Positions 1 through 50,667 of a stretch of 50,667 nucleotides of DNA are shown here, in pieces. Source of the DNA: an uncultured Clostridia bacterium (GTDB lineage Bacteria > Bacillota > Clostridia > Christensenellales > Borkfalkiaceae). Under the pieces are notes generated by a model that was given only the letters and a program-made list of their open reading frames with translations, searched no databases and was not told where the DNA came from. Positions within the stretch are counted from its first letter, which is position 1, and the number at the start of each line of letters is the position of its first letter. The stretch lies in NCBI GenBank assembly GCA_949878885.1, contig CATLBN010000013.1:1-50667 (forward strand). The letters are read 5' to 3'. Both the position numbers and the translations under genes were made by a program.

Positions 1-80
1 CTACCAAGTGACGGGGTTTGTTGCGGGTAAGCAAAAGAGCATTATGACAAAATTATGTATAAATCCATTCTATATGTTTA

Positions 81-416
81 GTGAAGGGACTTGATGATAA
101 AATCTTTCAAATTTATTTTTTAGGGCTCCCAAAAAGTATCTCTTCTGCAGGGCATTGGGTGATAGACTTGGACGAACTTATGTATAAGCTCAATCCGCGC
201 GGCATTGATTGCAAAGTCGATATGCCGCGTCTGCGTTGGCATAACGACACGGTGCGGCGTTTTAGGTATTTGCATCAAGATATACCCGTAACCATAAATA
301 TTGTGGAAAAGGCATTCCAATCGCACAACGTATTCAAAATCCAAAACGGACACCGTTGGATTATTAATTACGACCAACTTGAATTGGAAGTTTACAGGCA
401 ATTAGGGCGCATATAA
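81..416 (+). CDS. hypothetical protein, 111 aa, weak
   Basis: I do not recognise this protein. The frame is closed by a stop at 60-62 and has no ATG, so the start would be the GTG at 81, without a convincing ribosome binding site. The protein is basic and contains two similar segments, GHWVIDLDEL near residue 25 and GHRWIINYDQLE near residue 90. These resemble the short strand-plus-helix ends seen in excisionase-like or MerR-like DNA-binding proteins, but that is only an impression. It is followed by a strong hairpin, which supports a transcript ending there. It lies in the left accessory island. An antisense frame of similar length exists, so coding on this strand is likely but not certain. 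Confidence 0.4.
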   Translation: MKGLDDKIFQIYFLGLPKSISSAGHWVIDLDELMYKLNPRGIDCKVDMPRLRWHNDTVRRFRYLHQDIPVTINIVEKAFQSHNVFKIQNGHRWIINYDQLELEVYRQLGRI

Positions 417-431
417 GTCACAATAAAAGTT

Positions 432-461
432 TACAGCGGGCAGAATCTTCTGCCCGCTGTA
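432..461 (+). terminator. hairpin after the first small gene
   Basis: A perfect inverted repeat with 13-nt arms (TACAGCGGGCAGA and its complement) around an ATCT loop starts 15 nt after the stop of the upstream gene. The T-run after it is weak, so it may act as a 3' stabilising hairpin as well as a terminator. Confidence 0.6.
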
Positions 462-495
462 ATTTACCGCTATTTGAAAAAAATATTTTACTTTT

Positions 496-531
496 ACTTA
501 ACTTTTATGAGAGTTAAGTATATGTTATAAG
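496..531 (+). promoter_or_regulatory. putative operator-promoter of the exonuclease gene
   Basis: An inverted repeat ACTTAACT / AGTTAAGT with an 8-nt centre lies at 496-519. It is followed by a -10-like TATAAG at 526-531, about 70 nt before the exonuclease start. A palindrome lying over the -35 area is the usual layout of a repressor operator. No good -35 is visible. The two XRE regulators in this island are possible binders, which is inference. Confidence 0.35.
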
Positions 532-601
532 AGGCGAGGTGTTTACGCATTGAAATATCCATGTTAAAATATTAGCAACAAATACAAAAGGAGAGAAACA
601 A

Positions 602-1978
602 ATGAACTATTTATTTTTTGACATCGAAACAATCATGGCGGAAAGCATAAATCCGAGGATTGTATCTTTCGGTTATGTTCTAACCGATGAGCGGTTTAAT
701 GAAATAACCAAAGAGGATATTTTTATCAATCCGCAGGAAGAGACGGAAACGGCAAACAATTGGCAATGGAAACAAGATGCGACGAAAGATAAAGAGGGAT
801 TCAAGGCTTTTTATCATAAAATAAAGGGGTTGTTGGGAGCCAAAGACACAGTCATCGTGGGACATGGAACCGATAATGACGTGCAATACCTGTTTGACGA
901 ATGTGACCGTTTCCACTTTGAACCGATCGACTTCGACTATCTGGATACGAAAGCTATAGCCGATTTGTTGTTGGAAGCCGATATGCCCAAAAATCTGAAA
1001 AGTTTGTATGATCGTCTTTGCAAAAACAAGTGCGACTATCGGTGGCACAGAAGTTTAGACGATGCCTGTATGACCAAAGATGTGTTTGAGGCTTTGCTTG
1101 CCATTGCGAGAAAAGAAAACATCAACATTTTGGAAAACGAGGAATTGGTATCTAATTCTTTGCGTTGCGTTTACGGAAAACTTGCCGGCGTTGCGAAAAA
1201 AGGGAACGAATACTTCAGTTGCAATTTTGACGTTCCTATTATCGCAATAAAAGCTCAATGTAATTATGAGAACGGCGCAGGTTATAAAAGCGAAACCGTT
1301 CATTTGTATTACGACTATGCCGTTGACCGCTTTTTTGCGCCGAGGCACCCTAAAAAGGGAGACCAAAGGGGAAACAGCGTATTGCCCGCTTGTGCCTACG
1401 AGACTGCAAAAAAGAGAGCCGTGTACAAAGTAAACAAAATGTGGAATGTTGCAAAAAGCAGAAACAACAGCAAGGATTTTTTCCACAGGGAAGGGTATCG
1501 TCTTTCCGATATGAGAATAAAGCATATTTTTTATTCGCTTACGTCTTATGAGGTTTATGCAACGTTTAAAAAGGATTTTTTGGAGTTTGACTTTAAGATA
1601 CCGCTAAGCGGCAATTATTTGAAGAATGCTATCGGATATACGAAAGACACGGTTGTTGATTTGAAACGAGTTATAAAAAATGTTCACACGGTGGAAACGG
1701 CAAATAAATCTCTGCTTTTAATGGTTAAAATGAAATTCGGATATAAAGATAAAGCTTTTCCGAAAATTCGGGTAGAGGATTTACGTTACTCCGAAAATAT
1801 AAAGTACTTATTGGCAAAGGAATATGCCAACTTATTGAAAGAACCAAACGCACATAAAGGATTGAACGACACGCTTATAAGCGGAGATAAAACCTATATT
1901 CCGACCGAGCATGCATTTGATAACAATTTGTTTTCGGAACGACTTGTGCTGCCTGTTTTAGCGGAAGCAATTCGCTGA
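602..1978 (+). CDS. DEDDh 3'-5' exonuclease domain protein with an unknown C-terminal domain, 458 aa
   Basis: The N-terminal ~165 residues form a DnaQ-like DEDDh exonuclease. ExoI is FDIET near residue 6, ExoII is a GHGTDND block near residues 88-94, and ExoIII is HRSLDDACMT near residues 149-158 with the catalytic His and Asp present. Such domains trim DNA or RNA 3' ends using two metal ions. The remaining ~290 residues match no family I know and are basic and aromatic. The start is well supported by AAAGGAGAG just upstream of the ATG. The gene stands alone between its own promoter region and a bidirectional terminator in the left accessory island. A role in defence or in mobile-element nucleic-acid processing is inference. 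Confidence 0.8.
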   Translation: MNYLFFDIETIMAESINPRIVSFGYVLTDERFNEITKEDIFINPQEETETANNWQWKQDATKDKEGFKAFYHKIKGLLGAKDTVIVGHGTDNDVQYLFDECDRFHFEPIDFDYLDTKAIADLLLEADMPKNLKSLYDRLCKNKCDYRWHRSLDDACMTKDVFEALLAIARKENINILENEELVSNSLRCVYGKLAGVAKKGNEYFSCNFDVPIIAIKAQCNYENGAGYKSETVHLYYDYAVDRFFAPRHPKKGDQRGNSVLPACAYETAKKRAVYKVNKMWNVAKSRNNSKDFFHREGYRLSDMRIKHIFYSLTSYEVYATFKKDFLEFDFKIPLSGNYLKNAIGYTKDTVVDLKRVIKNVHTVETANKSLLLMVKMKFGYKDKAFPKIRVEDLRYSENIKYLLAKEYANLLKEPNAHKGLNDTLISGDKTYIPTEHAFDNNLFSERLVLPVLAEAIR

Positions 1979-1991
1979 TTGTGTGCAGAAC

Positions 1992-2031
1992 AAAAAAGAG
2001 CTATTACAAGGTCTTTGCAATAGCTCTTTTT
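1992..2031. terminator. bidirectional terminator between convergent genes
   Basis: The hairpin AAAAAGAGCTATT (1993-2005) pairs with AATAGCTCTTTTT (2019-2031). It is A-rich on one flank and T-rich on the other, so it can end both the rightward exonuclease transcript and the leftward four-gene operon. Confidence 0.85.
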
Positions 2032-2040
2032 GTCTAAGCT

Positions 2041-2598
2041 TCAATAATTTCTAAGTTCGTTGATCAATATCGTTTCCTTATTACAGCCTACGGGTTTATC
2101 GTATATTGTAAACTCGATAGTGAGACCGTAAAGATTGTGTTTTCGGATATAGAGCAATAAAAAATCTATCTGTGAAATTTTATTCAGCCTTTTATCGCAA
2201 AGATCCGTTTCGAAGTTGAATTCCGCACTTCCGTTATACATCGTTCGGTGATCCAGCTTTTCATCAGTCGTAGCGCAAATTCGGATTAAATCATTCTCGA
2301 CTTGAATTGCCCCCAAGATAATCTTATTTTTATATGCGTTTACGGAAACTGCGACTATTATATCGTTTGAAAAGTCGCCTTTAACGTTCAAATATTCCTC
2401 ATAGCTTTTTACGTATGCATAATGTGCATTCGTCTTATTTGAATGGCGTATAACATATAGCTCGGATCTGTTATCTTGGAAAAAGTTCCGTATTTTGTTG
2501 AGACGATTTTTGTTGACAAAAATTTCGGGGACGGTGTTCAGCCCCAATTTTTTAATCAATTCTCGACTTTCCTCTTTCGTCCTTGGGTTATATATCAT
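2041..2598 (-). CDS. hypothetical protein, 185 aa, coupled to the ThiC-like gene
   Basis: This is the last gene of a four-gene leftward operon. Its ATG (2596-2598) overlaps the TGA of the ThiC-like gene in an ATGA junction, so translation is probably coupled and the two proteins probably work together. It has no signal peptide or membrane segment and looks like a soluble alpha/beta protein. A segment reading YVIRHS near residue 47 and a final strand ending in ILINELR resemble the first and last strands of an ATP-grasp or PEP-synthase-type nucleotide-binding fold, but it is short for that family. I treat the resemblance as a weak hint only. No confident family assignment is possible by eye. 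Confidence 0.7.
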   Translation of the reverse strand: MIYNPRTKEESRELIKKLGLNTVPEIFVNKNRLNKIRNFFQDNRSELYVIRHSNKTNAHYAYVKSYEEYLNVKGDFSNDIIVAVSVNAYKNKIILGAIQVENDLIRICATTDEKLDHRTMYNGSAEFNFETDLCDKRLNKISQIDFLLLYIRKHNLYGLTIEFTIYDKPVGCNKETILINELRNY

Positions 2599-3743
2599 TT
2601 TAGATCATCTCCGCTTTTCAATGCACAAAACTCCCCGCACATAGTGCACTTTTTGCCATTTTGTACTTTATGCTTATACAACTCTTCCGCTGTCATTTTC
2701 GGAACAATTGAACAGTCTATAGAGCCTTTACAACCGACTACACTGCGCGCTGTTGCCATCTTTTCATCAAGCGATATATCTTCTGTCCGAGCGATATATC
2801 CTGCATGGGCGGCAATTTTAGCGGCAATTACTGCTTCTTTAACGTCTTCCGCGCTTGGCAATCCCAGATGCTCGGATCGCGAAACCGCCGTAACGAAATC
2901 TGCACCCGCATGTACGGCGGAAGAAACCGCAATGGAAGATGATACGTGGTCATAACCGAGTCCGCTGTCCGTAGCTACGGTCAATACGCGATAGGGGACT
3001 TTAACGAGCTCAATGGATTTTCTTACAATTTCCGGGATTAAATTTATTGGGCAATGCCCTATGCCTTCGACCATGATTCCCACGCCAGCATCTATTGCCC
3101 GTTGAGCCAACAGAGCGTTCCTTTCGAGTTCATCCCAATATTTCCGATTATTATAGACAGCGTCGTGGATACTTGCCGGTCTGAAAACACAACCCAAACT
3201 CAGCGTGATATTATATCGCTTTGCTATTTTCAAAATTTCGTCAAAGTACGTAAAGTAAAAATTATCTTTCCCCGTTGCGTTTATATTCTTAAATACCATC
3301 GTTCCGCCGCGACTGGTACACGGTATTATTCTGTCACTGTCTTTGAAATATCTCAGATCTTCTTTCAAAGCACTCGCGTGAACCGTGATCATATCGACGC
3401 CTATTTTTCCTTTTTCTTCTATCCCTTTCAATACATCGTCTTCGGAAAAATACGGTTTATCGTTATACAATACGTCGGCAGCTCTATCGTATACCGCTAT
3501 TGTCGATAACGGCAAATCAACGCTGTCGATAAGCCTTTTATGTATGTCGTTATATATTGGAAGTAAAGTGTGGTCTATCACTATATCCGCACCATACTCT
3601 TTGGCTGTCTTCGCTTTTGCGATCTCGGGTTCAAGGCTGTCGCCTTCGTTGCTCGCCCCTATACTTGCCAATATTTTGGGGTATTCTCCGTTATCTGTAA
3701 CTATTTTTTTACGTCTGTTTATATTTCCGATTACAAGCTGCAT
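2595..3743 (-). CDS. divergent ThiC-like radical SAM protein, 382 aa
   Basis: The protein aligns by eye with ThiC (HMP-phosphate synthase) along its length but lacks the ~50-residue N-terminal domain of ordinary ~430-aa ThiC. It keeps the C-terminal cluster motif CTMCGEFC that binds the radical-SAM [4Fe-4S] centre. It also keeps the two metal-binding His motifs, EGIGHCP (EGPGHVP in ThiC) and GLGYDH (APGYDH in ThiC), and the SRGG loop. Active-site segments differ: the usual GDGLRPG reads GCVFRPA. Altered substrate use is therefore likely. ThiC paralogues with changed chemistry exist, such as BzaF, which makes hydroxybenzimidazole. No thiamin genes or TPP riboswitch are nearby. Its operon partners are two XRE regulators upstream and an unknown protein downstream. 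The start is the ATG preceded by GGAGA. Confidence 0.8.
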   Translation of the reverse strand: MQLVIGNINRRKKIVTDNGEYPKILASIGASNEGDSLEPEIAKAKTAKEYGADIVIDHTLLPIYNDIHKRLIDSVDLPLSTIAVYDRAADVLYNDKPYFSEDDVLKGIEEKGKIGVDMITVHASALKEDLRYFKDSDRIIPCTSRGGTMVFKNINATGKDNFYFTYFDEILKIAKRYNITLSLGCVFRPASIHDAVYNNRKYWDELERNALLAQRAIDAGVGIMVEGIGHCPINLIPEIVRKSIELVKVPYRVLTVATDSGLGYDHVSSSIAVSSAVHAGADFVTAVSRSEHLGLPSAEDVKEAVIAAKIAAHAGYIARTEDISLDEKMATARSVVGCKGSIDCSIVPKMTAEELYKHKVQNGKKCTMCGEFCALKSGDDLK

Positions 3744-3779
3744 TTTTATCTCCGTCCTTAGCTGTAAAATATATCTCCG

Positions 3780-4910
3780 TTAATTGAGCGATACAGCTAC
3801 CCAAACTTGATTGTTTTTAACCATTTCCCAATATTTAAGCGGATTATGAATTGCCGTTTCTTCTTTTTCGGCGAGATACGCGTTTTTGATTCGACTCATT
3901 TCCTCCGAATCGATCGTTTTCATGTATTCATCGTAATGCACCGCTCGCTCACAAGTCGCTTTTATGCGCGCAATGTTTTTATTTACGGCAGAAAGACTCT
4001 CTTCCGCCTCGTTCCATTTATCGAGGACACGCAATACGCTTACGTTATCTGTATTTTCCACATGAATAACGGGGATGGAAACCAGCTGTAATTTATTTTC
4101 GCTTTCTTTTTGTTGCGTTCCGTAACGCTTGCTGAAATCGTGCCCCACGTTATAACGCACCTGTCCGCCGCAATTTATCATTTCAAATACCGTATTTTGA
4201 AGATATTCGGGTAAATTACGTCCTTGTTGTTTGCGCAATTCGCAGGGGAGCCACCTGAAATTCATGTACCGAAACGCCGTTACGATCTCGTCCTTGTCTG
4301 TCGAATTCAGACAACCGTATGCGGAAAGATACACCTTCGGATCTCCAGTTTCGAAACAGGCTTTCCACGGTACTTTCAAACAGCATTTATATGCTTGTTC
4401 GAGTTCCCAAATGATAGCTTTTTTGTCTCTGCCGTTGCGTGATAAAAAGTCGAGAAAATCGGTCTCTCCGTTATATTCTTTTAAGGTGTCGGAGTTGAAC
4501 ATATAGAATGTAGACAAATAGCCGAATTCGTCACGCCATGCGTCGTTCAATTTGCCAACCACGCGCCTGTACATCAGTTCGAAAAAGCGGGATTTTAACT
4601 TTTTATAAGTATTGAAAAATTTTACGGTTTGATTGTCGCGCATGGTTACCGCCGCATCGATTTTGAATTTCCGCAACCATTCGAATTCATTTCGCTGCTT
4701 TTCTGCCGACGCGTCGTCGGGCAATATACCGGATAAAAGGTCATCTATGGACGTCTGCAACAAACGCGACAGTTTATAAAGTATTTCTATACTTATGCTC
4801 CCCGCACCTTGCCATTGACTGATTGCCGCGGAAGTGATACCCAGCATAGCGGCAAGCTCTTTTTGCGATACGTTATACGTTTCGGTTATGCATTTTATAA
4901 ACGAATTCAT
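3780..4910 (-). CDS. XRE-family HTH protein with a long C-terminal domain, 376 aa
   Basis: An N-terminal helix-turn-helix of the Cro/C1 type occupies residues ~1-60, with QKELAAMLGITSAAISQW as the recognition region. It is followed by ~310 residues of unknown, mostly helical sequence. Its ATG overlaps the TAA of the upstream XRE gene by one base (TAATG), so the two are co-translated. The ThiC-like gene starts 36 nt downstream. Long C-terminal domains in XRE proteins often sense ligands or peptides. Here the neighbour suggests a response to the product or substrate of the ThiC-like enzyme, which is inference. Confidence 0.8.
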   Translation of the reverse strand: MNSFIKCITETYNVSQKELAAMLGITSAAISQWQGAGSISIEILYKLSRLLQTSIDDLLSGILPDDASAEKQRNEFEWLRKFKIDAAVTMRDNQTVKFFNTYKKLKSRFFELMYRRVVGKLNDAWRDEFGYLSTFYMFNSDTLKEYNGETDFLDFLSRNGRDKKAIIWELEQAYKCCLKVPWKACFETGDPKVYLSAYGCLNSTDKDEIVTAFRYMNFRWLPCELRKQQGRNLPEYLQNTVFEMINCGGQVRYNVGHDFSKRYGTQQKESENKLQLVSIPVIHVENTDNVSVLRVLDKWNEAEESLSAVNKNIARIKATCERAVHYDEYMKTIDSEEMSRIKNAYLAEKEETAIHNPLKYWEMVKNNQVWVAVSLN

Positions 4911-6253
4911 TAGATTGTCCCCTCCGCCATAAAATATTTGTTCTTTATTTCTTCAACGCTCATTTCGTCTATATTTTCATATAAATCCTTTGTACTCTGC
5001 TTATTGCGTCCGTTCACATATTCACGGTACGTAATATCGTATATGCTTCTATTACGAACTATCCGGCAGTACGGCTCCAACTCGTTTTCGCCCGCAAGCA
5101 AACGATCTTCCAGCTTGGCGTATTCCCTTTGATGTGCGGCAGTAAAAATAGGAAATCCGAAATCTGGGGAACAATGCTCCACTTCTACATATCGTTTTTG
5201 CGACACGTCGTAAACTATCGTGGGAGCACAGTATGTTTGATATAACTCCGCAAGCTCCCGTGCTATATATCGTTTTTTATTCTTTAAAACGCGCTTATAG
5301 TTTATTGCATGATTAACGGTTGCGCCGCAGTCGATAAGCGACTTAATAAACTCTTTTACCAAGTCTTCGCTATAATCGAAGTCATCGTCTTCGTCATGAC
5401 AAATACAATCGAGCGTTATCGTTAAAAGTTCATCTTTGTCCCAAGGCAAAAGCGATTTTACGAAGTCGAAGTATATAGGTCTCAAATCGAAAAGATTGTT
5501 CAACTCAACAGTTGTGCGGTGAAGATCCCTGAATCTATTGCAAATGGCACCCATGTCCGAAACCGATACCATCGGCATAAAATTACATACGCAACAACGC
5601 CGATTGATTTCGAAAAGCAATTCTTCGTCCGAACAAGACGTAAGGGAACCGGCTAATTTTTTCATATCGATTTTCACGTATTTGAGCCTATCGACATTGA
5701 AAGACTTTATCGTTTGTTTTCCTTTCTCGAAACAGTAGTACTGCTTAAAATACGATAAGCATAAATAATCGAATTCATCCTCATCAGTACGCGATATGTT
5801 GTTGCGCGCTAAAGCAAGCAACAGATAGCGATAACGCTCTTCTGCATGCATTTGAATTTTAAGAAGATCGACATCACTTTCACGCCAAAATTCTTCACAC
5901 GTTGATAGCCGTTCGGACGGCAGCAAAGGGCTGATATCCGACAAAATAGAGCTGCGCTCTCTTTCCTTGCAGTTGTGTTCTCCGAAATACAGCTCGTTGA
6001 AATCGACGGGAGTATGACGACCGCCTTCCAATATTTCGTCTGCGGTAACGCCGTAATATTTGGCGATATCTCTTAAGTTATAAAGGTCGGGGAGTGTCTC
6101 GCCACGCTCCCACTTGCTTATAGCCGCACATGAAAAGCCGCCGTATGCATCTATGCCGCAGAATTTGCTGAATTGCAACGAAAACTCCGTCTGCGTCAAT
6201 CCCTTTTCCGTTCTTAGTTCTTTTAAGAACTTGCCTACTTTTTTCTTGTCCAT
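4910..6253 (-). CDS. XRE-family HTH protein with a long C-terminal domain, 447 aa
   Basis: This is the first gene of the four-gene operon. Residues ~5-75 form a Cro/C1 helix-turn-helix (KGLTQTEFSLQFSKF, then AAISKWERGETLPD). The remaining ~370 residues are helical, rich in charged residues and Cys, and not recognised. It resembles the next gene in overall plan, so the two may be old paralogues or heteromer partners. The start ATG has a good binding site (GGGAGGTG). The ~190-nt upstream region holds candidate -10 boxes but no clear -35. Autoregulation is typical of such leading XRE genes. Confidence 0.8.
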   Translation of the reverse strand: MDKKKVGKFLKELRTEKGLTQTEFSLQFSKFCGIDAYGGFSCAAISKWERGETLPDLYNLRDIAKYYGVTADEILEGGRHTPVDFNELYFGEHNCKERERSSILSDISPLLPSERLSTCEEFWRESDVDLLKIQMHAEERYRYLLLALARNNISRTDEDEFDYLCLSYFKQYYCFEKGKQTIKSFNVDRLKYVKIDMKKLAGSLTSCSDEELLFEINRRCCVCNFMPMVSVSDMGAICNRFRDLHRTTVELNNLFDLRPIYFDFVKSLLPWDKDELLTITLDCICHDEDDDFDYSEDLVKEFIKSLIDCGATVNHAINYKRVLKNKKRYIARELAELYQTYCAPTIVYDVSQKRYVEVEHCSPDFGFPIFTAAHQREYAKLEDRLLAGENELEPYCRIVRNRSIYDITYREYVNGRNKQSTKDLYENIDEMSVEEIKNKYFMAEGTI

Positions 6254-6440
6254 AATCGCACCTCCCGAATTTATACCTTAATTTTAGCATATCGGAAAAG
6301 AAATAGCTACGTCTTGTTTCTAATATCTAATTACTAAATATGTTCATTTGTTAAGCATTGGTATAATTATAACATAAACCCATACAAATTTCATGGATAT
6401 TAAGACTTTTTTATGGTGACATCGCAAAGTAAACAAATAA

Positions 6441-6481
6441 AAATAGCTCAAACGCTAACTAAAAGTTGGTTTGAGCTATTT
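6441..6481 (-). terminator. terminator of the element-borne tRNA-Arg
   Basis: A 13-bp stem (AAATAGCTCAAAC and its complement) encloses a loop that itself contains AACT/AGTT. It lies directly after the 3' end of the tRNA on the minus strand and is followed by a T-rich tract in that direction. Confidence 0.8.
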
Positions 6482-6485
6482 TCAC

Positions 6486-6561
6486 TGGTGCGTCTGCCGA
6501 GGCTCGAACTCGGAACATCGCCGTCGGAGGGCGACGTTTTATCCAATTAGACTACAGGCGC
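6486..6561 (-). tRNA. tRNA-Arg (CCG), complete, probably element-borne
   Basis: This 76-nt cloverleaf has an encoded CCA. The anticodon stem is TCGCC/GGCGA around loop CTCCGAC, giving anticodon CCG for CGG codons. The T arm is CCGAG-TTCGAGC-CTCGG. Two C-A mismatches are visible, one in the acceptor stem (position 5 with 68) and one in the D stem (12 with 23). These are unusual for a core tRNA and fit a fast-evolving mobile-element tRNA. It lies 151 nt from a host tRNA-Arg cut at the same anticodon loop, and its arms differ from that gene. It was therefore not formed by rejoining the host halves. Confidence 0.85.
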
Positions 6562-6598
6562 AGATTGTTTTCGCGGAGAGCTTGTAAGCTATGCGCGA

Positions 6599-6622
6599 GG
6601 GTGTAATTTTGGGTGTAATTTT
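6599..6622. repeat. tandem 12-bp direct repeat in the junction spacer
   Basis: GGGTGTAATTTT occurs twice in direct succession (6599-6610 and 6611-6622). A related inverted copy with an insertion lies near 6655-6667. Short repeats next to a tRNA junction resemble arm-type binding sites of tyrosine recombinases. Function is inferred. Confidence 0.5.
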
Positions 6623-6712
6623 TTTATGCATTGTGGTTTTGTTTCCGAAAGAATTACCTACACCCACAACATATAGTAAATTTTTCAGGAAAGACCTACG
6701 TAGCCGTGAAAA

Positions 6713-6751
6713 GTCGGAGGCTCGTGCTCTATCCAACTGAGCTACGGACAC
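6713..6751 (-). pseudogene. 5' half of a host tRNA-Arg (CCG), cut at the anticodon loop
   Basis: From 6751 downward the sequence is a standard tRNA 5' half: acceptor GTGTCCG, TA, D arm GCTCAGTTGGATAGAGC, anticodon 5' stem CGAGC and loop CTCCGAC. The expected GCTCG 3' stem is replaced by unrelated sequence starting TTTTC. The 3' half is not found in this window. The break at the 3' edge of the anticodon loop fits integration of a mobile element whose core site is the anticodon loop. The left island is the inserted DNA. Confidence 0.85.
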
Positions 6752-6769
6752 AAAAATTATTTATTAAAT

Positions 6770-6952
6770 CTACTGCGGTTTAAATGCGTTTTCGTTTTCG
6801 CAATATAAATAACCTACGCTTTCAAAACGCTTTAAAAGGTCTTCTATATCCAGCCCTTCGCTTAAACAAAATTCGCTCAGCGTTATTCCGCCGTTACGCA
6901 GTTTGGTGTTTATTATCGACAATGCAATAAAATTATCGTTGGGTAAGTCCAT
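6770..6952 (-). CDS. DUF4250 domain protein, 60 aa
   Basis: The short acidic protein begins MDLPNDNFIALSIINTKLR and matches the DUF4250 pattern common in Clostridia: an N-terminal (N/D)LPxDPxxLLSxxNTKLR and a C-terminal GYxYxxExNxF. The function is unknown. It is transcribed divergently from mnmA. The start ATG is only 6 nt from a consensus -10 box, and no ribosome binding site fits between them, so a leaderless message is predicted. Confidence 0.85.
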   Translation of the reverse strand: MDLPNDNFIALSIINTKLRNGGITLSEFCLSEGLDIEDLLKRFESVGYLYCENENAFKPQ

Positions 6953-6958
6953 AAATAA

Positions 6959-7010
6959 ATTATAGCATAAAAAAATTTATTTGCAATTTGTTTTACGTAT
7001 ATGTTATAAT
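6959..7010. promoter_or_regulatory. divergent promoters sharing one palindromic -35 box
   Basis: TTGCAA at 6981-6986 is its own reverse complement. Rightward it is 18 nt from TATAAT at 7005-7010 (mnmA). Leftward it is 16 nt from TATAAT at 6964-6959 (the DUF4250 gene). The two transcripts would compete for one -35 element. Confidence 0.7.
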
Positions 7011-7037
7011 TTTTTAAACAAACTTTACGGAGCTAAA

Positions 7038-8111
7038 ATGTCTAAAACCGTGGTGGTGGGTATGAGCGGCGGAGTGGATTCCGCCGTTGCCGCGCTGATT
7101 CTTAAAAACGAAGGTTACAACGTAATAGGTCTTTTTATGATGAATTGGGAGGAAACTTCTTCCCAAGGCGTTTGCAATGCCGACGGAGATTTTTCCGACG
7201 TACGCCGCGTTTGTTCGCAGCTGAACATACCTTACTATTCAGTAAATTTTGCCGAAAAGTACCGCGAACGCGTTTTTGAATATTTTTTGCGCGAATACGC
7301 CGCAGGCAGAACACCCAACCCCGACGTTTTGTGTAACCGCGAAATTAAGTTCGGCCCGTTCCGCGATTACGCTTTGAGTATGGGCGCCGATTTGGTTGCC
7401 ACAGGACATTACTGCGGAGTGGAACACGCCGGCGGAGTTAACAGACTTTTGAAAGCAAAAGACGCAAACAAAGACCAAACTTACTTTTTAAACCAAGTGC
7501 GCGAAAGCCAGCTTGACCGCGTTGTTTTTCCGCTTGCCGATTTAAATAAAGCCCAAGTGCGGCAAATTGCCGAAGACAACAATCTTTACAACGCTAAAAA
7601 GAAGGATTCTACGGGCATATGTTTTATAGGCGAGCGCAACTTCCGTAAATTTCTGCAAGAATATTTACCGGCACAGCCCGGTAAAATAATTACCTTAGAC
7701 GGACAACCCGTAGGCGAACATATAGGTCTTATGTACTACACTTTGGGGCAGCGCAAGGGATTGGATTTGGGCGGCAAACGCGGCGAAGAAGGCAGATGGT
7801 TCGTTGTTAAAAAAGACGTTAAAAACAACGTTTTGTACGTATCTCACGGTGACGAAACGCCGCTTTATTCACGCGCGTGCAAAGTTTCCGACTTAAATTG
7901 GATAGGATATATCCCCCAACGAACGTTTTTTTGCACGGCAAAATTCCGTTACCGTCAACCCGAACAAATAGTTAAAGTTACAGTAGACGGCGACAGCGCC
8001 GCCGTTGAATTCGACCAACCCCAGCGCGCCGTAACCGAAGGGCAGTACGCCGTGTTTTACGACGAAACCGCCTGTATTGGCGGAGGCGTTATAGAAGAAG
8101 TAATTTTTTAA
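7038..8111 (+). CDS. mnmA: tRNA-specific 2-thiouridylase MnmA, 357 aa
   Basis: MnmA puts sulfur on U34 of the Lys, Glu and Gln tRNAs, using ATP to adenylate the base. The PP-loop SGGVDS is at residues ~10-15. The two catalytic Cys are in DVLCNREIKFG (~99) and GICFIGER (~195). Length is normal. The frame opens further upstream, but family alignment and the site CGGAG before the ATG at 7038 (MSKTVVVG) fix the start. It is the first core gene beyond the tRNA-Arg junction, is monocistronic and ends in a strong terminator. Confidence 0.95.
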   Translation: MSKTVVVGMSGGVDSAVAALILKNEGYNVIGLFMMNWEETSSQGVCNADGDFSDVRRVCSQLNIPYYSVNFAEKYRERVFEYFLREYAAGRTPNPDVLCNREIKFGPFRDYALSMGADLVATGHYCGVEHAGGVNRLLKAKDANKDQTYFLNQVRESQLDRVVFPLADLNKAQVRQIAEDNNLYNAKKKDSTGICFIGERNFRKFLQEYLPAQPGKIITLDGQPVGEHIGLMYYTLGQRKGLDLGGKRGEEGRWFVVKKDVKNNVLYVSHGDETPLYSRACKVSDLNWIGYIPQRTFFCTAKFRYRQPEQIVKVTVDGDSAAVEFDQPQRAVTEGQYAVFYDETACIGGGVIEEVIF

Positions 8112-8122
8112 ATTATATTTTT

Positions 8123-8163
8123 AAAGCCCGCGGACGCTGAGTTTACGTCCGCGGGCTTTTTTA
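8123..8163 (+). terminator. mnmA terminator
   Basis: A 14-bp GC-rich stem AAAGCCCGCGGACG (8123-8136) pairs with its complement (8146-8159) and is followed by a T-run. Confidence 0.9.
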
Positions 8164-8179
8164 ATTTGGTTTTTTACAG

Positions 8180-8467
8180 TTACTCATTAAAACAGATTTT
8201 CTCATTATCCGATTCCGTTTTCCCGTTACACAGCTTTTCCTCTTTTTTTAACTTTTCTATTTTTTTATTTAAATATATCAATATTAAAATACATACGGTT
8301 ATTCCGAAAGCGGATAAGCCTAAAATAACCAACCCTATATACCACAGTTCGGGTTTTGCAATCATAAAAATTATTGAACCTACAGCGGTAATTATGGGCG
8401 CGGCAATCAAAAATTTGTATCTGTCTTTGCTGTATTCATATACTTCCGAACCGTATTTCTTCTTCAT
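8180..8467 (-). CDS. small two-helix membrane protein, 95 aa
   Basis: This is an unrecognised protein with two clear hydrophobic segments (residues ~19-37 and ~43-66), a charged N-terminus and a Lys/Glu-rich tail. It follows the M42 peptidase gene by 14 nt and probably shares its transcript. It has no motif suggesting an activity. Confidence 0.65.
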   Translation of the reverse strand: MKKKYGSEVYEYSKDRYKFLIAAPIITAVGSIIFMIAKPELWYIGLVILGLSAFGITVCILILIYLNKKIEKLKKEEKLCNGKTESDNEKICFNE

Positions 8468-8481
8468 AATTACAGCACCCC

Positions 8482-9543
8482 TTAAAATTCTTTAATAATT
8501 TTTTCCGTAAGCGATTTGCAGAGCGCAACGCCTAAGTTTACGTTGCTTTCCACGTCTTCCATTACCGCAATACCGTTAAACGTATGTATATATCTTACGG
8601 GAATGCCCGAAACGATAACGGGCGTTCCGCCGTTTGCCGAAATTATATAAGCGCCGTTGTTACCGCCTCCCGACCGCACCGCCATTTGCACTTTAATATT
8701 GTTTTCCGCCGCAACCTTGCGCGTGTAAGCGGTAAATCTTGGAGTACAAATAACGGTAGCGTCCATATGTCTTAACATTACGCCGCCCCTAAGCGCGTCC
8801 TGAACCATATAGGAAGGCGCGGAAGTATCGTCGGCAGGGCAGCCCTCAAAACAAATCGCGGCCGCAGGTTTAACACGGTACATTGCAGCCGCAATTCCGC
8901 GCTCGCCTACCTCCTCTTGTGAAGATACAACCCCTACTATGTCTAGATTAAGCGGCATATCTTTTAATTTGTTCATTGTAATAAGCATAGCAGCAACGCC
9001 CAATCTGTCGTCAAAAGCCTTGCCCTGCATAACGCCGTGCCGCTTGTCGTACTCAAACGGAGAAAGCGGCACCACGGGCGCGCCTACTTCCACGCCGAAT
9101 TCAACCGCCTGTTTATCGTTTACCGCTCCTATATCTATAAATAAATTATTATAGCTAAGCGGCGCATTGCGCTGTTCCGCAGTCATTAAATGCGGCGGCA
9201 TTGCACCGATTACCCCGCTGATATAGCCCGTTTTAGTGTAAATCTGCACCTTTGACGACGGCAGCGACTTTTCGTTCCAGCCGCCTATCGGAATAAATCT
9301 CAACGTGCCGTCGGGCTTTATTGCCTGCACCATAAAACCCACCTCGTCGGAGTGCGCGTCAAGCATTAATACGGCGCGTCCGCCTTTGTTGAAGCGAGGC
9401 TTTATATACAGATTGCGCATACTGTCCTCGTCAAAATCGGCAAAATCTTTGCAGTATTCCCGCGCGATTTCAAGCACCTCGTCTTCAAATCCCGAAGCTC
9501 CGCGCGCATTGCACAACTTTTCTATAAGTTCCAAATCCTTCAT
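8482..9543 (-). CDS. M42 family aminopeptidase, 353 aa
   Basis: This is a dinuclear-metal aminopeptidase or deblocking peptidase of the M42 family (the FrvX/PepA-like tetrahedral cytosolic enzymes). The metal and catalytic motifs are in order: DAHSDEVG (~residues 62-69), KAFDDR with the bridging Asp (~175-180), SQEEVGERG with the catalytic Glu pair (~208-216), an acidic CFEG, and RYIHT with the last His (~320). The length is typical. It removes residues from short peptides during protein turnover. The ATG start gives the expected N-terminus beginning at the first helix. Confidence 0.9.
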   Translation of the reverse strand: MKDLELIEKLCNARGASGFEDEVLEIAREYCKDFADFDEDSMRNLYIKPRFNKGGRAVLMLDAHSDEVGFMVQAIKPDGTLRFIPIGGWNEKSLPSSKVQIYTKTGYISGVIGAMPPHLMTAEQRNAPLSYNNLFIDIGAVNDKQAVEFGVEVGAPVVPLSPFEYDKRHGVMQGKAFDDRLGVAAMLITMNKLKDMPLNLDIVGVVSSQEEVGERGIAAAMYRVKPAAAICFEGCPADDTSAPSYMVQDALRGGVMLRHMDATVICTPRFTAYTRKVAAENNIKVQMAVRSGGGNNGAYIISANGGTPVIVSGIPVRYIHTFNGIAVMEDVESNVNLGVALCKSLTEKIIKEF

Positions 9544-9585
9544 AATTACCTCTTATTATTACGGCTGTTTGCATTGCCGCTTAAT

Positions 9586-10629
9586 TTAAACGGCCTGCGG
9601 CATTTTTGCGTGTCCGCCTTTTAACTCTTTTTCTATACCGCTGCAAATTTCCTGCAGTTCTTCTTCTGTTTCGGCAATTTCAACGCCGTCCAAAATGTTC
9701 TGCAATTTATATTCTTCGCTTAAATATTTTATAGTTTGATAGCCTATAACCGCCGTAAGCACGCCGTTAGTAAGCCCCTGAACGGACGAATCTACTATAA
9801 CGGAAATTGCCGAACCCAAAATAGGAATGCCTTTAACAACGTCGCCCATCGTTTTTACTATGCTGTTGCCTATTTTAACCGTGCCCAATCCGTAAGCTAT
9901 AAGCGAATTTTGCAGCACTCTTGCAAAAATGCGCACAAGCTTTGGGTCGGACGGACGGAAGCCGTACAAAAACACCAAATCTTTAACAAGCTGCAAGTTT
10001 AAAAACGCAACAAGCAAAGCGTCTACTTTATCGGTTTGCGAAAGCGCCGAATACATTGCCGAACGCATAGCCGTTTTGTTTATAAGCGACTTTGCAGATT
10101 TTTTTACCGAACCCGTGTACAGTTCCGTAAGCGCCTGTTTAACGCTCTCCTCGTCGTTGCCGTGCAGGGCTATCGCCAAACTTCCGACAACTTCGGAATC
10201 GTACCAGCCTACGCCTTCTACGCTTGAAGTAAGCTCAATAATTTTGTTTGCAATATCGTGGCGCACTTTTTTATTGTGCTTTTGCGCATCGCGTGCGGTT
10301 TTTGCGTTTACGTTAACTTCAAAGTAACCCGTTTTAAGAATTTTAACAAGCGGAACTATAAAAAAAGCTATGTACAATCCAAGGCACAAAAGCCCCACGC
10401 CCACGCCCACGCCTATGCGCACGCGCTGGTCTGTAAATATATCCACTATTTTCATAGTAACAATAAACATACACGCCGCCATTAGCACGCCTATGGTAGA
10501 GGCGATAAGCCTGAGTGCGATTTTTGCGCCGCGCACGTTTTGACGCTTGGTGTATTTTTGTTCGTATTCGTAAATAGTAAGCTTTTCGGGCTGAGTAAGC
10601 TCTGCTTGCTTCTTGGTTTTTTTAGCCAT
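9586..10629 (-). CDS. membrane protein with a DUF697/YcjF-like C-terminal part, 347 aa
   Basis: A basic N-terminus is followed by two transmembrane helices (about residues 40-62 and 74-95) and a long helical cytoplasmic part. Near the end a Gly-rich, small-residue stretch (GIPILGSAISVIVDSS, then a tract ending TAVIGYQTIKYL) resembles the DUF697/YcjF tail. The assignment is tentative. The open frame extends 63 nt upstream, but the ATG at 10629 (MAKKTKK) has AAAGG at the right distance. It follows rsmI by 67 nt on the same strand. Role unknown. Confidence 0.65.
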   Translation of the reverse strand: MAKKTKKQAELTQPEKLTIYEYEQKYTKRQNVRGAKIALRLIASTIGVLMAACMFIVTMKIVDIFTDQRVRIGVGVGVGLLCLGLYIAFFIVPLVKILKTGYFEVNVNAKTARDAQKHNKKVRHDIANKIIELTSSVEGVGWYDSEVVGSLAIALHGNDEESVKQALTELYTGSVKKSAKSLINKTAMRSAMYSALSQTDKVDALLVAFLNLQLVKDLVFLYGFRPSDPKLVRIFARVLQNSLIAYGLGTVKIGNSIVKTMGDVVKGIPILGSAISVIVDSSVQGLTNGVLTAVIGYQTIKYLSEEYKLQNILDGVEIAETEEELQEICSGIEKELKGGHAKMPQAV

Positions 10630-10696
10630 AATTTTTTTACCTTTATAATTATTATTTAAAATACTCTCCTGCCGCGTAAAGCGGAAGTTCAAAACG

Positions 10697-11497
10697 TTAT
10701 AAATCTATTGAAAATTTATACATCTCCGACTTTGATACGCCCCTGTCCTTAGCCGCCTGCTTTATAGCGTCTTTTTTATCCATTCCACCCGCCATATATT
10801 GCAGTATATGCTCTTTTTCCGACAAAGCGTTTAAAGCGTTTTCGCACTTTCCGCCTTCTACTATAAGTACGTATTCTCCGCGTTTTTCGCCTTTAAGACC
10901 TTGCGACAAATCAAAGTATTCGGCTTGCTCGTGCAGTTTGGTAATTTCACGCACTGCGCAGGCGCGTCTTTCGCCGAAAACTTCGTAAATAGCGCATATA
11001 TGGCGGTCTACGTCTTGCGGAGCCACGTGAAATATTAAAGTTACGTCCAAATTTTTATATTTTTTAAGCAACTCGCGGCGCTCTCCCTGCTTATCGGGAA
11101 GAAAGCCTATAAACGCAAATTTATCTGCCGGAAACGCGGAAAGCACCAGCGCCGACAGCGCGGCGTTTGCGCCCGGAATTACCGTAAACGGCACGCCTTC
11201 GCGCCTTAATTTTTCGCAGACGATATTGCCGGGGTCGGAAACTACGGGCATACCCGCGTCGGATATAACCGCTATCTCTTTACCCTCGCGCGAAGCGGAA
11301 ATTATTTTTTCCGCCGCTTCGTTTTCGTTGAATTTATGGCAGGCGTAAAGCGGTTTTTTAATACCGTAAGCGTTTAAAAGCTTTAAAGAATGACGGGTAT
11401 CTTCGCAAAATATAATATCTGCCTTCTGCAAAGTTTCTACAGCGCGGTAAGTTATATCTTTTAAATTGCCTATAGGCGTTGCAACAAAATATATCAT
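10697..11497 (-). CDS. rsmI: 16S rRNA (cytidine-1402-2'-O)-methyltransferase RsmI, 266 aa
   Basis: RsmI methylates the 2'-O of C1402 in the ribosomal decoding centre using SAM. It is a tetrapyrrole-methylase-fold protein. The N-terminal ATPIGNL, the FCEDTR loop, SDAGMPVVSDPG (~residues 80-91) and PGANAAL are diagnostic. The position beside trmN6 in a tmk-holB-ricT cluster matches the Bacillus yabC context, here with an ABC exporter inserted between. It starts 6 nt after the ABC gene. Confidence 0.93.
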   Translation of the reverse strand: MIYFVATPIGNLKDITYRAVETLQKADIIFCEDTRHSLKLLNAYGIKKPLYACHKFNENEAAEKIISASREGKEIAVISDAGMPVVSDPGNIVCEKLRREGVPFTVIPGANAALSALVLSAFPADKFAFIGFLPDKQGERRELLKKYKNLDVTLIFHVAPQDVDRHICAIYEVFGERRACAVREITKLHEQAEYFDLSQGLKGEKRGEYVLIVEGGKCENALNALSEKEHILQYMAGGMDKKDAIKQAAKDRGVSKSEMYKFSIDL

Positions 11498-11503
11498 AAC
11501 AGT

Positions 11504-13243
11504 TTATTTTACGTCTTCAAACTTATATTCGTACAAGTGCCTGTACACTCCGTTTTTTTCCATAAGTTCGTCGTGCGTTCCGCGCTCGGCTATTCCTTCT
11601 TTTGTAACCACTATTATTTCGTCGGCGTTTTTAACTGTGGACAGCCTGTGTGCGACGACAAGCGTTGTTCTGCCTTCGGAAAGTCTGAAAAGCGCGTTTT
11701 GAATTTGCGTTTCGGTTGCGTTATCCAATGCGGAAGTTGCTTCGTCCAAAATAAGCACGGGCGGATTTTTCAAAAACGCCCTGGCTATGGAAACTCTCTG
11801 CTTCTGTCCGCCGGAAAGCTTTACGCCGCGCTCGCCCACGTTTGTATCGTAACCCTGCGGCAGCGATAAAATATAGTCGTGTATGTTGGCTTTTTTTGCG
11901 GCTTCGTATATTTGCTCGTCCGTAGCGTTAAAATCTCCGTAAGCAATGTTTTCGCGTATTGTACCGTTAAACAAAAAAACGTCTTGCTGCACAATTCCTA
12001 TATTCTTTCTCAGCTCCGAACGTTTAAGCGACTGTACGGGGTATCCGTCTATGGTTATCGAGCCGCCGTCAATTTCGTAAAAACGCGGTATCAAATGGCA
12101 AATTGTTGTTTTGCCTCCGCCCGAAGGTCCCACAAGGGCAACTGTTTTACCTGCCTCTATCTTCATTGAAAAGCCGCTTATAACGCTGCGTTCGCCGTCG
12201 CCGTCGTAACCGAACGTTACGTTGTCGAAAATTATTTCGCCTTTCAGCTTTTGCGGAACTATCGCGTTGTCGCTTTCGGCTTCGGGCGGTAAATCCATAA
12301 TTTCGCAGAACCTTTTAAACCCCGTCATTCCCTCCTGAATCTGCTCGAAAAAGTTTACCAAAGTTCTTATAGGGGTAATCAATGCTGAAATGTACAGCAC
12401 AAAAGCGGCAAATTCTCCTGCGTCGATTTTATTATAATAAAAAAACAATCCGCCTGCAAGTATTACGGCAAAATATAAAAAATCTATGAAAAACGTCATA
12501 GACGAATGGAACTGACCCATAACTTTGTACTGCTTGCTTTTTGCGCGCACAAATTCGCGGTTGCCCTGTTCGAATTTGTCCTTTTCGTGTTCTTCGGCGG
12601 CGTACGCGCGTGAAACGCGCATTCCCGATACGGCGCTTTCTATATCTGCGTTTATGCCTGCTTGAGCTACGCGCACTTCCGAAAACACTTTAATCATACG
12701 CTTGCGCAGCACAACGGCGCAAATTACTATTACGGGAATGCAAGCAAACACTATAAGCGCCAGATAAACGTTTATGCACACAAGCATAATAAATGCGCCT
12801 ATAATGGTTACAAGTGATAAAAACAAGTCCTCGGGACCGTGATGCGCAAGTTCGGAAATTTCAAACAAATCGTTTGTCATTCTGCTCATAATTGCGCCCG
12901 TTTTGTTGCCGTCGAAATAAGAAAAGGGCAGTTTTTGAAGTTGTCCGAACAATTCGCGCCGCATATCCGACTGAATGCGCACGCCCACAACGTGCCCCCA
13001 ATATTGCAAAACAAAATTTAAAACGGCTTTAATAACATAAAACGCCAAAAGCAGCCCAAGCGCTATAAGCAAATTGTATAAAAGCTTATTGGGAACGTAA
13101 TTGTTGATTATTTCTTTTGTAACATAGGGATAAACAAGATTAAACACCGAAATTACAAACGCGCAAAGCATATCCGTAAAAAACAACGCCTTGTGCGGTT
13201 TGTAATATTTTGCAAATCTTTTTATATAACTTTTTCTTTCCAT
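11504..13243 (-). CDS. ABC exporter, fused TMD-NBD half-transporter, 579 aa
   Basis: The N-terminal ~310 residues hold six transmembrane helices of an ABC exporter type I domain. The C-terminal nucleotide-binding domain has Walker A GPSGGGKTT (~371), signature LSGGQKQR (~477), Walker B VLILDEATSALD (~495) and the switch His in VVAHRLST. It most likely works as an MsbA/BmrA-like homodimer exporting lipid or drug. The substrate cannot be told from sequence. It lies between trmN6 (15 nt) and rsmI (6 nt) in one leftward transcript. Confidence 0.9.
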   Translation of the reverse strand: MERKSYIKRFAKYYKPHKALFFTDMLCAFVISVFNLVYPYVTKEIINNYVPNKLLYNLLIALGLLLAFYVIKAVLNFVLQYWGHVVGVRIQSDMRRELFGQLQKLPFSYFDGNKTGAIMSRMTNDLFEISELAHHGPEDLFLSLVTIIGAFIMLVCINVYLALIVFACIPVIVICAVVLRKRMIKVFSEVRVAQAGINADIESAVSGMRVSRAYAAEEHEKDKFEQGNREFVRAKSKQYKVMGQFHSSMTFFIDFLYFAVILAGGLFFYYNKIDAGEFAAFVLYISALITPIRTLVNFFEQIQEGMTGFKRFCEIMDLPPEAESDNAIVPQKLKGEIIFDNVTFGYDGDGERSVISGFSMKIEAGKTVALVGPSGGGKTTICHLIPRFYEIDGGSITIDGYPVQSLKRSELRKNIGIVQQDVFLFNGTIRENIAYGDFNATDEQIYEAAKKANIHDYILSLPQGYDTNVGERGVKLSGGQKQRVSIARAFLKNPPVLILDEATSALDNATETQIQNALFRLSEGRTTLVVAHRLSTVKNADEIIVVTKEGIAERGTHDELMEKNGVYRHLYEYKFEDVK

Positions 13244-13258
13244 AATTCAAATGCCGCG

Positions 13259-13927
13259 TCAATTTACCGCCGCCGGTAAAATCTCCACACCCTCTTTTCC
13301 GCCTTTTACCGCTTCCGCCATTATTAGATAGGGCTTTGCGTTAGCCCTGCCCGATACAAATTGAATACGCTTTGGCTCTAAATTGCGCAACTTTAAACCG
13401 TAAATTAGTTCCGCCGCCCTGTCCGCGCGGTTTAAAATTGCAATTCTTCCGCCGAATTTCAGCGTTCTTGCCGCCGCGTCCAAAATTTCGGACAAAGTAA
13501 GCGTTATTTCTTTGCGGCATATCGCTTTTTCGTACGAACAGTTATCGAATCCGCCGCGCTCGTAAGGCGGATTGCAAAGTATTAAAGAAAACCGCTCGTT
13601 ATATTCTTTGCCTATATCCTGCAATCTGCAGCACACGGTATCGCAGCAAAACCCGTTCATTTCCGCCGTACGCTTAGACATATCCGAAAGCGAGCTTTGC
13701 ATTTCAAACAGTGTAAGCCGCGAAATTACGGGATTAAGACAGGCAAAATGAAAACCTACAACTCCGCTGCCGGCGCAAAAATCCGCAACGTCGTCTTTGC
13801 ATTTTGCGCGCGCAAACTTGGACAGTAAAATACTGTCCGAAGTAAAGCGGTATAAATTAACGTTTTGTATAATTTTTTTATCCCCGAAAAAATCTTCGAG
13901 AACCTCGCCTTCTTTTAAAAAACTCAA
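13259..13927 (-). CDS. trmN6: tRNA1(Val) N6-adenine methyltransferase-like protein (TrmN6/YabB), 222 aa
   Basis: This is a Rossmann SAM methyltransferase with ADFCAGSGVVG (motif I, ~residues 48-58) and catalytic NPPY (~118), which acts on adenine N6. The family modifies A37 of tRNA-Val. Synteny with ricT, holB and tmk supports the YabB identity. The start appears to be TTG (13925-13927), because no suitable ATG exists and family members begin close to this point. The ribosome binding site is weak. Confidence 0.88.
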   Translation of the reverse strand: MSFLKEGEVLEDFFGDKKIIQNVNLYRFTSDSILLSKFARAKCKDDVADFCAGSGVVGFHFACLNPVISRLTLFEMQSSLSDMSKRTAEMNGFCCDTVCCRLQDIGKEYNERFSLILCNPPYERGGFDNCSYEKAICRKEITLTLSEILDAAARTLKFGGRIAILNRADRAAELIYGLKLRNLEPKRIQFVSGRANAKPYLIMAEAVKGGKEGVEILPAAVN

Positions 13928-13944
13928 AACCGGTACCGATTTAT

Positions 13945-13979
13945 TTTAAAAAGAAAAGCGGAGCTGTTACCCTCCGCTT
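13945..13979 (-). terminator. terminator of the ferredoxin transcript
   Basis: AAGCGGAG (13956-13963) pairs with CTCCGCTT (13972-13979) around an 8-nt loop. On the minus strand it is followed by TTCTTTTT. It separates the ferredoxin from trmN6. Confidence 0.75.
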
Positions 13980-13998
13980 CCCCGCTTAGCATTAAGAA

Positions 13999-14172
13999 TT
14001 ACTCTGCCGTATGAATTGCGCCGGTGGGGCAAACGTCCTCGCAAGCGCCGCAGTCGATGCAAACGTCGGGATCGACTACATATTTATCTGCGCCCTCTGA
14101 AATAGCTTCAACGGGGCAGGTTCCCGCGCAAGCGCCGCAGCTTACGCACTCGTCCGTAATGATGTGTGCCAT
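13999..14172 (-). CDS. 2[4Fe-4S] ferredoxin, 57 aa
   Basis: This small protein begins MAHIITDECVSCGACAGTC. It has two CxxCxxCxxxCP clusters (CVSCGACAGTCP and CIDCGACEDVCP), the classic clostridial ferredoxin, a low-potential electron carrier. The start is supported by GGAGG 9 nt upstream of the ATG. It sits between ricT and trmN6, a place not occupied by a ferredoxin in Bacillus. RicT belongs to a Ric complex that carries Fe-S clusters in Bacillus, so the neighbour may matter, but a general ferredoxin role is equally likely. Confidence 0.95.
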   Translation of the reverse strand: MAHIITDECVSCGACAGTCPVEAISEGADKYVVDPDVCIDCGACEDVCPTGAIHTAE

Positions 14173-14266
14173 AAATATCCTCCAATATTTTATAGGTTTA
14201 GTAAACCGTATTATACCATATAATTCCGTAACTGTAAAGAGGTTAAATTGATTTTTTATTAGAAAA

Positions 14267-15163
14267 TCAATCCAGAATTTCCTTTAATGCGGGGTCCGCG
14301 GCTTCGTCGCCGTCGTCGGTTTCGTCCTTGCCTTCTTTTACCTGTTTACAGCATTTAAATTTAAGTTCGTCCACGCCGAAATCTTTAAACGACACAACGT
14401 CTTTCTGCTTGTCCTCTATTTTCACGCGGACCTGCATTTTAAGCATATTTATATTAACAACCGTGCCCTTGCCTTCCGGCGTGCCCACCTCGCTGCCTAT
14501 TTTGGGCACGCGCTTGCACGCGTCGGAATAATAATCGTTTTCATAAGACAAACAGCACATCAATCTTCCGCACAAACCGGAAATTTTGCCAGGATTAAGC
14601 GAAAGACCTTGGTTTTTTGCCATTTTAATAGAAACTTTATTTATATTGGGCATACAGCTTGAACAGCAGCACTCCCTGCCGCAAGGCGCAAGGCCGCCCA
14701 AAAGTTTAATTTCGTCGCGTATTCCCACTTGACGCAGTTCTATGCGCATTCTGAATACGGAAGATAAATCTTTAACGAGTTCGCGGAAATCCACGCGCTG
14801 CGGAGAAGAATAGTAAAATACGGCTTTTGCTCCGTCGAACGCAAACTCGCAATCTATAAGCTTCATTTCCAAATTGTGCTTTTCTATTTTCTCGCGCACA
14901 ATTTTCATAGCTCCGTCTTTTTTTTCAATATTTTTACGGTGCGTTTCCTCGTCGCGCTGGTTTGCCGTACGGATTATGGGTTTTAACGGCATAACAACGG
15001 CGCTGTCCTCAACTTCGGCAAACGGAATAACCACCGTTGCGTATTCCACCCCGCGCGAAGTTTCAACAATTACGCCCGTTCCTTCTTTATATTTTTCTTT
15101 ACCCGGCGCAAAATAATATACTTTGCCGCCCTCTTTAAAACTAACGCCTGTAATTTTTATCAT
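14267..15163 (-). CDS. ricT: PSP1 domain protein RicT (YaaT), 298 aa
   Basis: The PSP1 C-terminal domain contains the conserved Cys-rich segments CGRECCCSSCMP (~residues 158-169) and GLCGRLMCCLSYE. In Bacillus subtilis RicT acts with RicA and RicF to steer RNase Y processing and affects sporulation and competence. The holB-ricT order is conserved there. The protein has a typical PSP1 core plus an acidic C-terminal tail. It starts 55 nt after holB. Confidence 0.92.
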   Translation of the reverse strand: MIKITGVSFKEGGKVYYFAPGKEKYKEGTGVIVETSRGVEYATVVIPFAEVEDSAVVMPLKPIIRTANQRDEETHRKNIEKKDGAMKIVREKIEKHNLEMKLIDCEFAFDGAKAVFYYSSPQRVDFRELVKDLSSVFRMRIELRQVGIRDEIKLLGGLAPCGRECCCSSCMPNINKVSIKMAKNQGLSLNPGKISGLCGRLMCCLSYENDYYSDACKRVPKIGSEVGTPEGKGTVVNINMLKMQVRVKIEDKQKDVVSFKDFGVDELKFKCCKQVKEGKDETDDGDEAADPALKEILD

Positions 15164-15218
15164 TTTCTTTCCTTACGTTTTACGGAAGCAATTTCCGTTT
15201 AAATCGATTATTGCTTTT

Positions 15219-16127
15219 TTAAGAACTTTTTATAACGCGGCCGTACTTAGATACGCTAAGCATAAAGTTATACAAAAGCCCGTGAAAATACGCGTTGAAT
15301 TTAAGCTGTTCGTTAGCTTCGTTTAAGCTTTCAATCGCATAAATGAGCGCAGCTTTCGGGTGAACCGCCGCAGCGCCCTCTCCCTTTGTAAGCGCGTCAA
15401 AGTATATTCCGCGCATACAGTCCAAAAGTTCCTGCTTTTCTTTAAAATCGCCGTATTTTGCCGCAACTTCGCCTATTTCGCCCACGCTTGTTACCGCACA
15501 AATTTCCCTTGCGGCAGCTTCTACTTTGCCGTAAAATCCGCCTTCCGCAATATCTTCCGCCGCGCCTAAAATTCCGTTTGCCGCACGCGCCGCGGCGACG
15601 TTTATTTCTCTGTGTCCGCGCCGTTCCAACGCATTGAATATTTCCGCTTCCGAAAACGGCGGAATTTCCAAAATTTTAACCCTTGAACGCACCGTATCCA
15701 AAACGGGCGCAAGCGATGCGGCGCCAAGCAGAAAATGCACGCCTTCAAGCGGTTCTTCCAAAGTTTTTAAAAACTTGTTTTGAAGCAGAGCCGAAGCCTG
15801 TTCAAAACCGCATATAACAAAAAGTTTTTTATCTCCCTCTACGGGACGCAGCGAACTGTTTTCTATAATTTCCGCAACCGCGTCCGCCGTAAGCTTTTTG
15901 CCGTCTTCGGGATACAATGCAAAATCCGCAAAGCTTTCCTTCTGTATTCTGTTGTAAATTGCCGTGCCCTCTTTTGCGCCGAAAAACTCGCAGGCAAATA
16001 TTTTAAGCGCGGCTTTTAAATTTTTAACGTCGGAAAAGCGCAGCAAATAAGCGTGCGAAAGCCTGCCGCTTTCTTTGTCGGATTCAAAAATTTTATATGC
16101 AGTTGTATTGGTTAAAAGCTGTTTCAC
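15219..16127 (-). CDS. holB: DNA polymerase III subunit delta' HolB, 302 aa
   Basis: This clamp-loader subunit has an AAA+ fold without a working Walker A, as is normal for delta'. The markers are SHAYLLRF near residue 24, KTLEEPLEGVHFLL (~120-133, sensor-like) and TVRSRVKIL (~145-153). It partners DnaX and HolA in loading the DnaN clamp. Its start is one base beyond the tmk stop, so the two are probably co-translated. Confidence 0.9.
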   Translation of the reverse strand: MKQLLTNTTAYKIFESDKESGRLSHAYLLRFSDVKNLKAALKIFACEFFGAKEGTAIYNRIQKESFADFALYPEDGKKLTADAVAEIIENSSLRPVEGDKKLFVICGFEQASALLQNKFLKTLEEPLEGVHFLLGAASLAPVLDTVRSRVKILEIPPFSEAEIFNALERRGHREINVAAARAANGILGAAEDIAEGGFYGKVEAAAREICAVTSVGEIGEVAAKYGDFKEKQELLDCMRGIYFDALTKGEGAAAVHPKAALIYAIESLNEANEQLKFNAYFHGLLYNFMLSVSKYGRVIKSS

Positions 16128-16128
16128 T

Positions 16129-16752
16129 TCAGTTTATAATATTTTTATCCTTTAAAAGCTTTATAACGTTTAAGTGCGTCTGTTCCTTGGTTCCGCCGCA
16201 GTCAATGGGGCATATTCGGGGGTATAGCGGCAATAACCGCTTATAGCCTTCGTACACTTTTTCGTGAAAAGCTATGCCAAGCTGCTCCATTCTGTCGTTT
16301 TTATCCGCGCCGTGTTTTCTTTTAAACGCGTCCGTAGGAGAAATATCCAAAAAAACCGTTAAATCGGGATTAAACTTTTCAAGAGCGATTTTATTGATAT
16401 CTTCTATATATTCGGTACCCAATCCCCTTGCGTAGCCTTGATATGCCAACGAAGAATGTACGTACCTGTCGCATATTACAAGCTTGCCGCAATCCAGCGC
16501 AGGCGCAACCGTTTGCTTTAAATGCTGTATTCTTGCCGCAGCGTACAAAAGCGCTTCGCACTCGTCGCACATTTCGGTATTTTTACCGTTTAAAATAATT
16601 TTTCTTATATCTTCCGAAATGCCGCTTCCGCCCGGCTCCCTCGTCATAATAAAATCAACGCCGCGCGCCGTCAAATATTCGGACAGCAGTCTTAGCTGAG
16701 TGCTCTTTCCGGAACCTTCGCAGCCTTCGAACGTTATAAATTTTCCTTTCAT
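16129..16752 (-). CDS. tmk: thymidylate kinase Tmk, 207 aa
   Basis: Tmk phosphorylates dTMP to dTDP. The P-loop FEGCEGSGKST is at residues ~8-18, TREPGG follows near 37, the DRY motif is DRYVHSSLAYQG (~95-106), and a LID region contains KRKHG. Length is normal. It lies 21 nt after the decarboxylase-like gene, as tmk follows yaaO in Bacillus. Confidence 0.95.
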   Translation of the reverse strand: MKGKFITFEGCEGSGKSTQLRLLSEYLTARGVDFIMTREPGGSGISEDIRKIILNGKNTEMCDECEALLYAAARIQHLKQTVAPALDCGKLVICDRYVHSSLAYQGYARGLGTEYIEDINKIALEKFNPDLTVFLDISPTDAFKRKHGADKNDRMEQLGIAFHEKVYEGYKRLLPLYPRICPIDCGGTKEQTHLNVIKLLKDKNIIN

Positions 16753-16773
16753 TTCCCCTCGCTTAAAAGCGGT

Positions 16774-18117
16774 TTACCGCTCTTTTTTTACAACAGTGAT
16801 TTTGCCGCCGCTTATACCGAAAGTGTTTTTGGCTTTCTTTAAAAGATTTACGGCTTCCGCCGATATTATTTCCCCCGCAACCGCCGCGGGTATGCAGGGC
16901 GGCGTAACTCCGGCATTTTTTGCGCACATTCTGCCCACGGCGCAATCCAGCGGCACGTCTTCGCTTTCGCGCGAAAGCGCGTAAAGAAAACTGTACGTCC
17001 GCTCGTGCTTGGGCAGCGGCGGCATAGCCTTATAAGTTGCCTGTATTTTTTTATTGTTTTTTACTGTGTTAAGTGCGGAAATTAAATCTGCCGCATCTTT
17101 CGGCGACGTCATAGGTGAAAGATAGAATAAAAGATATCTTCCGTCGGAAAGCTCGGCATATATCCCTTTCTTTTCCAACATTTCCGCCGCTTTATCCGGA
17201 CAAATATTCAACGGCTCAAAGTCTATTGCAACTTTGGTCCAATCCTTTGAAGGATACAAATCAAAGCCCTTTCCCTCAATCGCCGCCCTTGCGTTTTTCG
17301 CGGCGGAAACAACTGACGGATTATCGGCAACATACTTTATACCGTATTCTACGGAAGCCATTATGGGATAACTAGGCGAGGTGGTTCTGAATATGGAAAG
17401 CGCTTCGTCAACGCTCGGCAAAAGCGCCTCGTTGTTTACGGAAAGAACAGCGCCTTGCGTTAACGCCGGCAGACATTTGTGCGCGCCGTCTACCCACAAA
17501 TCGGCGTACACCCCTGCATATGCGCCGTTTTCGCGTTCAAATGCAAGATGTGCGCCGTGCGCTTGGTCTACGGCAAGCAGCCGTTTATATTTTTTTACAA
17601 CTTTGTAATACTCTTTAAGCGGCGCTATATTTCCGTAATAGTCGGGGTTTAACGCAAGCATTCCGCATATGTTTATATCGTTTTCCAAAAGCTCGGCTAT
17701 AAGCGACGGAGAAGGCGGCAGAAGCACTCCGCGCTCTGTTTCTCCCTGAACTATTACAGGCTCTAAATTAAAAAGTCTGCACGCGTTCCAAACGCTTTGA
17801 TGGCAGTTACGCGGAACAATAATTTTATTGCCGCGGCTTTTCATTGCGTAAAGCATTGAAAGCACGCCGCAAGTAGACCCGTCGGTTAAAATTCTGCTGT
17901 GCTTAGCGCCCAGAATTTCAGCTATATCACGCTGTGCGCCGAGTATTACGCCGTCGGGGCAAAAAAGATTATCCGAATAGGAAAGCTCGGTTATATCCAT
18001 TTTTGCAATAGGAAATTTTGAGTTGAATTCTCCGCGCGCCTTATGTCCGGGCACGTGAAAACTTTTATTGGCTTTCGAATATTTTTTAAGTTGGTTTAAA
18101 ATATGATATCCGTACAT
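16774..18117 (-). CDS. Orn/Lys/Arg decarboxylase-family PLP protein (YaaO-like), 447 aa
   Basis: This is a fold-type I PLP enzyme of the short Orn/Lys/Arg decarboxylase group. It has FHVPGHK near residue 20, a phosphate-binding STCGVLS region, DQAHGAH and the PLP-binding lysine in DGAHKCLPALTQGA (~213). The C-terminal domain carries a family Cys/Pro motif (TPPCIPAA). The reaction is decarboxylation of a basic amino acid to a polyamine or cadaverine, and the exact substrate is not readable. The ATG at 18117 (MYGYHILNQ) with AAAGG upstream is preferred over the longer frame, which overlaps lysS. Confidence 0.85.
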   Translation of the reverse strand: MYGYHILNQLKKYSKANKSFHVPGHKARGEFNSKFPIAKMDITELSYSDNLFCPDGVILGAQRDIAEILGAKHSRILTDGSTCGVLSMLYAMKSRGNKIIVPRNCHQSVWNACRLFNLEPVIVQGETERGVLLPPSPSLIAELLENDINICGMLALNPDYYGNIAPLKEYYKVVKKYKRLLAVDQAHGAHLAFERENGAYAGVYADLWVDGAHKCLPALTQGAVLSVNNEALLPSVDEALSIFRTTSPSYPIMASVEYGIKYVADNPSVVSAAKNARAAIEGKGFDLYPSKDWTKVAIDFEPLNICPDKAAEMLEKKGIYAELSDGRYLLFYLSPMTSPKDAADLISALNTVKNNKKIQATYKAMPPLPKHERTYSFLYALSRESEDVPLDCAVGRMCAKNAGVTPPCIPAAVAGEIISAEAVNLLKKAKNTFGISGGKITVVKKER

Positions 18118-18143
18118 TTTAAAACCTTTACTTTTTAAATTAT

Positions 18144-19655
18144 TCAGCGTTTGGGCTTCATTGTGGGGAACAGCAAAACGTCCCTGATTGTAGGACTGTC
18201 GGTAAGCAGCATAACCAATCTGTCTACGCCGAAGCCCAATCCGCCCGTAGGAGGAAGCCCGTATTCCAACGCCGTTACAAACTCCTCGTCTACCTGCGCG
18301 TTGCAATTTTTTTCCTGCTTGCGCTTTTCTTCCACCTGTTTTACAAACCTCTGCTTCTGGTCCACGGGGTCGTTAAGTTCGGTAAACGCGTTGCCGTATT
18401 CGTGTCCGCAGATAAAATATTCGAACCGCTGAGTAAACGCAGGGTCGTCTTCTTTGCGCTTTGCAAGCGGAGAATTTTCCACGGGATAATCGTAAATAAA
18501 AGTAGGCTGAATAAGTTTATCTTCCGCAAATGCGTCGAAAAGCGCGGCAAGCACGTGCCCTTTTGTTGCCTTTTCCCCTTCTTCGACTTCAACGCCGAGT
18601 TTTTTTGCGCAGTCGCGGGCGTCCCCGTCGTCTTTCCACAAATCGTAGTCGGCGCCGGAATATTTTTTAACCGCCTCTTTCATAGTCATTCTGGTCCATT
18701 TCCCGCCCAACTTAATTTCGGTCCCCTGATAAACTATATCGGTTGTTCCGCATACTTTAAGCGCTATATCGGCGTACATTTTTTCAACTATTTCCATCAT
18801 ATCGAAATAGTTTATATACGCAGCATACATCTCTATTGTGGTAAATTCGGGGTTATGATAAGCGTCCATACCCTCGTTGCGGAAAATTCTGCCCACTTCG
18901 TAAACTCTTTCAAAGCCGCCTACAATAAGCCGTTTTAAATAAAGTTCCGTTTCTATGCGCAGATACATATCTATATCCAGCGCGTTGTGGCGCGTTTTAA
19001 AAGGTCTTGCCGAAGCGCCTATTTCAATGCTGTTTAAAACGGGCGTATCCACTTCCAAAAATCCCAAGCCGTCCAAATATGCCCTTATGGCGCTTATTAT
19101 GCCTGAACGCTTTATAAAAGTGTTTTTAACTTCGGGATTAACAATCAAATCCAATTCACGCTGTCTGTAACGGATGTCTATATCTTTAAGTCCGTGCTGT
19201 TTTTCGGGCAGCGGCAATAAGCACTTTGTTAACATCTCAACATGCGAACAGTGTATTGAAACTTCGCCTGTTTGCGTTTTGAAAACGTAACCTTTAACGC
19301 CTATAATATCTCCCAAGTCGTAATCTTTTTTAAACGAAGCGTAATCGTCTTCCCCTACGTCGTCGCGGCGGACGTAAAGCTGAATAAGCCCCTCTCCGTC
19401 CTGAATATGGCAAAACGACGCTTTACCCATAATTCTTCTGGACATAAGTCTGCCTGCAAGGTATACTTCTTTGCCCTCCAAACCGTCAAAGCCGTTTATT
19501 ACTTCCGCGGAGCGGTGCGTAAGATTGTACGAAGTTTTAATAAACGGATTTTTTCCTTCGCCTATAAGTTTTTGCAGTTTTTCGCGGCGGATACGCGCCT
19601 GTTCGGCTAAATTTTCCGCTTCTTCTTCAGCCGTTAAATTCTTTATCTCTTCCAT
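18144..19655 (-). CDS. lysS: lysyl-tRNA synthetase, class II, 503 aa
   Basis: LysS charges tRNA-Lys. An N-terminal OB-fold binds the anticodon (residues ~55-150). The class II motifs follow: motif 2 FRNEGMDAYHNPEF (~260-273) and motif 3 GGLGFGVDRLVML (~470-482). Length is normal. It starts 15 nt after greA, and the greA-lysS pairing is common in Bacillota and probably one transcript. Confidence 0.96.
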   Translation of the reverse strand: MEEIKNLTAEEEAENLAEQARIRREKLQKLIGEGKNPFIKTSYNLTHRSAEVINGFDGLEGKEVYLAGRLMSRRIMGKASFCHIQDGEGLIQLYVRRDDVGEDDYASFKKDYDLGDIIGVKGYVFKTQTGEVSIHCSHVEMLTKCLLPLPEKQHGLKDIDIRYRQRELDLIVNPEVKNTFIKRSGIISAIRAYLDGLGFLEVDTPVLNSIEIGASARPFKTRHNALDIDMYLRIETELYLKRLIVGGFERVYEVGRIFRNEGMDAYHNPEFTTIEMYAAYINYFDMMEIVEKMYADIALKVCGTTDIVYQGTEIKLGGKWTRMTMKEAVKKYSGADYDLWKDDGDARDCAKKLGVEVEEGEKATKGHVLAALFDAFAEDKLIQPTFIYDYPVENSPLAKRKEDDPAFTQRFEYFICGHEYGNAFTELNDPVDQKQRFVKQVEEKRKQEKNCNAQVDEEFVTALEYGLPPTGGLGFGVDRLVMLLTDSPTIRDVLLFPTMKPKR

Positions 19656-19670
19656 AAAATTCCCTTAAAT

Positions 19671-20141
19671 TTACTTTATAGCAACTATTTTCAAAACGTA
19701 TTCCGCGCCGTCGGGACATTTAACGCTTGCCGTGTCCCCCACGCGCTTTTTAAGCAGCGCCGCACCAACGGGCGACTCCACCGAAACTTTGCCCGCCATT
19801 GGGTCTACCTCCGTAACCGAAGTTATTGTGTAAACGTTTTCTTCTTCCATATCCTCGTCGTACACGGTTACTACGCTTCCCAAATGCACATAGCTTGTAT
19901 CGGTAACTTCTTCTCTTACGTCCGCGTTCTTTAATTTATACTCTATTTCGGCAATTTTACCTTCGTTAGAACGCTGTTCCTCGCGCGCGGCGTCGTACTC
20001 GGCATTCTCGGATAAATCGCCGTGGCTGCGGGCTTCGGCAATCCGCTCTATAATTTCGGGACGCTTTACTTTTATCAAATATTCAAGTTCTTCTTTAAGC
20101 TTATCGTAATTTTTCTGGGTCATAACTATAAGTTCTGCCAT
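19671..20141 (-). CDS. greA: transcription elongation factor GreA, 156 aa
   Basis: GreA inserts its N-terminal coiled coil into the RNA polymerase secondary channel and stimulates cleavage of backtracked RNA. The coiled-coil tip carries the acidic ENAEYDAAREEQ segment (~residues 42-53). The C-terminal FKBP-like domain has the family's SPVGAALL. The ATG at 20141 is chosen for AAGGAG upstream and family length. An ORF extends further, but it lies inside the 5' leader defined by a consensus promoter. Confidence 0.95.
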   Translation of the reverse strand: MAELIVMTQKNYDKLKEELEYLIKVKRPEIIERIAEARSHGDLSENAEYDAAREEQRSNEGKIAEIEYKLKNADVREEVTDTSYVHLGSVVTVYDEDMEEENVYTITSVTEVDPMAGKVSVESPVGAALLKKRVGDTASVKCPDGAEYVLKIVAIK

Positions 20142-20225
20142 ATATATTCTCCTTACCGCAATAAAAAGCGGTTTATTATTTAAATAAGCAAAAGTGATTT
20201 CGCCTTGCGAAACCACAATTTTCTG
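20142..20225 (-). promoter_or_regulatory. structured 5' leader of greA
   Basis: The predicted ~84-nt leader holds two hairpins. The first is GTGGTTTCGC/GCGAAATCAC with a 3-nt loop, followed by TTTTG and resembling an attenuator. The second is ACCGC/GCGGT, touching the ribosome binding site. E. coli greA also has an attenuating leader, but homology is not claimed. Confidence 0.45.
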
Positions 20226-20231
20226 TTCCAT

Positions 20232-20260
20232 ATTATATAGTTTGGCAACCGATTTGTCAA
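20232..20260 (-). promoter_or_regulatory. consensus sigma-A promoter of greA-lysS
   Basis: TTGACA (20260-20255), a 17-nt spacer and TATAAT (20237-20232) are a perfect match to the housekeeping consensus. Confidence 0.9.
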
Positions 20261-20284
20261 CGGTTTGCCGCGCCGCGCCGCAAA

Positions 20285-21454
20285 TTATTTATGCTCGGCA
20301 ACAAACGCTTCTATCCGTTTTACCGCCTCGGAAAGCAGCTGCATAGACGTTGCGTAAGAACATCTTACAAAATATTCTCCTCCGCCGCCGAACGCCGTAC
20401 CGGGAACTACTGCAACTTTTTGCTCTTTTAAAAGCGCGTTTGCAAACTCGTCGCCTGTCATCCCGGTGCTTTTAATGCACGCAAACAAATAAAACGCGCC
20501 CTTGGGCAAAAAACATTTTAAACCCAAATCGTTAAGGCACCCTGCCAAAAATCTGCCGCGCTTAAAATATTCTTCCCTCATTTCCGCCACGGTAGAAAAG
20601 TCGTCTGCAAAGCCTTCTTTCAAGGCGCATACCGCCGCCCTTTGACTCATTTGCGGAGCGCATAAAATTGTGTATTGGTGTATTTTAAACATTGCCGCAT
20701 CCACTTCCGCAGGCGAGCAAACAAAGCCCACGCGCCAGCCCGTCATAGCAAACGCTTTTGAAAAGCCCCCTATATATACCGTTCTTTCCGCCATATTCGG
20801 CAGCGCGGCAATAGAAAAATGCTTGCCCGTATAAGTAAGCTCGGCATAAATTTCGTCGGATATAACAAGCAAATCGTGCTTTATAATTACGGGTGCTATA
20901 GCTTCAAGCTGTTCCCTTGTCATAACCGCTCCCGTAGGGTTATTGGGATAAGGCAGAATAAGCGCCTTGGTTTTGGGCGTAATTACGCTTTCCAAAAGAG
21001 CGGGAGTCAAAATGAAATCGTTATCCGCCGTACAGTTCACGGCAACGGGAGTACCGCCTGCAAGCGTTACTGCAGGAAAATAAGACACGTATGAAGGCGA
21101 AGGCACCAAAATTTCGTCGCCTTCGTCGCACACCGCTCTTAGCGATAAGTCTATCGCCTCGCTTGCTCCCACGGTAACTATAATTCTCTCTGCAGGATAT
21201 TCCGCGTTAAAACGCTTTAAAAGATATTCCGAAATCAAATCTCTGAGTTCGGGCAATCCCCTGTTGCCGGTATATTGCGTATAGCCGCGCCTTATAGAAC
21301 GGATTGCCGCGTCGCGCACGTTCCAAGGCGTAACAAAATCCGGCTCGCCCACACCCAGCGATATGGCGCCGTCCATCTTTTGCACTATATCAAAAAATTT
21401 TCTTATACCGCTCGGCTGCAGCGAAGCGGCTTTTTTATTAACGAAATTACGCAT
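20285..21454 (-). CDS. class I/II aminotransferase, 389 aa
   Basis: This is a PLP fold-type I aminotransferase of the PatA/AspC-like group. It has YPNNPTGAV (~residues 168-176), DEIYAEL, the PLP lysine in GGFSKAFAMTGWRVGF (~230) and the substrate-binding Arg in FVRCSYA near the end. Likely substrates are aspartate, aromatic amino acids or N-acetyl-diaminopimelate, which sequence alone cannot separate. It follows an Lrp/AsnC regulator by 37 nt on the same strand. This pairing is frequent in Clostridia and suggests amino-acid-responsive control. Confidence 0.9.
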   Translation of the reverse strand: MRNFVNKKAASLQPSGIRKFFDIVQKMDGAISLGVGEPDFVTPWNVRDAAIRSIRRGYTQYTGNRGLPELRDLISEYLLKRFNAEYPAERIIVTVGASEAIDLSLRAVCDEGDEILVPSPSYVSYFPAVTLAGGTPVAVNCTADNDFILTPALLESVITPKTKALILPYPNNPTGAVMTREQLEAIAPVIIKHDLLVISDEIYAELTYTGKHFSIAALPNMAERTVYIGGFSKAFAMTGWRVGFVCSPAEVDAAMFKIHQYTILCAPQMSQRAAVCALKEGFADDFSTVAEMREEYFKRGRFLAGCLNDLGLKCFLPKGAFYLFACIKSTGMTGDEFANALLKEQKVAVVPGTAFGGGGEYFVRCSYATSMQLLSEAVKRIEAFVAEHK

Positions 21455-21469
21455 AAAACTGCTTTTAAC

Positions 21470-21485
21470 GCGGCATATATGCCGC
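21470..21485. promoter_or_regulatory. 16-bp perfect palindrome between the Lrp and aminotransferase genes
   Basis: GCGGCATATATGCCGC lies in the 37-nt gap. It could be a binding site for the neighbouring Lrp-type regulator or an RNA hairpin that tunes the downstream gene. Neither is proven. Confidence 0.4.
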
Positions 21486-21491
21486 CCAATA

Positions 21492-21983
21492 CTATGGATG
21501 GATGCTTATTCTGTCAGCACCGTCCGCTTTTGTCATAACTGCGCCTTCCACTTTATACTTTTTTAAAATAAAGTGCGTTGCCGTGGAAATTACGGTATCG
21601 TACGTTGAAATTTTTTCGGAAACAAAACGCGAAATCGCCCTAAGCGATTTACCTCTTACTATTACGGCAAGGTCGTAAGCTCCGCTCATAAGATAAAGAT
21701 TCAAAACCTCGTCGTGAGAGGCTATTTCCTCTGCAATCATATCGAAACCGTGTCCGCGCTGCGGCGTAACTTTAACTTCTATAAGCGCTTCTACCGCGTC
21801 TTCTTCAAGCCAATCGGCATTGATTATTGCCGAATACTTAACTATAACTCCGCGCTCCTCCAAACTGCGCACCGTTTGAATAACCGTTTCTGCGTCAACT
21901 TGCAAAGCGCACGCAATCTGTTTTGCGGAAAGACGGGAATCTTCGGCAAGAAGCGATACAATCTCCCTTTCGATACTTTTCAT
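21492..21983 (-). CDS. Lrp/AsnC family transcriptional regulator, 163 aa
   Basis: An N-terminal winged helix-turn-helix (residues ~1-50, SRLSAKQIACALQ as the recognition area) is joined to an AsnC-type ligand-binding RAM domain (~65-140, with YLMSGAYDLAVIVRG). Such proteins form octamers and respond to amino acids. It heads the transcript with the aminotransferase, its likely target. Confidence 0.9.
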   Translation of the reverse strand: MKSIEREIVSLLAEDSRLSAKQIACALQVDAETVIQTVRSLEERGVIVKYSAIINADWLEEDAVEALIEVKVTPQRGHGFDMIAEEIASHDEVLNLYLMSGAYDLAVIVRGKSLRAISRFVSEKISTYDTVISTATHFILKKYKVEGAVMTKADGADRISIHP

Positions 21984-22050
21984 TTTTATTTCTCCGAATG
22001 AGTTAATAATGAATTTATTTTAACGGTTTTTAACTTTTTTGTCAAATTGT

Positions 22051-22079
22051 TTGCAATAAGCGCCGTTTTTTAATATAAT
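22051..22079 (+). promoter_or_regulatory. promoter of the 86-aa gene
   Basis: TTGCAA (22051-22056), a 17-nt spacer and TATAAT (22074-22079). The ATG at 22086 is 6 nt after the -10 box, so the transcript should start at or near the A of the start codon. Confidence 0.75.
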
Positions 22080-22085
22080 TAGTCT

Positions 22086-22346
22086 ATGTTCAGAATTTGG
22101 GCGAAAGTTATGCGCGGCGAAAAAATAATAAATCAAATAACCTACGAAAGCGACGACAAATTTGTTTACTCGCAATTTTTCAGTTACTTATCCGATATCT
22201 GCGCCGAGCTTGACATAGCTACTCCCATACTTTTAAAAACGCATATTTTCAATTACGCCAAGTTCAGAACGGTACGCTTTTTACCCAGAGATTTTGCCGA
22301 CAGACCCGACTTTGATAAATTGGTTTTAGACAATATAACCATTTAA
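22086..22346 (+). CDS. conserved-looking hypothetical protein, 86 aa, predicted leaderless
   Basis: This small mixed-charge protein without a membrane segment begins MFRIWAKVMRGEKI and has a C-terminal FRTVRFLPRDFADRP. I have no family name for it. The promoter places the transcription start at the ATG and no ribosome binding site exists. An internal ATG at 22107 has only a weak site. It is divergent from the Lrp gene, and the DUF378-like gene follows. Confidence 0.7.
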   Translation: MFRIWAKVMRGEKIINQITYESDDKFVYSQFFSYLSDICAELDIATPILLKTHIFNYAKFRTVRFLPRDFADRPDFDKLVLDNITI

Positions 22347-22386
22347 TCGAAAGCATACTTTTTTTTAGTTAACGCATAATATTTTT

Positions 22387-22596
22387 ATGAAATTAACTTG
22401 CTATTTATGCGCTGCAAATTTGGTAATCTTGGGCATATGTGCCGCCATATACGCTTTTTCAGGTTTTAACGTAATAGAATTTTTAAGTTTCGGAATGTCC
22501 GTTGCCTACCGCTGTTTTTACGCGATTTGCGGCGTATCCGCTTTATTCACAATTTATTCGCTAATCGTTTTCAAACCGTTTAAGGGATTGAAATAA
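22387..22596 (+). CDS. DUF378-like small membrane protein, 69 aa
   Basis: Two transmembrane helices (residues ~5-24 and ~38-60) surround a short loop, in the manner of DUF378 proteins (helix, loop with a GFNVIEFL-like segment, second helix with YAICGVSALF). The function is unknown. CATAAT lies 6 nt before the ATG with no clear -35, so it may be leaderless or read from the upstream promoter. It ends in a strong terminator. Confidence 0.7.
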   Translation: MKLTCYLCAANLVILGICAAIYAFSGFNVIEFLSFGMSVAYRCFYAICGVSALFTIYSLIVFKPFKGLK

Positions 22597-22600
22597 TTAC

Positions 22601-22631
22601 AAGTCCGAGGTTGCTGCCCCGGACTTTTTTA
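22601..22631. terminator. terminator between convergent genes
   Basis: AAGTCCGAGG (22601-22610) pairs with CCCCGGACTT around a short loop (one A-C mismatch) and runs into TTTTTT. Confidence 0.85.
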
Positions 22632-22638
22632 ATACGTA

Positions 22639-23625
22639 TTATTTACTTTCTATTTTAAGACTCGCGCCCGTAGCCGCGTCTTGATACATTACCCAATAAC
22701 CGTGCTCGCTGTCATCGGCAGACGCGGGCACAAACGATGCCAATCCCTTCATACTTTCCGGCGGCGAATAACTTTGTTCGGCGGGCACGCCGTAACATAT
22801 ATACCGCGGACTGCCTTCGGTGTTTATAATGCCGAATACGTAATACTTGTTATCTCCGTAGCTTATTTTAATCCAGCGCGAGTTTTCTATTATTTCTTCA
22901 AGCGCGTTTTCGCGCGGATATGTATCGAATAAATTCTGAATTTCTCCGTTTACCCGCTTATAAAAATCGCCGGAAGCTAAGCCGTTTTTTACCGAAATAT
23001 TGCCGAAATTCGATGATATTATGGGGTCTACGCCGCTTTGCTCTTTTTTGAAAGCGCTAAAATTCTTTTCATCTGAGTCAGTCTTATTCCGCTTTTCTTC
23101 TTCTTTTTTATCTTTGCGTACAGTCCCACCGCTTTTATCAGTTTCTGCGAATTCATAATAGTTAACCTCCGCTATCGCTTCGTCTTCATACTTTTCGGTA
23201 TCTCCGCTTTGTCCGCCGTCTGCCGCCGCGGTTTTTCCGCCGCCGCTTTCGGCAACGTTTTCCATACGCTCCAAATCCTGCTTTATACGCAATGCCGCTC
23301 CGGCAAAGTTGCCGCTTATTGCCGAAGCTATAGGCGAAACCGAGCCGTTTATGTAACACACCAACGCGGCAAAACCTTGACTTGTATCAAGCGGAGAAGT
23401 TCCCTCGAAATATCCGTCTTCCACAACCTCTGTAACGCTGCCGTCGGAAACTGCCGTTACGTACCGCCCCTTTGTAAGCGGCGCAAAATTTATGTATGTT
23501 ACCTCTATCTTTAATCCGGAACCGTACTTTTCGGCTTTAACCAATCCCGTAAGCGGACCTCCGTCTGCCGAAAAACCGTCTTTTAAACTTTTAATAACGG
23601 CAATATTTTTAGTGTAACCGCCCAT
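22639..23625 (-). CDS. hypothetical two-domain protein with a charged linker, 328 aa
   Basis: I do not recognise the family. An N-terminal domain of ~130 residues (MGGYTKNIAVIK onward, with GYFEGTSPLDTSQGFAALV) is joined by a low-complexity Lys/Glu/Asp-rich linker (~residues 135-200) to a C-terminal domain of ~125 residues (GDFYKRVNGEIQNLF, then YYVFGIINTEG, YICYGVP and YWVMYQDA). The ATG at 23625 is chosen because GGGGAGA precedes it. The upstream frame has no binding site and would add an unlikely N-terminus. No signal peptide is present with this start. Confidence 0.75.
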   Translation of the reverse strand: MGGYTKNIAVIKSLKDGFSADGGPLTGLVKAEKYGSGLKIEVTYINFAPLTKGRYVTAVSDGSVTEVVEDGYFEGTSPLDTSQGFAALVCYINGSVSPIASAISGNFAGAALRIKQDLERMENVAESGGGKTAAADGGQSGDTEKYEDEAIAEVNYYEFAETDKSGGTVRKDKKEEEKRNKTDSDEKNFSAFKKEQSGVDPIISSNFGNISVKNGLASGDFYKRVNGEIQNLFDTYPRENALEEIIENSRWIKISYGDNKYYVFGIINTEGSPRYICYGVPAEQSYSPPESMKGLASFVPASADDSEHGYWVMYQDAATGASLKIESK

Positions 23626-23791
23626 AATAATATCTCCCCGTCGCAAAAAAATTTGCGCACATATAAAACCCGTTAGGCTATACGCACATATTTTAATGCT
23701 TTTAAACATAAAAAATATATATAAAAGTGTAAAAATATGTAGTATTTACGTATTTATTTGAAATTTATAATATAATGTTTATTCAATTAAT

Positions 23792-23820
23792 TTGCTTTTT
23801 ATTATAAATTTTTGTATACT
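23792..23820 (+). promoter_or_regulatory. promoter of pckG
   Basis: TTGCTT (23792-23797), a 17-nt spacer and TATACT (23815-23820), about 44 nt before the start codon. Confidence 0.6.
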
Positions 23821-23864
23821 TATATATGTAAAAGTTTTTAATTTTTAAGGAGCGTTAATTTATT

Positions 23865-25787
23865 ATGGCATTAACTAAAAATAAAAAAGTTCTTGATTTC
23901 GTTGCGGAAAGCGCAGAACTGGGTCAACCCGATAAAATAGTTTGGATAGACGGCAGCGCGGAACAGATTAAAGCGCTTAAAGCCGAAGCGGTAAAAAGCG
24001 GCGAGCTTATTAAGCTTAACGATAACCTGCTTCCCGATTGCTATCTGCACCGCACCAAAGTCAACGACGTTGCGCGCGTTGAAGACAGAACGTTTATCTG
24101 CACCAAAAACAGAGAAGACGCAGGTCCCATAAACTATTGGATGGACCCCAAACAAGCGTACGAGCTTGCGGCTGAAATTGCCCGCGGTTCGATGAAGGGC
24201 AGAACTATGTACGTTATTCCGTACGCAATGGGCGTTGTCGGCAGCGATTTCGCAAAAATCGGTATAGAAGTTACCGACTCCATTTACGTTGTTTTAAATA
24301 TGAATATTATGACGCGCGTAGGCAAACAATGCCTTGACGCTTTAGGTAAGCACGGCGACTTTATAAAAGGTTTTCACGCTAAATGCGACGTGGACGCTGA
24401 TAAAAGATATATTTTGCATTTCCCCGAAGACAACGCTATTATATCGGTTAATTCGGCGTACGGCGGCAACGTTTTGCTCGGCAAAAAGTGCTTTGCTTTG
24501 CGCATTGCGTCTTATTTGGGCAAAAACGAAGGCTGGATGGCAGAGCATATGCTTATTTTGGGCGTAACTTATCCCGACGGCGAAAAGAAGTACGTTGCGG
24601 CTGCATTCCCCTCCGCTTGCGGAAAAACCAATCTTGCAATGCTTATTCCTCCCAAACATTATCTTGACAAGGGATATAAAATTGAAACCGTGGGCGACGA
24701 CATTGCTTGGATTCGTGTTGGCGAAGACGGCAGACTTTGGGCTGTAAATCCCGAAAACGGATTTTTCGGAGTTGCTCCCGGCACAAACGAACACAGCAAT
24801 TACAACGCTTTGCAGTCTACAAAGCGCGGAACTATATTTACTAACGTTGCGTTAAATACCGACGATATGACCGTTTGGTGGGAAGGACTTTCAAAAGATT
24901 TGCCCGAACACTGCATAGATTGGACGGGAAAGCCCTGGAACCCCGAAAAATTCGATAAAAAAGATAAATCAACCTGCGCGGCGCACCCTAACAGCCGTTT
25001 TACCGCTCCCGCGGTTAACTGCCCCTGCGTTTCGCCCGAATTCAATTCCAAAAAAGGCGTTCCTCTTTCCGCTATTATTTTCGGCGGCAGACGCGCTTCC
25101 ACCACTCCCCTCGTTTATCAGTCGAGAGATTGGAACCACGGCGTGTTCATAGGCTCTGCAATGTCGTCCGAAACAACGGCTGCAGCGGCGGGCGCGGTAG
25201 GCGTGCTCCGTCATGACCCTATGGCAATGAAACCGTTTACAGGTTATCATATGGGCGACTATTTTGCACACTGGATTGAAATGGGCAAAAAAGTAAAAAA
25301 TCCTCCCAAAATTTTCAACGTAAACTGGTTCAGAACGGATAAAGACGGTAACTTTATGTGGCCCGGCTTCGGCGATAATATGCGCGTTTTGGAATGGATT
25401 TTAAAACGCTGCGACGAAGCTCCCGTAGACGCCGAAGAAACGGCTATCGGCTATGTTCCCAAGCCCGAAGACATTGATATTTCCGATCTCGATTACGAAA
25501 TTTCCAAAGGCAGAAAGTTCGGCTTGGACGACTTGAAAGAAATTCTTACGGTAGATAAAGAAAAATGGGCAAAAGAAGCCGAAGAAATAGAAGGCTATTA
25601 TAACGGCACAATTAAAACGCGTATCCCCGAAGAACTTTGGAATTGCCTTGAAACTTTAAAAAATAATTGCAAAGTTGAAAAAAAGGCTGAAAAACCTGCA
25701 AAAACGCAGGAAAACGAAACTGCGCCGGCAAAAAAACCTGCGGCTAAGAAAACGGCAAAAACTGCAAAGCCTGCGGAAAACAAATAA
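23865..25787 (+). CDS. pckG: phosphoenolpyruvate carboxykinase (GTP), 640 aa
   Basis: PckG interconverts oxaloacetate plus GTP with PEP plus CO2 and GDP, serving gluconeogenesis or anaplerotic CO2 fixation in anaerobes. The P-loop FPSACGKTNLAMLIP is at residues ~248-262, with the active-site GDDIAW and FGGRR segments. The GTP type is clear from overall sequence. Residues ~605-640 form an extra Lys/Ala/Pro-rich tail (for example APAKKPAAKKTAKTAKPAE) not needed for catalysis and absent from most homologues. Good ribosome binding site AAGGAG. Confidence 0.95.
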   Translation: MALTKNKKVLDFVAESAELGQPDKIVWIDGSAEQIKALKAEAVKSGELIKLNDNLLPDCYLHRTKVNDVARVEDRTFICTKNREDAGPINYWMDPKQAYELAAEIARGSMKGRTMYVIPYAMGVVGSDFAKIGIEVTDSIYVVLNMNIMTRVGKQCLDALGKHGDFIKGFHAKCDVDADKRYILHFPEDNAIISVNSAYGGNVLLGKKCFALRIASYLGKNEGWMAEHMLILGVTYPDGEKKYVAAAFPSACGKTNLAMLIPPKHYLDKGYKIETVGDDIAWIRVGEDGRLWAVNPENGFFGVAPGTNEHSNYNALQSTKRGTIFTNVALNTDDMTVWWEGLSKDLPEHCIDWTGKPWNPEKFDKKDKSTCAAHPNSRFTAPAVNCPCVSPEFNSKKGVPLSAIIFGGRRASTTPLVYQSRDWNHGVFIGSAMSSETTAAAAGAVGVLRHDPMAMKPFTGYHMGDYFAHWIEMGKKVKNPPKIFNVNWFRTDKDGNFMWPGFGDNMRVLEWILKRCDEAPVDAEETAIGYVPKPEDIDISDLDYEISKGRKFGLDDLKEILTVDKEKWAKEAEEIEGYYNGTIKTRIPEELWNCLETLKNNCKVEKKAEKPAKTQENETAPAKKPAAKKTAKTAKPAENK

Positions 25788-25800
25788 TTTAAAATAATAT

Positions 25801-25838
25801 AAAACGCGCCGCGCGGCAAATGCCGCGCGGCGCGTTTT
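25801..25838. terminator. pckG / queT bidirectional terminator
   Basis: A perfect 18-bp stem rich in GC (AAAACGCGCCGCGCGGCA) with an AA loop is flanked by A and T runs. Confidence 0.95.
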
Positions 25839-25854
25839 TATTAAAAACAACAAC

Positions 25855-26427
25855 TTAATTTTCTGAATTATCGGCGGCTTGCGGTTTTTTATCGCAGAAA
25901 GCCGCAACTCCGCGCTTTCTTAATCCGCGCAGAGTAAAATACAGCACGGAACCTAACGCATATACCCAAAGCGCCTCTGTAGCGCACATAGAGCCGAAAT
26001 AAACCCAATACGCTATTGCCGCCGAAGCGTATCCCTCGCTTCCTCCGCATAAAAACACTATTAATATAGGTATTATAAACGCATTTACCATTACGGAAAA
26101 AAATCCGCCGACAATAAATTTTAAAATATCGTTTTTAATCAATCTGCCTGCGCCGTAAGTACACAGCGCCGCAACAAGCGTTGCAAGTCCGCCTATGGGC
26201 ACGTCGTACATTATAAACGGAGAACCCAAATTGGCAAGCATACACCCTATCCACAGCGCGGGTACGGCTTCCGGAAAAAACAGCGGAAGTATGCACAGCG
26301 CTTCGGCAGGGCGTATTTCGGGTGTTCCGCTATATGCTATAAGTCCGAAAGCGTATGTAAGCGCAACGTACAGCGCCGCAATTACTCCCGCGCGGCAGAT
26401 TCTTTTGGTTGTAAAAAGCTTTTTCAT
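25855..26427 (-). CDS. queT: queuosine precursor transporter QueT, 190 aa
   Basis: This is a membrane protein with about six transmembrane helices. It carries the QueT family signature RPAEALCILPLFFPEAVPALWIG (only its key residues RPAEAL and FFPEAVPAL are needed), then ANLG and GGLATLVAALCTYGAG. It is the substrate-binding S component of an ECF-type transporter for a queuosine precursor such as preQ1. The preQ1 riboswitch and terminator in its leader strongly support this. It probably uses shared ECF energizing subunits encoded elsewhere. Confidence 0.92.
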   Translation of the reverse strand: MKKLFTTKRICRAGVIAALYVALTYAFGLIAYSGTPEIRPAEALCILPLFFPEAVPALWIGCMLANLGSPFIMYDVPIGGLATLVAALCTYGAGRLIKNDILKFIVGGFFSVMVNAFIIPILIVFLCGGSEGYASAAIAYWVYFGSMCATEALWVYALGSVLYFTLRGLRKRGVAAFCDKKPQAADNSEN

Positions 26428-26456
26428 AAATATAATCGCATACTTCGGCTTAAAAA

Positions 26457-26482
26457 AAGGTTACCTGCAAGGAGGTAACCTT
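26457..26482 (-). terminator. riboswitch-controlled terminator in the queT leader
   Basis: AAGGTTACC / GGTAACCTT with an 8-nt loop is followed by a T-run on the minus strand (26458-26451), between the aptamer and queT. The loop contains TCCT, which can instead pair with AGGAG next to the aptamer, giving a competing antiterminator. Confidence 0.8.
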
Positions 26483-26495
26483 ATAAATCTGCATA

Positions 26496-26537
26496 CTCCT
26501 CGGTTTTTTTTAAGATGTGTTTAGCCGAAAACCATCT
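26496..26537 (-). promoter_or_regulatory. preQ1-I riboswitch upstream of queT
   Basis: Read on the minus strand, stem P1 is AGATG/CATCT. Its loop contains TTTTCGGCTAAACA. The A-rich tail TAAAAAAAACCG follows and puts CCG against the loop CGG (P2 pseudoknot). This layout is that of the preQ1 class I aptamer, in which the Bacillus version pairs UAG with CUA. AGGAG follows at once and can pair with the terminator loop. A -10-like TAATAT lies at 26550-26545, inside the end of jag. Binding of preQ1 would turn off uptake. Confidence 0.85.
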
Positions 26538-26547
26538 GTTTTTTATA

Positions 26548-27408
26548 TTATTCTTCTGTTTTAACCGTTTCGGTTTGTTCTTTATCCGCGCTGTTGCTGT
26601 TGCCGAGATAAGCGCCGAAGTAAATTTCTTTTTTACCGCGTTTGGGCGCTCCCGAAGAACGTCTTTCGCCCCTGTCGCCGCCGCGTTTTTCTCCGCGGTT
26701 TCCGCGTCTGTCCCTATCTCCGCGCTCTCTGCGTCCGCCGTCGCGTCCTCCGCGTCTTTCGCCGTAACGCACTCCTCTGTCGCCGGGTTTCGCGTTATTG
26801 GGTATTACTACTATGTGTCTTACAGGTTCTTTACCTTCGGATACGGTTTTTACTTCGGTATTTTCCATAAGCACCGAATGAATTATGCGGCGTTCGTAGG
26901 GCGTCATAGGTTCCAAACTCATTTTTCTGCCCGTTTCCACAGCCTTAGCCGCAAGTTTTAAAGCAAGCTCTCTAAGAGTCTGTTCACGCTGCGCACGGTA
27001 ATTTTCGCAATCCACAACAACTTTTTTATAACTGTCGCTGCCTATATTGGCGTATGCGCCTGCCATACATTGTATTGCGTCAAGCACGTCTCCGCGTTTG
27101 CCTATTACTCTGCTCGAAGCAGTTGTTTTAACGTCGATATTTACGGTTTCTTCTTCGGAAACAATTTCGCTGACCGCGCTAACGCCTATAATCGATAACA
27201 ATTCGTCTATAAAATCAGCGGCTCTTTTACCTTCTGAACGCTTTTTTTCCACTTTTACCTGCGCTTTTACAGAGCCGAAAAGCTTTTTCTTTCCTTCCTC
27301 CAAAACAGTAATTTCAGCTTCGTCCAAAGTAATACCCAAAGCTGTAAGCCCTTCTTCAATGGCTTCGTCCACCGTCTTTGCGGAGAACACGTTTTCAGTC
27401 TTTTCCAT
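26548..27408 (-). CDS. khpB: RNA-binding protein Jag/KhpB with an Arg-Gly-rich tail, 286 aa
   Basis: The order is a Jag_N domain (residues ~5-50, LFGSVKAQVKV), a KH domain (SRVIGKRGDVLDAIQ, ~85-99) and an R3H domain (MTPYERRIIHSVL, ~160). KhpB binds small RNAs and mRNAs, often with KhpA, and influences cell division. It follows yidC as usual, overlapping by one base (TAATG). Unusual is the ~55-residue tail from residue ~205 with repeated RGGRDGG, RDRRGNRG and RGERR blocks, like an RGG box, before a short acidic end. Confidence 0.93.
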   Translation of the reverse strand: MEKTENVFSAKTVDEAIEEGLTALGITLDEAEITVLEEGKKKLFGSVKAQVKVEKKRSEGKRAADFIDELLSIIGVSAVSEIVSEEETVNIDVKTTASSRVIGKRGDVLDAIQCMAGAYANIGSDSYKKVVVDCENYRAQREQTLRELALKLAAKAVETGRKMSLEPMTPYERRIIHSVLMENTEVKTVSEGKEPVRHIVVIPNNAKPGDRGVRYGERRGGRDGGRRERGDRDRRGNRGEKRGGDRGERRSSGAPKRGKKEIYFGAYLGNSNSADKEQTETVKTEE

Positions 27409-28667
27409 TATTTTAACCTCTTTCTGTTGTTAGGATTGTTCCCTTTCTTGTTTCTGTTAACTATTCCCGTCTTTGCAAATCTAATTGCAACAATCTTGTT
27501 TATTATAAGCGTTGAAATCAAGCTGTAAGTTGTGTTAATTATCATATACGTAGAGAACGCCGCGCTGTAAAAGAACGAGAATATACCGAATATAATCGGC
27601 ATCATTATTGTCATCCATTTGTTGGTTTTTGCCGCCGAGCCGTCCAACGAGCCGAGTTCGCTTGCCGCTTTTTGCGAGCGCATCATAACAAACTGCTGTA
27701 AAAACATAAGGCCAATGGAAAGCACCACCATAACAAAATAGCCGTTGAACGTGTTACCTTCTAGCTTTATATCCGGATTTGAGGGGTCTGCATTACGTAA
27801 ATAATAAGTAACTTCGTTATATTGAGCTTCGTCGATTTCTCCCATAGAGCCGGTTAATCTGCCCACCGAAGCCGAAAATTTAGAAAAATCCGGTACTTCT
27901 TTATTGAGCATCGAATCAGGATACCAAACGTTTCCTATCCACAAAAACTTAGTTGATTTTGTATCTTCGCGGTAAAATTTAGCCGACGCCCTGCGTGCGT
28001 TAATCTTTACAAAGTTTGCGACAATTTCGTTTTTGTCGCTTTCTTTCATATCTTCTTTAAACGGTAACGCTCCGTTTAATTTTTGATAGTAACTTTCAAA
28101 TTTTTCGTAAACAACCCTGTATTTGCCGTTATCTTCAAGTAAAAATCCTTCCGCTTCGTCGGTTTCGCTCTCTATAACATAAACTTGTACGCTTGCGTTA
28201 TAAGCTTGCACCATATTATTGTAGTTGTTTAATACAGCATAATTGGAATACGTTGAAAACGCGCTGAACACAACCATAAATATTACCAAAGATATTACCA
28301 TAGGAAGGCACGCGCCAAGCGGATTGTAACCGTTTTGTTTTTGCAGTTCCAAAACTTTTTGGCTGTACATATTTTTGTCGTTAGCGTACTGTTTTTGCAG
28401 CTTTTCCATCTGCGGACGCATTTCTTCCATCAAAAGCGACTGTTTTTTGGTTTTTACTTTTGAATAAATATCCAACGGCAAAACCACGGTTTTAAGCACC
28501 AAAGTAAAAATAAGCACGCCTAAAATAACGCCGCCGTAATTTTCGGAAAAAATTTCGAAAAGCCATTTAATGGCTTTAACCAAAAAATTATAACTGCCGG
28601 AATCTATACCGCTTACCCAAAACGGTATAAATTCCTGAGAAGTTGTAAGTAAATTCAATATACCCAT
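27408..28667 (-). CDS. yidC: membrane insertase YidC (OxaA/SpoIIIJ family), 419 aa
   Basis: YidC inserts membrane proteins, alone or with Sec. The core helices and the charged hairpin (KQSLLMEEMRPQMEKLQKQY, ~residues 78-97) are clear, as is GYNPLGACLPMVISL. Compared with ~260-aa Gram-positive YidC, a hydrophilic insertion of roughly 150 residues (about 145-300) separates the second and third core helices and would face the outside. No lipoprotein Cys is seen. It sits in the conserved rnpA-yidD-yidC-jag order. Confidence 0.92.
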   Translation of the reverse strand: MGILNLLTTSQEFIPFWVSGIDSGSYNFLVKAIKWLFEIFSENYGGVILGVLIFTLVLKTVVLPLDIYSKVKTKKQSLLMEEMRPQMEKLQKQYANDKNMYSQKVLELQKQNGYNPLGACLPMVISLVIFMVVFSAFSTYSNYAVLNNYNNMVQAYNASVQVYVIESETDEAEGFLLEDNGKYRVVYEKFESYYQKLNGALPFKEDMKESDKNEIVANFVKINARRASAKFYREDTKSTKFLWIGNVWYPDSMLNKEVPDFSKFSASVGRLTGSMGEIDEAQYNEVTYYLRNADPSNPDIKLEGNTFNGYFVMVVLSIGLMFLQQFVMMRSQKAASELGSLDGSAAKTNKWMTIMMPIIFGIFSFFYSAAFSTYMIINTTYSLISTLIINKIVAIRFAKTGIVNRNKKGNNPNNRKRLK

Positions 28668-28675
28668 TTATTTTC

Positions 28676-28954
28676 TCACAAAACCCATTTCTTTCTGAAA
28701 TATCTTTCAGGTTCGGGGTCGTATCCGCCTTTTGAAAGAGGATTGCAACGCAGAATACGCCACATTCCGAAAAGTATCCCCGCAATTACGCCTTTATTAT
28801 TTATGGCGCGCTTGGTATATTCCGAACAAGTAGGCTGATAAAGACAAGTATGACGCGAAAAGTGTTTTTGATAAAAAACTATAATCCGCATAAAAATTGC
28901 CTTTATAAACGGCTTGTACACCGTTTTTTTTACGCGTTTAAAAAACTTTTTCAT
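28676..28954 (-). CDS. yidD: membrane protein insertion efficiency factor YidD, 92 aa
   Basis: YidD is a small amphipathic membrane-associated protein aiding YidC. Diagnostic features are CLYQPTCSEYT (~residues 37-47) and RILRCNPLSKGGYDPEP (~66-82). Its ATG overlaps the rnpA stop (ATGA). It is followed by yidC after 8 nt. Confidence 0.95.
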   Translation of the reverse strand: MKKFFKRVKKTVYKPFIKAIFMRIIVFYQKHFSRHTCLYQPTCSEYTKRAINNKGVIAGILFGMWRILRCNPLSKGGYDPEPERYFRKKWVL

Positions 28955-29280
28955 TTTCCGCCGTCGGCGTTTATTTTTTTAAAACAGCAAGATATGCATT
29001 CTTTAAATTCAGCATAAGAATAATCTTCCGTTATTTTCGGCAGCATAATAACCGAATAAGTACCGCGCAGACCGGTCAAACTGTCGGAAAAAGCCGCTCT
29101 CAACAGTCTTTTTATTCTGTTGCGGACAACAGCGTTTCCGTGTTTTTTTGAAACGGCAACTCCCATTCTCATTTTATCCGACGGAAAATACAATAACGTT
29201 AGATAAGGGGAAAACGCTTTTTTCCCCTTTTTAAACAATTTCTGAAAATCAGTGTTTTTTTTTATTCTTAAATACTTCAC
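28951..29280 (-). CDS. rnpA: ribonuclease P protein component RnpA, 109 aa
   Basis: RnpA binds the RNase P RNA and helps mature tRNA 5' ends. The family motif RNRIKRLLRAAF (~residues 53-64) and the N-terminal LRIKKNTDFQKLF are present. It begins 4 nt after the rpmH stop. Confidence 0.95.
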   Translation of the reverse strand: MKYLRIKKNTDFQKLFKKGKKAFSPYLTLLYFPSDKMRMGVAVSKKHGNAVVRNRIKRLLRAAFSDSLTGLRGTYSVIMLPKITEDYSYAEFKECISCCFKKINADGGK

Positions 29281-29283
29281 CGC

Positions 29284-29418
29284 TTACGCCGAAAGCTTTT
29301 TTCTGCCCTTATTTCTTCTGCGCTTCAATACTTTTCTGCCTGCGGTAGACGCCATTCTCTTTCTGAATCCGTGTACTTTTGATCTCTGTCTTTTTTTGGG
29401 TTGATAAGTCCTTTTCAT
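29284..29418 (-). CDS. rpmH: 50S ribosomal protein L34 RpmH, 44 aa
   Basis: A short basic protein that reads [20 protein letters not shown] at its start and ends [11 protein letters not shown], the universal L34 pattern. AAGG precedes the ATG. rpmH-rnpA is conserved in nearly all bacteria. It normally lies beside dnaA, but dnaN is next to it here. Confidence 0.97.
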
Positions 29419-29451
29419 CTTTTTTACCTTAAATTAAAAAATTCTTTTCTT

Positions 29452-29481
29452 ATTATATAATTAAAAATTAATCAAAGTCAA
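29452..29481 (-). promoter_or_regulatory. promoter of rpmH-rnpA-yidD-yidC-jag
   Basis: TTGACT (29481-29476), an 18-nt spacer and TATAAT (29457-29452), about 33 nt upstream of the rpmH start. Confidence 0.85.
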
Positions 29482-29497
29482 GCGTTATTTACGCGGT

Positions 29498-30604
29498 TTA
29501 GCCGTTATTGCTGGTTCTTACGGGCAATATTAAATAGAGTTTTTCTTTATTTTCGGCATTCTGACAAATAAACGGCTGCACCTGATTGTTAAAACTTAAT
29601 ACTATTTCGTTTTCATCAAGCGCATTTACAGCGTCTATTATAAATTTTGAATTCATAGCAATGCGCACGTCTTTACCTTCGGTCTGCGCTTTTACGGGTT
29701 CCTGCACTCTGCCTATTTCCGAAGCGGAAGATATTTCTATTTTTTCGCCCGAAATATCAAAAATAATCAAGCTGTTTTTATCGTTTCTAACTAAAATAGC
29801 AGCGCGCTCTATGCTGGCTTTAAGCTTGTCCTTTTCTACCTTAACCGTAGTTATAAACGACTTGGGAATAATATTTTCTTTTTTTATAAAATCTCCGCCG
29901 TACAAACGCGAAGTTAAAACCGTATTTTCCGACGCAACCAAAATCATACCGCGCTGCACAAAAATTTCAGTTTCCGTATCGCCGTCGGGTATCATTTTTT
30001 CTATTTCGTTAAGAGTTCTTGCAGGGCATACTATTTCCATATTTCCGGAAGAATAAGTAACTTTTCCGCTTACGGTTGCCAAACGGAATCCGTCAAGCGA
30101 CGTAACGCATATATCTTCTCCGTTAATAACAAACTGACATCCCTTTAAAATAGGACGCGAATCGTCGGTAGCGCAGCAAAAAGACGTAGAAGTTATAAAT
30201 TTTTTAAGGTCTGAAGTTTTTAATTTAAAACTGTTTTCGCTTATTTCTAAGTCTACTTTAGGAAAATCTTCGCTGGAAAGCACTTGCATATCGGTATGAC
30301 TGTCGGCATATCCGATTTCCATATTTTTGCCTTCGGAAGAAAGAGTTATTTGAACTCCTTCCAATTTCTTTATAAAATCGGCAAAATATCTGCCGGGAAC
30401 GCAAAGTTCACCTTCTTCGTAAACTTCTGATTTTATTGTTTTGATAATGGCTATTTCGCCGTCTGTTGCCGATAAAGTCAAACTATCGTTAAAAGCGGAA
30501 AGCTTTATACATTCCATAACGGGAACAGTAGTTTTATTTGAGCAAGCTTTAACAACTTTAAGCACCGCATCGGATAAATCGATACCTTCGCAAACAACTT
30601 TCAT
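29498..30604 (-). CDS. dnaN: DNA polymerase III beta sliding clamp DnaN, 368 aa
   Basis: DnaN forms the ring-shaped processivity clamp. The three-repeat architecture is recognisable, with NKTTVPVMECIKLSA (~residues 22-36), SRPILKGCQF (~150-159), LDGFRLA (~172-178) and the C-terminal LPVRTSN. Length is normal. The start ATG has GGAGA upstream. It is transcribed away from the putative unwinding region and toward rpmH, rather than following dnaA, which is absent from the window. Confidence 0.97.
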   Translation of the reverse strand: MKVVCEGIDLSDAVLKVVKACSNKTTVPVMECIKLSAFNDSLTLSATDGEIAIIKTIKSEVYEEGELCVPGRYFADFIKKLEGVQITLSSEGKNMEIGYADSHTDMQVLSSEDFPKVDLEISENSFKLKTSDLKKFITSTSFCCATDDSRPILKGCQFVINGEDICVTSLDGFRLATVSGKVTYSSGNMEIVCPARTLNEIEKMIPDGDTETEIFVQRGMILVASENTVLTSRLYGGDFIKKENIIPKSFITTVKVEKDKLKASIERAAILVRNDKNSLIIFDISGEKIEISSASEIGRVQEPVKAQTEGKDVRIAMNSKFIIDAVNALDENEIVLSFNNQVQPFICQNAENKEKLYLILPVRTSNNG

Positions 30605-30654
30605 TTTTCATCTCCGAGTATTAAATTAACAAAACAAACTTAAAAGTTATTTAT

Positions 30655-30728
30655 ATGATTGTTTTATTATATTTTATTAAATATTTAATAGATAGATATA
30701 TTAGTAGTGGCGGTTGAATTGTGGATAA
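30655..30728 (-). other. putative oriC unwinding module upstream of dnaN
   Basis: Read on the minus strand, a perfect DnaA box TTATCCACA (30728-30720) is followed by ATTCAA, a GC cluster CCGCCA (30713-30708), and then CTACTA and CTATCTATTA mixed into almost pure AT down to ~30655. The complement gives GAT-type DnaA-trios read 3' to 5', beginning with two perfect ones at 30707-30702. The order box, GC cluster, trios, AT-rich element is that described for Bacillus subtilis between dnaA and dnaN. The whole 30605-31000 gap is AT-rich and otherwise holds only the rsmG promoter and an imperfect box TGTTGATAA (30950-30958). Confidence 0.7.
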
Positions 30729-30965
30729 TATTTAAATTTATACCTTAAACCATATATATAATAACAAAATACAGCCGAAAAAGCAATTAAATTGCGCAAA
30801 TTTAAAAGTTTAAAAACACATTTTTTAAGTTAATAACTCTGTTGAGAATTTGGGGAAAATTTAATAACTTTTTAATTTTTTAAAACTTTGAATTTTAAAA
30901 AAATTATTTTTTTGCAAAAAACAAAAGTTGTCAACCGTTAAATGTTGAATGTTGATAACTTATTG

Positions 30966-30994
30966 TTGAAATTGTTTATAAAATAATATATAAT
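30966..30994 (+). promoter_or_regulatory. rsmG promoter, predicted leaderless
   Basis: TTGAAA (30966-30971), a 17-nt spacer and TATAAT (30989-30994). The ATG is 6 nt after the -10 box, leaving no space for a ribosome binding site. Confidence 0.7.
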
Positions 30995-31000
30995 GGATTT

Positions 31001-31681
31001 ATGAAATCGGAATACTATATTGACCTTATAAATAACGTTTACGCCGAAAAATTCGGTATATTTAAAGAATACCTGTTGGAGTGTAACGAAAAATACAATC
31101 TTACCGCTATTTGCGACGAAAAAGGCATTTTATATAAGCATTTTTTAGACAGTATTTTGCCTGAAAAGAATTTTCCGGTAAATTCAAACGTTGCGGAAGT
31201 AGGTTCCGGAGCGGGATTTCCCTCTATACCTCTTAAAATAATACGGGATGATTTAAAGTTTACTTTAATAGAGAGCACCGGAAAAAAATGTGCGTTTTTA
31301 AACGGGGTTGTGGATAAAATAGGATTAAACGGTGTACAAGTACTGAATATCCGCGCAGAGGACGGAGGTAAAGACAAAAAGTACAGGGAAAAATTCGATA
31401 TTTGCGTGGCGAGAGCGGTTGCAAAACTTAACACTCTTTGCGAATACTGTATGCCGTTCGTAAAAACAGGCGGTTTGTTTATTGCGTATAAGGGAGAGGC
31501 GCAAGAAGAAATTTTAGAAAGCGCAAACGCAATAAAAGTATTGGGAGGCGAAATAGCCGATATTCAGAATTACAGCTTGCAGGAAATAGGGAAAAGAACT
31601 GTAATTATAATAAAAAAAGTATGCGCCACCCCTTTAAAGTACCCGCGCGGCTTGGGCAAAGAACGTAAATCGCCGCTTTGA
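31001..31681 (+). CDS. rsmG: 16S rRNA (guanine-527-N7)-methyltransferase RsmG, 226 aa
   Basis: RsmG (GidB) methylates G527 of 16S rRNA with SAM. The N-terminal NLTAICDEK (~residues 33-41), motif I EVGSGAGFPSIPL (~66-78) and VARAVAKL (~136-143) identify it. rsmG next to parA-parB and the origin is common in Bacillota. Translation appears to be leaderless. Confidence 0.94.
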   Translation: MKSEYYIDLINNVYAEKFGIFKEYLLECNEKYNLTAICDEKGILYKHFLDSILPEKNFPVNSNVAEVGSGAGFPSIPLKIIRDDLKFTLIESTGKKCAFLNGVVDKIGLNGVQVLNIRAEDGGKDKKYREKFDICVARAVAKLNTLCEYCMPFVKTGGLFIAYKGEAQEEILESANAIKVLGGEIADIQNYSLQEIGKRTVIIIKKVCATPLKYPRGLGKERKSPL

Positions 31682-31683
31682 TT

Positions 31684-32133
31684 ATGTATTTAAATTGTGC
31701 TTTTACCGGTCATAGGTATAATATGTCCGACCTTGATACCGCTCTTTTAGACAGAATTATTTTAAATTTAATGAAGGGCGGAACCAAAAATTTTTATTGC
31801 GGTATGGCAATGGGATTTGATTTAACGGCGGCGCAGATAGTTTTGAAATATAAGCGTTTATACGGCGCAAAACTTATTGCGTGCGTTCCCTGTCCAGAAC
31901 AGGCAGAAAATTATTCGCCTAAAGACAGAGAAATTTATGATAATGCGCTGAATAATTGCGACGTTAAAATAATGCTTGCGCCTTACTATTTTTCTGGGTG
32001 TATGCATAGGCGCGACAGATTTTTAGTTGATAATTGCAATGTTTTAATAAGCTATTTGCGCTCTGAAAGCGGCGGAACTTATTATACAGTGAATTATGCG
32101 CGTAAAGTTAATGCCAATATTATAGAGATATAA
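31684..32133 (+). CDS. DUF1273 / SLOG-fold protein (YpsA-like), 149 aa
   Basis: A Rossmann-like SLOG superfamily protein. The markers are FTGHRYN (~residues 5-11), YCGMAMGFDLTAAQ (~38-51), the nucleotide-binding CVPCPEQAENY region and a Gly-rich SGGTYYTVNYA (~128). SLOG proteins bind nucleotides or nucleotide-derived signals, and YpsA in Bacillus is linked to cell division. The TTG at 31678 overlapping rsmG is possible, but the ATG at 31684 is chosen. Translation may be coupled to rsmG. Confidence 0.85.
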   Translation: MYLNCAFTGHRYNMSDLDTALLDRIILNLMKGGTKNFYCGMAMGFDLTAAQIVLKYKRLYGAKLIACVPCPEQAENYSPKDREIYDNALNNCDVKIMLAPYYFSGCMHRRDRFLVDNCNVLISYLRSESGGTYYTVNYARKVNANIIEI

Positions 32134-32142
32134 ATTAAGTAT

Positions 32143-32177
32143 AAAAAAGCAGCACTTAGCTAAGTGCTGCTTTTTTT
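32143..32177. terminator. bidirectional terminator
   Basis: AAAAAAGCAGCACTTA (32143-32158) pairs perfectly with its complement (32161-32176) around GC, between two convergent genes. Confidence 0.95.
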
Positions 32178-32179
32178 AT

Positions 32180-32767
32180 TTAACCTAATGCCTTATACGA
32201 TGCTTTTTCAAATGAATCTTTCAATGCGTTTGACTGCAGGCTCTCTAAAATATATGAAGATACGCCCTCCGCTACAATTTCCGCCATTTTATAAACTATA
32301 TTTAGTCTTGTTGCGGAAAAAAGCGAATAATTGAAAACCGAACGTTCGGCAACTATTCCCATAATAGAAATGTCGCCCACTTTGGAAAGTTTTTTGTTAG
32401 CGCCGCTTCCCGGCTTAATTCCGCGCTTTGCAAGTTTAATAAGTCCTATATCTCCGGCAATTCCTACTGCGGCGTCGATAGCTATTATAGGGCTTTGCGG
32501 ATGAGTCGCCTGTAAAAATTCGTTCATATATTTAACTTCGTGTGCGGTAATCGGCTTGGAAAGAGAGCCGTAAACGTAACAGTTTAGTCCGGCAAGCTTT
32601 TCTTTTAGTTTTGTTCCCGTTACGGGACCTAAACTGTCGCCTACCGATAAATCGCTGCCGATACACAGTATAACGGGCGTTTCTCCGCCGAACGGCAGTA
32701 ATTTTTTTAAAGATAGGCAAACCCCTCCCGGAGCCATTGCATTGTAAAGATTGAAAGAATAGTCCAT
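32180..32767 (-). CDS. yyaC: sporulation protein YyaC (DUF1256), 195 aa
   Basis: A YyaC-type protein related to the spore germination protease fold. The diagnostic CIGSDLSVGDSLGPVTG is at residues ~36-52, followed by IIAIDAAVG (~94-102) and the KPGSGANKKL loop. In Bacillus yyaC also lies beside parB (spo0J) and is expressed in the forespore. Its exact substrate is unknown. It points leftward from the second origin region. Confidence 0.9.
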   Translation of the reverse strand: MDYSFNLYNAMAPGGVCLSLKKLLPFGGETPVILCIGSDLSVGDSLGPVTGTKLKEKLAGLNCYVYGSLSKPITAHEVKYMNEFLQATHPQSPIIAIDAAVGIAGDIGLIKLAKRGIKPGSGANKKLSKVGDISIMGIVAERSVFNYSLFSATRLNIVYKMAEIVAEGVSSYILESLQSNALKDSFEKASYKALG

Positions 32768-32992
32768 TTAAGCCTCTAACCCATAAAAATATGTTAATTC
32801 AACAGTAGGTTATTTATTGACACGCTTTTTAAATTATAATCTTAAATTTTAAAATTAGTGATTGTTTTAATTTTTTAAATAAAATCGGCGCAAATAAAAA
32901 AGATATACGCAAACGTAATTTGCGCTTTAAAATTGGCTGTATCGCTTTAAAAATATTAGTAATTTAATTAAATTTTACGGTTATAAAAAAAA

Positions 32993-33213
32993 TAATCCAC
33001 AAAACTTCCACAATTCAACAATCAATTAACACATTAAAATACTATATAAATGATTAAAAATCCGCATTTTATCCACAAATTAAGCACAAAATAGATATGT
33101 GAGTAGGTTTTTATAAAAAAAATGAAAAAAACCTTAACCGTTATCCACATTAAAATCGTTATTTTAAACCGAATTATCATAAAAACAGCGTATTTTACTG
33201 TTATTTATCCACA
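32993..33213 (+). other. DnaA-box cluster, second part of oriC
   Basis: Three perfect TTATCCACA boxes in the same direction lie at 33069-33077, 33141-33149 and 33205-33213 (72 and 64 bp apart). One-mismatch TAATCCACA is at 32993-33001, with weaker matches nearby. They sit in a 776-bp AT-rich gene-free stretch (32768-33543), which also holds two parS-like sites and, beyond those, nothing else I recognise before the ftsH ribosome binding site. The module upstream of dnaN lies 2.3 kb away. Confidence 0.8.
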
Positions 33214-33236
33214 ATACCACTTTTAGTCGCGCTTTA

Positions 33237-33252
33237 CGTTCCACGTGAAACA
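33237..33252. other. parS site 1
   Basis: CGTTCCACGTGAAACA matches the ParB consensus TGTTNCACGTGAAACA at 15 of 16 positions. It lies 24 bp after the last DnaA box. Confidence 0.9.
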
Positions 33253-33279
33253 GTGAAATAATAAAAAAATTTGGTAGTA

Positions 33280-33295
33280 AGTTCCACGGGAAACA
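33280..33295. other. parS-like site 2 (variant)
   Basis: AGTTCCACGGGAAACA is identical to parS at 14 of 16 positions. The central T is changed to G, breaking the palindrome. The same variant appears upstream of parA. Confidence 0.7.
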
Positions 33296-33543
33296 TTTTT
33301 TAACAAATTTTATATATGGCGCATAGCAAAAATAATATAAAAACAGCCGAATCCGCATAAAATTTGACATATTTTTAAGCTAAATAAACGGTGTTAAACT
33401 ATATGAAAAAAGTGTAAAATTTAAGTGATAAGTACTCTTTTTTTACTTCAAACGCTTGTAAATAGCGATTGAATATGATAAAATAAATAATGATTTAAAA
33501 AAATTGAATATTTATTCCAAAATATATATTAAGGAGCTGAATT

Positions 33544-35583
33544 TTGAGCAAAAAAGGTAAATTAATAATGTGGCTTATAGTGGGCGCGCTTGTAATTGCT
33601 GTTGCTGCTATTTTAATAACAAGCAGTTTACGCGGCGGCGCAACGGAACTATATGCCAACAAATTCGAAGAATATCTTTCCAACAGCAGGTTCTATGACA
33701 AGGACGGTAAAGCTAAAGATACTTTTATAGATTCCGATGGCAACGAATTTAAGGAAAGTCCCGACGGATACACCATTGTAGACGGACTTTGGAAGGATAA
33801 AGACGGTAAAGAGCTTGTTGTTATATGGCGCTTGGATATAGACGCATACGAATGGACGGGTTATATTAAGGACGCAAAAGGCAATTATAAAAAAGCTTAT
33901 TATTGTATTGACGTAAGTTTGTTTAATGTTGAAGCGCTTGACAGTCCTATGGTTCAATTCTGGAAATCCAACGGCGTTGACGTTAAGTATAACGACCCGA
34001 ATGCGGGCAGCTGGATGTCTACCGTATTTACGGTGCTGTCGCTTGTAGTTGTGTGCGTTGTATTTTTCTTGATAATCCGCTCTACGATGGGCGGCGCGGG
34101 AAAAGCGATGAGCTTTGCCAAAACCAAGGCGAGAGTTTCAACAAACATAAAGGTGCGCTTTACCGACGTTGCCGGCGCAGAGGAAGAAAAAGTAGAACTT
34201 GCAGAAGTTGTAGAGTTTTTGCGCCAGCCTAAAAAATTCTCTGATTTAGGGGCGCGTATTCCTAAGGGCGTACTTTTGGTAGGTCCTCCGGGAACAGGTA
34301 AAACTTTATTTGCAAAAGCCGTTGCAGGCGAAGCCGGCGTTCCGTTCTTTTCGGTTTCCGGTTCGGATTTCGTAGAAATGTACGTGGGCGTAGGCGCCTC
34401 GCGTGTGCGCGACCTATTTGAAATGGCTAAGAAAAATCAGCCCTGCATAATATTTATAGACGAAATAGACGCGGTAGGACGTCATAGAGGAGCAGGTTTA
34501 GGCGGCGGCAACGACGAAAGAGAGCAAACGTTAAATCAGATTCTTGTGCAGATGGACGGCTTTGAATCCAACGAGGGTGTTATAGTTATGGCTGCAACAA
34601 ACCGTGCGGACATTTTAGACCCCGCTTTAATGCGTCCCGGCAGATTTGACAGACAGATTTACGTTAATCTTCCCGACGTTAAGGGCAGAGAGCAGATATT
34701 AAAGGTTCACGCGCGCAACAAGCCGCTTTCTCCCGACGTCAACTTTAAAACCATTGCAAGAATAACCGCAGGTTTTTCCGGTGCCGACCTTGCAAATCTT
34801 TTAAACGAAGCGGCAATTTTGGCAGCCCGTGCCGATAAAAAGTTTATAGGCAACGTGGAACTTTACGAGGGTGTAAACAAAGTGCTTATGGGTCCCCAGA
34901 AAAAGAGCCGCGTTGTAACCGAAAGCGATAAACGTATTACGGCTTATCACGAAGCGGGACACGCGATTGTTGCAAAGCTTTGCCCCGACTGCGACCCCGT
35001 TCAGGAAGTTTCTATTATCCCCCGCGGAAATGCGGCAGGCTATACTATGACGCGTCCCGATAACGACGACGCGCATATGACAAAAAATAAAATAAACGAT
35101 TTTATTTGTATGGCGCTTGGTGGCAGAGTTGCCGAGGAGCTTGTAATTAAAGATATTACCACAGGGGCTTCAAACGATTTGGAACGCGTTACCGAAATGG
35201 CAAAACGTATGGTAACGGAGTGGGGTATGAGCGAAAAATTGGGACTTGTTACCTACGGCAGCAATTCTCAAACGGTTTTCCTTGGTAAAGATATGGAAAC
35301 TCATAACGCATACTCCGACGAAACGGCTAAGGCAATAGACGAGGAAATGCGTAAGATTATAGAAGGCGCGCATTCCCGCGCAACTAAACTTTTAACCGAT
35401 AACAGAAGCGTGCTCGACAATATGGCGAGAATTCTTATTGAACGCGAAACCATATATTCCGACGAGGTAGATATGCTAATGGCAGGAAAATCTCATACGG
35501 AAGTTATGCAGTTTATGGATGAACAAGACCGTTTGCACGGTGAAAACCCGTTTAAAAAGTTTGAAAGCGGAGAGCAGCAATAA
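33544..35583 (+). CDS. ftsH: ATP-dependent zinc metalloprotease FtsH, 679 aa
   Basis: FtsH degrades membrane and short-lived cytosolic proteins. The first transmembrane helix (residues ~8-28) is followed by an unusually charged extracytoplasmic domain (~30-155), a second helix (~160-180), then the AAA domain with Walker A GPPGTGKT (~247) and Walker [10 protein letters not shown] (~302), and the zinc protease motif HEAGH (~468). The start is TTG at 33544, supported by AAGGAG with 7-nt spacing. Its place between the origin and parA is unusual and suggests gene-dosage or timing effects, which is speculative. Confidence 0.95.
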
Positions 35584-35598
35584 GTTCCACGGGAAACA
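35583..35598. other. parS-like site 3 (variant)
   Basis: AGTTCCACGGGAAACA, the same 16-mer as site 2, overlaps the last base of the ftsH stop and lies 20 bp before parA. ParB binding there could also regulate parAB. Confidence 0.7.
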
Positions 35599-35618
35599 TT
35601 GCGTTGTTATAGAGAGCT

Positions 35619-36383
35619 ATGGGAAAAATAATTTCATTTACAAATAAAAAAGGCGGAGTAGGCAAAACAACTACGGCTATTAATATGGCCGCCTACTGCG
35701 CCGAATTCGGCAAGAGGGTGCTGCTTGTAGATATCGACTCGCAGGGCAACGCCACTACGGGCTTGGGATTTTCCAAGAGCGCCCTCAAAAAATCGGTCTA
35801 CAACGTGTTAATCGAGGACGACAGCGTTGTGAACAACGTTTTGCCTACACAGGTTAAACTGTTGGACATTTTACCTGCGAACGTGGATTTAACGGGAGCC
35901 GAAGTAGATTTGGTTTATAAGCGCGGGCGCGAACGTATATTGAAAGAAGCGCTTGAAAAAGTGCGCGATAATTACGATTACATATTTATAGATTGTCCGC
36001 CGTCGCTGGGCTTGCTGACAATAAACGCCTGGGTGGCTTCCGACTCTATAATAATTCCTCTGCAAAGCGAATACTACGCTTTGGAGGGCGTAAGCCAGCT
36101 TATGAATACAATAGCAATGGTAAGGCAGCACCTCAATCCGAATTTACAGATTGAGGGCGTTGTTATAACTATGTACGACGGCAGGGCTCTTATTGCCAAG
36201 CAGATAACGGCCGAAATAAAAAAGTTTTTTAAAAATAAATTATACGAAATTATTATTCCCAGAAACGTAAGGCTTGCCGAAGCCCCCAGCCACGGGCTGC
36301 CGGTAATGCTGCACGACCCCAAATGCGTGGGTGCGCGTGCGTATCGTGCGCTGACGGAAGAATTTTTGTCGCATCAGAATTAA
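35619..36383 (+). CDS. parA: chromosome partitioning ATPase ParA (Soj), 254 aa
   Basis: A Walker-type ATPase with the deviant P-loop KKGGVGKTTTAINMA (~residues 9-23), DIDSQGNATTG (~39-49) and FIDCPPSLG (~117-125). With ParB and parS it segregates newly replicated origins and, as Soj, can regulate DnaA. parB starts 54 nt downstream. Confidence 0.95.
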   Translation: MGKIISFTNKKGGVGKTTTAINMAAYCAEFGKRVLLVDIDSQGNATTGLGFSKSALKKSVYNVLIEDDSVVNNVLPTQVKLLDILPANVDLTGAEVDLVYKRGRERILKEALEKVRDNYDYIFIDCPPSLGLLTINAWVASDSIIIPLQSEYYALEGVSQLMNTIAMVRQHLNPNLQIEGVVITMYDGRALIAKQITAEIKKFFKNKLYEIIIPRNVRLAEAPSHGLPVMLHDPKCVGARAYRALTEEFLSHQN

Positions 36384-36437
36384 AAAAGTTATACGTTGCG
36401 GGATTATCTTGCCCGCTTTAAAATTCAGAGGAGAATT

Positions 36438-37349
36438 ATGGCGAAAGGTTTAGGTAAAGGATTGGACGAGCTGTTCGGCGAAACCGAAGCTGCTTACGAA
36501 CACGTATTCGAACACAGAAAGGCTTTTGAATACACGGAAGAAGAACGGAAAAACGCGGAAGATATGCCGCTTGATAAAATTTATGCAAACCCCAATCAGC
36601 CGCGTAAAAATTTTGACGAACAGGCGTTAAAAGAACTTGCCGACTCTATTACAAAGCACGGGGTTATAATGCCGATTGTCGTAAACGACAATAACGACGG
36701 CACGTATATGATTATTGCGGGCGAAAGACGTTACCGCGCCTGCAAGCTTGCCGGCAGAAATTCGATACCCGTAGTAATAAGAAAGTACTCTGCGCGTGAA
36801 ATTAAAGAAATATCGCTTATAGAAAACTTGCAGAGAGAGGATTTAAATCCTATAGAGGCGGCTACGGCTATGAAGCAGCTTATGATAGAGTATAAGCTTA
36901 CGCAAGACGAGCTTGCCGAAAGAATAGGCAAATCAAGACCCGCGGTTGCAAATACTTTAAGACTTTTGAATTTATGTCCCGAAGTAATGATGATGGTGGC
37001 GGAAGGCAAGCTTTCAGCAGGTCATGCAAGAACGCTTGTGCCGCTGCCCGCAGAAGAACAGCAGAATTTTGCAAACGACACCGTAAGAGGGCAGTATTCG
37101 GTGCGCGAGCTTGAAAAAAAGGTTCGCGCTTACAATATTCCTCCCGAAGTGTTGGAGGAGCGCAAAAAGAAAAAGAGGGCGCTTGCTTCTATAGAGCTTA
37201 AACAGCTTGTAGAAAGAATGCGCTTTACTTTCAGAACAAAAGTCAGCCTTATAGGTACCGATAAAAAGGGGCGCATATACATAGATTATTATTCGCGCGA
37301 CGATTTGGACCGTATTGCGGAAATTTTGGATATTATTGACAAGCAGTAA
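36438..37349 (+). CDS. parB: chromosome partitioning protein ParB (Spo0J), 303 aa
   Basis: The N-terminal CTPase fold has NPNQPRKNFD (~residues 39-48), GERRYRAC (~88-95) and ENLQRED (~124-130). The helix-turn-helix is TQDELAERIGKSRPAVANTL (~154-173), and a C-terminal dimer domain follows. It loads on parS as a CTP-gated clamp. The ATG at 36438 (MAKGLGKGLDELFGE) with GAGGAG is preferred to the longer frame, as ParB proteins begin with this segment, which stimulates ParA. Confidence 0.95.
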   Translation: MAKGLGKGLDELFGETEAAYEHVFEHRKAFEYTEEERKNAEDMPLDKIYANPNQPRKNFDEQALKELADSITKHGVIMPIVVNDNNDGTYMIIAGERRYRACKLAGRNSIPVVIRKYSAREIKEISLIENLQREDLNPIEAATAMKQLMIEYKLTQDELAERIGKSRPAVANTLRLLNLCPEVMMMVAEGKLSAGHARTLVPLPAEEQQNFANDTVRGQYSVRELEKKVRAYNIPPEVLEERKKKKRALASIELKQLVERMRFTFRTKVSLIGTDKKGRIYIDYYSRDDLDRIAEILDIIDKQ

Positions 37350-37370
37350 TTTATTGTAAATTTAAAATTA

Positions 37371-38591
37371 ATGAAAAAGCTTTCTAAAAACGCGAAAAAA
37401 CAACTTATAAATATATTAATTTTATTGGTGCTTATCGGTATTACCCTTACCGTAATTTTAACGTGTAATAAAGAGCTTAATTTTCAAACTATATTAAATT
37501 TTATAAAAAACAGCAACCCGTGGCTTTTGTCAACTTCGGTTTTATGTATGCTGCTCGGAATAATTTTCGAAGCGCTGAGCATTTATCTTATAAGCCGCCA
37601 GCTTGGTCATAAAGGCAGATTGCTGTCTGCAATGGTGTATTCTTCCGCCGATATTTATTATTCGGCAATTACACCGTCCGCTTCAGGCGGACAGCCTGCG
37701 GCGGCGTACTATATGCATAAAGACGGAATGAACGTGGGTACGGCTTCGTTTACACTTGTTTTTAACGTTGTTGCCTATACCGCAGCGTTTTTGGTTCTTG
37801 CCGTAATGGCGTTTTCAATATCTCCGTCAATGTACGGCAGGTTTGATTTTTGGCCTAAATTCTTTATAATTTTGGGCATATTGATACAGTCGCTGTTGCT
37901 TGCTTTTTTAATAGTATGTATGTTCTGCCACAGAATAATTTTAAAAGTGGGTAATTGGTGCATATCGCTGCTCGTTAAAATAAAGCTTGTAAAAAAAGAT
38001 GAAAAGTGGAGAAAAAAGCTTTCGGACGTAGTAGATAGATACCGCAGCTGCACGCACGTTTTCAAAAAGCATAAGCTGCTGTTTTTAAACGCTTTGCTGC
38101 TGAACGTGGGGCAGCGCGTAGCCAGAGTGCTGATTGCGTGCTGCGTTTGTCTTGCCGCCGACCCTTCGTCGTCGTTTACGGAAGTTTTTGCTTTGCAGTC
38201 GTTTTTAATTGTAGGATATACTTCTATACCGCTTCCCGGAGGAACGGGAATATTCGAATATCTCTGCTACCATATGTACGAAGCGGTTTATGCCGATACA
38301 GCGTTTGTATTATCCGCAATGATGGTTATACGTACCGTATCGTTTTATATAAGTTTAATTGTTTGCGGAGCTATAACCTTAGGATATCATTTTTATTTGA
38401 TTCGCCGTAAACCCCGAAATGAGGAAAGCGGAGCAGCCGAGGCTGAGCTGACGGAAGAAGCGGAAACTAACGTTTTGACCGAAAGCGAATATACCGAAAA
38501 GCCGTCGGATACCCAAGGTAAAAGCGACGTAGCCGAGGCTGAAGAACAGGAAGCGCTGCAAGACGACTGCGAAAATCCGGAAAAAATTTAA
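37371..38591 (+). CDS. YbhN/MprF-type (UPF0104) flippase-like membrane protein, 406 aa
   Basis: About eight hydrophobic helices match the lysylphosphatidylglycerol synthase transmembrane region. SAITPSASGGQPAAAYYM (~residues 99-116) and the later PLPGGTGIFEYL (~285-296) are the family signatures. It lacks the catalytic MprF domain, so it is a stand-alone lipid flippase-like protein of unknown substrate. The last ~60 residues form an acidic Glu-rich tail. It follows parB by 21 nt, has no clear ribosome binding site, and probably shares the par transcript. Confidence 0.85.
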   Translation: MKKLSKNAKKQLINILILLVLIGITLTVILTCNKELNFQTILNFIKNSNPWLLSTSVLCMLLGIIFEALSIYLISRQLGHKGRLLSAMVYSSADIYYSAITPSASGGQPAAAYYMHKDGMNVGTASFTLVFNVVAYTAAFLVLAVMAFSISPSMYGRFDFWPKFFIILGILIQSLLLAFLIVCMFCHRIILKVGNWCISLLVKIKLVKKDEKWRKKLSDVVDRYRSCTHVFKKHKLLFLNALLLNVGQRVARVLIACCVCLAADPSSSFTEVFALQSFLIVGYTSIPLPGGTGIFEYLCYHMYEAVYADTAFVLSAMMVIRTVSFYISLIVCGAITLGYHFYLIRRKPRNEESGAAEAELTEEAETNVLTESEYTEKPSDTQGKSDVAEAEEQEALQDDCENPEKI

Positions 38592-38616
38592 AAATATGCG
38601 GAATTGAAAAGATTTA

Positions 38617-38691
38617 ACAAACGGGCGCGCCCGTTTGTGCACAGCTGGCGCTGTGCACGTTTTTAATACAAGCAAATGCGTGTATTAAACG
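38617..38691. other. three consecutive hairpins before pssA
   Basis: Hairpin 1 (38617-38638) is a perfect 22-bp palindrome, ACAAACGGGCG and its complement. Hairpin 2 (38637-38658) is GTGCACAGC/GCTGTGCAC with loop TGGC, followed by GTTTTT, and so looks like a terminator for the par operon. Hairpin 3 (38662-38689) is TTTAATACA/TGTATTAAA. Hairpins 1 and 2 share two bases, so they may compete. Confidence 0.6.
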
Positions 38692-38716
38692 TGATTGCTT
38701 TAATAGAGAGAAAATT

Positions 38717-39409
38717 ATGAAAAATCCGTTTAAAAAATTTGTGGGCTTTTGGCACTACGGCGTTATTCTTACATATATGTCCGTGGCGTCGGCAATAGTA
38801 GGTTGCTGTCTTGCCGTCAGCGGTTATCCGTTTTACGGCGGTGTAATCTGTTTGTGGATTTGCGGAGTTTGCGACGCGTTTGACGGCGCTGTTGCTGGTA
38901 CCAGAAAAAACAGGTCGGAAGAAGATAAACTGTTCGGCGAAAGAATAGACTCTTTAAGCGATTTGGCGGCTTTCGGCGTTCTTCCTGTAATGATAGGTTA
39001 CGGAATGGGTATGCACGAGTGGTATTACGTTGCGGTTTTTTGCCTGTATGTATTGTGTGCGCTTGTAAGACTCGCTTATTACGACGTAACCGAACAAATA
39101 CGTATGCGCGACCCTAATTGCGGCAGGCGCAAATCGTTTGAAGGGCTTCCCGTAACAAACGTTGCCGTTGGGCTTCCCGTATTTTATCTTATTGCAATAA
39201 TGTTCCGCCATTTGCAGGGAATTGCCGGAGAGCTTGCGCCTAAGCTTATAATGCTTGGGTGTTACCTTCTTGTCGCGTTTTTGTTTGTTTTTAAATTTAA
39301 AATGGTAAAACTCGGCGTAAAAGGTTTGTTGGTTGCAATTTTTATAACCGTAGGTATTTGTGTTACGCTGCTGCTAGTAAATATATTCGTTTTCGGCGGT
39401 ATTGCATAA
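38717..39409 (+). CDS. pssA: CDP-diacylglycerol-serine O-phosphatidyltransferase, 230 aa
   Basis: This is a CDP-alcohol phosphatidyltransferase with several transmembrane helices. The catalytic Asp motif appears as CDAFDGAVA (~residues 54-62), then GERIDSLSD (~77-85), giving the spaced aspartates that bind CDP and metal. It makes phosphatidylserine, the precursor of phosphatidylethanolamine. No psd gene is adjacent. The upstream flippase-like gene may be functionally linked through lipids. Confidence 0.85.
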   Translation: MKNPFKKFVGFWHYGVILTYMSVASAIVGCCLAVSGYPFYGGVICLWICGVCDAFDGAVAGTRKNRSEEDKLFGERIDSLSDLAAFGVLPVMIGYGMGMHEWYYVAVFCLYVLCALVRLAYYDVTEQIRMRDPNCGRRKSFEGLPVTNVAVGLPVFYLIAIMFRHLQGIAGELAPKLIMLGCYLLVAFLFVFKFKMVKLGVKGLLVAIFITVGICVTLLLVNIFVFGGIA

Positions 39410-39432
39410 AATTAAATAAATTTACGGTTTTG

Positions 39433-39454
39433 CGCCCGCCGATTTCGGCGGGCG
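39433..39454 (+). terminator. pssA terminator
   Basis: CGCCCGCCGA/TCGGCGGGCG with a TT loop, followed by TTTAATTTT. Confidence 0.85.
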
Positions 39455-39488
39455 TTTAATTTTCCGTTTTACAAATTATTTAAATTGT

Positions 39489-39592
39489 TTGCAATGGGCA
39501 GAAAAAAGCTGTATAATTTTAAACAGTAAAACTGTTCGGCACACGGAGTTGCAGGTAAGCTTCGGCCGTAATCGAACGGCTAAGGAGATACT
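39489..39592 (+). promoter_or_regulatory. promoter and structured leader of the pyridoxal-type kinase gene
   Basis: TTGCAA (39489-39494), a 17-nt spacer and TATAAT (39512-39517) give a start near 39524. The ~69-nt leader contains ACAGT/ACTGT and GCCGT/ACGGC (39565-39580) hairpins, the second just before AAGGAG (39582-39587). Translational control is possible, but I recognise no known riboswitch. Confidence 0.55.
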
Positions 39593-40390
39593 ATGAAAAG
39601 AATTTTAACAATGCAAGACTTATCCTGTGTGGGGCAGTGTTCGCTGACCGTTGCTTTGCCTATACTTTCTGCTTACGGCGTGGAAACGTGCGTTCTGCCT
39701 ACGGCGGTACTTTCCAACCACACTATGTTTAAGGGATGGAGTTATTTAGATTTAACTCCGCAAATTCCGGAAATTTTCGGATATTGGAAGAAAAACGAAT
39801 TTAAATTCGACGCGTTTTTGCTTGGATATCTCGGCAAAGCCGAACTTATGGATTTGGCGGAAGACGCGTTTGACGGTTTTTCGGCAAAAGGTTCCGAAAT
39901 AATAATCGATCCGGTATTCGGCGACAACGGTAAGCTTTACGGCGGATTCGATTTGAATTACGTTGCCGCAATGCGCCGTCTTTTACGCCGCGCCGACTAT
40001 ATTTTGCCCAACGTTACGGAAGCCTGCTTTTTAACGGAAACAAAGTACATAGAGGAATACGACGAAAATTTTGTTAAGGAGCTCGGCAATAAACTCAAAA
40101 AACTGACTCACGGTAAAATAATAATAACGGGAGTGGAGTTCGGCGGAAAAATAGGCGAATATATTGCCGATGAAGAAAAGATACTTTGGCACGAACTTCT
40201 GCCCGTTAAAAAACACGGTACGGGCGATATTTTTGCTTCGGTATTCACTGCAAAACTGCTTGCAAAAGAAAGCGTAACCCAAGCTTGCGAAAGCGCTGCG
40301 GCATTTGTGCGCGAATGTATAAAGAAAACGGACGACAATCATTTTTACGGCGTACAGTTTGAAAAAATATTAAACGGCGCAAATAAATAA
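39593..40390 (+). CDS. pdxK: pyridoxal/pyridoxamine kinase, 265 aa
   Basis: A ribokinase-fold B6-vitamer kinase that makes PLP precursors from pyridoxamine or pyridoxal. The markers are MQDLSCVGQCSL (~residues 7-18), LSNHTMFKGW (~42-51), DPVFGDNG (~105-112), PNVTEA (~139-144) and the catalytic KKHGTGDIFASV (~208-219). It matches the clostridial pyridoxamine kinase form. It is monocistronic, between its own promoter and a strong terminator. Confidence 0.9.
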   Translation: MKRILTMQDLSCVGQCSLTVALPILSAYGVETCVLPTAVLSNHTMFKGWSYLDLTPQIPEIFGYWKKNEFKFDAFLLGYLGKAELMDLAEDAFDGFSAKGSEIIIDPVFGDNGKLYGGFDLNYVAAMRRLLRRADYILPNVTEACFLTETKYIEEYDENFVKELGNKLKKLTHGKIIITGVEFGGKIGEYIADEEKILWHELLPVKKHGTGDIFASVFTAKLLAKESVTQACESAAAFVRECIKKTDDNHFYGVQFEKILNGANK

Positions 40391-40400
40391 CAATTAAATA

Positions 40401-40436
40401 AAAAACACTTTCGGTAATTACCGAAAGTGTTTTTTT
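40401..40436. terminator. bidirectional terminator between the kinase gene and ypeB
   Basis: A palindrome AACACTTTCGGTAA and its complement (40404-40431) is flanked by A and T runs. Confidence 0.95.
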
Positions 40437-40453
40437 ATTTTAAAATTTAACAG

Positions 40454-42361
40454 TTACATCAAAGCTTTGCCTTGCGCAGTGCCTATAACGGTAAACACCT
40501 GTACTTCGTCGCCCGTTACAGCGTCAACGTAAATATAATAGGTGCTGCCGCCGTAAGTGCCGTAGAATTCGTAGCACAGAGCTTCGTTTCCGCCGTCGGT
40601 GGGAATTACGCACAGTCTTGAAGCTTCTGTTTCAAAGCCGGAATGAAGATTATTCTGAGCTTCCGTTTTAGAAATTTTAGCCGTTGCAACCGTTCTGTCC
40701 GTATGGTTTAAAACGTAGCTTAAAGCTTCCATACCGGTAACAATTCCGCGTTCTTCGCAAACTTTAACTTTTACCATATCCGAATAGAACACAACGCCGT
40801 TCTTTTCGTAAGCAAAGTTTAAATTGCAGCAGGTACCGTTTTCGCTGGACCAAACGGCTTTCATATTATTGTAGCCCAAATTTTTTAAAAAGTCTGTGGC
40901 AATGTCTATACAGCGTTCAACCGAAAAGTTTTTATCGCTGCAATCTTTATAGCTGTTAAATTCAACTACTTTGCCGCCTTGCTTTGAAAGCTGCGCTCCC
41001 ATCTCGCCGTCGGGAGTGGATATGGTTACGTTGTATAAAGAAAGCTGCTGAGCCGCCGTTTCTCCCGTGCAGGTTACGCTTGTTGCGTTATAGCTTTCAA
41101 AATAGCTTTTTGCAAGTTCTTCCGCTTTGCTTGCGGAAATTTCTTCAAGTCCTTCAAGATTTTTAGCCGTTACTTTTTTAATGTTTTCCGCAAAAGGACC
41201 GTCGTGAATTTCCTTGGGTGTTTCAATGGTGTTGTTTTCGATTTCGCCGAAAGTTACAAACATAAGGCAGTCGTCTTTGCCGCGCATTGCCGCAAGCATA
41301 TCTTTGCCGTTTGCGTTTGCGGTGAGTTCGTTTATAATGCTTTTAAGCTCTAAATTGGTGTTATACATATGCTCTATAGTTGCAATTTGGCTGTCCGTAA
41401 GTTTTTTACCGCTTGCAACCGAATAAAGCATAGACTGAGCGCTGTCGCCCATTTTGTTTATAAAGCCCGTCATATTTTGGGTAAGTCTTGTTTCCATAGG
41501 AAAGCGTTCCAAAACAGTTTCCGCCATTTCGCTCTCTATAGCTATATCGGAAAGCAGTCTAACCTGCTCGTTTCTCGAATTGGAAACTCTTGCTTTTGAA
41601 AGATTTGTGTTAAGATTGTCTACTATTGCGTTGAGTTCGTATAGCGATTCGGTGTGCGTTGCAGCCATATCCGCTTCCATACCGTTCATAGTAATCCAGC
41701 CGTAAGTCATCATAGAACCTAAGGCAAGGGTGGTAACGCCCAAAGCAATAACCGCAGCCAGCCAACCGCCGAAACCGGGTGCGTGGCGCTTATCGTTTTT
41801 AGCCGCGCGTTTTTCGGCGCGTACCTTTAAGCGGTGTTCGCGTTTAGCGCGTTTGTCCGCAAGCGCAGCCTGGCGCTTTGCAACGCGGGCTTGAACTTTT
41901 GCCGCGTGTTCTTCTTTTTTGCGCTGTATGCGCTTATCCTTGGTTTCGTGCTTTAACATATCGCGGCGCGCACGTCTTTTTTCGCGCGCTTCGGCGCGTT
42001 TTTCCTTCATAGCCGCAATTCTGTCAAGACGTTTCTGTTTTGCGGCAAGCTTTTTTTCAAGTTTTTTCTGTTTCTTTTCGGCGCGTATTTTTGCAGCTTC
42101 AAGTTTTTTCTGCTTGCGCGCTTCTATTTTTTTGCGTTTCTTTTCGCTTATCTGTTTAACACGGCGTGTGCGCGTTTTTTTCTTATCGGTATTTTTTACG
42201 CTTTTAACGCTTTGTTTTTTAACGTTCTTTTTCGTTTCGGTCTGTTTTACCGCCGCGGGCTTTTTGCTTTTTACGTTTTCTGCCGCGGGCTTTTTTGCCG
42301 GAGTTTTGCGGGTAAGATTTTCCGCTTTTTCCGTTCCGCTTGAAATTTCTTTTTTATTCAT
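40454..42361 (-). CDS. ypeB: germination protein YpeB with a long basic N-terminal extension, 635 aa
   Basis: Residues ~197-217 form a transmembrane anchor. After it the sequence is YpeB: a helical region, then three PepSY-like repeats up to the C-terminal YYIYVDAVTGDEVQVF. YpeB and SleB need each other for stability in the spore integument and for cortex hydrolysis at germination. Bacillus YpeB is 450 aa with only a short cytoplasmic N-terminus. Here ~195 residues, dominated by Lys, Arg and Ala (for example TPAKKPAAE and EKRAEAREKRRARRD), precede the anchor and would form a long positive helix in the forespore or spore cytoplasm. It follows sleB by 15 nt. Confidence 0.9.
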   Translation of the reverse strand: MNKKEISSGTEKAENLTRKTPAKKPAAENVKSKKPAAVKQTETKKNVKKQSVKSVKNTDKKKTRTRRVKQISEKKRKKIEARKQKKLEAAKIRAEKKQKKLEKKLAAKQKRLDRIAAMKEKRAEAREKRRARRDMLKHETKDKRIQRKKEEHAAKVQARVAKRQAALADKRAKREHRLKVRAEKRAAKNDKRHAPGFGGWLAAVIALGVTTLALGSMMTYGWITMNGMEADMAATHTESLYELNAIVDNLNTNLSKARVSNSRNEQVRLLSDIAIESEMAETVLERFPMETRLTQNMTGFINKMGDSAQSMLYSVASGKKLTDSQIATIEHMYNTNLELKSIINELTANANGKDMLAAMRGKDDCLMFVTFGEIENNTIETPKEIHDGPFAENIKKVTAKNLEGLEEISASKAEELAKSYFESYNATSVTCTGETAAQQLSLYNVTISTPDGEMGAQLSKQGGKVVEFNSYKDCSDKNFSVERCIDIATDFLKNLGYNNMKAVWSSENGTCCNLNFAYEKNGVVFYSDMVKVKVCEERGIVTGMEALSYVLNHTDRTVATAKISKTEAQNNLHSGFETEASRLCVIPTDGGNEALCYEFYGTYGGSTYYIYVDAVTGDEVQVFTVIGTAQGKALM

Positions 42362-42376
42362 ATCAACGTTCTCTCC

Positions 42377-43117
42377 TTAAATTGCAAAAATGTGTTTACC
42401 GATAGTGGTAACGGTTTGTCTGCTGAAAATCCAAGAGCTGGTTGCCACCGCGGGATTGTAATAATACAGGCATCCGTAGCTGGGGTCCCAACCGTTCATA
42501 GCGTCCTGCGCCGCGTTCATAGCGGTTTTGTCCGGTTCAAGGTTTATCTGTCCGTCGGCAACAGCCGTAAACGCGCCCTTTTGGTAAACGACGCCTGCTA
42601 TAGAGTTGGGGAATTTAGACGACGCAACTCTGTTTAAAATTACCGCGCCTACCGCAACCTGACCGGTATAGCTTTCTCCGCGTGCTTCCGCGTAAATTGT
42701 TTTTGCCAGCAAATACAGGTCGGAGCTTGTGTATTGCGAACTGCCCGTATTAGATTGATTGCCCTTGTTGTTGTCAAGTACTTTAACCGAATCGTTCATT
42801 CCCAATGCTTCGAAAGTGGACCTTCCGGCAATGCCGTCCGCGGTTAAACCGTTTTTACGTTGAAAGTATTTAACGGCTTCCACGGTTTGTTTACCGTAAA
42901 TTCCGTCAACGCTGCCCGAGTAGTACCCCCAGGCTTTCAAACGTCTTTGTAATTCTTTAACTTCGCCGCCGCTGGCGCCCTGCTTCAAAACAGCAGTCTG
43001 AACGTAGGGGGTAACAGCGTAGTCATCGCTTGTACGACCTAAATTGAATACTGCGCCAATCGTTGCAACCGCTGCAACCGCAACCGCTGCGGCGCCTATT
43101 CTAAGTGCTTTTTTCAT
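42377..43117 (-). CDS. sleB: spore cortex-lytic enzyme SleB, 246 aa
   Basis: A signal or anchor segment (residues ~5-22) is followed by a PG_binding_1 domain (GGEVKELQRRLKAWGYY ... TFEALG, ~50-105). Then comes the catalytic Hydrolase_2 domain (LLAKTIYAEARGESYTGQVAVG, ~135-156, with the catalytic Glu). SleB is a lytic transglycosylase acting on muramic-lactam cortex. The ATG at 43117 with AAGGAGG is far better than the longer frame. Confidence 0.95.
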   Translation of the reverse strand: MKKALRIGAAAVAVAAVATIGAVFNLGRTSDDYAVTPYVQTAVLKQGASGGEVKELQRRLKAWGYYSGSVDGIYGKQTVEAVKYFQRKNGLTADGIAGRSTFEALGMNDSVKVLDNNKGNQSNTGSSQYTSSDLYLLAKTIYAEARGESYTGQVAVGAVILNRVASSKFPNSIAGVVYQKGAFTAVADGQINLEPDKTAMNAAQDAMNGWDPSYGCLYYYNPAVATSSWIFSRQTVTTIGKHIFAI

Positions 43118-43259
43118 TTTTCCTCCTTGCTCTGCCATCGAGAGCGTAATTAAATATGTTTGGGGCGCTGCAAACGCGCCGCCCCACGCGGAAAAAAATT
43201 CCGCCGTTGCAATTATTATGAATATTATAAAAAAAGTTATGCAAAAGAATTTCGGCAAT

Positions 43260-43287
43260 AAAAAAAACCGCGGAAGGCAATTCCGCG
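43260..43287 (-). terminator. spoIIR terminator
   Basis: CCGCGGAA (43267-43274) pairs with TTCCGCGG (43280-43287). On the minus strand a T-run follows. Confidence 0.9.
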
Positions 43288-43301
43288 GAGTAGAGGGCTG
43301 T

Positions 43302-43829
43302 TCAGTTAAAAAATTTATCTATAATTTCTTTTATTAAAGAACGGTACTCAACGTCGGCATTTGCGGCGGTAAAACACAGAGGAGGATATATAACGCACCA
43401 CCAATTATCTCCGATGCCGCTGCCGAGTTCTATAATCAAAGCGTCGTACACGCCGGCTTCAAGCGTAACGTCGCCGTAAACTCTTGTAGGAAACTGTTCG
43501 CTGCGCACTTGCGCTTTGGACGTATAATTAAATCCGTTTTCTCTTAACACTTCGTCGCAAACGTTTTCTATATCTTTCAAAATACCGCCTATAACTTCTA
43601 TTGCGGACTGTTTATCCACGCATTGCGCCGCGTAGGGGGTAATAAACTTAACCACTTCGTCTTTTACTTTGTATTTAACGCTTTGGTCTATTTGTTCGTT
43701 GGAATTTGCGCGTACGTGAATCCTAAGATATTCGGTGTCGGCTGCGGCGTCAAAACTTTTATTCCCTATATAAACTATGGTTGCAATAATTGCAAGAGCG
43801 GCAATGGCAAAGGCACAAAACTTTTTCAT
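43302..43829 (-). CDS. spoIIR: stage II sporulation protein R SpoIIR, 175 aa
   Basis: A secreted forespore signal that triggers SpoIIGA to process pro-sigma-E in the mother cell. A signal peptide or anchor (residues ~4-22) is followed by LRIHVRANSNEQIDQ (~34-48), FPTRVYGDV (~113-121) and the conserved NWWCVIYPPLCF (~142-153). A sigma-F-like promoter lies upstream. Its presence is strong evidence that the organism sporulates. Confidence 0.95.
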   Translation of the reverse strand: MKKFCAFAIAALAIIATIVYIGNKSFDAAADTEYLRIHVRANSNEQIDQSVKYKVKDEVVKFITPYAAQCVDKQSAIEVIGGILKDIENVCDEVLRENGFNYTSKAQVRSEQFPTRVYGDVTLEAGVYDALIIELGSGIGDNWWCVIYPPLCFTAANADVEYRSLIKEIIDKFFN

Positions 43830-43858
43830 AATTAAATCTCCGTTTTTATTTACAAACA

Positions 43859-43888
43859 GTTTATTGCCTGCGATTATTTAATTTATAC
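43859..43888 (-). promoter_or_regulatory. putative sigma-F promoter of spoIIR
   Basis: GTATA (43888-43884), a 15-nt spacer and GGCAATAAAC (43868-43859) match the forespore sigma-F pattern (GYATA / GGnnAnAnT) apart from one position. spoIIR is a known sigma-F target. Confidence 0.6.
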
Positions 43889-44188
43889 AGTCATTTTTAA
43901 AATATTTTTTAAGTTTTAAATTCAGTTTAAATATTTATCTAAAATCAATAAAATATTACTTTTTTGATGCGTAAAATTTTCTGCGCTCAGCGATTGTGTT
44001 GTCGCTTTGCAAAGTACTGCAATGATTTGCTGTTTAATATTTTGAATTACAGTGTATGCAAAAACTATTTTAAAAAATCCGCATAACAATTTTTTATATA
44101 TCCACATACTATATATAGTGGTAGCCGTTCTGCTTGCAACAAATCAATAAAAAAAATTTTAAAAAATAAAAAAAAATAGAAAAAACGC
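43889..44188. other. AT-rich gene-free stretch
   Basis: Between the spoIIR promoter and the tRNA promoter I see no gene. One 61-codon frame lacks a ribosome binding site and shows no family resemblance. The sequence has long A and T runs and no repeat or hairpin that stands out. Confidence 0.6.
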
Positions 44189-44217
44189 TTGATTTTTATA
44201 CTTTTATTTGATATATT
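44189..44217 (+). promoter_or_regulatory. promoter of the tRNA cluster
   Basis: TTGATT (44189-44194), a 17-nt spacer and TATATT (44212-44217). The tRNA-Val begins 13 nt after the -10 box. Confidence 0.75.
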
Positions 44218-44230
44218 AATTAAGCGTTTT

Positions 44231-44306
44231 GGGAGCTTAGCTCAGTTGGGAGAGCAACTGCCCTACAAGCAGTGGGTCACAGGTTCGAGCCCTGTAGCTC
44301 CCACCA
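44231..44306 (+). tRNA. tRNA-Val (UAC)
   Basis: A 76-nt cloverleaf with encoded CCA: acceptor GGGAGCT/AGCTCCC, anticodon stem ACTGC/GCAGT, loop CCTACAA, anticodon TAC, T arm ACAGG/CCTGT. Position 33, nearly always T, is C here. Confidence 0.93.
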
Positions 44307-44329
44307 AAACAAATAGTGCGGCAGATTAT

Positions 44330-44404
44330 GCGGGAGTGGCTCAGTGGTAGAGCGTCACCTTGCCAAGGTGAATGTCGCGGGTTCGAATCTCGTCTCCCGC
44401 TCCA
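44330..44404 (+). tRNA. tRNA-Gly (GCC)
   Basis: 75 nt with encoded CCA: acceptor GCGGGAG/CTCCCGC, anticodon stem TCACC/GGTGA around TTGCCAA, anticodon GCC. The T stem holds two G-U pairs. Confidence 0.95.
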
Positions 44405-44431
44405 ATAAAATGCCGTGCTGTTTTTTTATAA

Positions 44432-44506
<75 letters not shown>

Positions 44507-44508
44507 AT

Positions 44509-44537
44509 AAAAGCCTTGGCGTTAAGCCAAGGCTTTT
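44509..44537 (+). terminator. terminator of the Val-Gly-Cys tRNA operon
   Basis: AAAAGCCTTGGC (44509-44520) pairs with GCCAAGGCTTTT (44526-44537). Confidence 0.9.
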
Positions 44538-44597
44538 AAAAAAAGATTTATAAAAAAGCGCACGCGGTTGTATTTAAGCTGAAACAATTTAATATAC

Positions 44598-44637
44598 GCC
44601 CGAGTGGTGGAATAGGCAGACGCAAGGGACTTAAAAT
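44598..44637 (+). pseudogene. 5' half of tRNA-Leu (UAA), cut at the anticodon loop
   Basis: Forty bases identical to the start of the complete tRNA-Leu downstream (identity spans 44596-44637 and 44698-44739) end one base past the anticodon loop CTTAAAA. The sequence then changes to TTTTGGCAG where the intact gene has the 3' stem. This is the same break point as in the split tRNA-Arg on the left. Confidence 0.88.
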
Positions 44638-44653
44638 TTTTGGCAGAAAATAA

Positions 44654-44690
44654 TTAACAGAAAATTAACATAAAAACTGAAAACTTAACA
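44654..44690 (+). repeat. three TTAACA repeats in the tRNA-Leu junction spacer
   Basis: TTAACA followed by an A-rich stretch occurs at 44654, 44665 and 44685 in the 62-nt spacer between the half and complete tRNA-Leu. They may be recombinase arm sites or remnants, but function is inferred. Confidence 0.45.
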
Positions 44691-44699
44691 AAATACCAC

Positions 44700-44786
44700 G
44701 CCCGAGTGGTGGAATAGGCAGACGCAAGGGACTTAAAATCCCTCGGTAGAAATACCGTGCCGGTTCAAGTCCGGCCTCGGGCACCA
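44700..44786 (+). tRNA. tRNA-Leu (UAA), complete
   Basis: 87 nt with the long variable arm of class II tRNAs and encoded CCA: acceptor GCCCGAG/CTCGGGC, anticodon stem AGGGA/TCCCT around CTTAAAA, anticodon TAA, T arm CCGGT/GCCGG-type pairing around TTCAAGT. It is intact and followed by a terminator, so it should serve as the working copy for UUA codons. Confidence 0.95.
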
Positions 44787-44793
44787 TAGAAGT

Positions 44794-44830
44794 TGGTCTA
44801 TAAGTCTTCTGACTTATAGACCACTTTTTT
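44794..44830 (+). terminator. tRNA-Leu terminator
   Basis: TGGTCTATAAGTC (44794-44806) pairs with its complement (44811-44823) and is followed by CTTTTTT. The remaining gap to 45058 holds a possible long-range pairing of CAAGGGG with CCCCTTG, and nothing else that I recognise. Confidence 0.9.
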
Positions 44831-45058
44831 CGTCTTTTTAGGCAAAAACGGCAGCAAAACAGGCATTTTATGCCCAAAACGGGGCAAAACCGCTCATGTA
44901 AATTTGAAACATTTGCGTGGGCGAGCTTTTTTTATGCCAAAAAAAGCAAGGGGAATTTAGTTAAACACATCTCTGCACAGCTGACCTATATCCCCCTTGT
45001 TGTCAGACTTGAATGTGTTGAAATGTTGAAAATGTCCTAAAATCAGTACATTATACTA

Positions 45059-45087
45059 TTTACAAGGCTTGCATTTTTTGGTATAAT
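45059..45087 (+). promoter_or_regulatory. promoter of the HNH-WYL-CoiA operon
   Basis: TTTACA (45059-45064), a 17-nt spacer and TATAAT (45082-45087). AAAGGAGGT (45106-45114) precedes the first ATG. Confidence 0.85.
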
Positions 45088-45120
45088 AAAATGGCAAAAT
45101 TCTAAAAAGGAGGTGTCTAT

Positions 45121-45381
45121 ATGTTTGGATTAAGACGGCACAAGCCGTACATTACAAAAGAGGGTTATGTCCAAAAGTACAAGCCCAGAAGTCCCGAGGC
45201 CCGTGAAGACGGTTATGTGGCTGTTCATCGTGATGTCGCAAGTAAAAAAATTGGAAGACCTTTGCGCGCCAATGAAGTAGTGCATCACCGTGACGGAAAC
45301 AAGCTCAATAATCGTCCGAGCAACTTGCAAGTAATGACACGCAAACAGCATTGGAGAGTCCACCACCCTAAAAAGGTATAG
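45121..45381 (+). CDS. small HNH endonuclease, 86 aa
   Basis: This is an HNH_3-type nuclease. The core EVVHHRDGNKLNNRPSNLQV (residues ~56-75) holds the catalytic His and Asn pattern, and WRVHH near the end completes the metal site. The N-terminal segment reads RPLRANE just before it. Such short HNH proteins are typical of phages and mobile elements and nick or cut DNA. It leads an operon with a WYL regulator 8 nt downstream, which may indicate regulation in response to DNA damage or invasion. Confidence 0.88.
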   Translation: MFGLRRHKPYITKEGYVQKYKPRSPEAREDGYVAVHRDVASKKIGRPLRANEVVHHRDGNKLNNRPSNLQVMTRKQHWRVHHPKKV

Positions 45382-45389
45382 GTTTAGAA

Positions 45390-46391
45390 ATGAAAGGTTC
45401 AAATTCAAGGAAAATAAAGCTGCTGAAAATCTGGGAAATTCTAAACCGAGATACGGACGAAAATAATCCTATGTCCACACCAGTGCTTATAGAAAAACTC
45501 TCCGAGTGCGGAATTGAAGTAGACCGCAAAATTTTATACAGCGATATAAAACTGCTGAATAACTTTGGGTATGAAGTAATGTGCCACCGATCTTCAAGCA
45601 ATGAATATTATGTGGCTGACCGTAAATTTGATATACCCGAGATACATATATTAATGGATGCGGTCAAAGCCGCCGGGTTTATTACTGAAAAGAAAACAGA
45701 TGAGCTTGTAAATAAAATAGCGCAACTTGCTGGCAGCCAACGTGCTGAGGTACTGACGCGGAACGTCGTTGAATTCAATACGACGAAAAGCGTTAACGAA
45801 AACATTTATTATTCAGTATATGAGATAGCGACGGCGATTGAGGAAGAGAAAAAAATAACTTTTACCTATTTTGACTATGATACTAAACGGCGGAAGGTAT
45901 ATCGTAAGAAAAAGAGCGACCCGAGCCAAAATAGAAAATACACCGTGAATCCACTTGCGACGGTCTTCTCAAACGACAATTATTATTTAATATGTTATGA
46001 CGATTGGTTTGGAAATCTGTCGCATTACCGTGTTGACCGTATGGACGAAGTAACGATGCGAGATATTTCTATTACGGAAGAGGCTGAATCCAAAAAAGCT
46101 GATATCGTAAAGCACAAACAGCAATTGTTCGGTATGTTCGGCGGGGAAACCGAGAAGGTATCGTTTGAAGCCGATAAGGGGCTATTAGACGTCGTATTTG
46201 ACTTTTTTAAGTCGAATTTATGTGTCAATGAAACGTCGGATAATAAAATCGTATTTACTGCTGATGTGCAAGTCAGTAAGCCATTTATTGCGTGGTGCTG
46301 TTCCTTTGGAACAGGGATGAAAGTAACTGCCCCTCAATCGGTCGTGGCGACGGTTAAAGAATACCTTGCTGAAACGCTGGGGCAGTATTAA
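45390..46391 (+). CDS. WYL domain transcriptional regulator, 333 aa
   Basis: An N-terminal winged helix-turn-helix (residues ~8-75, with STPVLIEKLSECGIEVDRKI) is followed by a WYL domain (~140-220, containing TFTYFDYDTK, the PLATVFSNDNYYLICYDD core and HYRVDRMDEV) and a C-terminal WCX-like domain. WYL proteins bind nucleic-acid or nucleotide ligands and are frequent regulators of anti-phage defence islands. It is 12 nt upstream of the CoiA-like gene. Confidence 0.92.
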   Translation: MKGSNSRKIKLLKIWEILNRDTDENNPMSTPVLIEKLSECGIEVDRKILYSDIKLLNNFGYEVMCHRSSSNEYYVADRKFDIPEIHILMDAVKAAGFITEKKTDELVNKIAQLAGSQRAEVLTRNVVEFNTTKSVNENIYYSVYEIATAIEEEKKITFTYFDYDTKRRKVYRKKKSDPSQNRKYTVNPLATVFSNDNYYLICYDDWFGNLSHYRVDRMDEVTMRDISITEEAESKKADIVKHKQQLFGMFGGETEKVSFEADKGLLDVVFDFFKSNLCVNETSDNKIVFTADVQVSKPFIAWCCSFGTGMKVTAPQSVVATVKEYLAETLGQY

Positions 46392-46403
46392 ATAAGGATA
46401 GAT

Positions 46404-47342
46404 ATGAAATATTTGCAGTTCGCTCTGCGAAATAACGAATTGGTTTCCATATATGATGTGTCGAATGGGTTGGCTTGCGATTGCGTTTGTCCCGAATGTG
46501 GGGCAACGCTCATTGCACGCCAAGGTAGCAACAGAACCTATCACTTCGCTCACTATAAATCCGAAGAGTGTGAGAAAGGTATCGAAACTGCTCTTCATTT
46601 GCTCGGCAAGCGCATTGTAGAGCAAACTAAGCGATTATTCGTGCCTAGGATACCAGGCATCGAGAAATCAGTTGGCAAAGTTACGGAATACGACGAGGCC
46701 ATCGAAGAAAAGAGAATTGATGGCAGTATAAAACCAGATGTGCAACTTAGAGCGAGAATGAATTTGTGGGGTGCAGGGCTGGTATTAAATGTTGAAATTA
46801 GGGTTTCACACGCTGTAGATGATGCTAAGAAATACAAATTATTAGAGCTTGGAATACCAACTGTGGAAATAGACCTTAGCAACATTAGTACAGATTATAC
46901 TGAAGAATCAATAGAACAGTTAATATTATGTGGTAAGAATACAAAGTGGATTTATTCACCAAGGGCAAAGCAGTATTTTATTGAAGAATGGCTATGCGAT
47001 ATTAAGGTATCGAAATTAAAGTACGGTAAATATTACTGGGTAGAATACTGTCCCCTTAATGAGTATAAAACTGTTTACGGTCGCTGGTGGGGAGAATTAA
47101 AATGCCATGACTGCGGATGTGCTGATGCGATAAGTCCTGTAAAAATTTTGAAATGTATGGGTAAGCTGAAGGGTATTGACTTGGAAGGAATCGAAAAAAT
47201 TGAAAAGATAGTGCGCGAAAGAGGCTTGCTGAAATCAGTAGATTTGGTGGTAAATGGGGAGAAGTTGCATAGAGAGTTTTGCACATATCCAATATTTAAG
47301 GGGAATGAGCTGATATATGATTCAGAGTATGGAAAGTTTTGA
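46404..47342 (+). CDS. CoiA-like nuclease, 312 aa
   Basis: The N-terminal region has a zinc-binding CVCPECG (~residues 27-33) with HFAH (~51-54), as in competence protein CoiA. The centre carries a PD-(D/E)xK-like nuclease core, IKPDVQL (~112-118) and LNVEIRVSH (~130-138), with the E-x-R replacement of E-x-K found in several CoiA-like proteins. The second half is less conserved and has another Cys pair (KCHDCGC). CoiA acts in transformation. Relatives in islands are suspected defence nucleases. The next small gene starts inside its last codons. Confidence 0.8.
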   Translation: MKYLQFALRNNELVSIYDVSNGLACDCVCPECGATLIARQGSNRTYHFAHYKSEECEKGIETALHLLGKRIVEQTKRLFVPRIPGIEKSVGKVTEYDEAIEEKRIDGSIKPDVQLRARMNLWGAGLVLNVEIRVSHAVDDAKKYKLLELGIPTVEIDLSNISTDYTEESIEQLILCGKNTKWIYSPRAKQYFIEEWLCDIKVSKLKYGKYYWVEYCPLNEYKTVYGRWWGELKCHDCGCADAISPVKILKCMGKLKGIDLEGIEKIEKIVRERGLLKSVDLVVNGEKLHREFCTYPIFKGNELIYDSEYGKF

Positions 47343-47580
47343 TATCTTGATGAACGAATTGAATGAATATTTTATTGAGGACGAGATATCGAAGCGTTGC
47401 GGTATCGGAGGGATTCATACGTCTAATTTAGGAACTATAGGTGTGCCGACCAGTCGAGAAGTAACATTTTTTGGCGTTAATGGGTCAGTCACCTGCTGGA
47501 TAGAAATAAATAAATCGTGTAAAAGAGATGGCTATTGCACAAGAATTTCAAGTATTAGATTTAAGTTGAAAAAGGGGTGA
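47317..47580 (+). CDS. small hypothetical protein, 87 aa
   Basis: A soluble acidic protein that overlaps the CoiA-like gene by 26 nt if the first ATG is used; the ATG at 47332 reduces the overlap. It has three Cys residues and a beta-rich middle (EVTFFGVNGSVTCWIEI). It is unrecognised. Tight coupling on both sides suggests a functional unit with the nuclease and the membrane protein. Confidence 0.6.
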   Translation: MIQSMESFDILMNELNEYFIEDEISKRCGIGGIHTSNLGTIGVPTSREVTFFGVNGSVTCWIEINKSCKRDGYCTRISSIRFKLKKG

Positions 47581-47804
47581 GCAATATCTTTATTGAAGTA
47601 TTAACAACAATGTGGCAAGTTGTATGGGGCTTGCTGTCGGGAATTGGTAAAGCGGTGTTTGATAATTTGCCTGCTTTATTAGAGCTGAAAAAAATTATGG
47701 GCTACTTTACACCGTTGGGAATGATTGCTCTCTATATCGGTGTGCCGACGATTGTCGTAAGTATAGCTTACAAACTCGTCAAAAAGTTTTTGCGCAGCAG
47801 ATAA
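47577..47804 (+). CDS. small membrane protein, 75 aa
   Basis: It starts with GTG overlapping the TGA of the previous gene (GTGA), with GGGG as a weak binding site. There is a hydrophobic N-terminal half and a clear transmembrane helix (~residues 46-64), ending in a basic KLVKKFLRSR tail. The size and shape resemble holin-like or abortive-infection membrane effectors, but no family is identifiable. Confidence 0.6.
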   Translation: MSNIFIEVLTTMWQVVWGLLSGIGKAVFDNLPALLELKKIMGYFTPLGMIALYIGVPTIVVSIAYKLVKKFLRSR

Positions 47805-47830
47805 ATGTGCTGGGCAGAACTTTGCTTCCT

Positions 47831-47859
47831 TTGACTTTTGTGTGAAAATTTTATATAAT
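47831..47859 (+). promoter_or_regulatory. promoter of the type I RM locus
   Basis: TTGACT (47831-47836), a 17-nt spacer and TATAAT (47854-47859). A ribosome binding site ACAGGAG precedes hsdM. Confidence 0.85.
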
Positions 47860-47904
47860 ATTATCTGGCGGCGAGGTTGCCGTGGTTGAAACAGGAGATA
47901 AGCT

Positions 47905-50487
47905 ATGAATAAAAAACAGCTTGCGTCTACAATTTGGGAATCAGCAAACAAAATGCGTTCTAAAATCGAGGCTAACGAATATAAGGATTATATCCTCGGT
48001 TTTATGTTTTATAAGTTTCTTTCATATAAGGAAGTAGAACGACTTACTAAAGTTGACGGCTGGGCAGTTGAAGACCTGCCGTACCTTTCCGAAGAACACG
48101 CCGATGCGGTTTCTCATTGCCAAGCTAACCTCGGATATTTTATTGCATACGACAATTTATTCTCCACTTGGCTGAACAAGGGGAAGGATTTTGATGTTTC
48201 CAACGTCAGAGATGCATTGTCGGCATTTAGCAGGTTGATAAGCGATAAGTGCAAAAAACTGTTTGAAAACATATTCAAGACGCTGGAAACGGGGTTGAGC
48301 AAACTCGGCGACAGCTCTGGTACGCAGACGAGAGCTATCAGCGATCTTATTCAGCTAATCCAAAAAATCCCTATGGACGGCAAGCAGGACTATGACGTTC
48401 TCGGATTTATATACGAATATCTAATCAGTATGTTCGCCGCCAATGCAGGTAAGAAGGCGGGCGAATTCTATACGCCGCACGAAGTGTCCTTGCTTATGTC
48501 CGAAATCGTTGCCGACCATTTGAAAGACAGAGAGAGCATACAAATTTATGACCCCACTAGCGGTTCGGGCTCGTTGCTTATAAATATCGGTCATTCGGTA
48601 GCAAAACGAATGAGGAATAAAAACAACATAAAATATTTCGCCCAGGAACTAAAAGAGAATACATATAATCTGACGAGAATGAACCTTGTAATGAGGGGCA
48701 TCCTTCCCGATAATATTTGCACCCGAAACGGTGATACACTCGAAGAAGACTGGCCCTATTTCGATGAATCCGATCCGAATAAAACCTACGAACCGTTATA
48801 TGTTGATGCGGTCGTTTCCAATCCTCCGTATTCGCAGGCTTGGGATCCGTCGGACAAAGATTCAGACCCGAGATATAAGCGGTACGGCTTAGCCCCGAAG
48901 ACGAAAGCGGACTACGCCTTTTTGTTGCACGATTTATATCACATTAAACCCGACGGAATTATGACTATAGTATTGCCGCATGGCGTATTGTTCCGTGGCG
49001 GTGAAGAGGAAAAAATCCGCACAAACCTTATTGAAAATAACAATATCGATGCAATCATCGGGTTGCCCGCCAACATATTCTTTGGCACGGGCATCCCAAC
49101 TATTATTATGGTGTTAAAGCAAAAACGCACGAATACCGACGTGCTTATTATCGATGCATCGAAAGGATATACGAAAGAAGGAAAGAACAATAAACTCAGA
49201 GCATCCGATATAAAGAGAATCGTGGACGCAGTTGTGGCACGCGAGGATATACCTAAATTCTGTAAAAAGGTATCAAGAGACACTATCCGTGCAAACGAAT
49301 ATAATTTGAATATTCCCAGGTACGTCGATTCATCCGATAAGGGTGAAACCTGGGACATATACGCCACCATATTCGGCGGTATCCCTTATTCTGAAATAGA
49401 CGAGCTTGAGGAATATTGGGCAGCTTTCCCGTCGCTTAAAAAGCAGCTCTTTTCAGATGTGAATGGTTCATACGCAGCCGTGGCGACGGATGACGTTATA
49501 AAAGCCATAAAAGAGAATGCCGACGTGCAAGCCTTTGCTACAAAGTACAAAGCGGCTTTCGTCGGTTTTGATGAGCAGCTTAATTGCAGGCTTATAGAGC
49601 AAACTACCGAGATAGTGATACCGAATGAGGAGTCGAGCATTTCAAGTGAAATATTCGCCCGGTTGTCCGACATCGCTCTTGTGGACAAGTATCACGCATA
49701 TCAACTGCTCGACGACGAGTGGACAAAGATTGCAACCGATTTGGAAATTATCCAAACCGAGGGTTTCGATGCCGTTAAGAAGACAGATGAGAAATTGGTG
49801 CTGAAAAAGAAGGACGGTAAAGATGTTGAAGTGCAGGATGGATATATTGGTCACGTCCTTCCGTTTGAATTAGTGCAGAAAGAAATGCTGGCGGATAAGA
49901 AAGACGAACTGTCGCAGATGGAAAATCGTCTGACTGAAATAGTTTCTGCATATGACGAGTTTTTTGAATCGCTAACCGAGGAGGAAAAATCGGAGAACCC
50001 CGAAATATTGAGCGAAGAAGGCGATGCGCTGGTATTTGTAGGAATAGCCAAGAAAGCAAAGCAATATCAAAAGACCAGGGAACAGTATGACGAGGAAAGC
50101 ATAGAAGCCCGGATAGTAAAAATTGCGGCGATGCTGGACGAGGAAAAAGAACTCAAACGCAATATTAAAATAAAGTCCGAAAAATTACTCGCATTGACAA
50201 AGCAGACAATAGAAAATTTGTCGGACGAGCAGGCAAAATATTTGCTTAATCAGAAATGGATTAAGCCTCTTTGCGATGCGTTGAATGTTATACCCGATTC
50301 CATCGTAAGTGCATTAGAGAGTAAGATAAATACACTTACAAAGAAGTACAGCGTAACAATGCTTGACATCGAAGACCAAATTACCGAATCTGAGAAGGCG
50401 GTCGCTGCCATGATTGACGATTTGGAAGGCGGTGAATTTGATATGAAAGGGCTAAAAGAGCTGCAAAAAATGCTCAAGGGGGAGTAA
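47905..50487 (+). CDS. hsdM: type I restriction-modification DNA methyltransferase subunit HsdM, 860 aa
   Basis: The N-terminal HsdM helical domain (residues ~1-150) is followed by the N6-adenine methyltransferase core with GEFYTP (~188), motif I DPTSGSGSLL (~216) and catalytic NPPY (~305). After ~480 comes a long C-terminal extension with strongly charged coiled coil (~650-860), as in the large HsdM forms of Bacillota. With HsdS it methylates the host recognition site, and with HsdR it restricts unmodified DNA. It lies in the right accessory island behind its own promoter. Confidence 0.95.
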   Translation: MNKKQLASTIWESANKMRSKIEANEYKDYILGFMFYKFLSYKEVERLTKVDGWAVEDLPYLSEEHADAVSHCQANLGYFIAYDNLFSTWLNKGKDFDVSNVRDALSAFSRLISDKCKKLFENIFKTLETGLSKLGDSSGTQTRAISDLIQLIQKIPMDGKQDYDVLGFIYEYLISMFAANAGKKAGEFYTPHEVSLLMSEIVADHLKDRESIQIYDPTSGSGSLLINIGHSVAKRMRNKNNIKYFAQELKENTYNLTRMNLVMRGILPDNICTRNGDTLEEDWPYFDESDPNKTYEPLYVDAVVSNPPYSQAWDPSDKDSDPRYKRYGLAPKTKADYAFLLHDLYHIKPDGIMTIVLPHGVLFRGGEEEKIRTNLIENNNIDAIIGLPANIFFGTGIPTIIMVLKQKRTNTDVLIIDASKGYTKEGKNNKLRASDIKRIVDAVVAREDIPKFCKKVSRDTIRANEYNLNIPRYVDSSDKGETWDIYATIFGGIPYSEIDELEEYWAAFPSLKKQLFSDVNGSYAAVATDDVIKAIKENADVQAFATKYKAAFVGFDEQLNCRLIEQTTEIVIPNEESSISSEIFARLSDIALVDKYHAYQLLDDEWTKIATDLEIIQTEGFDAVKKTDEKLVLKKKDGKDVEVQDGYIGHVLPFELVQKEMLADKKDELSQMENRLTEIVSAYDEFFESLTEEEKSENPEILSEEGDALVFVGIAKKAKQYQKTREQYDEESIEARIVKIAAMLDEEKELKRNIKIKSEKLLALTKQTIENLSDEQAKYLLNQKWIKPLCDALNVIPDSIVSALESKINTLTKKYSVTMLDIEDQITESEKAVAAMIDDLEGGEFDMKGLKELQKMLKGE

Positions 50488-50488
50488 A

Positions 50489-50667
50489 ATGGCGAAAAAC
50501 AGTATGAAACCCCGAATTCGATTCAAAGGCTTCACCGACGCTTGGGAACAGCGTAAGCTGGGGGATTGTATTGAGTTAGGTAGCGGACGAGATTATAAGC
50601 ATTTGTCCGAAGGGAATATCCCCGTTTATGGAACAGGCGGTTATATGTTAAGTGTTAATAAAGCACT
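50489..50667 (+). CDS. hsdS: type I RM specificity subunit HsdS, N-terminal part, runs off the window
   Basis: It begins MAKNSMKPRIRFKGFTDAWE, then QRKLGDCIELGSGRDYKHL, the standard start of an HsdS target-recognition domain (RFKGFTDAWEQRKLGD), with IPVYGTGG following. AAGGGGGAG, part of the hsdM end, is its binding site, and it starts one base after the hsdM stop. HsdS decides which DNA sequence is recognised. The second target domain and hsdR lie beyond the window. Confidence 0.92.
   Translation, partial: MAKNSMKPRIRFKGFTDAWEQRKLGDCIELGSGRDYKHLSEGNIPVYGTGGYMLSVNKA

What the first reader, a model, noticed from the sequence alone, without database searches (positions are those of the whole stretch)
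2041..6253. Mobile-looking operon: two XRE regulators, a ThiC-like radical SAM enzyme and an unknown protein
The four genes overlap or nearly touch (TAATG, 36 nt, ATGA). The ThiC-like protein keeps the Fe-S CxxCxxxC motif and both metal His motifs but changes the substrate loop (GCVFRPA in place of GDGLRPG) and lacks the N-terminal domain. There is no thiamin context and no room for a TPP riboswitch. On an island, this points to an unknown metabolite or modified nucleotide made by rearranging aminoimidazole ribotide or a similar substrate, sensed by the XRE pair. The system is not one I know.
Basis: partly seen in the sequence, partly recalled or inferred. Interest (0 to 1): 0.72.

Follow-up and report, generated by a model that had tools for sequence, protein, structure and literature searches.

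The report
Mobile cassette with repurposed ThiC enzyme
A small set of genes carried by mobile DNA in gut bacteria contains a remodelled relative of the vitamin B1 enzyme ThiC that has probably been given a new substrate, travels with an unknown partner protein and often sits among anti-virus genes, which hints at a new kind of bacterial defence chemistry.

Summary
It is cargo of an integrative element in a tRNA-Arg gene, 98% identical to one in another family (Pumilibacter muris). The five genes recur at 49-75% amino-acid identity in two MAG contigs (Gastranaerophilales, Scatousia); ThiC-like+HP185 also occur in two other settings. HP185 is directly downstream in 6 of 6.

The ThiC-like protein forms its own clade outside ThiC, BzaA and BzaB. 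Metal, cluster and phosphate residues and most SAM contacts are kept, but residues touching the AIR base and ribose (N228, D383, Y449) and the catalytic Cys are replaced in 6 of 6. It is unlikely to be an HMP-P synthase; the host has a thiamin transporter, and no other ThiC was found. Three of four lineages sit with defence or MGE-conflict genes.

Best reading: a mobile, probably defence-related cassette in which a ThiC scaffold makes a new phosphorylated small molecule that HP185 processes. The changed active site is well supported; the defence role is inferred from neighbours only. My paper searches showed no such system.

The parts
4910..6253 (-). XRE1: HTH_3 regulator with a large C-terminal region of unknown family (447 aa), first gene of the operon
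   Evidence: PF01381 2.9e-10; 98.7% identical in L032, 49% in L036/L037
3780..4910 (-). XRE2: HTH_3 regulator with C-terminal region of unknown family (376 aa)
   Evidence: PF01381 6.6e-8; 98.4% in L032, 58% in L036/L037
2595..3743 (-). ThiC-superfamily enzyme of a separate clade (382 aa); metal, cluster, phosphate and most SAM residues kept, AIR base and ribose contacts and catalytic Cys replaced
2041..2598 (-). HP185: partner protein of unknown family (185 aa), directly downstream of the ThiC-like gene in 6 of 6 loci
602..1978 (+). EXO: DEDDh-type exonuclease (458 aa), convergent; D7, E9, D93, H149, D154 present
   Evidence: PF00929 1.3e-10
1979..2040 (.). 62-nt gap between the convergent EXO and HP185 genes; an A/T-flanked palindrome read by eye as a possible two-way terminator
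   Evidence: sequence; the terminator scan did not list it
6254..6440 (-). upstream region of XRE1, partly conserved with L036/L037 (TATAATTATACCA..CTTAAC, TAGAAACAAG); a promoter-like site at 6394-6366
   Evidence: alignment; scan, whose 20 promoter-like sites are no more than the 18.4 expected
6486..6561 (-). tRNA-Arg(CCG), inferred to be carried by the element
6711..6749 (-). 5' half of the host tRNA-Arg gene, broken at GCCTCCGACTT: right junction of the element
   Evidence: this half differs between the two hosts, the sequence after it is closely similar
81..416 (+). small ORF matching the end of a 206-aa ORF that directly follows the integrase in L032 (74% over 92 residues); the window's contig starts here

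Best explanation
A mobile, probably defence-related cassette. (1) Shown by sequence: a ThiC-superfamily enzyme distinct from ThiC/BzaA/BzaB kept the residues that bind the extra metal, the [4Fe-4S] cluster, the substrate phosphate and most of SAM, and replaced those that hold the AIR imidazole and one ribose contact, and the catalytic cysteine. (2) Inferred: it still makes a 5'-deoxyadenosyl radical and still takes a phosphorylated, probably ribose-phosphate-like substrate, but a different one, and gives a different product. (3) Shown: HP185 is its constant neighbour; inferred: it works on the product or the substrate (an ATP-grasp-like enzyme is a guess). (4) Inferred: XRE1/XRE2 keep the operon off until a trigger such as phage infection, and the product, with the nuclease, then acts against phage or rival mobile DNA.
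For: Own 6-row clade (100/100) apart from 54 ThiC/BzaA/BzaB rows (100/100). Of 97 columns at least 95% conserved in those 54, 49 are kept in at least 5 of the 6, 14 partly, 34 lost (changed or absent) in 6 of 6; the lost ones include D383 and the catalytic Cys, both 54/54 elsewhere. Kept 6 of 6: Y286, H322, S342, R343, G344, R386, E422, H426, E489, H490, and the three cluster Cys (in L033 the third lies behind an in-frame TGA). Residue roles: PMC4389238 passages, PMC11117688 passages. HP185 adjacent in 6 of 6. Purifying selection between window and L036: pS 0.72-0.80, dN 0.17-0.37. Element jump: 98.1% identity over 6.6 kb with Pumilibacter muris, host-specific tRNA half outside the junction. 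Neighbours: BrxA, BrxB, BrxC, PglX pieces, PglZ, BrxL and an SpbK-like protein left of a MobL relaxase and integrase in Pumilibacter; AbiEi/AbiEii, HsdM, Eco57I-type methylase, PDC-S31 and an integrase-like ORF in L037; CARF, MkoA-like helicase, NYN-OST-HTH and DEDDh in one run of genes in L033, with Fic (PDC-S04) beside it. Thiamin: G000 has a ThiT-type transporter behind a sub-threshold TPP riboswitch hit and no other PF01964 match in its 97% complete assembly.
Against: No phage or biochemical data. Defence neighbours are common on mobile elements, so ordinary cargo would show the same company; I ran no background control. For L034 I identified no defence gene, and the window itself shows none beside the cassette because its contig ends there. 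The whole subfamily is 6 loci, about 4 independent lineages, and the two MAG contigs could be mis-binned. PADLOC has no model matching the ThiC-like protein or HP185 (E up to 0.1) and only HTH-range hits for XRE1/XRE2. HP185 homologues occur in 14 of 396 order genomes that had no ThiC-family match, beside genes I read as housekeeping in the loci looked at, so HP185 can work without the enzyme. L259 at the SAM adenine is His in 6 of 6, so SAM binding is not untouched. In L033 an in-frame TGA lies in the cluster motif. The Y449 to R assignment has a one-residue deletion three columns away. No structure could be predicted.
Confidence: 0.5

Rival explanations
1. Metabolic cargo: the enzyme still makes HMP-P or a related pyrimidine from AIR and helps a thiamin-needy host or element.
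For: PF01964 304.5 bits; radical machinery kept; the host seems to rely on thiamin uptake, so a HMP-P source could help. Thiamin genes with thiC are known to be lost and regained by horizontal transfer in Gluconobacter (PMC8474910, passages).
Against: D383, Y449, N228 and the catalytic Cys replaced in 6 of 6; below the ThiC equivalog cut-offs (276.1/460, 302.9/410, 200.3/650); no TMP-TENI (ThiE) hit above cut-off in G000; no TPP riboswitch over its gathering score in the window; no thiamin gene recognised among the cassette genes scanned or read. In the Gluconobacter case the whole pathway moves together, here it does not.
Confidence: 0.1
2. Benzimidazole or other B12 lower-ligand enzyme like BzaA/BzaB/BzaF.
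For: Same superfamily; BzaA also has Ser at 228.
Against: TIGR04386 228.8 bits against a cut-off of 700; outside BzaA and BzaB in the tree; D383 and the catalytic Cys are kept in every BzaA and BzaB row aligned but lost here; no bza or cob gene recognised in the cassettes. BzaF itself was not compared.
Confidence: 0.05
3. Maker of a modified base or nucleotide used to mark the element's own nucleic acid, with EXO and the other nucleases as the counterpart, as in 7-deazaguanine systems.
For: Phosphate site kept, base contacts changed; a DEDDh nuclease gene in 5 of 6 loci; QueC-family enzymes were likewise moved to defence (PMC13329287, abstract).
Against: No transglycosylase- or modification-type gene recognised in the cassette; HP185 unassigned.
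Confidence: 0.15
4. Toxin-antitoxin or addiction module: the ThiC-like product is toxic and HP185 or EXO neutralises it, keeping the element in the cell.
For: Compact cassette with XRE regulators beside the attachment site; HP185 next to the enzyme in 6 of 6.
Against: HP185 also occurs without the enzyme; the enzyme is the most constrained of the five proteins and needs SAM and a cluster, unusual for a toxin; no toxicity data.
Confidence: 0.15

Closest known systems
ThiC, phosphomethylpyrimidine synthase (PF01964; TIGR00190, PRK13352)
   Same: Fold family by profile; metal, cluster, phosphate and most SAM residues; C-terminal CX2CX3C as in the short bacterial ThiC rows
   Different: AIR base contacts, one ribose contact and catalytic Cys replaced; separate clade; below equivalog cut-offs; shorter N terminus; mobile, no thiamin genes with it
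BzaA and BzaB (5-hydroxybenzimidazole pathway)
   Same: ThiC paralogues with another product (recalled)
   Different: They keep D383 and the catalytic Cys and branch on the ThiC side of the tree
Viperin/SAND radical-SAM antiviral enzymes
   Same: Idea only: a radical-SAM enzyme making a nucleotide-like antiviral (PMC9642334 passages)
   Different: Different radical-SAM family; product here unknown
QueC-family enzymes in CBASS IV and qatABCD
   Same: Precedent for a base-biosynthesis scaffold repurposed for anti-phage defence (PMC13329287 abstract; PMC13279940 start of abstract)
   Different: Unrelated enzyme; function here unproven
Mokosh MkoA-like helicase and CARF proteins (only in the L033 operon)
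   Same: Helicase hits MkoA at 4.1e-79, CARF protein hits a CARF model at 7.3e-79
   Different: The rest of a Mokosh system was not looked for; the ThiC-like and HP185 genes are not part of any system known to me

Membership tests
ThiC (HMP-P synthase) | Match to PF01964 over its cut-off | tested here: met
   304.5 bits, cut-off 25
ThiC (HMP-P synthase) | Equivalog cut-offs of NCBIfam ThiC models | tested here: not met
   302.9 of 410, 276.1 of 460, 200.3 of 650
ThiC (HMP-P synthase) | AIR base contact D383 and catalytic Cys (CcThiC C474) | tested here: not met
   54/54 in ThiC/BzaA/BzaB rows, 0/6 here; roles from PMC4389238 and PMC11117688 passages
ThiC (HMP-P synthase) | SAM, metal, cluster and phosphate residues | tested here: met
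   Y286, H322, S342, G344, R386, H426, E489, H490 and three Cys kept. Exceptions: L259, which packs on the SAM adenine, is His in 6/6; in L033 the Cys motif is interrupted by TGA
ThiC (HMP-P synthase) | Placement inside ThiC in a tree | tested here: not met
   6-row clade 100/100 apart from 54 rows; midpoint root
ThiC (HMP-P synthase) | Makes HMP-P, complements thiC | not testable with these tools
   needs a bench
BzaA/BzaB | TIGR04386 (BzaB) cut-off; place in tree | tested here: not met
   228.8 of 700 bits; outside both clades. BzaA rows identified only as the gene beside BzaB
BzaF | Clade with BzaF | not tested
   no BzaF sequence was obtained
Viperin/SAND | Classical radical-SAM domain | tested here: not met
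   Pfam scan up to E 1 gives ThiC_Rad_SAM and a weak ADH_zinc_N hit, no other radical-SAM domain
Known anti-phage system | Match of the core genes to PADLOC models | tested here: not met
   none for ThiC-like and HP185; only HTH-range hits for XRE1/XRE2; DEDDh and PDC-S48 models for EXO over its exonuclease part
Known anti-phage system | Protects against phage | not testable with these tools
   needs a bench
Integrative mobilisable element | Integrase, relaxase, tRNA junction | tested here: met
   in L032: PF00589 3.9e-25, MobL 1.7e-15, right junction. The left end was not found; in the window the integrase side is cut off
ATP-grasp (for HP185) | Profile similarity to ATP-grasp proteins | tested here: inconclusive
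   hhalign best to PurD and to a 4-row ATP-grasp set, E 0.053, probability 1%; a non-ATP-grasp control (the ThiC-like profile) scored better, E 0.0034; no PDB or Pfam support

The most novel reading that the evidence does not exclude
A second radical-SAM scaffold, ThiC, has been recruited by mobile DNA for immunity: it converts a cellular nucleotide-like phosphate into a poison or signal, HP185 activates or transfers it, the XRE pair or a sigma-like factor switches it on, and the linked DEDDh exonuclease trims the poisoned ends from the host's own nucleic acid, as a proofreader would. Precedents for the parts: viperin nucleotides, and a viral proofreading exonuclease that removes such a nucleotide (PMC9415739 passages).
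Probability: 0.17. Interest if true: 0.92.

Novelty: new variant of a known kind. Interest (0 to 1): 0.68.

Why it matters
[quoted passage not shown] A natural clade that keeps the radical machinery but drops the AIR contacts would show what the scaffold can do with other substrates. If the defence reading holds, it would add a radical-SAM family to immune small-molecule chemistry, and the cassette is small enough to test directly.

Tried and rejected
CxxCxxxC as a distinctive trait: rejected, the bacterial ThiC and Bza rows have it. A TGA-coded selenocysteine in L033: no support, the fold around it is no better than shuffles, z 0.27. Phage origin: no confirmed relative in viral contigs for the ThiC-like protein, the HP185 alignment, XRE1 (94) or the ThiC-like alignment, scans that reach only sequences sharing short exact peptide patterns; none in phages or plasmids for HP185 or EXO; the ThiC-like protein hits 10 phage and 376 plasmid records, all under 60% identity, and XRE1 only over its HTH part in 3 plasmids. 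More subfamily members among seven genomes with extra or weak hits: none over 40% identity. Rest of the element in G000: only a 231-base, 73% match on another contig. Left attachment site in the Pumilibacter stretch: not found. HP185 fold by profile: nothing significant (the runs of 81 were in global mode and are not used). EXO-like genes in four other order genomes: 33-38% over the DEDDh part, in three next to a gene I read as serS, so not cassette members. The terminator scan did not list the HP185-EXO palindrome and promoter-like sites are at the shuffled level. The Fisher value printed rests on a hand-picked table and is not used. Rows dropped: two truncated ORFs (L016, first ORF of L073) were left out of the tree and column counts, and L031, a partial ThiC, was never aligned. 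Literature: the searches meant to find a ThiC relative in defence or on mobile elements were 46, 61, 86, 102 and 105. One search (ThiC with anti-phage, whole words) found 0 papers; the others gave capped listings (15 of 726, 20 of 596, 10 of 31, 10 of 152), and 46 also caught words such as 'thick'. The one relevant listing, PMC8474910, concerns transfer of ordinary thiamin genes (passages). PMC7159879 and PMC12926258 hold no whole word ThiC in their main text. Most subscription papers are not in the library.
Full report
What is there. The operon claimed at 2041-6253 exists as described: XRE1 (447 aa), XRE2 (376 aa), a ThiC-like protein (382 aa) and HP185 (185 aa), all on the - strand, with a 1-base overlap, a 36-nt gap and a 4-base overlap. 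XRE1 and XRE2 match HTH_3 only in their N-terminal parts; the ThiC-like protein matches PF01964 at 304.5 bits; HP185 matches nothing above a cut-off. A convergent 458-aa protein at 602-1978 (EXO) matches RNase_T (1.3e-10) and has the five DEDDh residues.

Recurrence. The ThiC-like protein was searched in 396 genomes of the order: 30 have a match at E 1e-3 or better, but only 4 are of the subfamily (the window's own, G095 99%, G312 67%, G241 59%). The other 26 are 31-39% identical; 24 of them went into the tree and fall with ThiC, one more is truncated and one was not aligned. One scan of genome contigs confirmed 3 loci: Pumilibacter muris (the same contig as G095, judged by its length of 177743 and the 99% match) and two MAG contigs at 75%, titled Candidatus Gastranaerophilales and Candidatus Scatousia excrementigallinarum. 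NCBI puts the first in Melainabacteria and the second nowhere in particular (its place in Gastranaerophilales is recalled). The two cassettes are nearly identical, and small contigs with mobile genes can be mis-binned. I count four lineages: window+Pumilibacter, the MAG pair, G312, G241.

Conserved content. HP185 lies directly downstream in 6 of 6 loci. XRE1, XRE2 and the convergent full-length EXO are present in 4 of 6, i.e. two lineages. L033 (G312) instead has, on one strand and in close order, a 120-aa ORF, a DEDDh protein (36% to EXO over 188 residues), a CARF protein, a sigma-like protein, an MkoA-like SF1 helicase, a 487-aa ORF, a NYN-OST-HTH protein, then ThiC-like and HP185. L034 (G241) has a related 120-aa ORF, a 176-aa ORF and a related sigma-like protein before ThiC-like and HP185. 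The sigma assignment is below the curated cut-offs. In 200 order genomes, 6 have an EXO match at 1e-20: 2 full-length, the window's own and Pumilibacter, and 4 with only a 33-38% DEDDh match. Whether G312 and G241 were among those 200 is not shown.

Selection. Between the window and L036, synonymous differences are near saturation (pS 0.72-0.80) and dN is 0.17 for ThiC-like, 0.18 HP185, 0.28 EXO, 0.30 XRE2 and 0.37 XRE1. The ThiC-like protein is thus the most constrained. Between window and Pumilibacter there are too few changes to read a ratio (2 synonymous and 5 non-synonymous in ThiC-like).

Mobility. Window 150-6752 is 98.1% identical to L032; the rest of the window gave no other blastn match to that 20-kb locus except 115 bases. 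At the right end both hosts show the 5' half of a tRNA-Arg gene broken at GCCTCCGACTT; that half differs between the hosts, while the sequence after it, including a complete tRNA-Arg(CCG) gene, is shared. In Pumilibacter the element also carries an integrase and a MobL relaxase and, further left, BrxA, BrxB, BrxC, PglX pieces, PglZ, BrxL and an SpbK-like protein. I did not find the left end, so that BREX lies in the same element is likely, not shown. In the window the element is cut by the contig end, and the relaxase-integrase stretch of L032 was not found elsewhere in G000 beyond a 231-base match.

The enzyme. A tree of 60 rows (6 of the subfamily; 24 ThiC of the order, 14 BzaA, 15 BzaB-type rows and AtThiC) puts the six in a clade of 100/100 apart from all others, on a long branch; the root is a midpoint, so the direction of descent is not shown. 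BzaB rows came from TIGR04386, over its cut-off in 22 of 199 phylum genomes, of which 15 loci were used, and BzaA as the neighbouring gene. Of 97 columns at least 95% conserved in the 54, 49 are kept in at least 5 of the 6, 14 partly, and 34 changed or absent in all six. The pattern is selective when set against the AtThiC structure (PMC4389238, passages). Phosphate ligands Y286, H322, S342, G344, R386, metal ligands H426 and H490, SAM-ribose ligand E489, ribose ligand E422 and the three cluster Cys are kept. D383 (imidazole N3) becomes Cys, Ser or Ala; Y449 (stacks on the AIR amino group) becomes Arg; N228 (ribose) becomes Ser; the catalytic Cys (C474 in CcThiC, PMC11117688, passages) becomes Thr; L259 at the SAM adenine becomes His. 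A Cys follows the first metal His (GHC) in 6 of 6. D383 and the catalytic Cys are 54/54 in the others, Bza included. N228 is not diagnostic, since BzaA has Ser and BzaB mostly Leu there. The Y449 assignment depends on a local alignment with a one-residue deletion nearby.

Thiamin context. G000 (97% complete) holds one PF01964 protein, no TMP-TENI hit over the cut-off (best 25.1 of 27 bits), and one sub-threshold TPP riboswitch hit (36.7 of 54.3) ahead of a ThiT-type transporter (PF09515 4.3e-39). The cell thus seems to import thiamin. ThiD and other thiamin genes were not searched.

HP185. The family was found in 18 of 396 order genomes: the 4 with the ThiC-like gene and 14 of one family, 13 of them with genomes of 0.8-1.0 Mb, none of which had a ThiC-family match. 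It was in 6 of 391 class genomes and 1 of 398 phylum genomes (the window's own), overlapping draws. In 4 of 7 stand-alone loci looked at it follows an RNHCP protein (one checked by Pfam, PF12647 5.5e-31; the others by reading), near dapB- or rpoC-like genes, named by reading. Fifteen columns are invariant in 18 rows, among them K8, R51, R118, E162, F163, G171, E181, R183. The E162-F163...E181-x-R183 pattern reminds me of the metal-binding end of ATP-grasp proteins (recalled); the profile test is not significant, and a control profile scored better.

Defence association. Pumilibacter: BREX and SpbK-like. L037: AbiEii (2e-107), AbiEi (3e-59), HsdM (1.2e-110), an Eco57I-type methylase (1.5e-36), PDC-S31 (6e-31) and an integrase-like ORF. 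L033: CARF (7e-79), MkoA-like helicase (4e-79), NYN (1.3e-35), plus Fic PDC-S04 (4e-60), ArdA and PcfJ close by. In L034 I identified none, but most of its flanking ORFs were only read, not scanned. Three of four lineages is suggestive, but mobile elements often carry defence genes and no background rate was measured.

Verdict. Well supported: a mobile cassette, a separate ThiC-superfamily clade, loss of AIR base contacts with retention of most of the radical and phosphate machinery, and a constant neighbour HP185. Inferred: a new phosphorylated substrate, HP185 as its processing partner, regulation by XRE or sigma-like genes, and a defence role. Rivals with weight are an addiction module and a nucleic-acid-modification system; a thiamin or B12 role is unlikely, though ordinary thiamin genes do move between bacteria (PMC8474910, passages). 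My searches for a ThiC relative in defence or on mobile elements (46, 61, 86, 102, 105) showed no report of such a system; apart from 105, which found 0 papers, their listings were capped.

Noticed in passing
window 6486-6561 and 6711-6749; L032 13855-13930: The element breaks the host tRNA-Arg gene in the anticodon loop and seems to bring a complete tRNA-Arg(CCG) of its own.
   Followed up: partly
L033 about 10240 (- strand): In-frame TGA inside the cluster-binding Cys motif of the G312 ThiC-like gene; no hairpin support for selenocysteine. Either a decayed copy or an assembly error; intact relatives exist.
   Followed up: partly
L093 3363-19157: BREX gene set in the Pumilibacter contig with PglX in pieces: a 631-aa part followed by a 233-aa PglX-matching ORF and a 251-aa ORF with a similar start (not scanned), which looks like a switchable specificity arrangement; an SpbK-like gene lies between PglX and PglZ.
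   Followed up: no
L033 9652-19418: One-strand run: 120-aa ORF, DEDDh exonuclease, CARF, sigma-like, MkoA-like helicase, 487-aa unknown, NYN-OST-HTH, ThiC-like, HP185: a possible larger conflict operon.
   Followed up: partly
L039, L040, L042, L095: HP185 homologue directly after an RNHCP zinc protein in small genomes without ThiC; a search for RNHCP gave no relevant paper.
   Followed up: partly
window 1-115 and L032 2750-2864: The left edge of the window matches a different place of the Pumilibacter element (86%), so the two elements are not collinear there.
   Followed up: no
G000 contig C5 32611-32704 (L064): Sub-threshold TPP riboswitch ahead of a ThiT-type thiamin transporter in the window's genome.
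   Followed up: yes
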